64,000 nt of DNA from assembly GCA_902618795.1 (NCBI GenBank), contig CACNCF010000001.1, positions 1 through 64,000 of the forward strand, read 5' to 3'. Both the position numbers and the translations under genes were made by a program. A model generated the notes under the pieces. It saw nothing but the letters and a program-made list of their open reading frames with translations. It ran no database searches and was not told where the DNA came from. This DNA is from an uncultured Prochlorococcus sp. (lineage in GTDB: Bacteria; Cyanobacteriota; Cyanobacteriia; PCC-6307; Cyanobiaceae). This document shows positions 1 through 64,000 of this stretch, piece by piece (position 1 is the stretch's first letter; the number at the start of each line of letters is the position of its first letter).

Positions 1-253
1 ATTTTCTTAAAAGAGATTTTGAACTTTGTTCCCATTTTTTTGCTTCTAGCGGATGCAAACCAACTGAATAGTAAATTTCATTAAATTCATGGGATATTTT
101 TTTCAACTTTGGAATTTCTGTTAATTCACAACAAGCATGAACTATTTTTTTTACACCTTTTGAACGCAATCTTAAAACAACATCTTCAAGATCTTCCTCA
201 AAATTTTCAAATATTAAATGACAGTGCGAGTCTATGAGTTCTATATCGCTCAT
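1..253 (-). CDS. tatD: TatD family metal-dependent hydrolase (partial, N-terminal 84 residues)
   Basis: This is the start of a TatD-type amidohydrolase-fold nuclease; the gene runs off the left edge of the window. The N-terminus contains DSHCHL, so the first metal-binding pair is H10 and H12, and SVGLHP at residues 63-68 matches the next conserved strand of the family. The ATG at 251-253 lies 17 nt downstream of rpsT, so both are probably transcribed together leftward. Family knowledge: TatD proteins are Mg/Mn-dependent DNases or related hydrolases in the cytoplasm. The precise substrate cannot be told from this fragment. From remembered Prochlorococcus gene order, rpoB should follow beyond the edge. 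Confidence 0.88.
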   Translation of the reverse strand, partial: MSDIELIDSHCHLIFENFEEDLEDVVLRLRSKGVKKIVHACCELTEIPKLKKISHEFNEIYYSVGLHPLEAKKWEQSSKSLLRK

Positions 254-270
254 AATTATGATCTGTCTTT

Positions 271-564
271 TTACTTAGTGGTAAGAGTAGTTTTTACAAA
301 ATTGTTGATTTTCGATTTTTTATTAGCACCGTTGTTTTTGTGAAGAACATTTTTTTTAACTGCTTTATCAATTAAGCTAAAAGCTTTATTAAGACTTGTT
401 TTCACTAAATTTTTATTATCCTCATTAGGATTTTTTGTATATTTTTCGCAGTTCTCAAGGGTTTTTTTGGTTAAAGTCCTAACAGTAGATTTATATGACT
501 TATTAATTAATCGATTTCTTTCGGCAATTTGTATTCTCTTTTTTGCTGATTTGTTGTTGGCCAC
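271..564 (-). CDS. rpsT: 30S ribosomal protein S20
   Basis: Small basic protein of 97 residues, close to the usual S20 length. It binds 16S rRNA near the bottom of the 30S body. The sequence is typical: a Lys/Arg-rich N-terminus with AKKRIQIAERNRLINKSYKS, and a helical C-terminal half with SLIDKAVKKNVLHKNNGANKKS, a conserved S20 signature. It is divergent from hisD (120 nt between starts) and sits 17 nt upstream of tatD on the same strand. The promoter should lie in 565-684. No anomalies seen. Confidence 0.97.
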   Translation of the reverse strand: MANNKSAKKRIQIAERNRLINKSYKSTVRTLTKKTLENCEKYTKNPNEDNKNLVKTSLNKAFSLIDKAVKKNVLHKNNGANKKSKINNFVKTTLTTK

Positions 565-625
565 AGAGGGTTAATAAATAGAAGAATATAATCATAACAA
601 ATAAGTCGACTACTAATCAATCATA

Positions 626-631
626 TATAAT
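626..631 (+). promoter_or_regulatory. Candidate -10 element for hisD
   Basis: A perfect TATAAT lies about 55 nt upstream of the hisD ATG in the rpsT-hisD divergent spacer. No convincing -35 box is seen, which is common in this AT-rich group. This is inference from the motif alone; in such DNA a chance match is quite likely. Confidence 0.35.
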
Positions 632-684
632 TTAAAAGATATTAAATTGGATTTTAAGCCTTTTAATTTGAGAAAATTAAGCAA

Positions 685-1971
685 ATGAAGATCATAAACA
701 ATAAAAAAGAAGCTATTAAGGAATTAAAAAGGATTTCTAGTAGAACTAATTCAGATAATAATAATAAGATAAATAAAATTGTTGAAGAAATTCTTCAAGA
801 GGTAAAAATTTCTGGAGATATAGCAGTAGAAAAATATACAAAAAAATTTGATGGTTTCGACCCTGATCCTATGCAAGTGAGTCCGAATCAATTAAAAAAT
901 GCATGGGATGAAATTGATAATAATTTGAAGCACTCGCTTGTGGTAGCTCATAAAAGAATTCAAAAATTCCATGAAAAAGAAATTCCTCAATCTTTCACTT
1001 TAAAAGGTGAATATGGTGATACTGTCCAAAGAAGATGGAGACCAGTAAAAAATGCAGGTATTTATATCCCTGGAGGTAGAGCTGCTTATCCAAGTACAGT
1101 ATTGATGAATGCTATACCTGCAAAAGTAGCAGGAGTAGAAGAAATTATAATGGTATCTCCTGGAAATAAAGAAGGGGAAATAAATAAAACTGTTTTAGCT
1201 GCAGCTCACTTATCAGGGATAAATAAAGTATTCAGAATTGGAGGAGCTCAAGCAATTGGTGCATTAGCATTCGGGACAAATCAAATCAATAAAGTTGATG
1301 TTATTTCAGGTCCAGGGAATATATATGTTACGACTGCGAAAAAACTCATTTATGGCTCTACAGGGATTGATTCTTTAGCTGGTCCAAGTGAAATTTTAAT
1401 CATTGCAGATGAAACTGCTCAAAGCACTTATATAGCATCTGACTTACTAGCGCAAGCAGAACACGATCCTTTAGCTTCATCAATACTTCTAACTACATCA
1501 AAGAACCAAGCAAAAGAAGTTTTAGAAGAACTTTATAAAAAAATAGATGATCATCCAAGAAAAGAAATTTGCATGCAATCAATAAAAAATTGGGGTTTAA
1601 TTGTGATCTGCGAGAATTATGAATCATGTGTTGAACTAAGCAATAACTTTGCCCCGGAACACCTAGAAATTCTTACTACAAATTCAAAAAAAATTCTGGC
1701 AGGGATAGAGAATGCAGGAGCGATATTTTTAGGAAAATGGACCCCAGAAGCTGTTGGAGATTATCTTGCTGGACCAAATCATACCTTACCTACTTCAGGT
1801 AATTCTAGATTTAGCGGTTCTTTGGGGGTTGAGACTTTTATGAAAAATACTTCAATAATAGAATTTAATAAAGAAAGTTTAAAAGTTAATAGCCTTGACA
1901 TTATTAATCTCGCTAAAAGTGAAGGCTTACATAGCCACGCTAACTCTGTAGAAATAAGATTTGAAAATTAG
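685..1971 (+). CDS. hisD: Histidinol dehydrogenase
   Basis: Catalyses the last two steps of histidine biosynthesis, NAD-dependent oxidation of L-histidinol to L-histidine, in the cytoplasm. The 428 residues match the family length. Signatures seen in order: [13 protein letters not shown], the [12 protein letters not shown] segment, [18 protein letters not shown], and the catalytic Glu-His pair in NFAPEHLEI, followed by a C-terminal [10 protein letters not shown] block that carries a zinc-site His. The gene is alone on the plus strand; its TAG stop overlaps the stop of the convergent rpiA gene (stops share two bases). No other his gene is in the window, so the pathway is dispersed as usual in cyanobacteria. 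Confidence 0.98.
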
Positions 1972-2681
1972 CCAGCTCTTGAGGGTGAGTAAACCACTGG
2001 AACATTGTCTTCAATTTTACCAACTAATACTTTATCTGTAAGATCAACAAATAATCCATTTTCTAACACTCCTGGAATATTATTAATCTTCATTTCAATG
2101 TCTTTTGGATTTTTAATACCATCATTGAATAATACATCTAGGATAAGATTTCCTTGGTCAGTAACAACTGGGCCAGCTTTTTTAGTAGCCATTCTTAAAG
2201 AAGAACTGCCATTCATTTCTAAAATGACTTCCTGTACTTGCTTCCAAGCATTAGGAAGAACTTCTACAGGTAAAGGGAAAGATTGATTTAGATTTTGCAC
2301 AAGTTTAGTTTCATCAACAACAATCAACAATTGATTAGCTTTAGATGCCACTAACTTTTCTCTAACATGGCAGGCTCCTCCTCCTTTTATTAATTGAAAT
2401 CCTGGATCAACTTCATCTGCTCCATCAATAGCTAAATCAATTTGAGATAAAGAAGATAAATCGATAAGCGGGATATCCAGTTCAAGAGCTAAAACTTCTG
2501 ATTGAAAAGAAGTTGCAACACCTCTTATATTTTGAAGTTTTCCAGAACGTATTTCATCCGCTAAACTTTTTATCATTAACGCAGCTGTAGATCCAGAACC
2601 TAATCCGAGAATCATGTCACTCTTAACTTCCTTTATTGCTGCATCAGCAACTACTTGTTTCATTTGAGTTTGTGAATCCAA
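1968..2681 (-). CDS. rpiA: Ribose-5-phosphate isomerase A
   Basis: Interconverts ribose 5-phosphate and ribulose 5-phosphate in the Calvin cycle and pentose phosphate pathway. The 237-residue protein has the phosphate-binding GLGSGST loop at residues 26-32, the active-site D86-G-A-D-E90 motif and the following [11 protein letters not shown] segment with the catalytic Lys region. The start ATG at 2679-2681 is followed by typical N-terminal [10 protein letters not shown]. It converges on hisD with stop codons overlapping, and sits 47 nt downstream of the degQ-like gene's... opposite end: the protease gene begins further right and ends at 2729 on the same strand, so rpiA may be read through from it. 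Confidence 0.97.
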
Positions 2682-2728
2682 AATCTTTTTCTCTGATGGT
2701 TATAGATTATTAAATTTCAATGGGTGCT

Positions 2729-3859
<1,131 letters not shown>

Positions 3860-4019
3860 TTAAATAATAGTTTTTGAGTTTATTTGATAAATCTAATTGA
3901 AGAAAATGATTATTGTTGTTTTTTTGTTTACATCCATAAAATGCAAATTTTCAATTATTTTAGATAGAAAAAACTTCTTAATGTGTGAAAATAAATTTTA
4001 AATAAGTTAATCAATAAAA

Positions 4020-4487
4020 TTGAATAAAGAAAACAAAATTAAACTACAAGCTCTAATAGAAAAAGTAGCTGATGAACAGGATTTAGAAATCTACGGTTTA
4101 AATATACAAACTAATCAAAATCCAATTGTTATTGAAATAACTATAAGAAAAACTAATGGGGATGACATTTCCTTAGATGATTGTGCGCTATTTAGTGCCC
4201 CAGCATCCGACAAAATAGAGAAATCAAATCTTTTAAATTGTTCATATGTGTTAGAAATTAGTAGTCAAGGGGTCAGTGATGAATTAACCTCAGAAAGAGA
4301 CTTCAAAACTTTTAAGGGTTTTCCAGTTAATGTTGAGTTAAACCAAAAGAATTCAAAAATAAAATTCCTGAATGGTTTACTTTATGAAAAGTCTAATGAT
4401 TATTTAGCCATTAACATTAAAGGTAGGATAAAGAAAATCCCTTTAGATGAAGTATTAAAAATTAGTCTTTGTACCTTAAAAGATTAA
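4020..4487 (+). CDS. rimP: Ribosome maturation factor RimP
   Basis: Helps late assembly of the 30S head. The 155 residues match the family (N-terminal alpha/beta domain to about residue 80, SH3-like C-terminal domain after it); the segment [20 protein letters not shown] is the conserved VEVSSPGLDRPL-like block, here with QG in place of PG. The start is TTG, since the reading frame begins with TTG-AAT-AAA and no upstream ATG is in frame. It is the first gene of rimP-nusA-ylxR-infB; the spacer to nusA is 36 nt. Identity rests on this operon context as well as sequence. Confidence 0.93.
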
Positions 4488-4523
4488 TTATTTTTCAACC
4501 ATTATTCAATTTTCCCATCATAG

Positions 4524-5927
4524 ATGGCATTAGTTATTCTCCCAGGTTTAAACAATCTTATTGAAGACATTAGTGAGGAAAAAAAGTTACCTCCTAATAT
4601 CGTTGAAGCAGCATTGCGCGAAGCTTTGTTAAAAGGATACGAAAAATACAGAAGAACTTTTTACATTGGAATTAACGAAGATCCATTTGATGAAGAATAC
4701 TTTAGTAATTTTGATGTTGGACTAGATTTAGATGAAGAAGGTTACAGGATCTTATCAAGTAAAATAATTGTAGAAGAAGTTGAAAGCGAAGATCATCAAA
4801 TATCTTTAGTAGAAGTTAAACAAGTAGCTGATGATGCTCAAATAGGTGACACGGTTGTTTTAGACGTTACACCAGAAAAAGAGGATTTTGGACGAATGGC
4901 TGCTTCAACAACAAAGCAAGTTTTAGCCCAAAAATTAAGAGATCAACAAAGAAAAATGATCCAAGAAGAATTTGCAGATTTGGAAGATCCTGTTTTAACG
5001 GCTAGAGTTATAAGATTTGAGAGACAATCAGTAATAATGGGAGTTAGTTCGGGTATTGGCAGACCTGAAGTAGAGGCCGAACTTCCTAAAAGAGATCAAT
5101 TACCCAATGATAACTATAGAGCAAATGCAACTTTCAAAGTATTCTTGAAAGAGGTTAGCGAAATAGCCAGAAAAGGACCACAACTTTTTGTAAGCAGAGC
5201 AAATGCTGGATTAGTTGTCTATTTATTTGAAAATGAAGTACCGGAAATTCAAGAAGCCACAGTAAAAATTGTTGCTGTTTCAAGAGAAGCGAATCCTCCT
5301 TCAAGAGCCGTTGGGCCAAGAACAAAAGTAGCTGTTGATAGCGTCGAACAAGAAGTAGACCCTGTAGGTGCTTGTATTGGAGCGAGAGGGGCAAGAATCC
5401 AACAAGTAGTGAATGAATTAAGAGGAGAAAAAATTGATGTTATTAAATGGTCATCTGATCCAATACAGTATATTCTAAACTCTCTAAGTCCAGCGAAAGT
5501 AGATCTCGTGAGACTTGTTGACCCAGAAGGTCAACATGCGCATGTACTTGTTCCTCCCGATCAATTAAGTCTCGCAATAGGTAGAGAAGGACAAAACGTA
5601 AGACTCGCAGCAAGATTAACTGGTTGGAAGATTGATGTCAAAAACTCACATGAATACGATCAAGAAGCAGAAGATGCTGCAGTCTCTGAATTGATCATTC
5701 AAAGGGAAGATGAAGAGAATCTTCAGCGAGAAGCTGAGCTTAGATTAGAAGCAGAACAAGCTGAGCGTGCTGCGGAAGATGCAAGATTAAGAGAGCTTTA
5801 TCCCCTTCCTGAAGATGATGATGAATATGAACAAGAATTATATGAAGAAAAGAACTTCTCAGATAGTGATCAATTAGAGACTATGCAAGATGGTGAAATA
5901 TCTGCCAAAGAGGAGAGGAAACGGTGA
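4524..5927 (+). CDS. nusA: Transcription termination/antitermination factor NusA
   Basis: Binds RNA polymerase and nascent RNA to modulate pausing, termination and antitermination. The 467-residue protein has the NusA N-terminal polymerase-binding domain (1-130), an S1 domain (about 140-205), and two KH domains: [18 protein letters not shown] near residue 283 onward and [13 protein letters not shown] near 350. The tail after about residue 385 is strongly acidic with many Glu/Ala and lacks the two AR repeats of E. coli NusA, which is usual in cyanobacteria. It sits between rimP and ylxR; the next gene overlaps its stop by 4 nt, implying translational coupling. Confidence 0.97.
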
Positions 5928-6205
5928 TACGACAAACCCCTGTTTTGCGTATATGCATTTCGTGTAGAAAAACATATGACAGGAAACATCTTATAAAGAT
6001 TACTAAAGATCATAAGCAAGGTATTATGTTTCAAAAGGGTATGGGGCGATCAGCCTACATTTGCAAGTCAAAAACATGTTACTCAGATTCCAAGATCAAA
6101 AAAAAGCTTCAAAAAGCTTTAAAAACATTTTTAGAACCTGAATTTTTTGATATTTTTGAAAAAGAAATTACAAGCTACAATGACTATCCCAATAAGGGAA
6201 TATAA
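5924..6205 (+). CDS. ylxR: YlxR family RNA-binding protein (DUF448)
   Basis: A 93-residue basic protein of the YlxR family, commonly encoded between nusA and infB. The conserved block RICISCRKTYDRKHLIKI near the N-terminus and GRSAYICKSKTC in the middle match the family; the three cysteines C12, C15 and those around CKSKTC are visible. It uses GTG as start, and that GTG overlaps the nusA TGA stop (GTGA), so translation is likely coupled. In other bacteria YlxR has been linked to RNA binding and, in Bacillus and Fusobacterium, to nucleoid or RNase P functions; the role in cyanobacteria is not established. Confidence 0.92.
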   Translation: MIRQTPVLRICISCRKTYDRKHLIKITKDHKQGIMFQKGMGRSAYICKSKTCYSDSKIKKKLQKALKTFLEPEFFDIFEKEITSYNDYPNKGI

Positions 6206-6253
6206 TTAAATTAAATCCTCTTTAATATCCAAAAAGAGTACAAATCAGATTAA

Positions 6254-9200
6254 ATGACTATCAGCGATAAAATCAGAATTTATGAACTTTCCAGAGACTT
6301 AAATCTGGAGAATAAAGATATATTGGATGCCGCTCAAAAACTTTCAATTTCAGTAAAAAGCCATAGCAGTTCAATTAGTGCAGAAGAAGCAAAAAAAATA
6401 AAAAATCTTATTAATAAAAAAAATTCCGATAAAAAAATTCTTTCAATTAAGAAACCTTCAATTAAAAAAGATAATTATAAACAAAACACTGAAAATGAAT
6501 CTTCTGTTATCTCTTCTATGAAAGGGAAACCTCTTAAAGATAATCCAAACAAAAAGCCATTATTGATAAAACCTCTTAATAAACCTGAAAGTCAAAAAAT
6601 AATTTCAAATAAACCTATAAATCTCAATAAACCCAGAATTACCAACAGCTCAAACTCTCAAGCAAATCTTACAAATCAAAATATAAATAGTCAAACTTCA
6701 CAAAATTTTAAAAATGATAAAAAGAATTTCCGAAATAACACTACCCCAGCTATAAAAAACTCATCAAAACCTCCTATTCAACTAATTGCTAAGCCTAAAA
6801 ATATTAATAATAATTTTGAATCTAATAAATCTTCCCAGAACATCTCCAGTGCAGGGGGAAAAAGACAAATATCAAACAAAAATGACCAAAATTCGAACAA
6901 ATCTAAACCAAAAAATATTAATAACAGAATCTCCCCTCCTGAGCTCGTAGGAGCTCCAATAAGAAGAGACGTAACCAATCAACAAAATAATAAGCAAAAC
7001 ATTTCTTATAAACAAACTCTCCCCAACAGAGCTGGTACGCCTAATAGACCTGGCATGCCCAATAGGCCTGGGTTAAGAAACAAACCATCTGATCAAGGCA
7101 GACCTGGATCTTTCAATAGACAAGCAAATACAAGTAGGTCTGGTGCTCCCAACAGACCTGGCATGCCCAATAGGCCTGGGTCTAAATTCAATGGTCAAAA
7201 GACAACTGGAATTAGAAAGCCAGTATCACCTAATGAACTCTTACAACTTCAAAAAACTAACAAATCTGACAGTGACAAAAAAGTTATAAAGGGTAATGAA
7301 AACCAAAATATTGAGATAACTAAACAGAAGGTAAAAGCTCCAAATACTCGTCCACAAACTGCCCCTAATTCAAAAAAACCACCCCACAGAACATTTTCAA
7401 ATAATTCTAAAAAACCTGGGAAGACAGACTGGGACGATAGTGCAAAACTTGAAGCATTAAGAAGCAAAAATCCCCAAAAACAAAGACAGAAAGTTCATAT
7501 TATTGGTGAGAATGATGATTCACTAACATCTGAAACTAGTGGATATTCAGGCGAAAAGATTTCAATCTTATCAGCTAGTTTGGCGCGTCCAAAGAAAGAA
7601 AAATCTGATGAATCCAAATCTCAAAAAACTATTAAAAAATTTCAAAAGAAGAAAAAAGAGACTACTAGGCAAAGACAGAAAAGAAGAGCTATGGAGTTAA
7701 AGGCTGCCAAAGAAGCCAAACAAGTACGACCTGAAATGATAATCGTACCCGAAGATAATTTAACAGTCCAAGAATTAGCGGATAAATTAAGTCTTGAAAG
7801 TTCTGAAATAATAAAATCTCTTTTTTTTAAAGGAATAACTGCAACTGTTACTCAATCACTCGACTTAGCAACTATTGAAACAGTAGCAGAAGAATTTGGG
7901 GTACCTGTTTTGCAAGATGATATCCAGGAAGCTGCTGAAAAAACAGTTGATATGATTGAATCTGAAGATATTGATAATCTAATCAGAAGACCACCTGTTA
8001 TTACTGTGATGGGTCATGTAGATCATGGCAAAACAAGTCTTTTAGATTCCATCAGAGAATCAAGAGTAGCTTCGGGGGAAGCAGGGGGGATTACTCAACA
8101 CATAGGAGCTTATCAAGTTGAATTTGAACATGAATCTCATAAGAAAAAATTAACTTTTCTTGATACCCCTGGCCATGAAGCATTCACCGCAATGAGAGCA
8201 AGGGGTACAAAGGTTACAGATGTAGCTGTTCTTGTAGTTGCTGCAGATGATGGTTGCAGACCTCAAACACTAGAAGCTATAAGTCATGCAAGAGCTGCAA
8301 AAGTACCAATTGTTGTTGCAATAAATAAAATTGACAAAGAAGGGGCATCTCCAGACAGAGTAAAGCAGGAACTATCAGAAAAAGATTTAATTGCTGAAGA
8401 TTGGGGAGGAGATACAGTGATGGTTCCAGTAAGTGCTATCAAAAAACAAAACATTGATAAATTACTCGAAATGATTTTATTAGTTTCAGAGGTAGAAGAT
8501 CTACAAGCTAACCCTGATAGATTTGCAAAAGGTACTGTTATTGAAGCTCACCTAGACAAAGCAAAAGGGCCTGTAGCTACTTTGTTAGTACAAAATGGAA
8601 CCTTGAAATCAGGAGATGTTTTAGCTGCAGGTTCAGTCCTTGGAAAAATTAGAGCAATGGTTGATGAACATGGTAATAGAATCAAAGAAGCAGGGCCATC
8701 ATTCCCAGTGGAAGCGCTAGGATTCAGTGAAGTACCCACTGCAGGAGATGAATTCGAGGTCTACCCTGATGAAAAAACTGCTCGAGCCATTGTCGGAGAA
8801 AGGGCTACAGATGCTAGAGCCACAAAATTAGCTCAGCAAATGGCCTCTAGAAGAGTTAGCTTATCATCCTTATCAAATCAAGCCAATGATGGAGAACTTA
8901 AGGAGTTAAACTTAATTCTGAAGGCTGATGTTCAAGGTAGTGTTGAAGCGATATTAGGATCACTAGAACAATTACCCAAAAATGAAGTTCAAGTCAGAGT
9001 GCTACTTTCTGCTCCTGGAGAAATAACTGAGACAGATATAGATCTTGCTGCTGCATCTGGGTCTGTAATCATTGGATTTAACACTTCAATGGCTTCTGGC
9101 GCGAAGAGAGCAGCTGATGCTAATGATGTTGATATAAGAGAATATGAAGTAATCTATAAACTCTTAGAAGATATTCAGTTAGCCATGGAAGGGCTACTTG

Positions 9201-9514
9201 AACCCGATCTTGTCGAAGAATCATTAGGGCAAGCTGAAGTTAGAGCAACTTTCGCAGTCGGTAAAGGAGCAATTGCTGGCTGTTATATACAAACTGGCAA
9301 ATTACAAAGGAATTGTTCTCTGAGAGTTATTAGATCAGAGAAAGTAATTTTTGAGGGTAATTTAGACTCTCTAAAAAGGGCTAAAGATGATGTAAAAGAA
9401 GTAAATACAGGATTTGAATGTGGAGTTGGCTGCGATAAATTCTCTTCATGGATTGAAGGAGATGTAATCGAAGCATTCAAATTTGTCACCAAAAAGAGGA
9501 CCTTATCACAATAA
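6254..9514 (+). CDS. infB: Translation initiation factor IF-2
   Basis: GTPase that places fMet-tRNA on the 30S and promotes subunit joining. At 1086 residues it is long for the family because about 585 residues precede the G domain. These form a low-complexity linker rich in Asn, Lys, Ser and Gln, after an N-terminal IF2N domain ([19 protein letters not shown]). A second IF2N domain lies near residues 500-550. The GTPase motifs are GHVDHGKT at 587-594, DTPGHEAF, and NKID; domains II, III and the C-terminal IF-2 barrel follow. The start ATG follows ylxR by 48 nt. An in-frame duplication inside the linker is described separately. Confidence 0.98.
7043..7181 (+). repeat. Direct repeat inside the infB linker (31 nt, 108 nt apart)
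   Basis: Two 31-nt copies at 7043-7073 and 7151-7181 differ at one base. They encode [10 protein letters not shown] twice, exactly 36 codons apart in frame. The repeat is GC-richer than its surroundings (contains GGCATGCCC and AGGCCT). This looks like a recent in-frame tandem duplication in a region with little constraint on length. Confidence 0.9.
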
Positions 9515-9530
9515 TTAGACATCTAGCTGA

Positions 9531-9767
9531 TTAATCTTTATTTCTGTCCAAGATTAATAAAGTAGGAAATATTACACAAGCTCCCAACTGTATGAGTAGG
9601 TTATTTTGCTGTAATTCAGCTCCGCTTGCAATGCTGGAAAGCATTATTAGAAGTCCCAAAAATGCAGAACCGCTAAAAGCTATCCACAATATTCTTCGCA
9701 ACCCCTTGAAAGGAGCTTGGGATTCCTTAAGTAATTTCTTTTTCAATTCAGGATCTATTTTTGACAT
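9531..9767 (-). CDS. DUF3493 small membrane protein (LPA3-like)
   Basis: A 78-residue protein with two hydrophobic segments (about 26-47 and 56-72) after a basic N-terminus reading KKKLLKESQAPFKGLRR. That N-terminal block and the overall size match the cyanobacterial/plastid DUF3493 family; the plant member was named for low photosystem II accumulation (LPA3). The family assignment is from memory of the consensus. It converges on infB (16-nt spacer) and is divergent from tRNA-Thr. A thylakoid location and a role in PSII assembly are inference only. Confidence 0.7.
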   Translation of the reverse strand: MSKIDPELKKKLLKESQAPFKGLRRILWIAFSGSAFLGLLIMLSSIASGAELQQNNLLIQLGACVIFPTLLILDRNKD

Positions 9768-9821
9768 TAATTCTTTGAATTATAAAATTAAGTCTATATG
9801 AAAAATTCAACATTTAATTTG

Positions 9822-9893
9822 GCCGGTATAGCTCAGCGGTAGAGCAACTGTCTCGTAAACAGTAGGTCGTTGGTTCAATTCCAATTATCGGCA
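9822..9893 (+). tRNA. tRNA-Thr (anticodon CGU)
   Basis: A 72-nt cloverleaf: acceptor GCCGGTA pairs with TATCGGC (one G-T), D arm GCTC/GAGC, anticodon stem ACTGT/ACAGT with loop CTCGTAA giving anticodon CGT, and T arm GTTGG-TTCAATT-CCAAT. The discriminator is A and CCA is not encoded. It reads ACG codons. The next gene starts 18 nt downstream. Confidence 0.95.
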
Positions 9894-9911
9894 CTTACAA
9901 AGCAAATTAAA

Positions 9912-11465
9912 ATGGTTAACAAAATTTTAAAATTTAGATATCTTTTTAAATTATTTATTTTTATTCCTCTTATATTTTATTTTGGCAAAAGAAGTTATAT
10001 TGCCTTTGATGAAGGTTTTTATGCACTCCAAGCTAGATGGATATTAGAAAAAGGTAACTGGACAATTCCTCTTTGGTGGGATGAACATGTATTAGATAGA
10101 ACTATAGGGTTACAGTTTTTAATAGCAAAGTCACAAGATTTATTTGGAAGAAATATTTTTTCTGCATATCTACCAACAACAGTCGCTTCAATATTGATGC
10201 TATTTGCAACTTATAAATTACATGAAGAATTATTTAATAAAAAATATGCAATCATATCTCCACTAATCCTTGCTACTACATATCTATGGTTTGACTACTC
10301 ACACTTAGCCACTCAAGATATTATTTATTCATGTTTAGTAACTATTGGAGTTTTAGCTTTAGTCAAAATAAAAAGTAAAAATAACAAATTCAATATTCTG
10401 CTTTTTGGAATTTGGATTGGATTAGCTTTTATGATGAAAACTTTTTTAGTTTTTGTGCCGTTATTATCACTCATACCATATATTTTTTTTAAAAAAAATT
10501 TTTTATTCACCAAATTCTTTTGGTTAGGACTACTAATTGGATTTATTCCTTTTTTATTCTGGACGTTTTCTATCAACCCTTATTTAGACAAAAATATTAT
10601 TTTTTACTTAGTTGAAAAGTTTAACTTTCTATCAAGTAAAAATACTTTCACAAATCCTTTCTATTATTATTTCTGGAATGTACCTGTAACATTTCTGCCA
10701 TGGAGTTTTTTCGCAATTATTGGCACAACATACAATATTTCTCAAAGTAAAGAGAATAAATATATACTTGCTTTTTTCCCCTTGATTTTATTAGCGACCC
10801 TTAGCATTTTCTCTACAAAAACACCCTACTATCCTCTACAAATCTCATCAATTTTTTCATTAAATAGCTATGTAGGCATAAAATATTTATTCAATTCTTA
10901 TAGATATAGTCGATTTTTTATATTTATTTCTTCAAAAATAATTCCATTATTTATATTTGCTCTAACTTTCACATATTATTTTTTCTTTAAAGATTCAATT
11001 AACTTTAATACAAGGGAAAATACATTTATAATTCTTGGATTATTTGCTTTCGGCTTATCTTGGTCATTAATAAAACATAAAAATTCGTTCAAAGAAATAT
11101 TAATAACTCTCATAATTGGGCCTTACTTATTCACTTCATTTATTTTGCAATCAGGTTTGTTTACTGATAGATCTAGAGAATTAAGAGAGAAAATGGAATA
11201 TGTTTCATCCCTTGATTTAGTAAAAAATCAAACAATCATGGTTGATAAAAAAGGAATCAACAACTCTCGATCGCAATCAAAAATCATAAGGATCTCTTTA
11301 TCAACTCCTAAATTAGGTGTGGGATTAGAAAGTATTAATCAGTTAAAAAAATCTGAATTAGCATGGACAACTGACCTTCAAACAATAAAAAGAAACGATA
11401 CTACTTATGAAATGATATACGAAGATGATGTCTTAAATCCATGGAAATTAATATTAAAAAAGTAA
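9912..11465 (+). CDS. ArnT/PMT-like membrane glycosyltransferase (GT39/GT83 type)
   Basis: A 517-residue polytopic membrane protein with about ten to twelve hydrophobic segments. The first extracytoplasmic loop carries FDEGFYALQARWIL, matching the Asp-Glu motif of ArnT/dolichyl-phosphate mannosyltransferase-type enzymes that use polyprenyl-phosphate sugars to glycosylate lipids or proteins outside the membrane. I start it at the ATG at 9912, because an upstream TTG at 9870 would lie inside tRNA-Thr. It is very AT-rich. The following GT2 gene starts 41 nt downstream. Acceptor and sugar are unknown. A lipid-linked donor could come from the DPM1-type enzyme at 36444-37406 (inference). Confidence 0.85.
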   Translation: MVNKILKFRYLFKLFIFIPLIFYFGKRSYIAFDEGFYALQARWILEKGNWTIPLWWDEHVLDRTIGLQFLIAKSQDLFGRNIFSAYLPTTVASILMLFATYKLHEELFNKKYAIISPLILATTYLWFDYSHLATQDIIYSCLVTIGVLALVKIKSKNNKFNILLFGIWIGLAFMMKTFLVFVPLLSLIPYIFFKKNFLFTKFFWLGLLIGFIPFLFWTFSINPYLDKNIIFYLVEKFNFLSSKNTFTNPFYYYFWNVPVTFLPWSFFAIIGTTYNISQSKENKYILAFFPLILLATLSIFSTKTPYYPLQISSIFSLNSYVGIKYLFNSYRYSRFFIFISSKIIPLFIFALTFTYYFFFKDSINFNTRENTFIILGLFAFGLSWSLIKHKNSFKEILITLIIGPYLFTSFILQSGLFTDRSRELREKMEYVSSLDLVKNQTIMVDKKGINNSRSQSKIIRISLSTPKLGVGLESINQLKKSELAWTTDLQTIKRNDTTYEMIYEDDVLNPWKLILKK

Positions 11466-11506
11466 ATAATCCATATATAATGAATTGTTGTTAGTAATCT
11501 TTAATA

Positions 11507-12598
11507 ATGAGATCCGTTAATAGTTGGAATTTAACTAACAATAAACTTCATCAATTATTCAAAGACAATAACGAATTTATTTCTATTAAAGTCCGTGGTA
11601 ATACTTGGGAGCCAATCACTAGATGGCTAAGACTAGATTCAAGAATTTTTAGAGAAACTACTAGCAAAGCAAGAATAACTTTATGCGATATCGAATCTCT
11701 AGCAGAAATTTATAACTACAGATCAATTAGATGGAAAGCAAAAAAACTAACTCCTATAAACACTAAGGTAATTCCACAATCAATTAAAAATATTTTTCGG
11801 AAAATACCAATTATAAAACAACTCGCCTATGAACTAGAAATAGTTTTTTATAAATATAGTGAAAATATTTCTGAACATTTAATATCAATAGTAATACCTG
11901 CAAGAAATGAAGCTGGTAATAAAGAACTTTTAATTAATGCTTTAAATAAATTTAAAAATATACCCAATAAATTAGAAATTATATTTGTTGAAGGTAATAG
12001 CAATGATAATACATTTGATATTTTGAGAGAATTAAAAGAAGATTTCTCAAATTTCTTCAAGATATCTCTTTTAAAACAAACTTCAAAAGGGAAGAAAAAT
12101 GCAGTAGTGGAAGGGTTTAATATTTCTTCAGGTGAGACCCTCGCCATAATTGATAGTGATTTTACTGTAGATATTGATGACAGTATTGCAGCAATTATGG
12201 AATCAACCAAAAATCAAAATATCCTAATCAATTGCACCCGTACAACTTTTCCAATGGAAAAAGATGCGATGAGATGGGCAAATTATATAGGAAATAGACT
12301 TTTCGCAATTTTTCTATCAATACTCATAAATAAGCCAGTATCAGATTCTCTCTGTGGAACAAAAGTTTTTTCAAGAAAATTCTTTAAACTTATGAAACAA
12401 AACGGAAGTTGGGATTCCAAATCTGACCCATTTGGAGACTTTACAATAATTTTTGAAGCTGCTAAAAATAATATCAAAATACTCAATTATCCTGTTAGAT
12501 ATTATGCTAGAAAATCTGGAGCACCAAATATATCTAGATGGATAGATGGATTAAAACTTCTCAAAGTATGCTGGATTTATATGATTTCTGATATCTGA
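11507..12598 (+). CDS. Glycosyltransferase family 2 protein
   Basis: A 363-residue protein with a GT-A fold GT2 domain from about residue 125: SIVIPARNEAGNKELL, then LEIIFVEGNSNDNT, and IIDSDFTVDIDDS as the metal/nucleotide-sugar Asp motif. The first 120 residues lack an obvious domain, but the opening NSWNLTNNKLHQLF resembles the tail of the methyltransferase half of methyltransferase-GT2 fusions, so this may be a truncated fusion (inference). No clear membrane segments at the C-terminus, apart from a mildly hydrophobic patch at 263-272. It is placed between the ArnT-like gene and a radical SAM gene, suggesting envelope glycan work. Confidence 0.85.
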   Translation: MRSVNSWNLTNNKLHQLFKDNNEFISIKVRGNTWEPITRWLRLDSRIFRETTSKARITLCDIESLAEIYNYRSIRWKAKKLTPINTKVIPQSIKNIFRKIPIIKQLAYELEIVFYKYSENISEHLISIVIPARNEAGNKELLINALNKFKNIPNKLEIIFVEGNSNDNTFDILRELKEDFSNFFKISLLKQTSKGKKNAVVEGFNISSGETLAIIDSDFTVDIDDSIAAIMESTKNQNILINCTRTTFPMEKDAMRWANYIGNRLFAIFLSILINKPVSDSLCGTKVFSRKFFKLMKQNGSWDSKSDPFGDFTIIFEAAKNNIKILNYPVRYYARKSGAPNISRWIDGLKLLKVCWIYMISDI

Positions 12599-12703
12599 AT
12601 TAAACAAAATTTCGTGAGTATTTGATTAGGATTTTTAATTTCTCCAAATTAGTAATAAAGTAGTTAGATTCTTAGATAAGTCAAATTCATTAAATTTCAT
12701 GAC

Positions 12704-14323
12704 ATGAATTTTAATTTGAAGTTAAAAAAATTAAATAAAAAAAATTTCCAAAGAAGGCAATATGAAAAAATCTTAACTGTAAGACTGCCGTGTAATCCAA
12801 TATTTCCAATAGGTCCTATTTATATAGTTGACCATGTTCATAAATGTTTTCCAGGTATAGAGCAGCAATTCATTGATCTAGCAATAATTCCATCTAATAA
12901 AGTTTCCAAATATTTATCTAGAAAAATTGATCAATTTAGACCACATCTCATCATTTTTTCATGGAGAGATATACAAATTTATGCACCTGTTGATGGTAGA
13001 AGCGGAAATCCCCTACAAAACTCTTTTGAAGTTTTCTATTCAAAAAATATCTTAAAAAAAATTAGAGGGTCCTGGGGAGGATTAAAATTAATTGCATCTC
13101 ATTATGGAGAAATATATAGAAATACTTCTTTAGTTAAGATGGGACTAAAAAGAGCACAAAAATACAACAAAAATATAAAAGTAATTTTAGGAGGTGGAGC
13201 TGTTAGTGTTTTCTATGAACAATTGGGTAATCTACTCCCAAAAGGAACTGTAATTTCAGTTGGAGAGGGAGAAAATCTCATAGAAAAAATCATTAAAGGA
13301 GATGCAATAGATGATGAAAGATGTTACATTGCTGGACAAAATCCTCGGAACAAATTAATACATGAACAACCTTCAGGCACTGTTAAAACTGCCTGCAACT
13401 ATAAATATATTGAATCAATATGGCCTGAATTCAATTGGTATATTGAAGGTGGAGAATACTACGTAGGGGTGCAAACAAAAAGAGGATGTCCTCATAATTG
13501 TTGTTTTTGTGTTTATACAGTTGTTGAGGGGAAGCAGGTTCGTGTTAATCCTGTTAACGAAGTAATCAAAGAAATGAAGCAATTATATGATCTTGGCGTA
13601 AGGGGATTTTGGTTCACAGATGCACAATTTATACCAGCCAAAAAACATATTGAAGATGCAAAAACGCTTTTGAAAGCAATTAAAGATCAAGGCTGGGACG
13701 ATATTAATTGGGCTGCCTATATCAGAGCAGATAATATTGATGCTGAGCTAGCTCAGCTTATGGTTGATACTGGTATGAGCTATTTTGAAATAGGTATCAC
13801 GTCGGGGTCTCAGGAACTTGTTAGAAAAATGAGATTAGCATATGACCTTGAAACTGTATTAAATAACTGTAGAATGCTAGTCAAATCAGGTTTCAAGAAT
13901 CATGTTTCAGTCAATTATTCATTTAATGTTTTTGATGAAACGCCCAACACCATAAGTCAAACAATTGCTTATCATAGAGAATTAGAAAATATTTTTGGTA
14001 AAGGCTTAGTTGATCCAGCTATATTCTTTATAGGTTTGCAACCTCACACTCTTCTTGAGAAGTATGCCTTGGAACATAAAATTTTGAAACCAAATTACAA
14101 TCCAATGAGCATGATGCCCTGGACAGCGAGAAAACTGCTTTGGAATCCAGGATCATTAGGAAAAAAACTTGGTCAAGTTTGCTTAGAAGCTTTTGATAAT
14201 CAAGAAGATGAATTTGGCAAAACAGTTATCGACATTCTTGAGAGAGAATATGGTAAGTCCTCCTTAAAAGAATCCTTAAAAGTCCGACCCTTATCAGAAA
14301 GGAAATTAGCTCATTCTAAATAA
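12704..14323 (+). CDS. B12-binding-domain radical SAM protein
   Basis: A 539-residue radical SAM enzyme. The CxxxCxxC cluster motif is C262, C266 and C269 in GCPHNCCFC. The preceding 20-200 region resembles a cobalamin-binding Rossmann domain (HLIIFSWRDIQIY; KVILGGGAVSVFYEQL; VGEGE). After the cluster comes the barrel with FWFTDAQF and YFEIGITSGSQELVRKM. In cyanobacteria this family has been annotated as a photosystem II high-light acclimation radical SAM protein; I recall this name but cannot verify it here. The reaction is unknown. It stands alone on the plus strand, 105 nt after the GT2 gene, and converges on clpS (15-nt spacer). Confidence 0.85.
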   Translation: MNFNLKLKKLNKKNFQRRQYEKILTVRLPCNPIFPIGPIYIVDHVHKCFPGIEQQFIDLAIIPSNKVSKYLSRKIDQFRPHLIIFSWRDIQIYAPVDGRSGNPLQNSFEVFYSKNILKKIRGSWGGLKLIASHYGEIYRNTSLVKMGLKRAQKYNKNIKVILGGGAVSVFYEQLGNLLPKGTVISVGEGENLIEKIIKGDAIDDERCYIAGQNPRNKLIHEQPSGTVKTACNYKYIESIWPEFNWYIEGGEYYVGVQTKRGCPHNCCFCVYTVVEGKQVRVNPVNEVIKEMKQLYDLGVRGFWFTDAQFIPAKKHIEDAKTLLKAIKDQGWDDINWAAYIRADNIDAELAQLMVDTGMSYFEIGITSGSQELVRKMRLAYDLETVLNNCRMLVKSGFKNHVSVNYSFNVFDETPNTISQTIAYHRELENIFGKGLVDPAIFFIGLQPHTLLEKYALEHKILKPNYNPMSMMPWTARKLLWNPGSLGKKLGQVCLEAFDNQEDEFGKTVIDILEREYGKSSLKESLKVRPLSERKLAHSK

Positions 14324-14338
14324 TAAATTCAACCGTTA

Positions 14339-14656
14339 TTAATCCTCCTTCTCAATTGAACTTGAAATTCCTTTAGATTTTAATGATTCTGAGTAGAATT
14401 CTGCTGGCTCTAAATCGCAAACAATTACCAAACCTACACCCGTATTATGTGCCTCAAGCATTATTGCGATAGCATCTTGTTCGCTTAATTGCGGCACAAC
14501 TTCTCGTAGTGAAATAGTTACGTACTCCATAGAATTAACTGGGTCATTATGAATTAAGACTTTATATTTTGGAGATTTATTTTTTAATTCAGCAGGTTTC
14601 TTTTCAATAACTGCTGAATTATTACTTACACTTTGTTCTAACTTTATGAATGGCAT
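14339..14656 (-). CDS. clpS: ATP-dependent Clp protease adaptor ClpS
   Basis: Adaptor that delivers N-degron substrates to the ClpCP protease. The 105-residue protein has a flexible N-terminus to about residue 30, then YKVLIHNDPVNSMEYV, the family hallmark, with the substrate pocket around the Asn-Asp-Pro segment, and EAHNTGVGLVIVCDLEPAEFY toward the end. It lies 32 nt downstream of dapL on the same strand and converges on the radical SAM gene. Cyanobacteria commonly have two ClpS types; which one this is cannot be told from this window. Confidence 0.95.
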   Translation of the reverse strand: MPFIKLEQSVSNNSAVIEKKPAELKNKSPKYKVLIHNDPVNSMEYVTISLREVVPQLSEQDAIAIMLEAHNTGVGLVIVCDLEPAEFYSESLKSKGISSSIEKED

Positions 14657-14688
14657 AAAAATTTTTAGAATCTAAATTGTACTAATAA

Positions 14689-15915
14689 TTATATATTAAT
14701 AATTCTTTCCATTGCATCAATGACGTTTAATCGTGAATTAAATGCTGACAAACGAAAATAACCTTCTCCTGACAATCCAAATCCGCTCCCAGGTGTTCCC
14801 ACTACACTAACTTTTTGAAGAAGGAAATCAAAAAAGTCCCAAGATGTCATATGATCAGGAACTTTAATCCAAATATAAGGAGCATTGTCCCCACCATAAA
14901 CTTTATATCCTGCATTCTGAAGTTTATTTTTCATGATTTTTGCATTTTCCATATAAAAATCAATTAAACCTCTCACCTGTTTCTTCCCTTCAAGAGAATA
15001 AACAGCCTCTGCTCCTCTCTGGACTACATAACTTACTCCATTAAACTTTGTAGATTGTCGCCTATTCCAAAGAGACCATAACTCTATTTCCTCATTTGTT
15101 GAGCTAAAACCTTTAAGATTTTTTGGTATTACTGTAAGAGCACATCTAACTCCCGTGAATCCTGCATTCTTTGAAAAAGATCTAAATTCTATAGCACAAT
15201 CCTTCGCTCCCTCAATCTCATATATTGAATGTGGAATATCATTATCTTGAATAAATGCTTCATAAGCTGCATCGAACAGTATCAGAGATTTATTTTGAAG
15301 AGCATAGTCAACCCATTTTTTCAATTCTTTTTTAGTGATAGTTGCTCCAGTCGGATTATTAGGAAAACAAAGATATAAAATATCAATTTTTTTTTCAGGT
15401 AGTTTTGGCAGAAAGTTGTTCCCCTCGTTTATTGCAAGATATGTTAATCCTTTATAAGTACCATTTTCGAGAGCATCTCCAGTTCTGCCTGTCATGACAT
15501 TACTATCTACATAAACAGGGTAAACAGGATCTGTTACAGCAATTGAATTATCTTTGCCAAGAATATCTAAAATATTACTGCTATCGCATTTAGAACCATC
15601 TGAAATAAAGATTTCTTCAGATGAAATTTGACAGCCTCTCGAAATAAAATCATGCTTAGATATTTTTTCTCTCAGCCAAGAATAACCTTGTTCTGGTCCA
15701 TAACCTCTGAAACCATCTGTTGTACCCATTTCAACTAAAGCTTTACCCATAGCCTCTATGCATGCTCTAGGTAATGGTTCTGTAACATCACCAATACCAA
15801 GCTTAATAATTTCTGCACTCTTATTTGATTGAGAATATATTTTTACCCTTTTAGCAATTTCTGGGAATAAATAGCCTGCTTTGAGTTTTAAATAATTTTC
15901 GTTTACTTGTACCAC
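14689..15915 (-). CDS. dapL: LL-diaminopimelate aminotransferase
   Basis: Converts tetrahydrodipicolinate directly to LL-diaminopimelate with glutamate as donor, in the lysine and peptidoglycan branch. The 408 residues fit DapL of the plant/cyanobacterial type: N-terminal [18 protein letters not shown], nucleotide-free PLP-fold type I, with the PLP lysine K249 in [12 protein letters not shown] and the cofactor-binding [10 protein letters not shown] earlier. It is divergent from rne with 287 nt between starts and may be co-transcribed with clpS. Start ATG at 15913-15915 is followed directly by the conserved N-terminus. Confidence 0.96.
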
Positions 15916-16044
15916 TTTAGATAAAAAATTTCACCAATATTAGAATAATGTATTAACGTGCTTTAGTGGTGATTAGATGTTAATATTATTTTAGTTATGG
16001 TTAATTTAAGAGATAATCATAGCTGTAAAATCTATTTCAATTAG

Positions 16045-16177
16045 TTTGAAAATCGTTTAAAGCTTTATAGATAGCAGAATTCAATCACTATTAATTTTTA
16101 AAAGTAAATAACAATAGCTAAAAAAATTGCTCTATTAAAAGATAAAATTCAAATATTTAATTTAGACGATTTTCAAA
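16045..16177 (+). promoter_or_regulatory. Long-range inverted repeat in the rne leader
   Basis: Arms at 16045-16061 and 16161-16177 can pair over 17 bp with only one G-U pair (TTTGAAAATCGTTTAA against TTAGACGATTTTCAAA, plus one A-U). The loop is 99 nt and the right arm ends 25 nt before the rne ATG. The whole 287-nt spacer 15916-16202 has no gene. A leader structure for feedback control of RNase E is inference by analogy with E. coli rne. Confidence 0.6.
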
Positions 16178-16202
16178 ATCCAAATCATTCAGGATAAATT
16201 AT

Positions 16203-18017
16203 ATGTCTCAGCAAATTATCATCGCTGAGCAGGCTCGCATTGCAGCACTACTCACAGATGATCGAGTTGATGAATTAATCGTCGCACAAGGTCAATATCA
16301 AATTGGCGATATTTTTTTAGGAACAGTTGAAAATGTTCTCCCTGGGATTGATGCCGCTTTTATAAATATTGGAGAAAGTGAGAAAAATGGATTCATCCAT
16401 GTTTCAGATTTAGGCCCACTTAGACTTAAAAAAGGGATATTTGGAATAACTGAATTACTAGAACCAAAACAAAAAGTTCTAGTTCAGGTAATAAAGGAAC
16501 CCACAGGATCTAAAGGTCCAAGACTAACTGGAAGTATTTCAATCCCAGGAAAATACTTGATATTACAGCCATATGGCCAAGGTGTAAACATTTCAAGAAA
16601 AATAAATACAGAAACAGAACGAAGCCGTTTGAAAGCTCTTGGGGTTTTAATTAAACCCCCCAGCACAGGCTTGTTATTTAGAACAGAGTCTGAAAAAATA
16701 AAAGAAGAATTTTTAATTGAAGATTTAGAACAATTAATTCAACAATGGGAAAATGTACTAAAAGTTTCTGAAGCTTCTAATCCGCCAAAATTAATAAAAA
16801 GAGATGATAATTTCTCTCTTAAGATCCTAAGAGATCATATTAAAGAATCAACTAAAAGCATAATTATTGATAGTAAATTTTCAGTTGCAAGGGCAAAAGA
16901 TTTTTTAATAAATTATGAATCTGATATAGATATTGAATTTCACGATAACAGTTTCAACCAACATATTTTAGAAAAGTACGAAATTAAAAAAACAATTCAA
17001 ACAGCTCTCCAGCCTAGAGTAGATCTTCCTTCGGGAGGTTATATCATTATCGAACCTACTGAAGCTTTAACAGTAATCGATGTTAACTCTGGATCATTTA
17101 CAAGATCCGCAAACTCAAGACAAACCGTTTTGTGGACGAACTGCGAAGCAGCAGTTGAAATCTCAAGGCAAATGAAATTAAGAAATATTGGTGGAGTTAT
17201 AGTGATAGATTTTATCGATATGGAATCAAGAAGAGATCAATTTCAGTTACTTGAGCACTTTACCTCAGCAATAAAAGATGATTCTGCTAGGCCTCAAATA
17301 GCTCAGCTTACTGAATTAGGCTTAGTAGAATTAACCAGAAAAAGACAAGGTCAAAATATATATGAATTATTCGGTAAAAAATGTTCTACATGCGATGGTA
17401 CTGGACATGTAGAAAATATCTTAAATCAAGAAATTTCTAACTTAAAAATTAAAAATGTTGAAAATAAATCTAATCAATCAAACAATCTAAAATATTTAGA
17501 TACAGATACTTCTCAATCAACTGATCAGCAGGAAAAAATAATTGACAAGGAATTAATTAACTCAAAAGACCTAAATAAAGATAATTCTTCTAAACAAAAA
17601 GAAAATGATAATTTGAACCAATCAAATTCAAAAGAAAAAAATATAATAACAGTTGATCTTACAAATGAAGAAAAAATTGTTTTTAGTGAATTAGGTATTA
17701 ATCCACTTATAAAGTTAGGCAAAGAATATCTCACAAGCAATAATTTTGTGCTTTTAAAAGAAAGTAATAAAGAAACGGAAAAATTCTTAGATAATAAAAA
17801 AACAAAAGCAAAACAAATTAAAAAAATCTCAAAATCGGGAGAAGAAAAGATTCAAATTAAAATTGAAGCAAATGCAAATTCTAAGGATAAATCAATAAAT
17901 AAAACTGATGAAAATGATGAAGTTCTAATTACAGATAAAAAGGATGAAATTGAACTTACAGATGAGCTAAACAATCTAAGAAAAAAAAGAAGAAGATCTT
18001 CTGCAAGCATTGAATAA
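16203..18017 (+). CDS. rne: Ribonuclease E (RNase E/G family)
   Basis: Endoribonuclease central to mRNA decay and RNA processing. The 604 residues have an S1 domain near 35-120 ([18 protein letters not shown]), the DNase I-like catalytic part with Asp in VIDVNSGSF and [10 protein letters not shown], and the zinc-link C394 and C397 in CSTCDGTG. The C-terminal third is a charged, disordered Lys/Asn/Glu-rich tail. It ends [12 protein letters not shown], which resembles the Arg-rich nonapeptide shown in cyanobacteria to bind PNPase. The rnhB start codon overlaps the last 8 nt. The gene has an unusually long structured leader. Confidence 0.97.
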
Positions 18018-18591
18018 AGTATTCGAAGTTGGAATAGATGAAGTTGGAAGGGGAGCAATCTTTGGTCCAGTTTTTGCTGCTGCTGTAGTATTGACTGAAA
18101 AAAATATATCTATCCTAAAACAATATGGCGTAAAAGATAGTAAGAAACTAACTCCCAAAAAAAGAAAATTACTTTTAGCAAAAATTTTATTACTCTCTTC
18201 AGATTATGGAATTGGGCAATCTTCGGCAAGAGAAATAGATAAGTTAGGAATCAGAGTTGCGACAGAAATTTCAATGATAAGAGCTTTAAAAAAATTAAAA
18301 GAAAAGCCATCTGAATTAATAATTGATGGTCCCTTATCATTAAGGCCATGGAACGGAATTCAGAAAAACATAGTATCTGGAGACTCAAAGTTTATCTCGA
18401 TAGCCTCAGCAAGCATAGTTGCCAAAGTTTCTCGCGACAATCTAATGGAGAGGTTAGAAAAGAAATACTCCGGATACTTGATTTTTAAAAATAAAGGTTA
18501 TGGAACCAGAGAGCATCTTTCATTAATCAAAAAAAATGGAATAACTAAACTTCATAGGAGAAGTTTTTTAAAAAAATCAAATCTTATTTAA
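18010..18591 (+). CDS. rnhB: Ribonuclease HII
   Basis: Cleaves the RNA strand of RNA-DNA hybrids and misincorporated ribonucleotides. The 193-residue protein has the family's N-terminal [15 protein letters not shown] with the first catalytic Asp and Glu, IIDGP in the middle and the [14 protein letters not shown] block. The start is TTG at 18010, inside the last codons of rne (8-nt overlap, different frame), so translation is probably coupled to rne. Its stop overlaps the end of the convergent DUF1997 gene by 15 nt. Confidence 0.95.
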
Positions 18592-19095
18592 TTCACACCA
18601 ATCTAAAAAATCTTTTACGAGTTGCTGTTGAACCCTTGACTTTATACCCAGCAGAATCCCATTCAATACTGAATGTCCAGTAGATTCCAAAATTTTCCTT
18701 GGTACTAGCTTCAGCAGAGGGGGTTGGCTTACAGATACCCCAAGAAGCGCTTCACCTTCTAAACCAGTATCAGTTGCTTCCAAATTCGCTTTCAAAATAA
18801 GATTAAAATCATCTATCATCCCCAAACCATCCAATGTACTCTCAAGAGCACTCATTTTTAAAATTCCATCTTTATTTTCTACCGCAATTGAAACAACAGG
18901 GTTAATATCTAATTGAAAAACCTTAAAACTTGTTACTGTATACTTATATCTACCTACTCCTTCTGGTACTAATTTTTTGGAGTCAAGCATTGCTCCAACA
19001 ACTCTTTCTTCTTCCAAAAGATATTTAGAAAGATATTCTTTATTACGTGTTACAGAAAGCTTGAGTTTCTGTTTAGCATCAAAAGACAATAGCAT
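18577..19095 (-). CDS. DUF1997 family protein
   Basis: A 172-residue cyanobacterial/plastid protein of the DUF1997 type: N-terminal [12 protein letters not shown], middle [27 protein letters not shown] and a C-terminal [27 protein letters not shown] typical of this family. No transmembrane helix or catalytic motif is evident. The fold may resemble polyketide-cyclase/START-like lipid-binding domains, but that is inference. It converges on rnhB with a 15-nt overlap of coding ends and is divergent from pheA (52 nt). Confidence 0.8.
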
Positions 19096-19147
19096 TTTCT
19101 ATATTCCTCCAATGCTTAATTGATCTCTTTTTTTTTTACAATTAATC

Positions 19148-19993
19148 ATGCGCAAACAAGTTGCATATTTAGGTCCTCAAGGAACATACGCAGAAAAAGC
19201 AGCTCATATATTATCAAAGCTTGCCGATTTTCAGACACCTACATTTGTACCATGTAATGGGTTACATTCGGTCATTAAATCAATAGCCTACAACAATTGT
19301 GATGCTGCTGTAGTACCTATAGAAAATTCTGTTGAAGGGGGAGTTACAGCTACTTTAGATGCCCTTTGGAAATTTCCTGAAATTTTTATAAATAAAGCAA
19401 TTGTTTTACCTATCAAACATGCATTAATTAGTGATGGAGAACTTTCAAACATTTCAGAAGTATTATCTCATCCTCAAGCATTAGCTCAATGTTCAGAATG
19501 GTTATCTGAAAATCTTCCAAATGCGATTCCTCTCCCAACAAATTCAACATCAGAAGCTGTCAATATGATCAAGGGAAGTAAATTTAGAGCTGCTATCGGT
19601 TCAAAATCGTTAATTCAAATTGGAGGACTTAAAGAATTAGCATTTCCTATTAATGATGTTCCAGGAAATTGCACTAGATTTGTTTTATTGAGCAAGGATT
19701 CAAATTCAGATTTAGCTAATATTGCCAGTTTTGCTTTTTCATTAATTTCAAATAAACCTGGTGCCTTGCTTAAAGCTTTAAATTATATTGCAGATTTTGG
19801 ATTTAATATGAGTAAAATTGAATCTAGACCTTCAAAAAGAGAATTAGGCGAATATATAATTTATGTTGATTTAGAAATCAATAATCAAAAAAATACCAAA
19901 AATTTCCTCGAATTAAAAAAAAAGCTAAAACCACTTTGCAAGAATTTTGTAGATTTTGGAAATTATTTTTCAGAGAATGTTGAACTAGATTAA
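19148..19993 (+). CDS. pheA: Prephenate dehydratase
   Basis: Converts prephenate to phenylpyruvate in phenylalanine biosynthesis. The 281 residues comprise a catalytic domain (1 to about 185: YLGPQGTYAEKAA, VVPIENSVEGGV, GNCTRFVLL with the conserved Thr-Arg-Phe) and a C-terminal ACT regulatory domain (about 195-275: NKPGALLKALNYIADFGFNMSKIESRPSK). There is no chorismate mutase domain, so it is a monofunctional enzyme; the ACT domain implies phenylalanine feedback. Its stop is only 1 nt from the stop of the convergent methyltransferase gene. Confidence 0.97.
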   Translation: MRKQVAYLGPQGTYAEKAAHILSKLADFQTPTFVPCNGLHSVIKSIAYNNCDAAVVPIENSVEGGVTATLDALWKFPEIFINKAIVLPIKHALISDGELSNISEVLSHPQALAQCSEWLSENLPNAIPLPTNSTSEAVNMIKGSKFRAAIGSKSLIQIGGLKELAFPINDVPGNCTRFVLLSKDSNSDLANIASFAFSLISNKPGALLKALNYIADFGFNMSKIESRPSKRELGEYIIYVDLEINNQKNTKNFLELKKKLKPLCKNFVDFGNYFSENVELD

Positions 19994-19994
19994 T

Positions 19995-20930
19995 TTATCC
20001 TCTACATTTATAAACTCCAAACTCCATTAAACCTTTTCTAAATGCCCAATTCATTAGAAGTATTGTTGGAATCTCTCTAATCGACTTCACTATCGCAAAT
20101 GGGCCAAGTGACAAAATTGCTAAGGGCCTTCGAATGCCTTCAATAATGGAGTCGTGCCATGAAGGATTAGTATAGGAATTCCAATTTTCAGAAATAACTC
20201 TTCCTGAACTATTTTCGTTAGTTCTAAGAATATTACTAAATTCGTTAATGCTAATAAAATTAGGATGTACCCATTGTTCAAGTAGTTGTTTAAGAACTAA
20301 CTTTTCAAAAAATGATGGTGGGTATGCCTCTAGGTCTCTTGAGTTCCAATCAGCCAAAGCAAAATACCCTCCAGGTCTTAGAATTCTCAGCATTTCATCA
20401 GCAAACCTAGTTTTATCTTTCATGTGTGCACCAGCCTCAACACTCCAAACTGCATCAAATGATCCATCTTCAAATTTCAAATCCAAAGCATCCATAACTA
20501 GGAAGTTGCAATTTAGCCCATCAGGAGTAAGTTCTCTTGCTCTTTTAACTTGAGCCGGACTAATTGTAATGCCAGTTACATTAAACCCATAATATTCTGC
20601 AAGAATCCTAGAGCTTCCTCCTACTCCACAACCTACATCAAGTATTCTGGATCCTTGTGGTAATTTATCTAAACTACTCCATTTGACTAATTCATGGACA
20701 AACTGAACTTTAGCCTTTCTAAAATCAATATTTTTTTTCCCTGAAGGATAAAAACCTAAATGTATATGATCTCCCCATAATCTCTCAAGTAATTTATCTT
20801 GGGTCCAAGCATCATATGCAGAAGCTACTGTGCCGGAAGAAATATATTTTCTGGCATTATTTCTCCACATTATCGCTAGTGCGAGAAAGAATAAAACTAT
20901 TAAAAAAAAAGGGAATAATAATTCAGACAT
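19995..20930 (-). CDS. MPBQ/MSBQ methyltransferase (tocopherol/plastoquinone pathway)
   Basis: SAM-dependent methyltransferase, 311 residues. An N-terminal membrane segment (about 4-21) is followed by YDAWTQDKLLERLWGDHIHLG, SAM motif I at D98-VGCGVGGSS-107, and VWSVEAGAHMKDK. This layout matches remembered Synechocystis Sll0418, which methylates 2-methyl-6-phytyl- or solanesyl-benzoquinol in tocopherol and plastoquinone synthesis; the conserved C-terminal EIPTILLMNWAFRKGL also fits. It starts directly after the Lon-domain gene stop (no spacer) and so may belong to the transcript that begins with the str operon. Confidence 0.88.
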   Translation of the reverse strand: MSELLFPFFLIVLFFLALAIMWRNNARKYISSGTVASAYDAWTQDKLLERLWGDHIHLGFYPSGKKNIDFRKAKVQFVHELVKWSSLDKLPQGSRILDVGCGVGGSSRILAEYYGFNVTGITISPAQVKRARELTPDGLNCNFLVMDALDLKFEDGSFDAVWSVEAGAHMKDKTRFADEMLRILRPGGYFALADWNSRDLEAYPPSFFEKLVLKQLLEQWVHPNFISINEFSNILRTNENSSGRVISENWNSYTNPSWHDSIIEGIRRPLAILSLGPFAIVKSIREIPTILLMNWAFRKGLMEFGVYKCRG

Positions 20931-21587
20931 TTAATTTTCTTTTATATCAGGAAAACTCTCTTTTAATGCCGTTCTTGCTGCAAGTTGTTTTCTTGTATGA
21001 TCAAGCATTTCATATTCTCTTTGCAAACGAGTAAAAGTATTTCTCTCCTCAAGGAGTCTTTGCTGTTCTTCCGCAACAGGACCGCCCAAATGAGCTCCTA
21101 TCCAAAATGATAAATCCATTGGGTTGTCTGGTAATTTATCAGGTAGATTTTTCTTAGTATTAGTCAATTTACTAGTTAAATTAATAACATCACTAAGTGC
21201 TTCTTTTACTGAATCTTTTAGAGAATCTAATTTTTGAATGTCATCAATATTATCATCACTAATCCAACTAACCATCGCAGTGCAAAATGGTGTCGAACGG
21301 GTAATTTCTAAGACTTGAAATCTTTGTTGACCGAGAGTGATAATATTACTCCTCCCATCCTCTGCAGTTTGATGTTTTAAAATTTGTGCGCAACAACCAA
21401 CTTTAGCCATACTTTTAGTAGTAGGATCCCACTTAATCACTCCAAACATAGAATCAGTTTCAAGAACGGATTGAAGCATAATCCTATATCTCGATTCAAA
21501 AATATGTAAAGGCAATACTTCTTGAGGAAAAAGGACTACCTCTGGCAAAGGAAATAAAGGTAATTCCCTTACTGAGAGTTCTCCCAT
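20931..21587 (-). CDS. LON peptidase substrate-binding domain protein
   Basis: A 218-residue protein equal to the N-terminal (LAN) domain of Lon protease without ATPase or peptidase domains. Features: LPLFPLPEVVLFPQEVLPLHIFESRYR at the start (the classic domain opening) and GQQRFQVLEI in the middle; the C-terminal helix is rich in Arg and Glu. Stand-alone LON-domain proteins are common in cyanobacteria, with unclear function. It lies 56 nt downstream of rpsJ and abuts the methyltransferase gene; this places it at the tail of the str operon. Confidence 0.9.
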   Translation of the reverse strand: MGELSVRELPLFPLPEVVLFPQEVLPLHIFESRYRIMLQSVLETDSMFGVIKWDPTTKSMAKVGCCAQILKHQTAEDGRSNIITLGQQRFQVLEITRSTPFCTAMVSWISDDNIDDIQKLDSLKDSVKEALSDVINLTSKLTNTKKNLPDKLPDNPMDLSFWIGAHLGGPVAEEQQRLLEERNTFTRLQREYEMLDHTRKQLAARTALKESFPDIKEN

Positions 21588-21643
21588 ATAAACCTCATTT
21601 CATTTTTTTTATACTAATCAATTTAGGGCAGTTTCGGGATTTA

Positions 21644-21964
21644 TTAAAGTTTAACTTCTATATCTACACCACTAGGGAGATCTAGTTTCATTAAAGCATC
21701 AATAGTTTTTGCAGAAGGACTGTAGATATCTATTATTCTTCGATGTGTTCTTGTTTCGAAATGCTCTCTAGAATCTTTATCAACATGTGGTGATCTTAGC
21801 ACACAATAAATCTTCCTTTTTGTAGGTAAAGGTATTGGACCTATTGCTGATGCAGACGTAGTATCAGCAGTCTGGATTATTTTGTCGCAAGATAAATCAA
21901 GCATTCTTCTATCAAATGCTTTAAGCCTTATTCTTATTTTTTGTTGTGCAATTGATGCAGTCAT
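21644..21964 (-). CDS. rpsJ: 30S ribosomal protein S10
   Basis: S10 of the 30S head; also the NusE component of antitermination complexes. I start it at the ATG at 21962-21964 (106 residues, [20 protein letters not shown]), rather than an in-frame upstream TTG/ATG region, because S10 proteins begin just before KIRIRLKA and because the upstream start lies in a hairpin. In cyanobacteria rpsJ sits after tuf in the str operon rather than at the head of the S10 operon, as seen here. Signature: [12 protein letters not shown]. Confidence 0.96.
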
Positions 21965-21986
21965 AATTTTAAATAACTTCTGTAGG

Positions 21987-22010
21987 AGGGTCATTGATTA
22001 AAATGACCCT
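21987..22010 (-). promoter_or_regulatory. Perfect hairpin between tuf and rpsJ
   Basis: AGGGTCATT and AATGACCCT form a perfect 9-bp stem with a 6-nt loop, 23 nt upstream of the rpsJ start. No T-run follows on the transcribed strand, so it does not look like an intrinsic terminator. It may be an RNase processing site or stabiliser separating tuf from rpsJ mRNA. Confidence 0.65.
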
Positions 22011-22064
22011 TACGAATAAACCTATCTTAGATGATTGAGGTTAAATTTTTAAAATTCAAATTTA

Positions 22065-23264
22065 TTATTTGAGTATTTTAGAAACAACGCCAGCACCAAT
22101 GGTACGTCCACCTTCACGTATGGCGAATCGCATACCTTGTTCAATAGCTACTGGACAAATTAATTCTCCAGTCATCTTAATTCTGTCTCCTGGCATTACC
22201 ATTTCAACATTAGAGCCATCATCTGAGGTAAATGCGGTAATTTGACCTGTCACATCAGTTGTTCTGATGTAGAACTGAGGTCTATATCCTGCAAAGAAAG
22301 GAGTATGTCTTCCGCCCTCTTCTTTTTTGAGAACATAAACTTCTCCTTCAAACTGAGTATGAGGGGTAATAGATCCTTTCTTCACAAGAACCATACCTCT
22401 CTCAATATCTTCTTTCTGAACACCCCGTAAAAGCAAACCAACGTTATCGCCAGCCATACCTTCGTCAAGAAGTTTTCGGAACATTTCAACTCCAGTAACA
22501 GTTGTTACTCTTGTATCTCGTATTCCAACTATTTCTACTTCTTCTCCAACCTTAACTTTACCTCTCTCAATTCTTCCAGTAGCTACAGTTCCTCTACCAG
22601 TAATCGAGAAAACGTCTTCGACTGCCATCAAGAATGGTTTATCAACTTCTCTTTCTGGTTCGGGAATGCTAGCATCAACTGCCTTCATTAATTCTTCAAT
22701 TTTTGATTCCCAAGTAGAATCTCCTTCTAGAGCTTTTAAACCTGAAACTTGAACTATAGGAATGTCATCTCCAGGGAAGTCATAACTATCTAAGAGTTCC
22801 CTAATTTCCATTTCGACAAGTTCAATAATTTCTTCATCATCGACCATATCACACTTATTGAGAGCAACTACAAGAGCAGGAACTCCAACCTGTTTAGCTA
22901 AAAGAATATGCTCTTTTGTTTGAGCCATAGGACCATCTGTGGCTGCGCAAACTAAAATAGCTCCATCCATCTGGGCAGCTCCTGTAATCATGTTTTTCAC
23001 ATAATCTGCATGTCCTGGGCAATCGACATGAGCATAATGTCTGCCTTCAGTTTCATATTCAACATGAGCTGTATTAATGGTAATGCCACGCTCTCTTTCT
23101 TCAGGAGCACCATCAATGTCTCCATAGTCTTGAGCTTGAGCTTGACCTTTTTTGGCTAATACATTTGTAATAGCAGCTGTTAGTGTTGTTTTTCCATGAT
23201 CAACATGGCCAATAGTACCTATGTTGACATGTGGTTTGTTTCTTTCGAACTTCTCGCGAGCCAT
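22065..23264 (-). CDS. tuf: Elongation factor Tu
   Basis: Carries aminoacyl-tRNA to the ribosome as a ternary complex with GTP. The 399 residues match EF-Tu exactly in layout: G1 loop GHVDHGKT at 19-26, effector region [17 protein letters not shown]3 DCPGHADY, G4 NKCD, then domains II and III ([16 protein letters not shown] at the end). It follows fusA by 44 nt and precedes rpsJ by 100 nt. It appears to be the only tuf copy in this window; cyanobacteria usually have one. Confidence 0.99.
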
Positions 23265-23308
23265 TTTGAATTAAAGAATCGAGGGTTTAAGAGTGTTTAG
23301 TTTAGAGA

Positions 23309-25384
23309 TCAGGAGTTGCCCTGATTCTTGGAAATGATAGCTTCAGCAACATTACGAGGAACTTCCTCATAATTTGCGAACTCCATTGAAAATATACCCC
23401 GACCTTGAGTCATTGATCGGAGTTGAGTGGCATAACCGAACATTTCGGCTAATGGCACTTTGGCCTGTACCTTAGACAATCCATCATCAACAGATTGTCC
23501 TTCTACTTGACCTCTTCTGGAAGAGAGATCACCAATTACAGATCCAAGAAAATCGTCAGGACTTTCGACCTCAACTTTCATCATAGGCTCTAAAAGGACA
23601 GGATTGCATTTTTTAACCCCGTCTTTAAAAGCCATGGAGCCTGCAATTTTGAAGGCCATTTCAGATGAGTCTACATCGTGGAATGAACCATCGACTAGTG
23701 TTACTTTTACATCAATGAGTGGATAACCGGCAAGAACACCAGATTCACAGGTCTCTTTCATTCCATTAGATGCAGGACCAATATACTCTTTTGGTACAGC
23801 TCCACCAACAATTTTATTTACAAATTCAAAACCTTTACCAACTTCAGCAGGTTCCATTTCAATAATTACATGACCATATTGACCTTTACCTCCAGTTTGT
23901 CTTGCATATTTACCTTCACCTTTAGAACTAGACCTAATAGTTTCTCTATATGAAACCTGTGGAGCACCAATATTTGCCTCAACTTTAAATTCCCTTAACA
24001 TTCTGTCAACAAGGATTTCTAAGTGCAACTCACCCATACCTGCAATAACAGTTTGATTTGTCTCAGGATCTGTACTTACCCTAAAGGTTGGATCCTCTTC
24101 AGACAGAGCAGTTAAAGCTTTCGATAATTTTTCCATATCGCCTTTAGTTTTTGGCTCAACAGCTACTGAAATAACTGGTTCAGGGATAAACAATGTCTCC
24201 AAAACTATTGGATCTTCTGTGTTACACAAAGTGTCGCCAGTTGTTGTGTTTTTAAGACCTAATACAGCCCCTAAATCCCCAGCCCTTAATTCATCAACTT
24301 CCTCTCTTTCATCAGCCTTAAGAATCACTAATCTAGAAATTCTCTCTTTAGCATCCTTAGTAGAATTCATTACATAACTTCCCTTTGAAAGTACACCAGA
24401 ATACATTCTTACAAAAGTTAATTTCCCATAAGGATCTGACATCACTTTGAAAGCTAATGCACTGAAAGGAGCATTATCATCTGAAGGTCTAACATCTTCT
24501 TTTCCACTTGGCAAAACACCTTGTATTGGTTTCACATCAACTGGAGCTGGCAAGTAATCAACTACAGCGTCTAATACAAGTTGGACACCTTTATTCTTAA
24601 AAGCTGAACCGCATAATACCGGCACCAATCCATGTTTTAATACTCCTTCTCTAATCCCTTTTTTAAGTTGTTCTTCAGATAATTCTCCTGTTTCGAGAAA
24701 TATTTCTATTAACTCTTCATCATTTTCTGCAACACTTTCCATTAATTTCAATCTCCATTCAGCAGCTTCCTCCTCCATGTCAGATGGAATTGGTGCTTCT
24801 TCAATGTCAGTACCTAAATCGTTTTTGTAAAGATATGCTTTATTAGCTACTAAATCAATAATGCCTGTGAGATCACCTTCAGCCCCAATAGGTAGCTGAA
24901 TAGGAAGTGCATTTGCCTTTAGTCGATCTTTAATTTGCTTATTAACCTTTAAAAAATCCGCACCAGTTCTGTCCATTTTATTAACAAAAACCATTCTTGG
25001 AACAGAGTATCTATCTGCTTGACGCCAAACTGTTTCTGATTGAGGCTGCACTCCACCAACTGCGCAAAATACAGCTATAACTCCATCCAACACACGCATT
25101 GATCTTTCAACTTCGATAGTAAAGTCAACGTGTCCAGGTGTATCAATAATATTAATTCTATGATCTTGCCAACTAGTTGATATTGCAGCAGCAGTAATAG
25201 TAATTCCTCTTTCTCTTTCTTGAGCCATCCAATCTGTTACTGCAGCACCATCGTGAACCTCTCCTATCTTATGAACTACACCTGAATAAAACAAAATTCT
25301 TTCAGTAGTTGTTGTCTTACCTGCATCAATATGAGCGGCTATACCTATGTTTCTTACTCGTTCTAGGGGAAAGTCGCGTGCCAA
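23309..25384 (-). CDS. fusA: Elongation factor G
   Basis: Translocase GTPase of the ribosome. The 691-residue protein has the G1 loop AHIDAGKT at 17-24, [20 protein letters not shown] and NKMD, followed by domains II to V with GMGELHLEI and the domain IV loop around YRETIR. The protein starts [14 protein letters not shown]. The spacer to rpsG is 95 nt and to tuf 44 nt. No paralogue signs; this is the canonical str operon copy. Confidence 0.99.
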
Positions 25385-25479
25385 TTTTAAAGCTCCAAAT
25401 AAAATAATTTTGTTAAGTCTAGTTCACCCTAAAAGCAAACTTTAATAATAATAAACTACTTAAGTACCTTTTGATGAAA

Positions 25480-25950
25480 TTAATATCTGTAATGTGCAAA
25501 AGCTTTATTAGCTTCTGCCATTTTATGGGTATCTTCTCTTTTTTTAACGGCACTCCCAGTTTCATTTGCTGCATCCATCAACTCCCCAGCAAGTTTTTGG
25601 GACATGCTTTTTCCATTTCTTGCACGTGAGAATGTAACAAGCCATCTTAATGCCATAGCCGTGCCCCTCTCTTGGCGAACTTCCATAGGTACTTGATATG
25701 TTGCACCACCAACTCTTCTGGCTCTTACCTCGACAAGAGGAGTAGCATTTTTTACAGCTGTTTCAAATAATTCCACAGCATTCCCACCTGTTCTCTCGCT
25801 TATTAAAGAAAACGCATCAGACAATATTCTTTGAGCTGTAGATTTTTTACCATGTTTCATCAATCGAGAAATCATCATTGAAGCAAGACGACTATTAAAT
25901 TGAGGATCAGGTAGAACTGGTCTTTTTACTGCTGCATTACGACGTGACAT
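25480..25950 (-). CDS. rpsG: 30S ribosomal protein S7
   Basis: Primary 16S rRNA-binding protein that nucleates the 30S head and contacts tRNA in the E site. The 156 residues are the usual length; the N-terminus [19 protein letters not shown] and the [20 protein letters not shown] segment are diagnostic. It is the second gene of the str operon, 26 nt after rpsL and 95 nt before fusA. Confidence 0.98.
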
Positions 25951-25976
25951 GTTTTTAAAAAAGTGATGTTTACAAA

Positions 25977-26351
25977 TTAATCTTTTGGAGCTTTTGCTCC
26001 ATATTTAGATCTGGATTGACGCCTATCTTTGACTCCAGCAGTATCTAAAGTACCTCTTATTATATGATATCTAACTCCGGGCAAATCTTTGACTCTTCCA
26101 CCTCTAAGAAGTACTACAGAGTGTTCTTGCAAATTATGTCCAATCCCAGGAATATAAGCCGTTACCTCGAAACCAGAAGTTAATCTAACCCTAGCAACTT
26201 TTCTCAAAGCTGAATTAGGCTTCTTTGGTGTTGATGTATAAACTCTTGTACATACCCCTCTTCTCTCAGGGCAAGCTTTTAATGCAGGAGACTTTGTTTT
26301 CTTTGTCAGACGTTTTCTTTCTGAACCTACTAATTGTGAGATGGTGGGCAT
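25977..26351 (-). CDS. rpsL: 30S ribosomal protein S12
   Basis: Decoding-centre protein of the 30S, site of streptomycin-resistance mutations in other bacteria. The 124 residues start [18 protein letters not shown]. The conserved loops [15 protein letters not shown] (with the lysine corresponding to E. coli K43 in wild-type form) and [14 protein letters not shown] (containing the K88-equivalent) are intact. It opens the str operon; its promoter lies in the 195-nt spacer shared with the divergent glutamate synthase gene. Confidence 0.99.
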
Positions 26352-26421
26352 CTATTAAACTTAGATAAAAATAGAGATTTAACTATCATAACCTTTTACG
26401 AGCACCAACTAAAAGTTTTTA

Positions 26422-26427
26422 ATTATA
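26422..26427 (-). promoter_or_regulatory. Candidate -10 element for the str operon
   Basis: On the minus strand a TATAAT lies about 70 nt upstream of rpsL, in the divergent spacer 26352-26546. No good -35 box is seen. The region is very AT-rich, so chance occurrence is likely. Confidence 0.3.
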
Positions 26428-26503
26428 TTTTTTTTAAAATTTGTCAAATTAAAATTCTTTGGTAAATATTCATTATCTTTAGATTTATTTTCATATTTAT
26501 TTT

Positions 26504-26509
26504 TATAAT
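26504..26509 (+). promoter_or_regulatory. Candidate -10 element for glutamate synthase
   Basis: A TATAAT lies 37 nt upstream of the gene's ATG on the plus strand. I looked for an NtcA box (GTA-N8-TAC) at the expected distance and found only a poor partial match near 26462, so nitrogen control by NtcA is not supported here. Confidence 0.35.
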
Positions 26510-26546
26510 AGAAATACATAAATAACTAAATAGAATTAAATAATCT

Positions 26547-29500
26547 ATGGGAGAGAGTATCAAAAGAATCGTTGGCCCATATCAAGATAGTTATTCCCCA
26601 AATGGAATAATTGGGGAGAAAGATGCGTGTGGAGTTGGTTTCGTAGCACATGTCAAAGGTATAGAAAGCAACTGGATCCTTAAACAATCACTAAAAGGGC
26701 TTAACTGCATGGAGCATAGAGGAGGTTGTGGTGGAGATAGTGACTCAGGTGATGGAGCAGGAATTTTATGTTCAATTCCATGGGGATATCTAGAAGAGGA
26801 AATTAATTTAAAAAATAATCAAGAATTTAATAGAGGTTTAGGTATGGTTTTTATGCCTAATAAAAAAGAAAAAATTGAATTATGTAAATCAATATGTGAT
26901 CAAGAAGCACAAATATTAGAAGTCAAAAAAACATCTTGGAGAAAAGTACCTGTTAATAATGAAATCTTAGGTCCTTTAGCTAAAGCAAATGCTCCATTCA
27001 TCTGTCAGTGGATTTTATATATAGATAAAAAAGATCATCAGGATGTTGAAAGGCTTTTATTTCAATTAAGGAAAAGAATTGAGAAAAAAATAAGAGAAAC
27101 TTTCAAAAATGATGTTGGGGATTGTGAATTTTATTTTGCCTCACTAAGTTCTAAAACAGTTGTTTATAAAGGTATGGTTCGCTCTGAAATATTATCCGAG
27201 TTTTATCAAGATCTAAAAGAAGAGAGTTTTAAAGTTTCATTTTCTGTTTATCATCGTAGGTTTAGTACTAATACACTTCCAAAATGGCCGCTATCTCAAC
27301 CCATGAGATTTTTGGGTCATAATGGCGAAATAAATACTCTCTTAGGTAATATCAACTGGGCTAAAGCTTCAGAAACGCATATAGATGATTTTTGGGGAGA
27401 GTTATCTAATGAAATCAAGCCTATTGTGGATTTAAACAAAAGTGATTCATCAAATCTTGATGCAACACTTGAAATCAATATTCGTTCAGGTCAGCCCATT
27501 ACAGACTCATTATTAAAACTTGTTCCTGAAGCATTTAGAGATCAACCAGAACTTGAGCAGAGAGAAGATATAAAAGCTTTTTATGAATATTCTGCAAGCC
27601 TACAGGAGGCTTGGGATGGTCCAGCACTCCTTGTATTTGCTGATGGAAACTTTGTCGGAGCAACGCTTGATAGAAATGGCCTAAGACCAGCAAGATATTC
27701 AATCACAAATGATGGCTTTGTAATAATGGGTTCTGAAACAGGAGTAGTAGATCTTGAAGAAGAAAGAGTAATAGAAAAAGGTCGATTAGGACCGGGACAA
27801 ATGCTGGCAGTTGATTTTCATCATAATAAAATCCTAAGAAATTGGGAAGTAAAATCTGAAGCCGCTCAAAGGCATGATTATAAAAATCTTCTCAGTAATA
27901 GAACCATAAAAATTGAAAATAATGAATGGGTAAAAGACTGCAAACTCAAAGACCTTGAGTTGTTGCAACAACAAACTGCATACGGTTTTTCAGCGGAAGA
28001 TAATGACCTTATCTTAGATTCAATGGCCTCATTAGCTAAGGAGCCTACTTATTGCATGGGCGACGACATCCCATTAGCAGTTCTTTCATCTAAGCCACAT
28101 ATTTTATACGACTACTTTAAGCAAAGATTTGCGCAAGTTACTAATCCTCCTATTGACCCTCTGAGAGAAAAACTTGTAATGAGTTTAGAGATGCATTTAG
28201 GAGAAAGATGTACACCATTTGAAATTAAAGACGCTGAACCCTTTGTTCATTTACAAAGTCCGATACTTAATGAAGAAGAACTCATTTCCATCAAAAAATC
28301 AAAAATTAAATCTCAGACAATTTCAAGTTTGTTTGATTTAGAGGAAGGTATTCAAGGCTTAGAGAACCAATTAAAAGCAATCTGTAAACAGAGTGAGCTG
28401 TCTATAAAAGAAGGATGCTCTTTAATTATCATTTCAGATAAGGGAATTAGTCCTAAAAAAACTTTTATACCTCCTTTACTTGCTGTTGGAGCAATTCATC
28501 ATTATCTTCTTAAAAAAGAAATCAGGCTAAAAGCTTCTCTAATTATTGAAACTGGTCAATGTTGGAGCACCCATCACTTAGCTTGTTTAATTGGATATGG
28601 AGCAAGTGCAGTTTGCCCTTGGTTGACCTTCGAAGCAGGTAGACACTGGTTAAAACATCCAAAAACACAAAAACTCATTGATAGCAAAAAAATAAATCCA
28701 TTATCAATAGTTGTTGTTCAAGAAAATATTAAAAAAGCTTTAGAAGACGGTTTAAGAAAAATTCTCTCAAAAATAGGTATCTCACTGTTATCTAGTTACC
28801 ATGGTGCACAAATTTTTGAAGCTGTAGGACTTGGATCTGACTTAATAAAAATTGCTTTTGATGGTACAACAAGTCGTATTGCTGGCATAACATTAAAAGA
28901 ATTAGCCAATGAAACACTTTCAATACATACGAAAGCCTATCCAGAGATCGATTTAAAGAAATTAGAATTTTTGGGATTTGTACAATTTAGAAATAATGGA
29001 GAATATCATTCCAATAACCCAGAGATGTCCAAAGTTTTACATTCAGCGGTAAAACAAGGGCCAGGATACGATCATTTTGAAACTTACAAAAAACTAATTA
29101 GTAATAGACCGACAACATCTCTTAGAGATTTACTAACAATTAATTCAACAAGAAAAAGTATTCCACTAGAGGAAGTTGAAAGTGTTGAATCAATTTGCAA
29201 AAGGTTCTGCACTGGAGGAATGAGTTTAGGTGCTTTATCCAGAGAAGCGCATGAAGTTTTAGCAGTTGCAATGAATAGAATTGGCGGAAAAAGTAATAGT
29301 GGAGAAGGGGGAGAAGATCCAGCTCGTTTTAACGTTTTAAATGATATCGATGAAAATACTCAGTCAGCGACGTTGCCATTTATTAAAGGTTTAGAGAATG
29401 GAGACACCGCATGCTCAGCTATTAAACAAATAGCATCAGGAAGATTTGGAGTTACACCTGAATACTTAAGAAGTGGTAAACAACTCGAAATTAAAATGGC

Positions 29501-31118
29501 CCAAGGTGCAAAACCCGGAGAGGGGGGACAATTACCTGGTCCAAAAGTTGATTCTTACATCGCAAAACTAAGAAACAGTAAGCCTGGAGTAGCTTTAATA
29601 TCTCCTCCCCCACATCATGATATTTATTCAATTGAAGATTTAGCTCAACTTATCCACGACTTACACCAAGTTCATCCAAAAGCGAAAGTGAGCGTTAAAC
29701 TTGTTTCTGAAATTGGTATAGGCACTATTGCTGCTGGAGTCAGCAAAGCTAATGCAGATGTAATTCAAATATCAGGCCATGACGGAGGTACAGGTGCTTC
29801 ACCCCTGAGTTCTATTAAACATGCAGGTTTACCATGGGAACTAGGTGTTGCAGAGGTTCATAAATCTCTTTTAGAGAATAACTTACGAGAAAGAGTAATT
29901 TTGAGAACTGATGGAGGGCTTAAAACAGGTTGGGACGTAGTTATTGCAGCTTTACTAGGTGCTGAAGAATACGGTTTTGGTTCAGTAGCGATGATTGCTG
30001 AAGGATGCATAATGGCTAGGGTTTGTCATACAAACAAGTGTCCTGTTGGAGTTGCCACTCAAAAAGAAGAATTAAGAAAAAGATTTAAAGGTATTCCAGA
30101 AAATGTTGTCAATTTTTTCTTATATATTGCTGAAGAAGTAAGACAGATAATGAGTAGTATCGGTGTTTCTAATATGGAAGAACTGATTGGTAATCAAGAA
30201 TTTCTTTCTGCAAGAAATATCGATCTTCCAAAAACTTCTAATATTGATCTTTCTTCATTAGTAAATAAACACTCAACCCCTGATAGATCATGGTTAAAAC
30301 ATTCAAAAACTGCCCATAGTAATGGTTCTGTATTAGAAGACGAGTTTTTGTCTGATGTTGAATTTATAGATTCAATAAAAAATCACGAAATATTAACCAA
30401 AGCAATTGAGATAAAAAATACAGATAGAAGTGTTTGTGCGAAAATATCAGGTGAAATCGCAGAACTTCACGGCAACACTGGCTTCAATGGTGAACTCAAC
30501 TTAAATTTCAAAGGATATGCAGGACAAAGCTTTGGTGCCTTTTTATTGAAAGGAATGAATGTTCAATTAATCGGAGAAGCAAATGATTATGTTTGTAAAG
30601 GAATGAATGGAGGAACACTCACAATAATTCCACCAAAAATAGAAAAAACTTCCTCCGAACAGGTTATTTTAGGAAACACCTGTCTTTATGGAGCAACAGG
30701 TGGGAAATTATTTGCTTTGGGAAAATCTGGAGAAAGATTTGCAGTAAGAAATAGTGGTGCTACAGCGGTAACAGAAGGAGCAGGTGATCATTGTTGTGAA
30801 TACATGACTGGTGGTAAGGTAGTTATTTTAGGTTCCACAGGAAGGAATATAGGTGCGGGCATGACTGGTGGAATAGCTTTCATAATCGATGAGAAGAACG
30901 ATTTAAGTAATAAAGTTAACAAGGAAATAGTTAGCATTCATAAAATAACTTCATCAAAGCAGGAAGATATTTTATTGGAAATTATTAGAGAATATCGAGC
31001 AAAAACAAATAGCTTAAAGGCTGCCAAAATAATTGAAAATTGGTCTCATTTTAAGAGTACTTTCAAATTAATAGTTCCCCCAAGCGAAGAAGAAATGCTT
31101 GGCATAAAGAAAATGTAA
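26547..31118 (+). CDS. glsF: Ferredoxin-dependent glutamate synthase
   Basis: Makes two glutamates from glutamine and 2-oxoglutarate with reduced ferredoxin; the main ammonium-assimilation step after glutamine synthetase. The 1523 residues hold an N-terminal glutamine amidotransferase domain whose nucleophile is C28 in KDACGVGFV (the first 27 residues being a propeptide), a central domain, the FMN-binding synthase domain, the [3Fe-4S] cysteines C1154, C1160 and C1165 (CIMARVCHTNKC) and a C-terminal GXGXG beta-helix domain. No separate small subunit gene follows, consistent with the ferredoxin type. The YciI gene begins at the next base after its stop. Confidence 0.97.
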   Translation: MGESIKRIVGPYQDSYSPNGIIGEKDACGVGFVAHVKGIESNWILKQSLKGLNCMEHRGGCGGDSDSGDGAGILCSIPWGYLEEEINLKNNQEFNRGLGMVFMPNKKEKIELCKSICDQEAQILEVKKTSWRKVPVNNEILGPLAKANAPFICQWILYIDKKDHQDVERLLFQLRKRIEKKIRETFKNDVGDCEFYFASLSSKTVVYKGMVRSEILSEFYQDLKEESFKVSFSVYHRRFSTNTLPKWPLSQPMRFLGHNGEINTLLGNINWAKASETHIDDFWGELSNEIKPIVDLNKSDSSNLDATLEINIRSGQPITDSLLKLVPEAFRDQPELEQREDIKAFYEYSASLQEAWDGPALLVFADGNFVGATLDRNGLRPARYSITNDGFVIMGSETGVVDLEEERVIEKGRLGPGQMLAVDFHHNKILRNWEVKSEAAQRHDYKNLLSNRTIKIENNEWVKDCKLKDLELLQQQTAYGFSAEDNDLILDSMASLAKEPTYCMGDDIPLAVLSSKPHILYDYFKQRFAQVTNPPIDPLREKLVMSLEMHLGERCTPFEIKDAEPFVHLQSPILNEEELISIKKSKIKSQTISSLFDLEEGIQGLENQLKAICKQSELSIKEGCSLIIISDKGISPKKTFIPPLLAVGAIHHYLLKKEIRLKASLIIETGQCWSTHHLACLIGYGASAVCPWLTFEAGRHWLKHPKTQKLIDSKKINPLSIVVVQENIKKALEDGLRKILSKIGISLLSSYHGAQIFEAVGLGSDLIKIAFDGTTSRIAGITLKELANETLSIHTKAYPEIDLKKLEFLGFVQFRNNGEYHSNNPEMSKVLHSAVKQGPGYDHFETYKKLISNRPTTSLRDLLTINSTRKSIPLEEVESVESICKRFCTGGMSLGALSREAHEVLAVAMNRIGGKSNSGEGGEDPARFNVLNDIDENTQSATLPFIKGLENGDTACSAIKQIASGRFGVTPEYLRSGKQLEIKMAQGAKPGEGGQLPGPKVDSYIAKLRNSKPGVALISPPPHHDIYSIEDLAQLIHDLHQVHPKAKVSVKLVSEIGIGTIAAGVSKANADVIQISGHDGGTGASPLSSIKHAGLPWELGVAEVHKSLLENNLRERVILRTDGGLKTGWDVVIAALLGAEEYGFGSVAMIAEGCIMARVCHTNKCPVGVATQKEELRKRFKGIPENVVNFFLYIAEEVRQIMSSIGVSNMEELIGNQEFLSARNIDLPKTSNIDLSSLVNKHSTPDRSWLKHSKTAHSNGSVLEDEFLSDVEFIDSIKNHEILTKAIEIKNTDRSVCAKISGEIAELHGNTGFNGELNLNFKGYAGQSFGAFLLKGMNVQLIGEANDYVCKGMNGGTLTIIPPKIEKTSSEQVILGNTCLYGATGGKLFALGKSGERFAVRNSGATAVTEGAGDHCCEYMTGGKVVILGSTGRNIGAGMTGGIAFIIDEKNDLSNKVNKEIVSIHKITSSKQEDILLEIIREYRAKTNSLKAAKIIENWSHFKSTFKLIVPPSEEEMLGIKKM

Positions 31119-31412
31119 ATGCCTTTCTTTGTAAAAACTGAAATCATAAAAAAAGAATACTTAATTAATTATGATTTAAAACAAAAAATAATTAACGAAC
31201 ATATTAATTGGATAAAAAAATTAAAAAAAGGGGGAATTAATATAAAAAGTGGTTTTTTAGTAGATGAGTTAAAGAGGCCAGGTGACGGCGGATTACTCAT
31301 TCTTGAGATGAATAATTATAAAAATGCACTAAAAATAATTAAGAATGATCCAATGATTAAAAATGATCTGGTTGAATGGAAATTTAATGAGTGGATAGAT
31401 TCAAATAAATAA
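31119..31412 (+). CDS. YciI-like family protein
   Basis: A 97-residue protein of the YciI/YCII fold (small ferredoxin-like domain). The conserved His is H28 in NEHINWIKKLKKGG, followed by GFLVDELKRPGDGGLLILEM and the NDPMIKNDLVEWK block with the Asp-Pro pair. Some YciI proteins have been suggested to be small enzymes, with no settled role. The ATG begins immediately after the glutamate synthase stop (no spacer), so the two are likely co-translated; it converges on lipA (6-nt spacer). Confidence 0.82.
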   Translation: MPFFVKTEIIKKEYLINYDLKQKIINEHINWIKKLKKGGINIKSGFLVDELKRPGDGGLLILEMNNYKNALKIIKNDPMIKNDLVEWKFNEWIDSNK

Positions 31413-31418
31413 AAATGA

Positions 31419-32354
31419 CTATCTTGGATACTTTTTCATAAGTTTTTGAATTTCTTCAGCATGGTAACTGCTACGAGTTAAAGGAGAACTAACTACTTGC
31501 ATAAAGTCCAAATCTTTTTCCCCGAAAACTTTATAATGATTAAATTTTGAGGGGCTCACAAATTTTTGAACAGGTAAATGATTAGGGCCAGGAGATAAGT
31601 ACTGACCAATAGTAACAATATCAACGAAATTACTTTTTAAATCCTTAAGAAGACTTATGACCTCCTCATCTTTTTCCCCTAAACCAAGCATAAAACCTGA
31701 CTTTGTATAAACTTTGGGAGAATATTCTCTGGTCCTTTTAAGCAACTCAAGAGTTCTCTCATATTTACCTTGAGGTCTTACTTTTTTATATAGCGAAGAC
31801 ACAGTCTCAATATTGTGGTTTAAAACGTTTGGATTTGAATCAAGAACTTTTTCAAGCGCTTTCCAGTTGCCACAAAGATCAGGTATTAAAAGCTCAATAG
31901 TAGTTTCAGGGGATTTTTTTCTTACTTGATAAACACATTGAAAAAATTGAGATGCGCCACCATCTTCAAGATCGTCTCTATTAACTGATGTGATTACAAC
32001 ATGTTTAAGTTGCATTCTAAAAACAGCTTCGGCTAAACGATATGGTTCCGTTAGATCTAATTCTCTTTTAGATCTATCAAAATCAATATCGCAATATGGA
32101 CATGCCCTAGTACAGCCAGGGCCCATTATAAGGAAAGTGGCAGTTCCACTTGCAAAACATTCACCAATATTTGGACAACTTGCCTCTTGACATACAGTAT
32201 TGAGATTTAAATCATTTAATAAATTTGCAGTATTACCAATTCGCTCAACTTGTGGAGCTTTGACCCTTAACCATTCAGGTTTTGAAATTAAACTATTAGG
32301 ATTATTAGTCACATTAAATCTTCTTGACCTGTAATTATATTTTACTAAAAACAA
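31419..32354 (-). CDS. lipA: Lipoyl synthase
   Basis: Radical SAM enzyme inserting two sulfurs into protein-bound octanoyl groups to make lipoyl cofactor for 2-oxo acid dehydrogenases and glycine cleavage. Both clusters are visible: auxiliary C55, C60 and C66 ([12 protein letters not shown]) and the radical SAM triad C81, C85, C88 (CTRACPYC). The conserved C-terminal Arg-Ser-Ser-Tyr motif ([10 protein letters not shown]) is present. I give the full open frame from ATG at 32354 (311 residues); a GTG at residue 15 ([16 protein letters not shown]) is an equally plausible true start, giving 297 residues. Confidence 0.95.
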
Positions 32355-32655
32355 GATGAATTAACTATTTATAATTTCAAAGACGAAGCTCTTCAACAGA
32401 AGTAAATAAATAAATGAATTCAACTAATCCTTCTGCAATTTAGAAAATTTTTAATTAACTTTACTCGTTACACAACGTTCTTGTTTCATTAACTAAAATT
32501 GAATCAGATTTCATAACGTTATTTTTAATACAGATATGAGAACATACTAATTTTAACAATATTTTTTTAAAGTGATCTTTGACTGGATTATTTTGTACTA
32601 AAAAGTGTTTTTTTAATTATTTTTTGATACAGTAAAAAATATATGTAATAAAACA
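32355..32655. other. Intergenic region upstream of the recombinase-like gene
   Basis: About 300 nt with no gene that I can support. It contains a perfect 10-nt palindrome ATAACGTTAT at 32513-32522 and another AACGTT core at 32474-32479, so the cores lie 41 nt apart, about four helical turns. No strong -10/-35 pair; the start of the next gene is TTG. The palindromes could be sites for a DNA-binding protein (inference). Confidence 0.4.
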
Positions 32656-33279
32656 TTGACTTTTAAATTTAAAAGAAAACGTATTTTATTATCGGAAAAA
32701 AGTAAAAACTCTAAAGCAATAGGTTATGCTAGAGCTACTCATAACGAATATGAATATTTAGAAGAGCAAATAAAAATTTTGAAGGAAGAGGGTTGCAGTT
32801 TAGTGTTCTCTGAATTGATAAGTTTAGATGAAGAAATCAAACCCCAACTAAATAAAGCTATAAATTCCTTATCAAAAGGCGATCAATTAATAATAACTCA
32901 GCTTGATCGAGCATTTAAAAATAAAAAAGAATGTTTGATAACAATAAATAAACTTATTAATCAGGATATTCAATTGCGAACTTTGACTGGTTTTTTTGCC
33001 GCTAATGAATCTTCTAATGCAAATTCTTCAATTTTTAAGATTTTATATGAATTAGATAATTTAGAAGACAAAAGTTTAGGTGAAAGAAAAAAAGAACAAC
33101 TATTACGGAGAAAATTATCTGGAAATAATTTGGGAGGAAGGCCCAAAATAAGTCCTCTAAAAGAATCTTTAGTAATCAGATTGCGTAATGAAGGATATTC
33201 TTATCGATCAATCAGATCACAAACAGGAATTGCGTTGTCAACAATAAGAAGAGTAATTTTGGAAGGAGAACTAACATAA
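32656..33279 (+). CDS. Serine-recombinase-like protein with degenerate active site
   Basis: A 207-residue protein with the resolvase/invertase layout: N-terminal catalytic-fold domain (about 20-130), a GRPK hinge (residues 161-164) and a Hin-type helix-turn-helix (about 178-200, EGYSYRSIRSQTGIALSTIRR). In the family motif YxRVS the catalytic Ser appears as Thr28 in GYARATHN. The LDR motif is kept (D84, R85), but the next Arg is Lys88 (DRAFK), and the Arg near RPxL is a Lys at about 62. So recombination activity is doubtful; a DNA-binding regulator is an alternative. It starts at TTG; a 70-residue gene follows 1 nt after its stop. No terminal repeats or transposon partners are nearby. Confidence 0.8.
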   Translation: MTFKFKRKRILLSEKSKNSKAIGYARATHNEYEYLEEQIKILKEEGCSLVFSELISLDEEIKPQLNKAINSLSKGDQLIITQLDRAFKNKKECLITINKLINQDIQLRTLTGFFAANESSNANSSIFKILYELDNLEDKSLGERKKEQLLRRKLSGNNLGGRPKISPLKESLVIRLRNEGYSYRSIRSQTGIALSTIRRVILEGELT

Positions 33280-33280
33280 A

Positions 33281-33493
33281 ATGAAGAGGAAAGAAATTGA
33301 AAATTTAATTAAAGAAAATTTTAAAGATACAGCGTTGCGTATTTATGAATTAGATAATGAAGATAGAAAAAGTTTATTAGCTGAATATAGAGAATGGATC
33401 ATGAGTGATTTAGATTTTGAAGAAGTAATGATGTTGCCTTATGAAGCCTATACTGACGAATTAGATTCTAATTTCTTTGAAGATTCACTTTAG
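33281..33493 (+). CDS. Small acidic hypothetical protein
   Basis: I do not recognise a family. The 70-residue product is rich in Glu and Asp (MKRKEIENLIKENF at the start, DELDSNFFEDSL at the end), predicted helical, with no Cys and no membrane segment. Its ATG is 1 nt after the stop of the recombinase-like gene, so the two are surely co-transcribed and perhaps form a pair, for example a DNA-binding protein and its acidic partner (inference). Its stop overlaps the end of the convergent serine hydrolase by 4 nt. Confidence 0.75.
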   Translation: MKRKEIENLIKENFKDTALRIYELDNEDRKSLLAEYREWIMSDLDFEEVMMLPYEAYTDELDSNFFEDSL

Positions 33494-34398
33494 TCCTCAA
33501 TAGTATATCTCTTATTAAAATCGTATACTTCTTTTGCTATAAACGGTAAAAGGGAAGAATCTTTGGAATATTTTTCTCCATTACAAAAAACTACTAATAA
33601 AGTTTGTAGAGATTGATTATTAATCCACCAAGCAGAATCATGTCTAACTTCAGACATTAAGCCTGCTTTACTCCAAAGATTAATGCTTTCTGGTAATCCT
33701 TCACCCAAAAAACCATCTATTTGATTAAGAGCATCCTTTTTAAGAACAACTTTATTTAAATTTCTTTTTAAAAAACTTCGCAAATTTAAATTATTTTCTT
33801 GATAATCAATATGAATCATAATTTCCTCCAAAACCCTTGCAGCTGAATCAGAGTTCATAGCGTTTCTATTTTTATTATCATATCCATAAAATTCTTTCTC
33901 ACGACCAAATGGTCCATCATCCCAAGTCTTCTGACAGCAATTGATACCAACCAATTCTTCCCAATTTAAATCATGTAGCCAATCATTTATTATACTTCTT
34001 TGGTATTTCCAATTTTCCCATAATTCGCCTTCAATACGAGGTCCACTTGTTGTTCCAGTAAGTAAATCAATTAAAAAGCTTGTTGCATTATTACTAGAGA
34101 AAGACAACATTTTCTCTACAGCATCAATAATTTCATTTGATAATAATAAACTTCCTTTTTTAATCCAATAAAATGCAGCAAGGCCATAAACTAACTTGAC
34201 TATGCTGGCAGGGTAAACCATTTTTTTGTTATTAATGCCAGTTCCAAAACCTTTAAATACACTTTTATTTTCACTTTTATAATTAATCCAAGTTATGGAA
34301 ATATCTTCTCTTGAAAAATCTTTATCATGAGAACATACTCTCCTTAAAATATCATTTAAGGCTAGACCCATCTCCTGACTTAAATAGTAAAAGGACAT
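33490..34398 (-). CDS. Serine hydrolase of the class A beta-lactamase/DD-peptidase fold
   Basis: A 302-residue enzyme of the beta-lactamase-like superfamily. The nucleophile motif SxxK is S65-IV-K68 in YPASIVKLVYG, the second motif SxN is S102-N-N104 (SSNNAT), and a KAG in place of the usual KTG occurs in LWSKAGLMSEVRHDSAWW. No signal peptide is visible, which is unusual for a secreted beta-lactamase, so a cytoplasmic or peptidase-like role is possible. The start codon is only 3 nt from the start of the divergent NlpC/P60 gene, so the promoters lie inside coding sequence. Both neighbours suggest peptidoglycan or peptide turnover. Confidence 0.85.
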   Translation of the reverse strand: MSFYYLSQEMGLALNDILRRVCSHDKDFSREDISITWINYKSENKSVFKGFGTGINNKKMVYPASIVKLVYGLAAFYWIKKGSLLLSNEIIDAVEKMLSFSSNNATSFLIDLLTGTTSGPRIEGELWENWKYQRSIINDWLHDLNWEELVGINCCQKTWDDGPFGREKEFYGYDNKNRNAMNSDSAARVLEEIMIHIDYQENNLNLRSFLKRNLNKVVLKKDALNQIDGFLGEGLPESINLWSKAGLMSEVRHDSAWWINNQSLQTLLVVFCNGEKYSKDSSLLPFIAKEVYDFNKRYTIED

Positions 34399-34401
34399 TG
34401 A

Positions 34402-35160
34402 ATGGAAATTTATAAAAATCCTATCTCACTATTTAAACAAACTAATTTTTCAAAAACTATTTGGTGGCAATTAAAAGTTAATATTTCGGGATATCAAAAT
34501 GAAACAGAAGATAAATTAGTTACTGAAATATTTAAAAATAGAATTTTTAGGCTTATTTATCCAAATATTTATCAAAACAACCATAAATTTTCAAGAATAC
34601 TAGTTCAACTATATGAAGATGGTTACGTCTGTTGGATAAATTTAGATGGATTAATTATTGAGAAATACGAATTCAAAAAAAATAACAGTTTAGATAATGA
34701 CCACTTCTTTATAAAAGATAAAGTTAACTCAATTTTAAAATGGATCAAGGATCAATCTGAGTTAAATAATGAATATCTTTGGGGAGGTACATTAGGACCC
34801 AATTTTGATTGTTCTGGATTAATTCAGACTGCTTTTTTAAAGCATCAAATTTTTATACCTCGAGACTCTTTTCAAATAAAAAGTTTTTGTAAGCACCTTT
34901 TTTATTACAAAGAATCGTATGCGGCTCTACAACCTGGCGATCTTTTATTTTTTGGAAATGAAGAAAAATGTGATCATATTGGAATCTACAAAGGAGACGG
35001 ATTCTATTACCATAGCTCTGGAATGGATTTTGGCAGAAATGGAATAGGATTAGATACCCTAAAAAAATCTAATGATGAAATCTCATTGCATTATAAATCT
35101 AAACTTATTTCGGCAGGAAGAGTAGTTAGAAATTATAGATGGGACCGTACTATACGTTAG
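34402..35160 (+). CDS. NlpC/P60 family cysteine peptidase
   Basis: A 252-residue C40-type cell-wall amidase or peptidase. The catalytic Cys is C137 in NFDCSGLIQTAF, with His H192 in CDHIGIYKG and H204 in YYHSSGM; LQPGDLLFFG is the usual linker. The first ~110 residues look like bacterial SH3-type folds but without a clear motif. No signal peptide is obvious. Start ATG at 34402 is head-to-head with the serine hydrolase. NlpC/P60 proteins of this cyanobacterial type cleave D-gamma-glutamyl-mDAP linkages, which fits peptidoglycan recycling (inference). Confidence 0.9.
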   Translation: MEIYKNPISLFKQTNFSKTIWWQLKVNISGYQNETEDKLVTEIFKNRIFRLIYPNIYQNNHKFSRILVQLYEDGYVCWINLDGLIIEKYEFKKNNSLDNDHFFIKDKVNSILKWIKDQSELNNEYLWGGTLGPNFDCSGLIQTAFLKHQIFIPRDSFQIKSFCKHLFYYKESYAALQPGDLLFFGNEEKCDHIGIYKGDGFYYHSSGMDFGRNGIGLDTLKKSNDEISLHYKSKLISAGRVVRNYRWDRTIR

Positions 35161-35212
35161 TTAATATAGCTCAACTTTAAATTAAATTATTACTTATTCT
35201 TTTATTTAGACA

Positions 35213-35812
35213 TTAACCAGCAGTCCAAATATTTTTAATGATTGGCATTATGGTATCTAAGTGTAATGTCCCAACAAGTAACCAAGCAAAAACAGCTCCT
35301 CCACATCCTCCTAACCAAAATCCACTTGTAAAATCAGCCCAACCAGCTCTTGTAAATAAGTCCTTTGGCGGATTATTAACAGTCGCATCTGGAGGTTGAA
35401 CATTAGGTGATTTACCAGGAGCATTGTATAGCACAAAAAGTGCTGTCAAAATATGAACAGCTCCAATAGTAGCTAGAAGTCCAGCTGTTAGAGCAAATTC
35501 AGAATTTCTTAATGGGCCAGTCATGGTAAAAGGTCCGTATAGAAGATATCCAAAAGCTGCCCCAGTTTCTAAACCTCTAAAATTAGGCGAAATACCTTCT
35601 CTATAAAAAGGTAAATTATTTATAAAGGCTTTTGTAAAATAACCACTATTAACTGGAGTAGCTAAATTACCAACACAAGGATCAGCAACTGTTTTTACTG
35701 CCCATTGTTCTGCTACGCCAATATCATTTGGTTGTACAGAAGTATCTATGTATTTCTCATCAAACTTAATAGAACTTGTTGATTCAGAGAATGATTTTTG
35801 AAAGTCGCTCAT
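35213..35812 (-). CDS. psaL: Photosystem I subunit XI (PsaL)
   Basis: Membrane subunit at the PSI trimerisation interface. The 199 residues include the conserved [56 protein letters not shown] segment in pieces, and three hydrophobic helices. It is slightly longer than typical freshwater PsaL because of its N-terminal extension ([22 protein letters not shown]). It follows psaI by 28 nt on the same strand, a common psaI-psaL pair. No strong terminator is seen downstream. Confidence 0.97.
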
Positions 35813-35840
35813 TTTTTTTAATAGTTTAGTGTTTGATAAT

Positions 35841-35954
35841 TTATTCAGTTGCTGTAATTAATCTTCCAATCAATACGATAAAAACAGCAGGCATTGCTAT
35901 ACCAATTAATGGAACAAAAATTGAGGGTAAAAGACTTGGTAAATCAGATGGCAT
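35841..35954 (-). CDS. psaI: Photosystem I subunit VIII (PsaI)
   Basis: A 37-residue single-helix protein too short for most ORF listings. I translate [20 protein letters not shown] at the start and then [17 protein letters not shown], one transmembrane helix with the PsaI pattern of a short Pro/Ser-rich lumenal or stromal head. It lies 28 nt upstream of psaL. A tandem 10-nt repeat sits right before its ATG. Confidence 0.93.
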
Positions 35955-35957
35955 AGT

Positions 35958-35977
35958 TCTTTAAACATCTTTAAACA
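35958..35977 (-). repeat. Tandem 10-nt direct repeat in the psaI leader
   Basis: On the minus strand the sequence TGTTTAAAGA is perfectly repeated twice, ending 3 nt before the psaI ATG. The 10-nt period matches that of HLR1 sites bound by RpaB, but the base match to the consensus is only partial, so this is a speculation. Confidence 0.6.
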
Positions 35978-36046
35978 CTTTAGTATTGATCAGCGAAATA
36001 ATGTTAATTTTATTACTGGATGATATAAAAATTATTAACTTTTTAC

Positions 36047-36439
36047 ATGTTAAATTTTTTCGCAATTTTACTTATTATTTTTATAGGAATATTACTTCTA
36101 GTTTTTAAAAAAAGAAGCTTTAAAAAGTTAATAAATCAAAGCAATTTAAATTCTATTAAATTAAAGAAAAATAAAAAAAGTAATAATAAATTTCTATCTA
36201 AAAAAAATAGTTATTTATACAATCGCGAAGAAAAAAAGTACTCAAAATTTTATAAAAATTCTCAAAGAAATAAAATGATTAGTCTTTTTCAGGGTGATAC
36301 AGAAAATAAATTAAAGGCATTAAAAATTGCGGAAGAATTAGCTGATAAATCAACATTACCAATTTTACGAAAAGGATTAAGAGATATTTCTCCTGAAGTC
36401 GTTGAAATTTCAGCTTTATTAATAAGACAGTTCAAGTAA
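36047..36439 (+). CDS. Small membrane-anchored HEAT-like protein (hypothetical)
   Basis: I do not recognise a named family. The 130-residue protein opens with a single hydrophobic helix (about 3-22), then a basic, Asn/Lys/Ser-rich linker to about residue 80, then a helix pair TENKLKALKIAEELADKST and LPILRKGLRDISPEVVEISALL that looks like one HEAT-type repeat. It may be a membrane-tethered scaffold. It is divergent from psaI and converges on the DPM1-type glycosyltransferase with only 4 nt between stops. Confidence 0.75.
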   Translation: MLNFFAILLIIFIGILLLVFKKRSFKKLINQSNLNSIKLKKNKKSNNKFLSKKNSYLYNREEKKYSKFYKNSQRNKMISLFQGDTENKLKALKIAEELADKSTLPILRKGLRDISPEVVEISALLIRQFK

Positions 36440-36443
36440 ACAA

Positions 36444-37406
36444 TCAATTTTGCTTAGCACTGTTTATTGATCTAATTCTGTAAATTGGACGACTTTGACT
36501 TTCATGATATGTCCTAATTAAAAGTTCACTCAACAATCCAAAGCTAAATAATTGAACACCAGCGATTCCTAATATTAATGCAAACATCAGCAACGGACGA
36601 TTTCCAATATCCTCACCCATTATTTTTAAAACTATCAAATAAGAACTTATTGCAAGGCTAAAAAAAATACTTATAATTCCAACAAAACCAAACCCATACA
36701 TCGGTCTTGTTAAAAATTTAGTCATAAACCAAACAGTTAGTAAATCCATTAAAACTCTAAAAGTTCTATCAATTCCATATTTACTAGATCCATATTGTCT
36801 GCTCCTATGATTTACTTTAATTTCTTTGATTCTTGCACCTTCAATATTTGCTAAAACGGGCAAAAACCTGTGAAGTTCCCCATATAACTTTATATCTTCT
36901 ATTATTTCTTTCTTAAACGCTTTTAATGAGCAACCATAGTCATGCAACTTCAAACCTGTTACTTGAGCTATTAACTTATTCGCTATTTTTGATGGTATCT
37001 TTCTATTAATTAATTTATCTTTTCTATCAAACCTCCAACCACAAACCAAATCAAAACCATTATTAATCTCTGAAATTAATAAAGGAATATCATTTGGATC
37101 ATTCTGTAAATCACCATCCAAAGTAATAACAATATCGCCCTTAGAATTATCAAACCCCGCTGACATTGCTGCAGTTTGACCATAATTTTTACGAAGAGAA
37201 ATTACTGACAATTCTTTAATTTTGAGAGTTAGTTGCTTTAATACTTGATGAGTATTATCTTTAGAACCATCATTTACAACAACCAATTCAAAATTAAATT
37301 TATTAGTTGACATTACATTTATAACTTCATCCAATAAAAGACCAATACTCTCGCTTTCATTGAAAACAGGGACGATAATAGAAATTAATTGTTTAATATC
37401 TGACAT
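36444..37406 (-). CDS. DPM1-type polyprenyl-phosphate glycosyltransferase (GT2, two C-terminal membrane helices)
   Basis: A 320-residue protein with a GT2 domain (IIVPVFNESESIGLLLDEV, VVVNDGSKDNTHQV, ITLDGDLQNDPNDI) and two hydrophobic helices near 238-265 and 274-300, as in GtrB/ArnC-like dolichyl/undecaprenyl-phosphate sugar synthases. It probably loads a sugar onto a polyprenyl phosphate at the cytoplasmic membrane face; the sugar is not predictable. A rho-independent terminator of psaB lies just upstream, so this gene has its own promoter. It could supply the donor for the ArnT-like enzyme at 9912-11465 (inference). Confidence 0.9.
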   Translation of the reverse strand: MSDIKQLISIIVPVFNESESIGLLLDEVINVMSTNKFNFELVVVNDGSKDNTHQVLKQLTLKIKELSVISLRKNYGQTAAMSAGFDNSKGDIVITLDGDLQNDPNDIPLLISEINNGFDLVCGWRFDRKDKLINRKIPSKIANKLIAQVTGLKLHDYGCSLKAFKKEIIEDIKLYGELHRFLPVLANIEGARIKEIKVNHRSRQYGSSKYGIDRTFRVLMDLLTVWFMTKFLTRPMYGFGFVGIISIFFSLAISSYLIVLKIMGEDIGNRPLLMFALILGIAGVQLFSFGLLSELLIRTYHESQSRPIYRIRSINSAKQN

Positions 37407-37462
37407 TTATATCTAATAATAATTACACAATTTTAACTTAATTTAGAACATTAAAATTAAAC

Positions 37463-37490
37463 AAAAAAAATCACCACAAACGTGGTGATT
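37463..37490 (-). terminator. Rho-independent terminator after psaB
   Basis: On the minus strand a 9-bp perfect stem AATCACCAC/GTGGTGATT with loop GTTT is followed by T-run (eight T, 37463-37470 on the plus strand are A). It is 20 nt downstream of the psaB stop, and it is the clearest intrinsic terminator in this window. On the plus strand no T-run follows. Confidence 0.92.
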
Positions 37491-37509
37491 TAAATTATTT
37501 AAGGGAAAT

Positions 37510-39738
37510 TTAACCAAACTTACCTGAAGTGGATGCGATAACAAATGCCCCAAATGTAAGTATGTTTCCAATTGTGAAATGTGCTAGTCCAACTAATCTA
37601 GCTTGAACAATTGAAAGTGCAACTGGCTTATCTCTCCAGCCAACAAGGTTAGCAATTGGAGTACGCTGATGTGCCCAAACTAATGTTTCAATTAATTCTT
37701 GCCAGTAACCACGCCATGATATTAGGAACATGAAACCAGTAGCCCAAACTAAGTGACCGAATAGAAACATCCAAGCCCAAGGGGATAGAGAATTAACTCC
37801 AAATGGATTATATCCATTAATAAGTTGAGCAGAGTTTAACCAGAGATAATCTCTGAACCAACCCATTAGATAAGTTCCTGATTCGTTAAATTGCGCTACA
37901 TTACCCTGCCAGATTGCTAGGTGTTTCCAATGCCAGTAGAAAGTTACCCATGCTAATAAATTTAATGCCCAGAACATAGCTAAGTACATTGCGTCCCAAG
38001 ATGAACTATCACATGTACCTCCACGTCCAGGACCATCGCAAGGGAATGCATAACCTAAATCTTTCTTATCAGGAATTAATTTTGTTCCTCTAGCATCAAG
38101 CGCTCCTTTGATAAGTATTAAAGCGGTTGTATGAAGACCTAAAGCGATAGCATGGTGAACTAAGAAATCTGCAGGACCTATAGGTAAGAAAGCACTTAAT
38201 GCATCTTGTCTATTGATCAAATCCATCCAGTAGTGATTACCTGGCAATGAATTAGCAGCGAGACTTGCTGAACTTGTTGGATCAGATAATAAAGCATTAA
38301 AGCCGTACATCATTTTACCTTGAGCAGCTTGAACAAATTGAGCAAATACCGGCTCAATTAGAATTTGCTTTTCAGGATTACCAAAAGCTACAACAACATC
38401 GTTATGAACATAAATTCCGAGAGTATGGAATCCAAGTAGCATCGTCACCCAACTAAGATGGCTTATCAAAGCTTCCTTTGTTCCTAGAACTCTTGCCAAT
38501 ACATTATCTTTATTTAATTCTGGATCATAATCTCTTACAAAGAAAATAGCTCCGTGTGCAAATGCACCAACCATCAAGAACATCGCTATGTACTGATGAT
38601 GACTATATAAAGCAGATTGTGTAGTGTAGTCCCTGGCAATAAAGGCGTAAGAGGGAAGTGCACCCATGTGTTGAGCTACAAGAGAAGTTGCAACGCCAAG
38701 AGATGCTAATGCTAATCCAAGTTGGAAATGTAATGAATTATTTACAGTTTCATATATTCCATCATGGTTAATTCCAAAACTACCTTTATGAGGATCATTA
38801 GGGTGTCTTGTATTGTGGGCTTCTGTAATTTCTTTGAGGCTATGACCAATACCAAAAGTATTTCTATACATATGACCAGCAATTACAAAAACTGTTCCAA
38901 TCGCAATATGATGATGCGCAATATCGGTAAGCCATAATGCTTCACTTTGAGGATGAAGACCACCTAAGAAAGTAAAGATTGCTGTTCCAGCTCCTTCAGC
39001 TGTTCCAAATATTTGATCTAAAGAATCAGGATTTTGGGCATAAGCTCCCCAGTTTAAAGTAAAGAAAGGAGCTAATCCTGCAGGGTGAGGAAGCACTGTT
39101 AACCAGTTATCCCAACCTACATGCTGACCTCTTGATTCAGGTATAGCAACATGAACCAAATGGCCTGTCCAAGCGATACTACTAAAACCAAATAAGACAG
39201 CTAAATGATGATTTAATCTTGACTCTGCATTTTTAAACCAAGCTAAAGAAGGTCTGAATTTTGGCTGTAAGTGTAACCAACCAGCAAATAGAGTCCAACA
39301 AGCCAAAATACTCATGAATATTGAAGCTTGGAAGAGTTGCTCGTTAGTTCTCATTCCAATTGTGTACCACCAGTGGTAGAGACCTGAATAAGCGATGTTT
39401 ACTGGACCGCTTGCTCCAGCTTGTGTCATTGCTTCTGTTATGCCAGATCCAAAATGAGGGTCCCAAATAGCATGAGCTATAGGGCGGACATGAGTAGGAT
39501 CTAGTACAAATTGCTCAAAATTACCTTGCCAAGCAATATGAAATAAGTTACCGGCTACCCAGAGAGCGATTATTGCTAAATGTCCAAAATGTGTAGAGAA
39601 TAGCTTCTGATAAAGTTTTTCTTCGGTCATGCCGTCATGACTTTCAAAGTCATGAGCGGTAGCTATTCCGTACCATATTCGTCGGGTTGTGGGGTCCTGA
39701 GCTAGACCCTGGTTAAATGATGGAAATTTTGTTGCCAT
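37510..39738 (-). CDS. psaB: Photosystem I P700 apoprotein A2 (PsaB)
   Basis: Core PSI subunit binding P700, the A/B electron carriers and half of the FX cluster. The 742 residues are the usual length; eleven hydrophobic helices are visible. The FX ligands are C567 and C576 in [10 protein letters not shown]. The C-terminal [19 protein letters not shown] is normal. It follows psaA by 27 nt and ends before a strong intrinsic terminator. No anomalies were noted. Confidence 0.99.
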
Positions 39739-39765
39739 TGAATTAAAAAGGTGAAGTTCAGGTTA

Positions 39766-42069
39766 TTAGCCCAGCCCGAAAAGGCGAGCATGGAAGAAGG
39801 CCCATGTGGTAGCTATCCCACCTACAAGGAAGTGTGTAACACCTACTGCACGTCCCTGAGTAATAGATAGAGCTCGAGGTTGAATGGTTGGTGCAACCTT
39901 TAGTTTATTGTGTGCCCAAACAATTGACTCGAACAATTCTTGCCAATACCCTCTTCCGCTGAAAAGGAACATTAAACTGAACGCCCATATAAAGTGAGCT
40001 CCCAAGAACATTAATCCGTACATGCTTATTGATTGACCATAGCTTGTTAATACTTGAGAAGCTTGAGCCCAGAGGAAATCTCTTAACCAACCATTGATAG
40101 TAATTGAACTTTGTGCAAAATTACCACCAGTAAGTCCCCAAACATCACTCTGCATTTTCCAAGAGAAGTGGAAAATAACTATTGATAAACAGTTATACAT
40201 CCAGAAGAGAGCTAAGAAAACGTGATCCCATGAAGAAACTTGACATGTACCACCTCTTCCAGGACCATCACAAGGGAATCTAAATCCTAAAGAAGCTTTG
40301 TCAGGAATCAACCTTGAACTTCTTGCATAAAGAACTCCTTTAAGAAGTATCAAAACAGTTACATGGATTTGGAAAGCATGAATATGATGAATCATTAAAT
40401 CAGCTGTTCCTAGTGGAATTGGCGCTATAGCTACCTTTCCACCAACTTCTACTAAACTTCCATTAAACACTTCACTTAAAGCTTTATGAGGTAAAGCTTC
40501 TGAAGTACCTGCTAAAAGAGATGTCCCAACAGCAGATGCTTGAATACTCTGTACCCATTGAGCAAAGATTGGCTGAAGTTGGATAGCAGAATCACTAAAC
40601 ATATCTTGGGGTCTACCCAAAGCTCTCATAGTATCGTTGTGAATATAGAGTCCAAAACTATGGAATCCTAACCACATACAAACCCAGTTCAAGTGACTGA
40701 TTAAAGCATCTCTTGCCTTAAGAATTCTGTCTAATACATTATCAATATGTTTTGCTGGATCGTAATCTCTAACCATTGCAATTCCAGCGTGCGCACCTGC
40801 TCCTACTATGAATAATCCACCTATCCACATGTGATGGGTAAATAATCCAAGAACTGTCATATAGTCAGTAGCTATATAAGGATATGGAGGCATCGCATAC
40901 ATGTGATGAGATACAAGTATGCTTATTGATCCAAGCATCGCTAGGTTTACTGATAGCTGGGCATGTCTACTTTCTGCCATGAACTCAAAAAGACCTTGAT
41001 GACCCTTAGGCGCAGGAAATAATATTGGGTCTCCTTGTTGTGAATCTAATATTTCTTTCATACTATGACCAATTCCGTAGTTGGTTCTGTACATATGACC
41101 ACCGATTATCGCTATTACACCAAAAGCTAAATGATGATGTGAAACATCAGTCATCCACAAGCTTCCTGTCACAGGGTTAAGTCCACCTTTGAAAGTAAGG
41201 AAGTCTGAGAAAGCTAACCAATTTAAACTAAAGAAATTACCTGTACCACTTGCTAATCCTGGAAATATCTGACCGATAATTTGTGGATCGCAGAGTTGAT
41301 GCGGCATAGGCATATCTGCAATAGTTGCTATTTCTTTTCCATTAATAACTAAAGGAGAGCCTGCATCAATTGCATCTAAGAGAGCTGCTGTAGGAGCTCC
41401 GATATGAATACAATGGCCAGCCCATGCTAATGATCCTAAACCTACTAAACCAGCTATGTGGTGGTTAAGCATAGACTCAATATCTTGAAACCACTCCATT
41501 TTTGGAGCTGCTTTGTGATAATGAAAAATTCCAGCATGAAGCATTAGTGCCGCCATTACTACAGCACCTATTGCTAAAGCCATAAGTTCACTCTCGTTAG
41601 TGATTCCCCATGCTCGCCACATGTGGAATATTCCTGAACTGATTTGGATACCGTTATAGTTAGCGCCAAGGTCAGCATTAAGCATTTCTTGACCAACAAT
41701 TGCCCATACTTGCTGAGCTCCTGGTTTGACATGAGTTGGATCAGCTAACCAACCTGAGTAATTAGAAAATCTTGCTCCATGGAAAAAAGCAGCACTCATC
41801 CATATGAAAATGACTGCAAGATGTCCAAAATGAGCTGAAAAGATTTTTCTTGTTGCTTCTTCAGCATCGCCTGTATGCACATCAAAATCATGTGCATCAG
41901 CATGCAAATTCCAGATCCAAGTTGTAGTTTTAGGACCTTTAGATAATTTACTTGACCAGAATCCTGGCTTATCTAATTTGGCAAAATCAATAGGTCTTGG
42001 ATCGGCCTTAACAGGATCCTCCAAAACTTTTTTGTTTTTTTCTCCACTTTCTGGTGGGCTGATGGTCAT
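39766..42069 (-). CDS. psaA: Photosystem I P700 apoprotein A1 (PsaA)
   Basis: PSI core subunit. The 767 residues are slightly longer than typical (about 750), partly from an insertion-like loop around residues 230-270 ([27 protein letters not shown] in part). The FX ligands are C600 and C609 in [10 protein letters not shown]. The ATG is preceded by a good ribosome-binding site (GAGGTG, about 5 nt away). It heads psaAB; the 334-nt upstream spacer holds several inverted repeats, listed separately. Confidence 0.99.
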
Positions 42070-42403
42070 CTAGCACCTCGAAAATAATTGACATTAAAGC
42101 CGATTGATCGGATCTTGAACCTATTTTTAATGATAATGTTCAAGAAAACGAATCCTTCGGAACTTTAGATATTCGTTTCAAAAATAATAAGGCAAAGATT
42201 CTTTGGTTATGCATTAACGTAACAAATGTTCTAATGATTGTTACTATATGAATATTTTGTTAAATTCTAGTCTATGACTAAATTATGAGTATTTTTACTC
42301 AAATTTTATGTAAATTTCTTAAATTTTTTTTTATATTTCAAAGAAAATTTTAAAAAACCATCGACAGGATATAATTTCAACGTAACTATCAATAGTTTCT
42401 GAT
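42070..42403 (-). promoter_or_regulatory. psaAB upstream region with three inverted repeats
   Basis: No gene is seen in this 334-nt spacer. Three inverted repeats stand out: CTTGAAC/GTTCAAG (42114-42120 and 42138-42144, 17-nt loop), AAACGAAT/ATTCGTTT (42146-42153 and 42171-42178, 17-nt loop), and GTAACAA/TTGTTAC (42219-42225 and 42238-42244, 12-nt spacer). They lie about 45, 77 and 150 nt upstream of psaA. No exact HLR1 motif was found. They may be operators or mRNA-leader hairpins controlling PSI synthesis in light (inference). Confidence 0.5.
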
Positions 42404-44206
42404 TTGAAAGGAATTGCTATAGGTCTATCTAATAATTCAAAAGAAATTTTAAAAAGGCTTAAAAAAACCGAATTTGTCGAAGATATATACATTGCAAGTT
42501 CTTCAAAAGATGATGTAGAAGAAAATGAACTTATTCAAGTACAAAAACCTAGAGAAATCTTACTTAAAAAATGGCTGGAAATAGATTTAATAATTTTTAT
42601 AGGCTCCATTGCTGCATCAATACGCATAATTAATTCTTTTTTAACCTCTAAAGATCAAGATCCTGGTGTAATAGTTATAAATAACAAATGTTCCAAGATA
42701 ATTCCTTTAATCGGCTTACATCAGTCAAATACGCAAAATATTGCATGTCAAATTGCTAATTTACTTGGTGGCGAAATAATAGAAACTAATAATTCCAATG
42801 ATCAAAGCTTTTTAAATCTTGATGCATTTGGAAATCAATGGGGCTGGGAAAGATCTGGCAACATAAAGGATTGGTCAAAACTAGTAATTAAACAAGCCAA
42901 GAACGAAGAAATATTTTGCAAACAATTATCTGGTAATAGCTTATGGAAAAATTCAGAATCAGGTAAGCCTATTAATCAAATTAACGAAAAAGAAATTGAA
43001 AAATCAGAATCAACATTTCATGTTAGTATATTCGAAAATCATGAAACAACTTGGCACCCTCCAGTATTATGGATTGGCATTGGATGTGAGAGAAATACAA
43101 GCAAAGAATTTATAGCAAATTCTTTAAATAATTTATTGGAGTCGAGAAATTTATCCAAGTATTCAATTGCGGGACTCGCAACGATTGATATTAAAAAAGA
43201 TGAGAAAGGAATTTTAGAACTTGCTGAAGAAAAAAATTTGCCTATAAAGTTTTTTAGTAAAGAAGATCTTTCAACAATAATTGTTCCAAATCCTTCAAGT
43301 GTTGTAGAAAAGGAAATTGGCACACCTTCTGTAGCGGAAGCCTCTTGCTTACTCGCAGCAGGAAAAGAATCAAAATTATTAGAAGAAAAAAGAATTTTTA
43401 AAAATCAATCTGTGGCAGTAACTATCGCCATAGCTGAATCAAAAGATCAATATAATCCAACCCATGGCGAAATACATATTATTGGAAGTGGGCCTGGTGA
43501 TATCTCCTTCCTCACAAGTAATGCAAAAAAAGCACTTTCAAAATGTACTGTATGGATAGGATATAAAATGTATTTAGATTTAATTAAATCCTTAAAAAGG
43601 AGTGACCAAGTTTTAATTGAAAGTAAACTTACTGAAGAAAAAGAGAGATGCAGTAAAGCAATTAAACTAGCGGAGGAAGGTATAAAAGTGGCTTTAATTT
43701 CTTCAGGTGAATCTGGATTTTATGGTATGGCAGGTTTACTTTTAGAATTACTTCTAAAAATCAAAAAAGAATATAGACCTTACTTTGAAGTACATCCAGG
43801 TATAAGTAGTGTTCAATTAGCGGCTGCGATTGGTGGAGCACCATTAATGAATGACTTTTGTTCAGTAAGCTTAAGCGATAAATTAACTCCATGGTCTTTA
43901 ATAGAAAAAAGAATTGAAGGAGCTCTTGTAGGTGACTTTGTAATAGCTTTATTTAATCCTCAATCAATTGGAAGAAATTGGCAGCTAAAAAGTGTAATAG
44001 ATAGATGTTTAGAATCTAGGCAAGGCGATACTCCAGTTTTAATAGCTCGACAAGTAGGGAGAGAAAATCAAACCAAAAAATTTTTTACTTTAAACACCAT
44101 TCCGTTTAAAGAGATTGATATGTTATCAATCATTATTATTGGCAATTCTCAAACAACCTTAGTGGACGAAATATTTCTCACTCCCAGAGGATATTTACAA
44201 AATTAA
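42404..44206 (+). CDS. cobJ: CbiG-CobJ fusion: cobalamin biosynthesis protein and precorrin-3B C17-methyltransferase
   Basis: A 600-residue bifunctional enzyme for corrin ring construction. The first ~340 residues are CbiG-like (cobalt-precorrin-5A hydrolase): an N-terminal part with a CbiG_N region near 1-150 and a C-terminal WIGIGCERNTSKEFI block. From about residue 345 comes the CobJ/CbiH methyltransferase: IHIIGSGPGDISFLTSNAKKALSKC, GESGFYGMAGLLLE, and FEVHPGISSVQLAAA. The start is TTG. The gene is 334 nt from psaA and divergent from it. Prochlorococcus makes pseudocobalamin, so this gene is expected. Confidence 0.92.
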   Translation: MKGIAIGLSNNSKEILKRLKKTEFVEDIYIASSSKDDVEENELIQVQKPREILLKKWLEIDLIIFIGSIAASIRIINSFLTSKDQDPGVIVINNKCSKIIPLIGLHQSNTQNIACQIANLLGGEIIETNNSNDQSFLNLDAFGNQWGWERSGNIKDWSKLVIKQAKNEEIFCKQLSGNSLWKNSESGKPINQINEKEIEKSESTFHVSIFENHETTWHPPVLWIGIGCERNTSKEFIANSLNNLLESRNLSKYSIAGLATIDIKKDEKGILELAEEKNLPIKFFSKEDLSTIIVPNPSSVVEKEIGTPSVAEASCLLAAGKESKLLEEKRIFKNQSVAVTIAIAESKDQYNPTHGEIHIIGSGPGDISFLTSNAKKALSKCTVWIGYKMYLDLIKSLKRSDQVLIESKLTEEKERCSKAIKLAEEGIKVALISSGESGFYGMAGLLLELLLKIKKEYRPYFEVHPGISSVQLAAAIGGAPLMNDFCSVSLSDKLTPWSLIEKRIEGALVGDFVIALFNPQSIGRNWQLKSVIDRCLESRQGDTPVLIARQVGRENQTKKFFTLNTIPFKEIDMLSIIIIGNSQTTLVDEIFLTPRGYLQN

Positions 44207-44278
44207 GTTTCGCTAATCCATAATTTTTATAAATAGAATGTTTTTCTTTGCTTTTTCTTTATAAGAATACTAATCTTT

Positions 44279-44284
44279 TATAAT
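44279..44284 (+). promoter_or_regulatory. Candidate -10 element for the HAD gene
   Basis: A TATAAT lies 19 nt upstream of the TTG start of the HAD gene in the spacer 44207-44303. This would give a very short leader. Evidence is the motif only. Confidence 0.28.
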
Positions 44285-44303
44285 AATGATTTAAGAAAAT
44301 TAA

Positions 44304-45092
44304 TTGAAAAATATTGGTTTAATTTTGTTTGACATTGATGGGGTAATCCGCAGCGTAGAGAATAGTTACAGACTTTCATTAAAAAAAACTGTATACAAAT
44401 TTACCGGATGGGAGCCAAGTTATATAGATATTGATAATGCAAAAAATGAAGGGATCTGGAATAATGACTGGGATTTAAGTTTAGAACTTATAAAAAGATG
44501 TATAAAAAAAGAGAACTTAAACCTTAAAATTCCTCCAAAAGAGGAAATAGTTAAATGTTTTGAGGAGTTTTACTTTGGTGGAGATCCAAATAAAGATAGT
44601 AAATATTGGTCTGGTTACATAACAAATGAGGAGTTATTAGTTGATAAAAAGTTTTTTGATTTAATTAAAGGCAATGGAATAATCTGGGGTTTTGTTAGTG
44701 GTGCCGAGTCTGCCTCGGCAAAATTTGTTTTAGAAAAAAGACTTGGACTAAGATCACCACCATTAATCTCAATGGGAGATGCCCCTGACAAGCCAAATCC
44801 TAAAGGATTTATTAACTTATCAAAAAAGCTTATTGGAGATAAACTTGGTGAATCGAATATTCCCATTGCATATGTAGGAGATACTATTGCAGATATAAAT
44901 ACAGTTATAAACGCTAGAAAGGAAATACCATCTCAGAAATTCATAAGTATAGGAATAGCTCCCCCTCATTTACATCTAAAGTCCCGATTAAAAGAACGTA
45001 ATTCTTACGAAACAAATCTTAGAAATGCAGGCGCTGACTTGATTTTAAATTCTATTTATGACCTTAAAGGTATTAATCTTGACTTGTTTTAA
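44304..45092 (+). CDS. HAD superfamily hydrolase (TIGR01548-like)
   Basis: A 262-residue HAD-family phosphatase. The nucleophile motif is D10-x-D12 in ILFDIDGVIRSVENSY, motif II is the Ser/Thr in GFVSGAESASAKFVLEK, and motif IV is AYVGDTIADINTVINAR; GDAPDKPNPKGF is the motif III region. It resembles a cyanobacterial HAD subgroup (HAD-SF-IA-hyp1, from memory) whose members in other taxa are sometimes linked to histidine genes. The substrate is unknown. Start is TTG, 97 nt after cobJ on the same strand; tRNA-Ser follows on the minus strand. Confidence 0.85.
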   Translation: MKNIGLILFDIDGVIRSVENSYRLSLKKTVYKFTGWEPSYIDIDNAKNEGIWNNDWDLSLELIKRCIKKENLNLKIPPKEEIVKCFEEFYFGGDPNKDSKYWSGYITNEELLVDKKFFDLIKGNGIIWGFVSGAESASAKFVLEKRLGLRSPPLISMGDAPDKPNPKGFINLSKKLIGDKLGESNIPIAYVGDTIADINTVINARKEIPSQKFISIGIAPPHLHLKSRLKERNSYETNLRNAGADLILNSIYDLKGINLDLF

Positions 45093-45126
45093 AAAAATAT
45101 TAATTAAAAATAATCTAAATTAATCA

Positions 45127-45215
45127 CGGAGAGGGAGGGATTCGAACCCTCGACAAAAGTTACCTCCTGTAACTCCTTAGCAGGGAGCCGCTTTCAACCA
45201 CTCAGCCACCTCTCC
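45127..45215 (-). tRNA. tRNA-Ser (anticodon GCU)
   Basis: An 89-nt tRNA with acceptor GGAGAGG/CCTCTCC, anticodon loop CTGCTAA (anticodon GCT), a long type II variable arm (TTACAGGAGGTAA) and T arm GAGGG-TTCGAAT-CCCTC. The discriminator is G and CCA is not encoded. It decodes AGU/AGC codons. Confidence 0.95.
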
Positions 45216-45276
45216 AGTTCTTATACATTATCAATTTTTTTGCAAACATTCAAAATTTTTTATTTAATCGAAATGT

Positions 45277-46476
45277 CTAATCTACTTGAACTTTCGGTAA
45301 TCTATTTTTAAAAGAACAAAGAATTTCCCAAGGGATAGTATTAGATTTTCTTGCCCATTCTTGAGGAGAAATTGTTTTATCTCCATCAGATCCTAGTAAT
45401 ACCATGGTACTACCAACTTTAATTTCATTAGAATCTGTTATGTCTACCATCATTTGGTCCATAGTTATGGATCCAACTTGAGGATAAAATTTATTATTAT
45501 GGATAACGTTAATCTTTCCTGAAAGATTTCTTGGTACACCATCTGCATAACCAATACTTAATACAGCTAACTTAGTTTTTCTATCACTTACAAATGTGCC
45601 TCCATAACTTACACTTACACCCTTATCAATAGTTCTTGTAAAAGCTACTTTGACCTTCAAAGATAAAGCTGATTTAAGTAATAAATTTTTATCTATTTTG
45701 GCTAGAGGACTGTATCCGTACATAGAAAGCCCGACACGTACCATATGAAAATGGAAATTTTTATCTAGAAGCATTCCCGCTGAATTAGCCAAATGAATCT
45801 TGATATTTTTATTTCTACCAACATTAATTTGCTTTAATAATTCCTGAAACTTCTGCCTTTGTATTTGTGTAATACTTTTTGGATCTAATGAGTTGAGTTC
45901 ATCCGCACATGATAAATGACTATATATTCCCTCAATAGAAATATTGTCAAAAGATTTGATGTTTTCAAATTGCTGAACAAATTTATTGTATTCAAATCCT
46001 AATCTTGACATTCCCGTATCAACTTTAAGATGTAAAGGAAATTTCAATCCAAAGTGCTTTCCAATGTTATTACAAATTAAACATTCTCTTATGCTACTGA
46101 TAGTTGGCATAAGATCATTTTTAAAACATATAATAAGATCCCTTTTCGTATAAAGATTTCCGAGAATAAGTATTGGTTTTTGAACTCCAGAAGAACGAAG
46201 CTTAATCCCTTCTTTTAAAGTTGCAACCCCTAATTCCGAAGCTCCGCCTTTTATAGCGTATTCTGATACTACTTTTGCATCATGTCCATATCCATCAGCT
46301 TTAACGACTGCCATAAATTGACAATTTTTACTTAATTTTGATCTTAACGTTCTAACGTTTGTTTCTATTGCTTTACCTGTAACTTCAATCCAAGCTCTTT
46401 GTTTTAGATCTATATCTTTTTCAAAATTTGGAAATTTGTCAAAATTAAATAACTGATTTGTTTGCCTATGTTGCAT
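45277..46476 (-). CDS. alr: Alanine racemase
   Basis: PLP enzyme that interconverts L- and D-alanine for peptidoglycan. The 399-residue protein has the PLP lysine K59 in FMAVVKADGYGHD, the N-terminal barrel and the C-terminal beta domain with the second catalytic Tyr in VSYGGTFVSDRKTKLAVLSIGYADGVPRN. It is divergent from the HNH gene (68 nt between starts) and is alone on its strand. The preceding tRNA-Ser is on the same strand but downstream of it. Confidence 0.96.
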   Translation of the reverse strand: MQHRQTNQLFNFDKFPNFEKDIDLKQRAWIEVTGKAIETNVRTLRSKLSKNCQFMAVVKADGYGHDAKVVSEYAIKGGASELGVATLKEGIKLRSSGVQKPILILGNLYTKRDLIICFKNDLMPTISSIRECLICNNIGKHFGLKFPLHLKVDTGMSRLGFEYNKFVQQFENIKSFDNISIEGIYSHLSCADELNSLDPKSITQIQRQKFQELLKQINVGRNKNIKIHLANSAGMLLDKNFHFHMVRVGLSMYGYSPLAKIDKNLLLKSALSLKVKVAFTRTIDKGVSVSYGGTFVSDRKTKLAVLSIGYADGVPRNLSGKINVIHNNKFYPQVGSITMDQMMVDITDSNEIKVGSTMVLLGSDGDKTISPQEWARKSNTIPWEILCSFKNRLPKVQVD

Positions 46477-46544
46477 TAACTTTGCACAAATATATGCGCT
46501 TGTTGAAATATACAGTTAGCATGACATGTAAATTGTATTTTGGC

Positions 46545-47051
46545 ATGGGCCAGACTCTAGTTTTAAATGCATCTTATGAACCTTTAAACATCACTTCCTG
46601 GCGAAGAGCTGTAATTTTGATGATTAAAGGTAAAGCAGAAAGCTTAGAGGAAGATAAAACATATTCAATACATAGCGGGAAAAAGTTGCCGACAGTTATA
46701 AGACTTCGTTACTACGTTAAAGTTCCTTTTAGAGAGGTTTCTTTAACAAGAAAAAATATTCTTCTGAGAGATAATAATTGTTGCCAATACTGTAATTATA
46801 AGGGTAGTGATCTATCAATAGATCATGTTTTACCAAGAAGCAGAGGTGGAACAGATAACTGGGAAAATGTTACAACGGCATGTCTCAGATGTAATGTACA
46901 AAAAGGTAATCGCACCCCCGAAGAGGCAAATATGCCCTTAAAACGTAAGCCTTATCGTCCATTAAGTAATCTAAATTTTGAAGCTACAAGACAAATTGAC
47001 TCTGGCAGGCATAAAGAATGGAGTAAATACGTAATAGGGGTTGCAATCTAA
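46545..47051 (+). CDS. HNH endonuclease-domain protein
   Basis: A 168-residue HNH protein of a family very conserved in cyanobacteria. I start it at the ATG at 46545 (GQTLVLNASYEPLNITSWRRA) because this block opens the homologues I recall; an in-frame frame extends 29 codons upstream without conservation. The fold shows zinc-type cysteines C80, C83, C113 and C116, with D93-H94 in LSIDHVLPRSRGG and N117, i.e. an intact HNH. It might be a nicking or repair nuclease; the role is not established. It converges on prfA with an 11-nt spacer. Confidence 0.88.
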   Translation: MGQTLVLNASYEPLNITSWRRAVILMIKGKAESLEEDKTYSIHSGKKLPTVIRLRYYVKVPFREVSLTRKNILLRDNNCCQYCNYKGSDLSIDHVLPRSRGGTDNWENVTTACLRCNVQKGNRTPEEANMPLKRKPYRPLSNLNFEATRQIDSGRHKEWSKYVIGVAI

Positions 47052-47062
47052 TAAAAAAAATC

Positions 47063-48157
47063 TTAATTTACTTCTTTATTAAAATCCTCCATCATTCTTT
47101 TTTGTTCTTGCGCTATGCATGCATTAATCACTTCTTCTAATTGACCAGCAAGAATTGGCTCAAGAGAAAAATTGGAACCTAATCTATGATCAGTTGTCCT
47201 GTTATCTTTAAAATTATAAGTTCTGATTTTTTCACTTCTATCGCCTGTTCCAACCTGAGAAAGCCTTTGTGATCTCTCTTTTGCATTGGCTTCTTTTAAT
47301 TGAATTTCATATAATTTAGCTCTTAAAATTTCCATTGCTCGTTCGCGATTTTGTAATTGTGATCTCTCTTGAGTACAAAAAACTCTTATTCCTGTAGGCT
47401 TGTGGAGAAGATCAATAGCTGTCTCTACCTTATTAACATTTTGTCCACCTGCACCTCCTGATCTTGCTGTTCCAACCTCTAGATCTGTTGGATCAATTTT
47501 AACCTCAACAGGATCAGCCTCAGGCATTACGGCCACTGTAGCAGTAGAGGTGTGAACTCTACCTTGAGACTCAGTAGCTGGAACTCTTTGGACTCTATGC
47601 ACACCAGCTTCAAATTTAAGTTGACTATATACAGAATCTCCTTTTACGGAGATAACTAACTCCTTAAATCCGCCCATATCTGACTCGGAGGCACTAATAG
47701 GTTTTACGGACCATCCAATTTTTTGTCCATATCTTTCATACATTCTTGCTAAATCACCTGCCCAGATACAAGCCTCGTTACCTCCAGCACCGGCTCTGAT
47801 TTCTAACATTACACTCCTTTCATCTCTTGGGTCTTTTGGCAGTAAGGCTATTGTGGTTTTTTGAATCAGTTCACTCTTAGATTCCTCTAGGGTTATTAAC
47901 TCCTCATTTATCAAAGATTCCATTTCTTTATCATTTCTATTCTCTTTGAGTAGATTTTTTGAATCTTCGATTTCTTTATCAGTATCAAGCAACTTATTAA
48001 AATCCATCACCAAAGGTTCCAATTTTGACCTTTCTCTTGCTATGGATTCTAATTTTTTAGGATCATTAGCTATATCAGGATCTGCAAGCTGAATTTCCAA
48101 ATTTTCAAAACTTTCTGAAGCAGTTTTCAACCTTGCAATTAATGTTGAGTATTCCAA
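47063..48157 (-). CDS. prfA: Peptide chain release factor 1
   Basis: RF1 recognises UAA and UAG stops. The 364 residues include the codon-recognition PxT motif as [13 protein letters not shown] and the peptidyl-tRNA hydrolysis motif GGQ at residues 237-239 in [11 protein letters not shown]. It is the last gene of the ribosomal supercluster, 27 nt after rpmE; no clear terminator follows, and the HNH gene converges closely. Confidence 0.97.
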
Positions 48158-48184
48158 TTAAAACTTTTCTTAATATTTAAAATT

Positions 48185-48445
48185 CTATTTTTTAGAATCT
48201 TTTCCTTCTTTTTGCTCTTTTGATGTGGCTGAATTAGCTGAACCCATTCCATATTTTTTCATAAACCTATCAACCCTACCTTCTGTATCAAGAATCTTTT
48301 GAGTTCCAGTGAAGAAAGGATGATTACCACTCCATACATCAACATGTAATTCAGGCTGAGTGGAGCCAGTGGTCATTACAACTTCTCCATTACAAATAAC
48401 TTTTGCATCTGGATACCATTTTGGATGAATTTCTGATTTTGGCAT
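48185..48445 (-). CDS. rpmE: 50S ribosomal protein L31 (zinc-free form)
   Basis: An 86-residue L31. It starts MPKSEIHPKWYPDAKVICNG and ends in a Ser/Lys/Glu-rich tail. It has a single Cys (about residue 18), so the CxxC pairs of the zinc-binding type are absent; this is the zinc-free type. WSGNHPFFTGTQKILDTEGRVDRFMKKYG is the typical middle and confirms the family. It is 13 nt after rpsI and 27 nt before prfA. Zinc-free L31 is often coupled to low-Zn growth, and fits an oligotrophic ocean organism (inference). Confidence 0.95.
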   Translation of the reverse strand: MPKSEIHPKWYPDAKVICNGEVVMTTGSTQPELHVDVWSGNHPFFTGTQKILDTEGRVDRFMKKYGMGSANSATSKEQKEGKDSKK

Positions 48446-48458
48446 GATTTAAATTCTT

Positions 48459-48869
48459 TTAACGTTTAGAGAATTGAGGAGCTTTTCTTGCTTTTTTAAG
48501 ACCATATTTTCTTCTTTCTTTAGCTCTAGGATCTCTACTGAGATGGCCTTCAGTTTTTAGCGGTTTCCTATTGTCAGGAGATAATTCGCAAAGTGCTCTT
48601 GCTGCTCCTTGCTTGATAGCATCTGCTTGACCAGTCAATCCACCACCAAAAACATTTACAAGAATATCATAAGAATTTTCAAGGCCTAATGTTTGCAAAG
48701 GTGCTTTTATTGAATTTAGGTGCAGGGGATTAAAATTTAAGTAATCATCTCCAGAACGACCATTAATTTTTATGAGTCCATTTCCTGGAATCAATCGAAC
48801 TCTAGCCACTGAAGTTTTTCTTCTTCCAGTTCCCCAGTACACAGCTTTGTTTTTTATTTGACTATTCAT
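48459..48869 (-). CDS. rpsI: 30S ribosomal protein S9
   Basis: S9 contacts P-site tRNA through its C-terminal tail. The 136 residues (start [24 protein letters not shown]) end in the expected [11 protein letters not shown]. The frame can be extended three codons to a TTG, but the ATG at 48867-48869 is the better start because it is 10 nt after the rplM stop and matches family length. The signature [19 protein letters not shown] is complete. Confidence 0.95.
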
Positions 48870-48878
48870 TTTGATCAA

Positions 48879-49310
48879 TTAACTCTTTAATAATACAGGA
48901 TTCTGAGCAGCATGAGGATGATCAGCACCTTTATAAACTTTTAGTTTTTTAAATTGCTGTCTTCCTAAAGAGTTATGAGGCAGCATACCCTTAACAGCTT
49001 GCTCGATGATTCTTTCAGGAATTCTTTCTTGTAGAGACTCAAATTTTTCAATTTTCATTCCTCCTGGTCTTCCAGAATGTCTTCTATACAACTTTTGTGA
49101 TGCTTTTTTACCTGTTACCTCAACTTTTTCAGCATTTACTACAATGACAAAATCTCCAGTATCTAGATGAGGTGTAAAAGTTGGTTTATTCTTACCTCTT
49201 AATACAGTTGCAATTTCTGTAGCAAGTCGCCCTAGTGTCTTATCTTTTGCGTCAACTAAAAACCAATTTCTTTCAATGGTTTCTAAAGATGGAGTAATTG
49301 TTTTATTCAT
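48879..49310 (-). CDS. rplM: 50S ribosomal protein L13
   Basis: Early-assembly 50S protein. The 143 residues include [21 protein letters not shown], the [18 protein letters not shown] core and [20 protein letters not shown], which are the L13 landmarks. Upstream is a 115-nt spacer to truA, so a promoter of its own is possible. It is followed 9 nt later by rpsI, the conserved rplM-rpsI pair. Confidence 0.97.
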
Positions 49311-49425
49311 TTACCAAATTTATACAAATAAATTTAAAGTTGATTCTAAATTCTACCTTATTGAAGGAATGTTAAACAACAGTTTTGAATGATTTACACA
49401 AAAAATTTGCTTAATTAAACTTTAC

Positions 49426-50232
49426 TTAAGAAAAACCCTTAATTAAAAATAGTGGGTAAAAATCATTGTTATTAATCTTTTTAAAAACATTTTCTTCATA
49501 AACAGCATTTACAAAACATAATCCCTTAGCTGGAGCAGATTCTTTAACATCATTTTTCTTTTTGTTTACCCATCTATCTGTAAAAATTTCTGGCGAAATT
49601 TTTTTTTCTCCGACTAAAACTAGTTGACCAACAATTAAACGAACCATTCCATATAGAAAGCCAGTAGCTTTAATATCTACTAAAATCAAATCTTCTACTC
49701 TTTTAATATCTATATTTTTTATTTTTGTAATAGAGTTTCTTCTATTACTACCACTTTTCTGAAAAGCAAAAAAATCATGTTCTCCTTCCATTGTCTTGGA
49801 TGCATTTAACATTAAAACTTCATCTAATACTTTTTGATATCTATGCCATGACCAATTATTAATGAATAAGTTAGGGAATTTACTGTTATTAATGACATAT
49901 CGATAATGTCTATACATTGCTGAATAGCATGCATGCCAACTATCTTTAACCTCAACTGATTCCAAGATCCTAATTGTTGTGGGTAAAAGACTATTTAAGA
50001 CAACACAATAACTCTTTCCTGGGATAACACAATCAATATCAAAATGTACTACTTGGCCTGATGCATGAACTCCAGCATCAGTTCTGCCTGCTGCAAAAGT
50101 CTTTACTGTATGATTTGTAATCTTTGAGAGAGCTCTTTCTAAAATTTCTTGAACAGTACTTGCATTTTTTTGTTTTTGCCAACCTGAATAATGAGATCCA
50201 TCATATTGAACTAGTAAAGCTACCCTTTTCAA
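49426..50232 (-). CDS. truA: tRNA pseudouridine synthase A
   Basis: Makes pseudouridine at positions 38-40 of the tRNA anticodon arm. The 268 residues have the family start RVALLVQYDGSHYSGWQKQ and the catalytic Asp in AAGRTDAGVHASGQVVHF, followed by FLYGMVRLIVGQLVLVG near the C-terminus. Start ATG at 50230-50232 lies 37 nt after rplQ. TruA between rplQ and rplM is the usual cyanobacterial order. Confidence 0.96.
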   Translation of the reverse strand: MKRVALLVQYDGSHYSGWQKQKNASTVQEILERALSKITNHTVKTFAAGRTDAGVHASGQVVHFDIDCVIPGKSYCVVLNSLLPTTIRILESVEVKDSWHACYSAMYRHYRYVINNSKFPNLFINNWSWHRYQKVLDEVLMLNASKTMEGEHDFFAFQKSGSNRRNSITKIKNIDIKRVEDLILVDIKATGFLYGMVRLIVGQLVLVGEKKISPEIFTDRWVNKKKNDVKESAPAKGLCFVNAVYEENVFKKINNNDFYPLFLIKGFS

Positions 50233-50269
50233 AAGTTATTTTTTAGTAAAAGCCCCTTTATTAACTAAC

Positions 50270-50620
50270 TTAAACGAGCTCAATTATGGCCATCTGAGCG
50301 TTATCTCCTTTTCTAGATACAGTTCTGACTATACGTGTATATCCACCATTTCTGTCTCCGTATCTTTCCTTTGCTTTTTCGAATAAAGAATGAACTAATT
50401 TTTTATCATAAATGTATCCAATAGCCCTTCTCCTGGAAGCCAAACTTCCCTCTTTAGCGAGTGAAATCATTCTTTCAGCTTCATTTCTTAAAGCTTTTGC
50501 CCGAGCTTTAGTTGTCGTTACTCTACCTTCCCTTATTAATTGTGTAGTTAAACCTCTTAAAAGTGCTTTCCTCTGGTCAGCAGGTTTACTTAATAATGGA
50601 ATTCTAAGTTGGTGTCTCAT
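50270..50620 (-). CDS. rplQ: 50S ribosomal protein L17
   Basis: L17 lies near the polypeptide exit tunnel. The 116 residues include [34 protein letters not shown] in outline and the GGYTRIVRT end block. It is 14 nt downstream of rpoA in the alpha operon. No unusual features were noted. Confidence 0.97.
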
Positions 50621-50634
50621 AATCTTAAAAATGG

Positions 50635-51573
50635 TTAAACAGATGTTCTGCTTTGTGGAATAGAAATACCGATTCGCTCAAGAGCCTCAATAACCTCATC
50701 TGCAGATTTAGAGCCAAAGTTCTTAATTTCAAGAAGATCTTCATAGCTGAAGCCCATTAAATCCGAAACTGAGTTAACTTGTGCCCTTTTCAAACAATTA
50801 TATGCTCTAACGGACAAGTTTAGTTCTTCCAGAGGAATTTGAGCTTCAGGAGATGGTTCAGGTTCTTCAGGGATTTCCTCAACCATTGTGACAGTAGCGA
50901 GGGGTTGAAAAAGTTCTATTAACTGATTTGCAGCTTCAGCAATAGCATCATCAGGACTTGTTGAACCATCTGTTACGACTTCCATTTTTAATCTTTCTCT
51001 TCCCGTTCCGCCTTCTGCTACAGCAGTTTCATCAATTGAAAAATTTACTCTCTTCACAGGCATAAATACAGCATCTATTTGAAGTAAATCAATAGCACTG
51101 GTCTCTTCACTCTTCCGGTCAACGGGTCTATATCCAACACCTCTTTCAACATGGATTTCCAACTCTAAGTTATGACCCTCCTGAATAGTCGCGATCGGTT
51201 TTTCACCATCAACAATTTCAACTTGAGAGGAGAATTGGATATCATTCGCCTTCACCTGCATTGGACCACTCGCTACTAACCTACCGATTTCGAGCTCTGG
51301 ATTAGAACTATTTAGTGATAGTTGCTTACAATTAAGAAGAATGTCTAAAACGTCTTCTCTAACTCCAGGAATAGTGGCATATTCATGATTAATTCCTGCT
51401 ATTCTTACTGCAGTAACTGCACTCCCTTCAAGTCCTCCCATAAGGACTCTTCTAAGGGAATTACCCAAAGTTGTGGCTTGTCCCCTCTCTAGAGGGCCAA
51501 TTAAGAAAGTTCCTGTTTGGGAGCGATCATCTTCAATTTGATGGTCGATTCTGTCAATCTGGTATTGCAACAC
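50635..51573 (-). CDS. rpoA: RNA polymerase alpha subunit
   Basis: Scaffold subunit for RNA polymerase assembly. The 312 residues comprise the NTD (1 to about 230: [24 protein letters not shown]) and a CTD from about 240 ([22 protein letters not shown] and [17 protein letters not shown]) that binds activators and UP elements. The given start is TTG (LQYQIDRID); a GTG one codon upstream (51574-51576) is another possible start. A striking T8-G9 tract lies 21-38 nt upstream. Confidence 0.97.
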
Positions 51574-51594
51574 GGAAAATAATGAGGTTAAGAG

Positions 51595-51611
51595 TTTTTT
51601 TTGGGGGGGGG
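51595..51611. repeat. Homopolymer junction T8 then G9
   Basis: On the plus strand eight T (51595-51602) are followed by nine G (51603-51611), i.e. C9-A8 in the transcribed direction, between rpsK and rpoA. A run of nine G is rare in this AT-rich genome. It could vary in length by slippage or be a sequencing artefact. Confidence 0.7.
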
Positions 51612-51628
51612 TTGAGAATGGTTAAGAC

Positions 51629-52021
51629 CTAAACGCGTCTACGTTTAGGTCTTCTACATCCATTATGAGGTAATGGAGTAACATCTCTTATTAGAGTTAT
51701 TTCTAATCCGGCCACTTGTAAAGCTCTTATGGCCGTTTCCCTACCTGCGCCAGGGCCTCTAACTAGCACTTCTATTTGCCTCATACCTTGATCAAGTGCT
51801 CTTCTAGCTGCAGCTTCGGCAGCTGTTTGAGCAGCAAATGGTGTACCTTTTCGAGCGCCTTTAAATCCACTTGCGCCTGCGGAAGACCAAGAAATTACAT
51901 GACCAGAAGTGTCGGTGATTGAGACAATAGTGTTATTGAATGTGCTTTGGATATGTACCACACCATTGGGTACATTACGTTTAGATTTCTTTGAACCTGT
52001 TTTTTTTACTGTAGCTGCCAT
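51629..52021 (-). CDS. rpsK: 30S ribosomal protein S11
   Basis: Platform protein of the 30S. The 130 residues contain [39 protein letters not shown] and the RRPKRRRV C-terminus of S11. It is 44 nt downstream of rpsM and 55 nt upstream of rpoA. Length and signature are canonical. Confidence 0.97.
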
Positions 52022-52065
52022 GATGTTTTAATTTAATACTTCAATTTGTAAATAGATTTAGTTAT

Positions 52066-52431
52066 TTATTTTTTTCTTCCAGCAACTGTTTTCCTAGAAC
52101 CACGTCTTGTTCTTGCATTGGTTCTAGTTCTTTGACCTCTTACTGGAAGACTCATTCTATGTCTTCTTCCTCTTACACACCCTATATCTTGAAGACGTTT
52201 TAAAGCCATTCCCTCTTTTCTTCTCAAATCACCTTCTAAAGTGAATTCTTCTGTAGCACCTCTAAGCTTTTGAACATCAGAATCTGAAAGGTCTTTGACA
52301 CGAGTATCAGGGTTTACACCCGTATTAGAGAGAATTAGCTTTGATCTCGTTAAACCAATTCCATAGACGTATGTAAGTGCAATTTCAACTCGCTTTTCGC
52401 GAGGTATGTCAATTCCTGCAATCCTGGCCAC
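52066..52431 (-). CDS. rpsM: 30S ribosomal protein S13
   Basis: S13 binds 16S rRNA in the head and contacts the P-site tRNA. The 121 residues start [22 protein letters not shown] with [11 protein letters not shown] and the [14 protein letters not shown] basic C-terminus. It is 41 nt downstream of rpmJ. Family length is about 118-126. Confidence 0.97.
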
Positions 52432-52472
52432 GTGTTTTGAATAAGTAAAAGTTTGAATTTAAGGGTTGAAAT

Positions 52473-52589
52473 TTAACCCTGACGCTGTTTATTGCGAGGT
52501 CTTTTCTTGTTAATAACATAGATTTTACCTCTTCTCCTCACGATCTGATCGTCAGGACTAATTTTTTTGACTGAAGATCTGACCTTCAT
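52473..52589 (-). CDS. rpmJ: 50S ribosomal protein L36 (cysteine-free, zinc-independent form)
   Basis: A 38-residue protein too short for most ORF lists. I translate [22 protein letters not shown] (in two parts) and then [16 protein letters not shown]. The KQRQG end and position before rpsM identify L36. It contains no Cys; the Cys-Cys-Cys-His zinc ligands of the usual form (positions about 11, 14, 27, 32) are Ser, Asp, Asn and Asn. It is 45 nt after adk and 41 nt before rpsM. infA, which lies next to rpmJ in many bacteria, is absent here. Confidence 0.93.
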
Positions 52590-52634
52590 AGGGGTTTAAC
52601 AAATAAAACGTTAATACTTTATTCTACATCATCA

Positions 52635-53183
52635 TCAAGCCATTTTTTGTTTGATATCAGCGGAAATGGTTTTTAAATCTCTATCTGCATCAATATACTC
52701 TAGCAAGGAGAGATCCCTAAAATATTGAATTAATGGTTCTGTAGTTTTTTTATAAATATCAACTCTTTTTTTAATTGTCTGTTCCGTATCATCTTTTCTC
52801 CCTCTTAAAAGCAACCGCTTAATCAGTACATCTTCTGGAATATCTAAATAAAAAACTAATTCCAAAGGTTGATTTATTTCATTCAAGACTTCATTCAATG
52901 AATTTGCTTGAGATAAATTTCTTGGGTAACCATCTAAAATCCAACCTTTATTATCCTTGACTAAATTTTGTCTTACTATCTTTAATACTAGTTCATCACT
53001 AACAAGTTCCCCTCGATTCATAATATCCTTTACCTGAATACCAAGGGTAGTATTCATTTCGATTTCTTTTCTTAATAATTCACCAGTAGAAAGGTGCAAG
53101 TAAGAATTAGTTTGACTTAGCAATTCCGCTTGAGTCCCTTTCCCTGCTCCAGGAGCTCCTAAAAATAGTAAATGTTTCTTCAT
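52635..53183 (-). CDS. adk: Adenylate kinase
   Basis: Interconverts AMP, ADP and ATP. The 182-residue protein is the short type with the P-loop [10 protein letters not shown] at 8-17, the [11 protein letters not shown]-binding site, WILDGYPRN and a minimal LID region [11 protein letters not shown] instead of the long LID. Its ATG overlaps the secY stop by 1 nt (TAATG), implying translational coupling. secY-adk-rpmJ is the standard cyanobacterial order. Confidence 0.97.
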
Positions 53184-54502
53184 TAATTATTAATTAGTCC
53201 CTCATATCTTTGTGAAATAACATAGGTTTGAATTTGCTTAGCAGTGTCTATAGCAACTCCCACAAGAATAAGTAATGAAGTTGCTCCTAAACCTTGAAAA
53301 GTCTGAACATTTGTAGCTCTCTCTACTGCAGCTGGGATTATAGCTACTGAACCCAGAAATAGTCCTCCCAATAAAGTCAATCTATTTTGTATGCCTGATA
53401 GATAATTTGCCGTATTAGTGCCTGGTCTAACTCCTGGTATCGCAACTCCCCCTTTCTTTAAATTTGAAGCTACATCAACTGGGTTAATAGTAAGAGATGC
53501 ATAAAAATAGGAGAACCCCAAAATCAAGGCGAAGAATGTTAGAGCATATGGCCATGGATTAGATGATCCGGGATTTAAACTACTGGCTAACTTAATTAAG
53601 ACTGGATTACCCGTAACATTAGCAATAGTAATAGGTAAAAAGATTAAAGCAGATGCAAATATAATAGGCATCACTCCCCCTGCATTTAATTTCAAAGGTA
53701 AATAACTTTGTCTTGTAGGAAGTAGTGTTGAATTTCCTATCTGCCTTTTTGCACTAACAATAGGAATGCGTCTTGCTCCCTCTTGGACAAAAATTATCCC
53801 AACAATTGTCAGTAAAAATACTCCAAGTAAAACTGCTATTCCTAAAACATCTCCTCTATCGCCAGTTTGAGCTTTTTCAATAGTTGAACTTAGAGCCTTA
53901 GGTAAAGTCGAAACAATATTCAAAAAAATTACCAGTGAAGCTCCTTGACCTATCCCTTTTTCCGTAATAATTTCACTAAACCACATTACTAACATTGAAC
54001 CAGTAACTAAAGCAATGGATGTTTGTAAGACAAATGTAGTGTCACTTATCCCCTGCATAGCATATTGTCTGAGAATTAACGAAAAAATTATACTTTGCAA
54101 AAACCCCCATCCCAATGAAACATATCTAGTTATTTGAGCAATTTTTCTTCTTCCCGCTTCTCCTTCATTTTTTTGTAAATCTTCAAGCACAGGCAATGAA
54201 GCTGTAAGAAGCTGAATAATAATTGATGCGTTGATAAAAGGAAGTATGCCTAATGCAAATATTCCTAAGGTAGAAATTCCTCCTCCAGTGAAAATATCTA
54301 AAAAACCTATTAATTGGCCACCTTGATCTATAAAACTTTTAAAAGCAACCCTATCAATACCAGGCATGGGGATATATATACCAAGCCTTACTAAAAGAAG
54401 AAGACCTAAAGTAGTTAAAACTCTACTCCTTAGCTCTTTATTTAAAAATAATTGGGAAAGTATTTCAGAAGCGCTAGGATTTCTACTTTTGTTGACAAAC
54501 AT
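53183..54502 (-). CDS. secY: Protein translocase subunit SecY
   Basis: Pore subunit of the Sec translocon serving both plasma and thylakoid membranes in cyanobacteria. The 439 residues have ten hydrophobic helices, [10 protein letters not shown] near the N-terminus, [12 protein letters not shown], and a conserved C-terminal cytosolic part ([23 protein letters not shown]). It follows rplO by 33 nt. No accessory secY2 is visible. Confidence 0.97.
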
Positions 54503-54535
54503 TTTGAAGCTTACCTAAATTTTTAGTAAATTTAT

Positions 54536-54994
54536 TTATTTATTATTTATAAGCTCGCAGGATCCCCCTGCGCCCTCAATTTTTTGTTTTGCAACTTTTG
54601 TAAATGCGTGGGCTTGGACTTTTAACTTTACATTAATTTTTCCGTTACCAAGGATTTTTAATGGAAATTTTGGTTTGAAGATCAAACCTTTCTTAACTAG
54701 TGAGTCAAGGTTAACTGTATCGTTATCTTTAAAACCATTTAATTTTTCTAAGTTAATTACGGAAAAGTTCTTTTGATTAATTATTTCAAAGTGCTTTAAT
54801 TTTGGAACTCTTCTATATAGAGGCATTTGGCCACCTTCAAAACCCGGACGTGTAGGTCTTCCAGAACGTGACTTTTGTCCTCTCATTCCAAAACCACACG
54901 AAGCACCCTGACCGGCTGCAATACCTCTACCCTTTCTTAATTTTTTCTTTCTGGAGCCAGTGTTTGATTTAAGTGTATTTAATGTTGAAGTCAT
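54536..54994 (-). CDS. rplO: 50S ribosomal protein L15
   Basis: A late-assembly 50S protein, 152 residues. The N-terminal half is basic and glycine-rich: [29 protein letters not shown], and [19 protein letters not shown]-terminal [23 protein letters not shown] closes the globular domain. It is 5 nt after rpsE; the rpmD (L30) gene often found here is missing, as generally in cyanobacteria. Confidence 0.96.
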
Positions 54995-54999
54995 AATTT

Positions 55000-55620
55000 T
55001 TAAGAATAGAGCTGTTCAAGTGAGATGCCTCTCTCCCTTGAGGCAGATTTGTGTGTTCTTAATTGAGAAAGAGCTACCATAGCAGCTCTTGCATTATTCA
55101 AAGGTGTTTTACTACCCAATCTTTTTGCTAAGACATTTTTTATACCGGCTAATTCTAAAACAGTTCTTATTGAACCACCAGCAATTACCCCTGTACCTGG
55201 GGCAGCTGGTCTAATTAATACATTAGCAGCGCCATCTCGACCTTTAGATAAAGTCGGTATTGAATTATTTGGGGTTAAGGGAACCCTTACAAGATTCTTT
55301 TTACCATCTGAAACTCCCTTTCTCACCGCACCAATGACATCCCCTGCTTTACCAACTCCAACTCCAACTTGACCTTTCTCATTACCTACAACCACAATTG
55401 CTCTGAAACTCATTTTTTTTCCACCCTTAACAGTCTTAGAAACGCGTCTAATTTGAACAACTCTTTCTTGCCAATCAGAATCTCTCTCTAGATTTTTTGA
55501 ATCACTTTTTCTATTTCTTTTTCGATCATTACGAGTATTCTTTTTTTGTTCTACGGGCATAGCTCCAGGAACGTTATCGTTCTTGGATTGAATTTCTTGT
55601 TTTGTGGGAGTGTCAGTCAT
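55000..55620 (-). CDS. rpsE: 30S ribosomal protein S5
   Basis: Accuracy-centre protein of the 30S. The 206 residues are longer than E. coli S5 (167) owing to a charged N-terminal extension of about 45 residues. The core has [46 protein letters not shown] and [22 protein letters not shown]. It is 16 nt downstream of rplR and 5 nt upstream of rplO. Confidence 0.97.
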
Positions 55621-55636
55621 AGTAAAAAATTAAGGG

Positions 55637-56005
55637 TTAGAATTCTAGGCCAGCTTCACGAGCGGCATCAGCAAGTGCCTTTACTCTGCCGTGATATAAA
55701 TTACCTCCACGGTCAAAAATTACTTGCTTAATACCTTTTTTTATCGCTCTCTTTGCTAATAATTTTCCAACAATGGAAGAAGAATTACAATCAGAAGATA
55801 ATTTCTCAGATTTTTCTCTTAGTTCCTTATCAACAGTTGAAGCTGAACAAATAGTTGTTTGAGCGCTATCATCTATAACCTGGGCATAAATATGATTATT
55901 AGAGCGAAACACAGATAATCTTGGACGCGTTGCATCTCCAATTAAGAATCTTCTTAATCTTCTATGTCTTTTTTGGGTTTGTAATTTCCTGGAAATTTTG
56001 GTCAT
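55637..56005 (-). CDS. rplR: 50S ribosomal protein L18
   Basis: Binds 5S rRNA. The 122 residues contain [20 protein letters not shown] and the C-terminal [26 protein letters not shown] typical of L18. It is 14 nt after rplF and 16 nt before rpsE. No unusual features. Confidence 0.97.
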
Positions 56006-56019
56006 TTTTTTAATTCGAA

Positions 56020-56559
56020 TTATTTTTTGCCAGATTTACCAGCTTTTCTGAGAATTCTCTCATCATGGTATTTAATTCCTTTTCCTTTATATGGCTCTGG
56101 AGGTCTAATTGATCTGATTTTTGCTGCTTCATTGCCAACAATTTCCTTATCAATTCCAGATACGGTAACGTTTGTATTACTCTCAACTTTGTATGTTATA
56201 CCATCAGGGGGGATCATTTCTACAGGATGACTATATCCTGCACTTACAACTAGATTTTTACCTTTTACTTGTGCTCTTGATCCAACGCCAACAATTTCTA
56301 GTTTCTTTGAAAAACCTTGAGTAACCCCTTCAACCATATTTGCAATTAAGGCTCTACATAAACCATGTCTCTGCCTTGAATAAATTTTGGTTGTAGTAGG
56401 ACTTACGACAACAGTATTATCTTTCTTATCAAAACTAACTCCCTCAGGCATAAGACGTTTTAACTCACCCTTTGGGCCTTTCACTGTAACTGTTAATCCA
56501 TCAAAATCAACTGTAACTTTCTCTGGAATAAGTACTGGTGTTTTTCCGATTCTTGACAT
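56020..56559 (-). CDS. rplF: 50S ribosomal protein L6
   Basis: Two-domain 50S protein, 179 residues, near the factor-binding site. Diagnostic parts: [18 protein letters not shown], the internal [20 protein letters not shown] and [13 protein letters not shown]. It sits between rpsH (12 nt upstream in transcription) and rplR. Length is standard. Confidence 0.97.
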
Positions 56560-56571
56560 GATTAATTCTCC

Positions 56572-56973
56572 TTAATAAACATAGCAGAGGACTTCGCCGC
56601 CAATGCCTTGCTTTCTAGCATCGCGATCACTCATAACGCCTTTAGAAGTTGATATTATGGCAACTCCAAGACCTCCAAGAACTTTTGGTAAACCTCTAGT
56701 ATTTTTATAAATTCTCAACCCAGGTTTACTAACTCTTTGCATAGATCGGATAGTAGGAAATTTGTTTTTACCACTATATTTGAGACCGAGTATTATTTGT
56801 GATTTATAACCTTCACCTTCCTCATTAATATCAGAAATGAATCCCTCTTTTTGAAGCACTTTGGCGATACTTAAGGACATTTTTGAACCTGGGATTGTTG
56901 TGGTTGTATGCTTTTTTTGACTCGCATTTCTAATTCGAGTGAGCATATCTGAAATAGGATCGTGATTTGACAT
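56572..56973 (-). CDS. rpsH: 30S ribosomal protein S8
   Basis: Central-domain 16S rRNA-binding protein; in E. coli also the translational repressor of the spc operon. The 133 residues show [18 protein letters not shown] and the C-terminal [31 protein letters not shown]. The rpsN (S14) gene, which lies between rplE and rpsH in many bacteria, is absent here; the rplE-rpsH spacer is only 9 nt. Confidence 0.97.
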
Positions 56974-56982
56974 AGTTTTAAT

Positions 56983-57522
56983 TTAATTCTTACTAAAAGG
57001 CATTCCTAACTCCTGCAAAAGAGCTTTACCTTCTTGATCTGATTTTGCACTAGTGACAATAGTTATATCCATACCCCTTATTGAATCTATTTTATCAAAA
57101 GAGATTTCAGGAAAAATCAATTGCTCTTTCACTCCAACGGTATAATTCCCTCTCCCATCGAAACTTTTTGGATTAACTCCTCTGAAGTCTCTTATTCTTG
57201 GTAAAGCTAGATTTATAAATCTCTCCAAAAAGGAATACATCCTGTCTCCTCTCAAAGTAACAGTACAACCAATCGGCATGCCCTCACGAATTTTAAAACC
57301 CGCGATAGCTTTTTTAGCCCTAGTTACAAGGGCCTTTTGTCCTGTAATTGTTGCCATTTCGTTTAATGAGGCTTCTAGAGCTTTCGAATTTGAAGCTGCC
57401 TCACCAAGACCTCTGTTGACGTTGACTTTGACAACTTTAGGTACTTGATGAATATTTTTAAGACCAAGGTCCTTTAAAAGTTTTGGTCTTATTGATTCTT
57501 TGTAGCGATTTTTTAGAGTCAT
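56983..57522 (-). CDS. rplE: 50S ribosomal protein L5
   Basis: 5S rRNA-binding protein at the central protuberance, 179 residues. Landmarks: [47 protein letters not shown] and [23 protein letters not shown]. It follows rplX by a 73-nt spacer, the longest inside the spc part, so an internal promoter or processing site is possible. Confidence 0.97.
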
Positions 57523-57595
57523 AATTTTTGTTAATTCTGGTCTTTGTCAGAATTGATAAATTAGAAAAAGTTGAAATCTGGTTTCTGATGAAAAA

Positions 57596-57952
57596 TTAAT
57601 CAATTACTTCACCAGTTTTCTTCAATCTTCTTTTCTTAACACCCTCTTTATCAATGAAGAATTCAATCTTACTTGTAAGATTTTTATCCTTTGAAAAGAA
57701 CATTACATTTGATGCATGTAAAGATGCTTCTTCTGTAAGAATTCTTCCAGTTTCTCCTTCCTGAGTTGGTTTTACATGTTTAGTCCTAAGGTTAATTCCC
57801 TTTACAACTACTCTATTTTCAAGTGGGATAGTTTTTAAAACCTCACCAGTTTTCCCTTTGTCCTTGCCATTAATTACTTTTACCAAATCTCCAGTTTTGA
57901 TTCTCATTTTTATTCTCTGGAAATTTTTCTTTTGCTTTAATGAATCCAACAT
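57596..57952 (-). CDS. rplX: 50S ribosomal protein L24
   Basis: Assembly initiator of the 50S, with a KOW domain. The 118 residues run [21 protein letters not shown] then [18 protein letters not shown] (KOW). I keep the ATG at 57950-57952, which directly follows the rplN stop; the ATG for MRIKTG at residue 16 would also give a full L24, so the extra 15 residues are uncertain. The C-terminal extension ends [13 protein letters not shown]. Confidence 0.94.
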
Positions 57953-58318
57953 TTAAATCACCTCCGGAGCAAGAGAAACAATCTTTGTATAATTTTTATC
58001 CCGCAGTTCTCTAGCTACAGGACCAAAGACCCTCGTACCTTTTGGATTCTTATCTTCATTAATCAATACTGCAGCATTGTCATCAAATCTAATTGAATTA
58101 CCAGTATTTCTTCTTAATGTTGCTTTAGTTCTGACGATAACAGCTTTAACAACTTCAGATTTCTTCACTCCCATGTTAGGAAGCGCATCTTTTACAGTTG
58201 CTACGATTACATCTCCGACATGTGCATACCTTCTATTAGAGCCTAACACCCTAATACATTGGAGTCTTTTTGCTCCACTATTATCGGCAACTGTTAAATA
58301 AGTTTCTTGTTGAATCAT
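57953..58318 (-). CDS. rplN: 50S ribosomal protein L14
   Basis: L14 is at the subunit interface. The 121 residues carry [20 protein letters not shown] and [24 protein letters not shown] at the end. Its ATG overlaps the rpsQ stop by 4 nt (translational coupling), and rplX starts immediately after it. All family landmarks are present. Confidence 0.98.
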
Positions 58319-58581
58319 TTTTTAACCTCCTTAGCCTGACTTGTTTTATTGAGAATCTCTTCTATTGCCCATCTTTTATGGGCACTGAGCGGTCTAGTTT
58401 CTCTAATTTTAACTCGATCACCTAAAACACATGTATTTTCTGGATCATGCGCCTTATATCGTGTAGTTCTACTTACAATTTTTTTATAAGTGGGATGTGG
58501 ATATCTGTTAATAACAGCAACAACAACTGTTTTATCCATTTTGTCGCTGACAACAGTACCAATTCTTTCTTTAAGTGCCAT
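58315..58581 (-). CDS. rpsQ: 30S ribosomal protein S17
   Basis: A small OB-fold 16S-binding protein of 88 residues: [22 protein letters not shown] and [20 protein letters not shown]. It is 9 nt after rpmC and overlaps the start of rplN by 4 nt. Length and motif are typical. Confidence 0.97.
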
Positions 58582-58590
58582 AACTAATAA

Positions 58591-58809
58591 TTAATCAGAA
58601 GTTGTTTGAGAAGCAGATTGACTCTTACTGAGAGTGAGTAATTGCGCAACTTGTTTCTTGATAATTTTAAATTTATGAGTTTCATTGAGCTGTCTTGTAG
58701 CTTGCTTGAATCTCAAGTCAAAAAGATCTTTTCGTAATTGATCAATCTTTTCTGTAATTTGTTCAGAATTTAATTTTTTAAATTCATTAAGTGACTCTGA
58801 GTTTTTCAT
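58591..58809 (-). CDS. rpmC: 50S ribosomal protein L29
   Basis: Small helical protein near the exit tunnel, 72 residues: [25 protein letters not shown]-type core, here [21 protein letters not shown]. Its start overlaps the rplP stop by 4 nt. A slightly Ser/Thr-rich C-terminal end ([12 protein letters not shown]) extends past the usual length. Confidence 0.96.
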
Positions 58810-59288
58810 TGTTTAACCTCCTCTTGAGATTTTTTACTATTTTTTGTATTTTCTTGGGAGGAATCTTCTAGATTTTTATCAATGGAGATAAACTTAGTTT
58901 TTACAGGAAGTTTGTATTGAGCCAGACGCATAGCTTCCTTTGCAGTTTCCTCAGTGATATCCTCACCACCCATTTCAAAAAGTATTCTTCCAGGTTTAAC
59001 AACTGCGACCCAAAACTCTGGATTACCCTTACCAGAACCCATTCTGGTTTCGGCAGGTCTCATAGTTACGGGTTTATCAGGAAATATTCTAATCCAGATT
59101 TGACCACCACGTTTGATATATCTGGTCATAGCTCTTCTGCTTGCTTCAATCTGACGTGCAGTTACCCAGCCACAGTCTTGAGCTTGTAGAGCAAATTGAC
59201 CGAATGCAATAGTATTACCTTTTGAGGCTACACCCCTCATTCTGCCTCTATGTTGTTTACGGAATTTAGTACGTTTTGGACTAAGCAT
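58806..59288 (-). CDS. rplP: 50S ribosomal protein L16
   Basis: A-site region 50S protein. The 160 residues include [40 protein letters not shown] and [21 protein letters not shown]. The C-terminus has about 25 extra Asn/Ser/Glu-rich residues beyond most L16. It is 11 nt after rpsC and overlaps rpmC by 4 nt. Confidence 0.97.
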
Positions 59289-59299
59289 TTTTATACCTC

Positions 59300-60031
59300 C
59301 TATGAATTCTCATTTGAACGATCCTCAAATTGCTGAGGTCTTCTATTAGGTTTTCTCTTAGGGCTCGCACCCACAGGGATAGTTTGTTCTTCTTTAGGGA
59401 GAACTTCACCTTTGAAAACCCAAACTTTAATGCCTAGAACTCCGTAAGTTGTATTAGCTTCACGTGTTGCATAGTCAATTTCAGCTCTCAATGTATGTAA
59501 TGGAACTCTACCTTCTCTAGTCCATTCAGTTCTAGCTATTTCAGCACCATTCAACCTTCCCCCTACTTGAATTTTAAGACCTAATACTCCAGCCCTTTGA
59601 GCTCTTTGTAAGGCCATCCTTATAGTTCTTCTAAAGGCGACTCTTTTTTCAAGTTGTTGGGCAATATATTCAGCTAATAAAAAGGCATCAGCATCTACGC
59701 GTTCAACTTCTACAACATTTATTCTAACTTGCCTTGTTCTATCCCCTATAGTTTTTTGAATGCCAGATCTTAATTCTTCAATACCACTTCCCTGTCTTCC
59801 AACTATAACTCCTGGTCTTGCTGTTTTTAATTCAAGTTCCAGTTGGTCAGCTTTTCTAGCTATTAAAATATCGCTAATTCCTGCTGCTCCATATTTTTTT
59901 TGTATGAAGGTACGAATTTTAAAATCTTCTTGGAGAAGAATTGGATATGTTTTAGAAGTAGCAAACCACTTAGAGCGATGCTCTTGTGTAATTCCTAATC
60001 TTAGTCCAGAGGGATGTATTTTATGTCCCAT
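59300..60031 (-). CDS. rpsC: 30S ribosomal protein S3
   Basis: mRNA-entry-site 30S protein. The 243 residues show the KH domain [21 protein letters not shown] and the C-terminal domain with [17 protein letters not shown]. It starts 1 nt overlapping the rplV stop, with a C-terminal Pro/Arg/Asn-rich tail. Length is typical for cyanobacteria. Confidence 0.97.
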
Positions 60032-60417
60032 TAGTTTTGTACCTCCGCATTAGTTTGAGTAGGAGCAGATTCAACAGAAATACTGATGTGGCAAGTCTGT
60101 TTTTTAATTGAAAAAGCTCGACCTTGAGCTCTGGGCCTATACCTTTTCATTACTGGTCCACTATTAGCCCATGCAGAGGAAATAACTAAGGTTGATGGAT
60201 CCATTCCAAGGTTATGTTCTGCATTGGCAACTGCAGATCTTAGAACTTTAGTGATGGGGTCTGTAGATCTGTAAGGCATAAATTCCAACATAATCAATGC
60301 ATCTCTATAAGACCTGCCCCTTATCTGATCCAAAACTCTTCTCACTTTAGAGGCTGATCCGCGAACGTAATTCCCATGAGCAATTGCTGTTTTTGTTGTT
60401 TCAGGTGTTTTTGTCAT
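60031..60417 (-). CDS. rplV: 50S ribosomal protein L22
   Basis: Lines the exit tunnel with its beta hairpin. The 128 residues have [20 protein letters not shown] and [24 protein letters not shown], the extended loop region. It overlaps the rpsS stop by 4 nt and the rpsC start by 1 nt. No anomaly seen. Confidence 0.97.
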
Positions 60418-60692
60418 GATTTTGCTCCTTTCTTATCTCTTATATGACCTCGGTAAGTGCGTGTAGGAGCAAATTCGCCAAGTTTATGACCAATCATTTG
60501 TTCAGTAATGAATACTGGAATGTGAGTCTTACCATTATGTACGGCAATTGTGTGACCAATCATTAAAGGTAAAATCGTAGAAGATCTCGACCAAGTTTTG
60601 ATAACAGATTTGTCATTATCAGTATTTTGTTTTTCTACCTTCTTGAGCAGGCTATCTGCTATAAAAGGTCCTTTTTTTAGTGAACGTCCCAT
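60414..60692 (-). CDS. rpsS: 30S ribosomal protein S19
   Basis: S19 pairs with S13 in the head. I start at [18 protein letters not shown] (ATG at 60690-60692, 92 residues), as in other bacteria, although the frame stays open 31 codons further upstream into rpl[25 protein letters not shown] closes it. It lies 37 nt after rplB and overlaps rplV by 4 nt. Confidence 0.97.
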
Positions 60693-60729
60693 GATTATGT
60701 AATAGAAATTGAAATAATAAATGAGGTAA

Positions 60730-61593
60730 TCAAGAGTCTCTTCCTCCTCTACTCCTCTTAGAAACGCGACGGCGTCTTCGAACAACTAATTTATTACTTG
60801 GTTTGTTCTTTTTGCGTGTCTTTAATCCAAGAGCTGGTTTACCCCATGGAGTAACAGGTCCTGCTCTACCAATTGGTGCTTTTCCCTCTCCTCCTCCATG
60901 TGGATGATCACATGGGTTCATTACACTACCTCTTACTTGAGGCCTTCTTCCAAGCCATCTTCTTCTTCCTGCTTTACCCAAGCTAGTATTTCTTATTTCA
61001 GAATTACCAACTTCACCAAGAGTTGCGTAGCATTCTTTTCTTACAAGTCTTACCTCGGTAGATGGGAGTTTTAAAGCAACATAATCTCCCTCTTTTGCCA
61101 TAACTTGAGCACTAGCTCCTGCGGATCTAACCATCTGAGCACCCCTACCTGCATATAGCTCAACACAATGAACACTAGATCCTAATGGCATAACAGAAAG
61201 TGGCATTGCATTACCATCTTCAATTGGAACACTTTCTCCAGATATGACATTTTGTCCGACTTTTACTCCAGCTGGAGCGATAATATATCTTTTTTCCCCA
61301 TCTTCGTAGAATAAAAGTGCCAGCCTTGCATTTCTATGAGGATCGTAGTGTATAGCTGCAACTTTAGCGTTGATGTTTCTTTTATCTCTTCTAAAGTCAA
61401 CTAATCTATATTGCCTTTTGTGACCACCTCCACGATGGCGACAAGTGATAACTCCACGATTATTCCTGCCTTTAACTCTATGTTTTGAAACTATTAGTGA
61501 TCTTTCAGGCTTTGCACTTGTGATTTCACTAAAGTCAGTAACTACTCTCTGCCTAGTGCCAGGTGTATAAGGTTTAAATTTACGTATTGCCAT
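60730..61593 (-). CDS. rplB: 50S ribosomal protein L2
   Basis: Near the peptidyl-transferase centre. The 287 residues contain [23 protein letters not shown] and, near the end, [22 protein letters not shown] with the conserved His. The C-terminal tail [20 protein letters not shown] is typical. It is 12 nt after rplW. No indels noted. Confidence 0.98.
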
Positions 61594-61605
61594 GATTAAA
61601 ACTCC

Positions 61606-61908
61606 TTAAGATTCTGGAAATAGTTGGATTTTGTCTCCTTCAGCAAGACGTACAATTGCCTTCTTGACCTGAGAACGTTTACCGGAAAATTTCCCGACTC
61701 TTCTTGTTCTCCTAGGAGGATTCATAGTGTTAACTCCTATGACTTTAACACTGAACAAGGCTTCAATAGCTGCCTTTATTTGTGGTTTAGCCGCTCTATG
61801 ATCTACTTCGAAAGTATATTGGTTAAGATCTAGTGCATTTGTAGCTTTTTCAGTAATAACTGGCTTTCGTATTACATCGGCTAAACGAGAATCGAATAAT
61901 TTACTCAT
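61606..61908 (-). CDS. rplW: 50S ribosomal protein L23
   Basis: Exit-tunnel protein that docks trigger factor and SRP. The 100 residues include [28 protein letters not shown] and [19 protein letters not shown]. Its start overlaps the rplD stop by 4 nt. All landmarks of the family are there. Confidence 0.97.
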
Positions 61909-62537
61909 GATGCATAAACCTCCTGAATTTTATCTATCGCTGATTGACCTATTACCAATTTATTGGCATTGAGAATATCAAATACATTTAATTGATCGGC
62001 GGCGATTAATTTTACTTTCTCAATATTATTAATAGATTTTTTTATAATATCGGAAGGGCTATCAAGAATAACCAAAACTTTTTCAGTTTTTTGAATACCT
62101 AATCGAGCAAGGCCATTGATGATATCACTTGTTTTAGGCTGCTTTAAAGTAGATCCAAAATCTTCAACAGCCTTCATATCAGATACTCTGGACATAAGAG
62201 CTGTTCTAAGAGCTAATCTACGTTCCTTACGATTCATATCAAGATTGTAAGAACGTGGCTTCGGCCCAAAAATAATTCCGCCACCAGGCCTTAAGGGTGT
62301 CCTTATTGATCCTTGACGAGCTCTTCCTGTACCTTTTTGTTTGTATGGCTTTCTACCGCCCCCGCGCACTTCAGATCTTGTCAAAGTTGATGCTGTCCCT
62401 TGTCTTTTATTTGCTAGCTGTCTCAGGACTGCTCTATGGATTAAATCTGCCGAAGAAGTTTCTTTAGCAACTGCTAAATCAAGAGTAACTTTGCCTGATT
62501 TTTTACCATCCCATTTTAAAGTTTCAAGTGTTGTCAT
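61905..62537 (-). CDS. rplD: 50S ribosomal protein L4
   Basis: Assembly protein with an extended loop into the exit tunnel; in E. coli also the repressor of the S10 operon. The 210 residues include [35 protein letters not shown] (in part) and the [20 protein letters not shown] loop end. It overlaps rplC and rplW by 4 nt on each side, so coupling is expected. A candidate attenuator upstream of the operon is described separately. Confidence 0.97.
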
Positions 62538-63187
62538 GATTTTTCACCTCCTTTTTTGCCTACAACATTATTTGGCTTAATGTTGACAATTGAGCCGGGC
62601 TTACCGGGAACAGAACCCTTTACTACAAGCAAATTCTTCTGATCATCAATTTTTAGAACTAACAATCCTTTGGTAGTTATCTGTTTTCCTCCATATCTTC
62701 CTGCCATTCTTTTCCCTGGATAAATTCTACCCGGAGTTGTTCCTGCTCCTGTAGATCCTGGTGCTCTATGATTTTTTGAACCATGACTCATAGGACCTCT
62801 GCTAAAACCATGTCTTTTCTGGTAACCTGCAAAACCTCTACCCATAGATTTGCCACTGATATCAACTTTTTGACCAACCTCAAAGTTTTTTACAGTTATT
62901 TGTTTTCCGATTTCATAAGATGAAGTTTCTTCAACCCTATATTCTTTCAGATGCTTTAAAAGTTCTTCACCTGATTTCAATAAGTGTCCCCTTTCAGGTT
63001 TGCTTAAATGCTTCTCTTTGGACAAGCCATAACCTATCTGAACGGCGGTGTAACCATCCAAAGCAGTTGTTTTCAATTGAGTGACGCGGCAAGGACCAGC
63101 CTCTATAAGAGTAACAGGTACCGAATTACCTTTATCATCGAAAAGTTGGGACATGCCCAATTTCTTTCCTAAAATTCCGATAGACAT
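62534..63187 (-). CDS. rplC: 50S ribosomal protein L3
   Basis: First gene of the S10-spc-alpha supercluster in this genome (rpsJ is elsewhere). The 217 residues have [20 protein letters not shown] and the [28 protein letters not shown] loop at the peptidyl-transferase centre. The ATG is at 63185-63187; a 278-nt spacer to ndhN holds the promoter and a strong hairpin. rplD overlaps its stop by 4 nt. Confidence 0.97.
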
Positions 63188-63348
63188 AAGACTAAATTAG
63201 GCTAGCTCGTAATAATTTTTCAATTATCTAAACCCTTTAGTTATTAAGGTGAAGTTAATAAAAAAACAATTAATAAGGTCGAGACTTATCTGTAATAATA
63301 GATAGTTTCTCTTGGGATAAACCCACCTGAGTTTTTTAACGAAACGCT

Positions 63349-63401
63349 AAAAAATGTGAAATTTTCAGAGGCTCGGCTAGCTTGCGAGCTTAAAATTTCA
63401 C
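63349..63401 (-). terminator. Terminator-like hairpin upstream of rplC (candidate attenuator or end of a short RNA)
   Basis: On the minus strand, arms 63401-63392/63365-63356 form 10 bp (GTGAAATTTT type) and inner arms 63391-63385/63375-63369 add 7 bp with one G-U; the only break is a 3-nt bulge at 63366-63368. The loop is 9 nt. It is followed after one A by six T (63354-63349). It lies 162 nt before the rplC ATG. No T-run follows in the other direction. Confidence 0.7.
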
Positions 63402-63406
63402 TGAGT

Positions 63407-63416
63407 TACAATTGTA
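63407..63416. promoter_or_regulatory. Palindromic TACAATTGTA, possible two-way -10 element
   Basis: The 10-nt perfect palindrome contains TACAAT on each strand, a 5 of 6 match to the -10 consensus. On plus it would give a start near 63419 and an ndhN leader of about 47 nt; on minus a start near 63404, just ahead of the hairpin at 63401. No -35 box is evident. Inference. Confidence 0.4.
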
Positions 63417-63430
63417 CATCATCAAGTACC

Positions 63431-63455
63431 ATAAAATAAAATAAAATAAAATAAA
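63431..63455 (+). repeat. Microsatellite ATAAA x5 in the ndhN leader
   Basis: Five perfect tandem ATAAA units end directly before the likely ribosome-binding site (GGAAA) of ndhN. The repeat could vary in copy number and alter spacing between promoter and start codon. Confidence 0.85.
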
Positions 63456-63465
63456 GGAAATTTTT

Positions 63466-63942
63466 ATGCCATTACTTCTCTCAGGGAAAAAGTTTCATAA
63501 CGATTTAAAAACTAACAAATGTCTCGCAATATTTGCTCCTCTAGAAGGTGGTTATGAAACTCGTCTTTTGAGGAGAATGAGGGCCAAAGGCTTTAAAACT
63601 TTTATAACTTCAGCAAGAGGACTTGGAGATCCAGAAGTTTTCTTGCTCAAATTGCATGGCGTTAGACCACCTCACCTTGGTCATCAAAGTGTAGGAAGAA
63701 ACGGAGCGCTTGGGGAAGTTCAACAAGTAATCCCACAAGCTTCTGAGTTATTTAATGAAAATGATAAAAATAAATTACTTTGGTTATTAGAAGGTCAAGT
63801 ATTATCTCAATCTGAATTAGAGAGCTTAATAGAGATTTGCACTAACGATAATAAACTAACAATAGTTGTTGAAATGGGAGGTTCAAGAAAACTTGAATGG
63901 AAACCATTAAGCAATTATATTTTGGATGAATTTGAAAGTTAA
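63466..63942 (+). CDS. ndhN: NAD(P)H-quinone oxidoreductase subunit N (NdhN)
   Basis: Oxygenic-photosynthesis-specific subunit of the thylakoid NDH-1 complex (cyclic electron flow, respiration). The 158 residues begin [23 protein letters not shown] and contain [29 protein letters not shown] and [15 protein letters not shown]. No membrane segment is visible, as expected of a peripheral subunit. It has a near-consensus ribosome-binding site and stands divergent from the ribosomal supercluster. A probable ldpA start follows 5 nt after the stop. Confidence 0.96.
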
Positions 63943-63947
63943 ATTGT

Positions 63948-64000
63948 TTGATTAAAACCAAGAATAAAAAAGATAAATGGATTAAGTTAATTTGTGGTGC
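63948..64000 (+). CDS. ldpA: Probable LdpA (light-dependent period protein), partial N-terminus
   Basis: From a TTG at 63948 an open frame runs to the window end: LIKTKNKKDKWIKLICGA. KLICGA resembles the start of LdpA, an iron-sulfur protein affecting redox input to the cyanobacterial circadian clock; ndhN-ldpA neighbourhood is remembered from Prochlorococcus. Only 17 codons are visible, so the identity is tentative. The start is TTG with no clear ribosome-binding site. Confidence 0.45.
   Translation, partial: MIKTKNKKDKWIKLICG

Follow-up and report, generated by a model that had tools for sequence, protein, structure and literature searches.

Results

Gene organisation at the rplC-ndhN locus

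The window (the whole 64-kb stretch of DNA analysed) carries an S10-spc-alpha ribosomal-protein cluster, of which rplC is the first gene and rplD (L4) the second, and ndhN starts divergently from rplC at 63466 on the plus strand. The features considered here are as follows, and of the cluster genes those for L3 and L4, not the one for S8, lie nearest to the leader.

62534-63187, minus strand: rplC (L3), first gene of the cluster, start at 63187 (PF00297, 1.3e-10)
56572-56973, minus strand: rpsH (S8), same cluster, encoding the proposed repressor (PF00410, 4e-48)
63411-63416, minus strand: TACAAT, likely -10 box of the rplC promoter
63188-63404, minus strand: predicted 5' leader RNA of rplC, about 217 nt (match of covariance model R1, 63419-63279)
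63356-63401, minus strand: hairpin P1, the hairpin of the original prediction, with loop hexamer GCUAGC at 63376-63381 (covariation of homologous P1)
63332-63354, minus strand: hairpin P2, whose 5' arm is the T6 run (covariation of homologous helix 5; fold of the window)
63314-63324, minus strand: small hairpin P4, GGGUUUAUCCC (homologous helix 6 covaries in other genera; hairpin in the window fold)
63281-63311, minus strand: hairpin P5, candidate mimic of the S8 site, with GAAACU at 63309-63304 and AAGUC at 63287-63283 (sequence tests and fold)
63201-63206, minus strand: GCUAGC, 13 nt 5' of the rplC AUG, which could pair at long range with the complementary P1 loop

Related loci were collected at several distances. 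The close set (n = 80) consists of the window and 79 of 80 loci, L057 being dropped as its contig is without the rplC end; NdhN of the window is 97-100% identical to that of the 80 loci. More distant sets comprise 20 members of the same genus (L112-L131), 40 genomes that belong to other genera within the family (L132-L171) and 20 more distant leaders (L211-L230). Judging by the appearance of the leaders, we take the genus of the window (the 80 close sequences and L112-L131) to be HL, L132-L171 to be LL/Synechococcus and L211-L230 to be Cyanobium-like. An 81-base query matches 203 of 266 genomes of the genus, and 81 of the 87 that are at least 90% complete. rplC and ndhN are divergent neighbours in 60/60 loci of L112-L131 and L132-L171. 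Outside the family, 11 of 16 cyanobacteria (L231-L246) also have the two genes side by side and oppositely oriented, which makes this gene pair an old one.

A leftward promoter at the palindrome

The palindrome TACAATTGTA, the stem and the T-run lie exactly where the original prediction had placed them (63407-63416, 63356-63401 and 63349-63354). That prediction held that the palindrome offers a -10-like TACAAT to both strands. A 10-nt palindrome arises in 465 of 1000 dinucleotide shuffles of the spacer, and its presence is at chance level, ordinary for an AT-rich spacer. Within the genus, leftward TACAAT is kept in all 80 close sequences and in 17 of the 20 more distant ones (97/100), whereas the full palindrome is kept in 71/80 and only 5/20, respectively (76/100 overall), and the two-way promoter was rejected on this difference outside the closest relatives. 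The leftward half of the proposal held up. In the LL/Synechococcus leaders TGTAnnnT is aligned with TACAAT at the same spacing of about 40 nt from the P1 loop, as expected of a -10 box, and TGTAnnnT or GGTAnnnT occupies this position in 13 of 20 Cyanobium-like leaders. Leftward TACAAT is thus likely to be the -10 box of rplC, and transcription is predicted from it to start at about 63404.

Directly 5' of this box, TACTTGATGATGTA (63415-63428) is almost invariant among the leaders of the genus. It was considered as a shared promoter motif and rejected, with a single exact copy in its own genome and 22 places with at most two mismatches versus 15 for a reversed control, which does not point to a regulon; perhaps the sequence acts at this promoter alone, as a promoter element or a protein site. 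Further upstream, in the 5' region of ndhN (plus strand), tandem AAAAT-type repeats at 63430-63455 are largely retained in the 80 close sequences and altered in L112-L120.

Hairpin P1, the T6 run and hairpin P2

The 17-bp hairpin with one 3-nt bulge, as originally described, is a property of the plus strand (63356-63401, -17.4 kcal/mol), whereas the leftward RNA (-14.5 kcal/mol) has 10 + 5 pairs, a single closing pair and an internal loop of 2 x 5. The folding z-score is -2.6 for the leftward 67-mer and -3.1 for the same element on the plus strand. A perfect 10-bp stem occurs in 48 of 1000 dinucleotide shuffles of the spacer, and the perfect outer stem is private to the window, T63396 being A in 79/79 other close sequences. 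The homologous P1 (helices 1-4) covaries across the 40 leaders of other genera, and its loop hexamer is nearly invariant across leaders.

The T6 run, read on the minus strand, forms the 5' arm of P2, which is UUUUUUAGCG UUU CGUUAAAAAA in the window and has counterparts such as GAUUCGGCG AUU GCGCCGGAUC in other genera, where 7 of 9 pairs of the homologous helix 5 are changed on both sides. Counted in the stretch 20-55 nt past the start of the P1 loop hexamer, at least five T residues follow P1 in 96 of 100 leaders of the genus, 3 of 40 LL/Synechococcus leaders and 1 of 20 Cyanobium-like leaders. The run is rare outside the genus, and termination at this point, as originally proposed, is therefore not conserved as a function; a terminator scan did not flag the hairpin and T6, and some termination there may still occur in HL strains.

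These data also bear on a second proposal, a constitutive RNA of about 55 nt from about 63404 to the T6 run. A -10 box, a stem and T6 do stand in the right order, with the T-run present in nearly all leaders of the genus, but the conserved structure continues beyond the T residues towards rplC and the run itself is rare elsewhere. In addition, the searched text and tables of the study listing the ncRNAs of MED4 (PMC2518516) name no rplC, ndhN or ribosomal protein. Such an RNA is highly improbable.

The spacer encodes a conserved structured leader

In an alignment of the 5' half of the 40 LL/Synechococcus leaders (A1), both sides have changed in 24 of the 35 predicted pairs, and 95.2% of cells are paired. 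This level of pairing and covariation was reached by 0/500 shuffles, and slid controls were 27-43% paired. The HL alignment (A2) predicts the same kinds of stem with double changes in 4 of 29 pairs, a low number owing to the closeness of the HL sequences.

A covariance model, R1, was built from A1 only, the genus of the window being excluded from training. Its sole match in the 64-kb window is at 63419-63279 (60.3 bits, E 5.2e-12). Across 150 genomes of the order, R1 gives one match in each of 149, every listed genome coming from one family; the single genome missed (G027) was matched by DNA search. On 16 loci outside the family, R1 gave one weak match (E 0.52), to its P5 part, and under strict filters it matched 13 of 194 genomes of the phylum, all 13 in the family. 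With matches nearly confined to the family, the P1-P2 domains look family-specific. No match to Rfam 15 at the gathering threshold was obtained for 62500-64000 of the window, nine family loci and 16 other cyanobacteria.

In the leftward direction the rplC-ndhN spacer encodes a conserved, structured leader for the S10-spc-alpha cluster, and this larger leader begins with the palindrome, hairpin and T6. Leaders L132-L171 carry a second GCTAGC and an AGCUGAU/AUCAGC helix 3' of P5, and the leader of the window is without both.

Hairpin P5 across cyanobacteria

In the window the P5 core sits about 120 nt 5' of the rplC start codon, and P5 folds into eight pairs with probabilities of 0.64-0.98, with helices on both sides of an internal loop (helices 7 and 8 in A1). 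From the start of GAWACU to the AUG there are 116-131 nt in leaders of the genus and 148-302 nt in those of other family members.

In 16 regions upstream of rplC outside the family, R1 was not matched as a whole and P5 was visible by eye. A strict test was devised from these first 16 genomes after inspection, requiring GA(A/U)ACU, AGUC, at least two outer pairs and at least four inner pairs. It is passed by 15/16 of these photosynthetic cyanobacteria and by 13/15 fetched later, the latter being the fair figure given how the test was devised. The resulting 28/31 genomes come from a sample spanning 16 families, to which the second set adds just three new ones. The three failures (L236, L289 and L293) all pass a lenient test, and L236 by eye has the P5 core with a longer loop. 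Outside the class, 0/45 members of the phylum pass the strict test (44 with the full 700 nt searched and one with 100), and 57 of 6200 Markov-resampled upstream regions do so. The photosystem reaction-centre family PF00124 is found in 31/31 of the non-family cyanobacteria versus 0/45 of the phylum members outside the class, so that in this sample P5 goes with photosynthetic cyanobacteria.

Outside the family the inner P5 stem varies and pairing is kept; its fourth pair (n = 31) is CG in 11, GC in six, UA in five, AU in two and UG in two. The lenient test, which picks the best site per leader, finds GA(A/U)ACU and paired NAGUC in 191/191 leaders. P5 is the only part of the leader found to be common to several families. 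The motif is short, and the stem test is also passed at two further sites in the window, which lie inside coding regions.

P5 resembles the S8-binding core of 16S rRNA

The S8-binding core of 16S rRNA helix 21 comprises the G597-C643 pair with base 641, the invariant A642 and the triple A595-(A596-U644) (PMC4176348). In E. coli 16S rRNA the corresponding letters are AAGTC (595-599) and GATACT (639-644), and cyanobacterial 16S rRNA has AAGTC and GAAACT in 18/18 loci, including the genome of the window (23 genomes searched, four without a 16S match and one with a partial one). The known S8 operator in the E. coli spc operon, at rplE, has GAAACUG near the start codon and CAAGUC later, and its triple is A+80-(A+81-U+11) (PMC4176348). 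P5 shares the strand order of this operator, which is opposite in 16S rRNA.

Equivalents of A642 and of G597-C643, placed in an asymmetric internal loop, are present in P5 in all 191 leaders of the lenient test and in the 28 of 31 genomes that pass the strict one. For the A595-(A596-U644) triple, here known from the letters alone, AAGUC is found in 176 of 191 leaders and in the window, the 595 equivalent being C or U in the other 15. One further correspondence failed: base 641 of the leader, which is A or U, does not track the host 16S rRNA. The S8 protein encoded in the window is 57% identical to that of E. coli and retains the RIYK tyrosine and the STSKG stretch, and the tyrosine and an STS stretch are among the RNA contacts of S8 (PMC4176348). 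The spc-type S8 operator is placed at the rplE initiation region; P5 instead precedes rplC, and no P5-type site was found at rplE within the window. P5 is best read as a mimic of the S8-binding core of helix 21.

The original prediction had pointed to L4, by analogy with the leader attenuation of the E. coli S10 operon, with termination at the hairpin and T6. rplD is the second gene of the cluster, and Axmann et al. (2005, PMC1242208) took a homologous leader to be the counterpart of the S10 r-operon in E. coli. A conserved intrinsic terminator with its U-run is, however, not what the leaders contain, since the T-run is mostly missing in other genera and its T residues form a P2 arm. The letters GAWACU and AAGUC are absent from the 250 nt 5' of E. 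coli rpsJ, so that leader does not have the conserved core, and the most widely shared part of the leader is an S8-type site. Letter searches of E. coli 23S rRNA left GCTAGC, CTAGCCG and AAGTCC unmatched and yielded nothing convincing for 23S mimicry. Taken together, L4 is very unlikely to be the regulator.

The leader might also serve another ligand, such as L3 or another ribosomal protein, or none, as an element of mRNA stability or RNase E action, in which case the S8-like core would be convergent. In favour of such a role, P1 and P2, which contain no S8-site letters, show strong conservation in the family, and mRNA can be stabilised by 5' structures. Against it stand the P5 core letters, present in every leader under the lenient test and mostly with the full AAGUC, and the position of P5 as the sole part found in common across families. 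We regard this alternative as very unlikely.

Proposed regulation by S8

We propose, with a probability of roughly 0.8, that the element is an S8 autoregulatory leader, in which free S8 would bind P5 and lower the expression of its own cluster. The leader would be transcribed leftward from TACAAT (63416-63411) and fold into P1, P2, P4 and P5. When free S8 exceeds new 16S rRNA, it would bind P5, and the output of the S8-encoding S10-spc-alpha cluster would fall. P5 lies more than 100 nt from the AUG in the family, which makes direct blocking of the ribosome, as at E. coli rplE, unlikely and calls for a relay.

The most likely route would be translational: under repression, the GCUAGC loop of P1 would sequester the GCU(A/G)GC that precedes the AUG. 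Six pairs between the P1-loop hexamer and GCU(A/G)GC, 12-16 nt 5' of the AUG, are kept in 158 of 160 leaders, and L122 is changed on both sides of this pairing; the automatic assignment picks a wrong hexamer for L227, where GUCAGC is seen by eye and pairing is kept. Rows with six pairs number 149/156 versus a shuffle mean of 146.9, the hexamers being too invariant for covariation. A coupling of P5 occupancy to this pairing is a conjecture. In the folds of L132-L171, a GGCCAG 5' of P4 could rival the P1 loop for the pre-AUG GCUGGC. Alternatively, S8 binding might destabilise the transcript, which is how S8 controls the upstream spc genes in E. coli (PMC10931766).

Discussion

The original observation at this locus is partly confirmed and its interpretation partly supported: a structured leader is present and ribosomal-protein feedback on the S10-spc-alpha cluster is its likely theme, with S8 rather than L4 as the probable ligand. 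The claim that no such element had been described does not stand as worded, given that a 'rplCD operon leader' (cluster 5) was predicted in SS120, MIT9313 and WH8102 and tied by location to the enterobacterial S10 r-operon, as a prediction only (Axmann et al. 2005, PMC1242208). That leader is structured and lies at the same locus in relatives; the cluster has no MED4 member, and the portion of the article available makes no S8 match. No report of an S8 site in this leader was found in a literature search that covered main texts, few of them from subscription journals. S8 as the ligand, the form of the leader in this clade and the phylum-wide P5 core appear new.

S8 operators are a known kind of element; the one proposed here heads its cluster and forms part of a larger leader. 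In E. coli, S8 represses the spc operon through an h21-like site in the mRNA (PMC10931766, PMC4176348), and P5 resembles that operator in the order of GAAACU and AAGUC on the strand, in the encoding of S8 within the regulated cluster and in its mimicry of rRNA. Unlike the E. coli operator, which lies within the cluster over the rplE start, P5 precedes rplC in the leader, ahead of the entire cluster, is accompanied by the extra domains P1, P2 and P4 and has no overlap with a start codon. The E. coli S10 leader, subject to L4 attenuation, likewise precedes an S10/L3 cluster and mediates ribosomal-protein feedback, but the core letters are not common to the two and no conserved U-run is found here. 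An L4 leader candidate of Archaeoglobi (PMC7247131) also lies upstream of rplC/rplD; unlike the present leader it is archaeal, and the string 'cyanobacteri' is missing from the main text of that report.

A wider form of the proposal can be offered tentatively, namely that one S8 operator heads a fused S10-spc-alpha transcript and sets the output of the whole cluster across photosynthetic cyanobacteria, and that in the Prochlorococcus/Synechococcus family occupancy of P5 switches the capture of the pre-AUG sequence by the P1 loop. Long transcripts of this kind have been described, with a ribosomal-protein transcript of 31 ORFs in S. elongatus (PMC3219970), presumably the S10-spc-alpha cluster, and an 18-gene transcript corresponding to S10 and spc in Synechocystis 6714 (PMC5386190).

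According to a 2024 review, phylogenetic studies of S8-type control have not advanced (PMC10931766). P5 provides a precise phylum-wide candidate, a single hairpin with a handful of changeable letters, and S8 is proposed as the ligand of a leader whose prediction dates from 2005, in very abundant ocean phototrophs that reportedly have few regulatory proteins (PMC2518516). The same rRNA mimic as in E. coli would here stand at another point of the operon.
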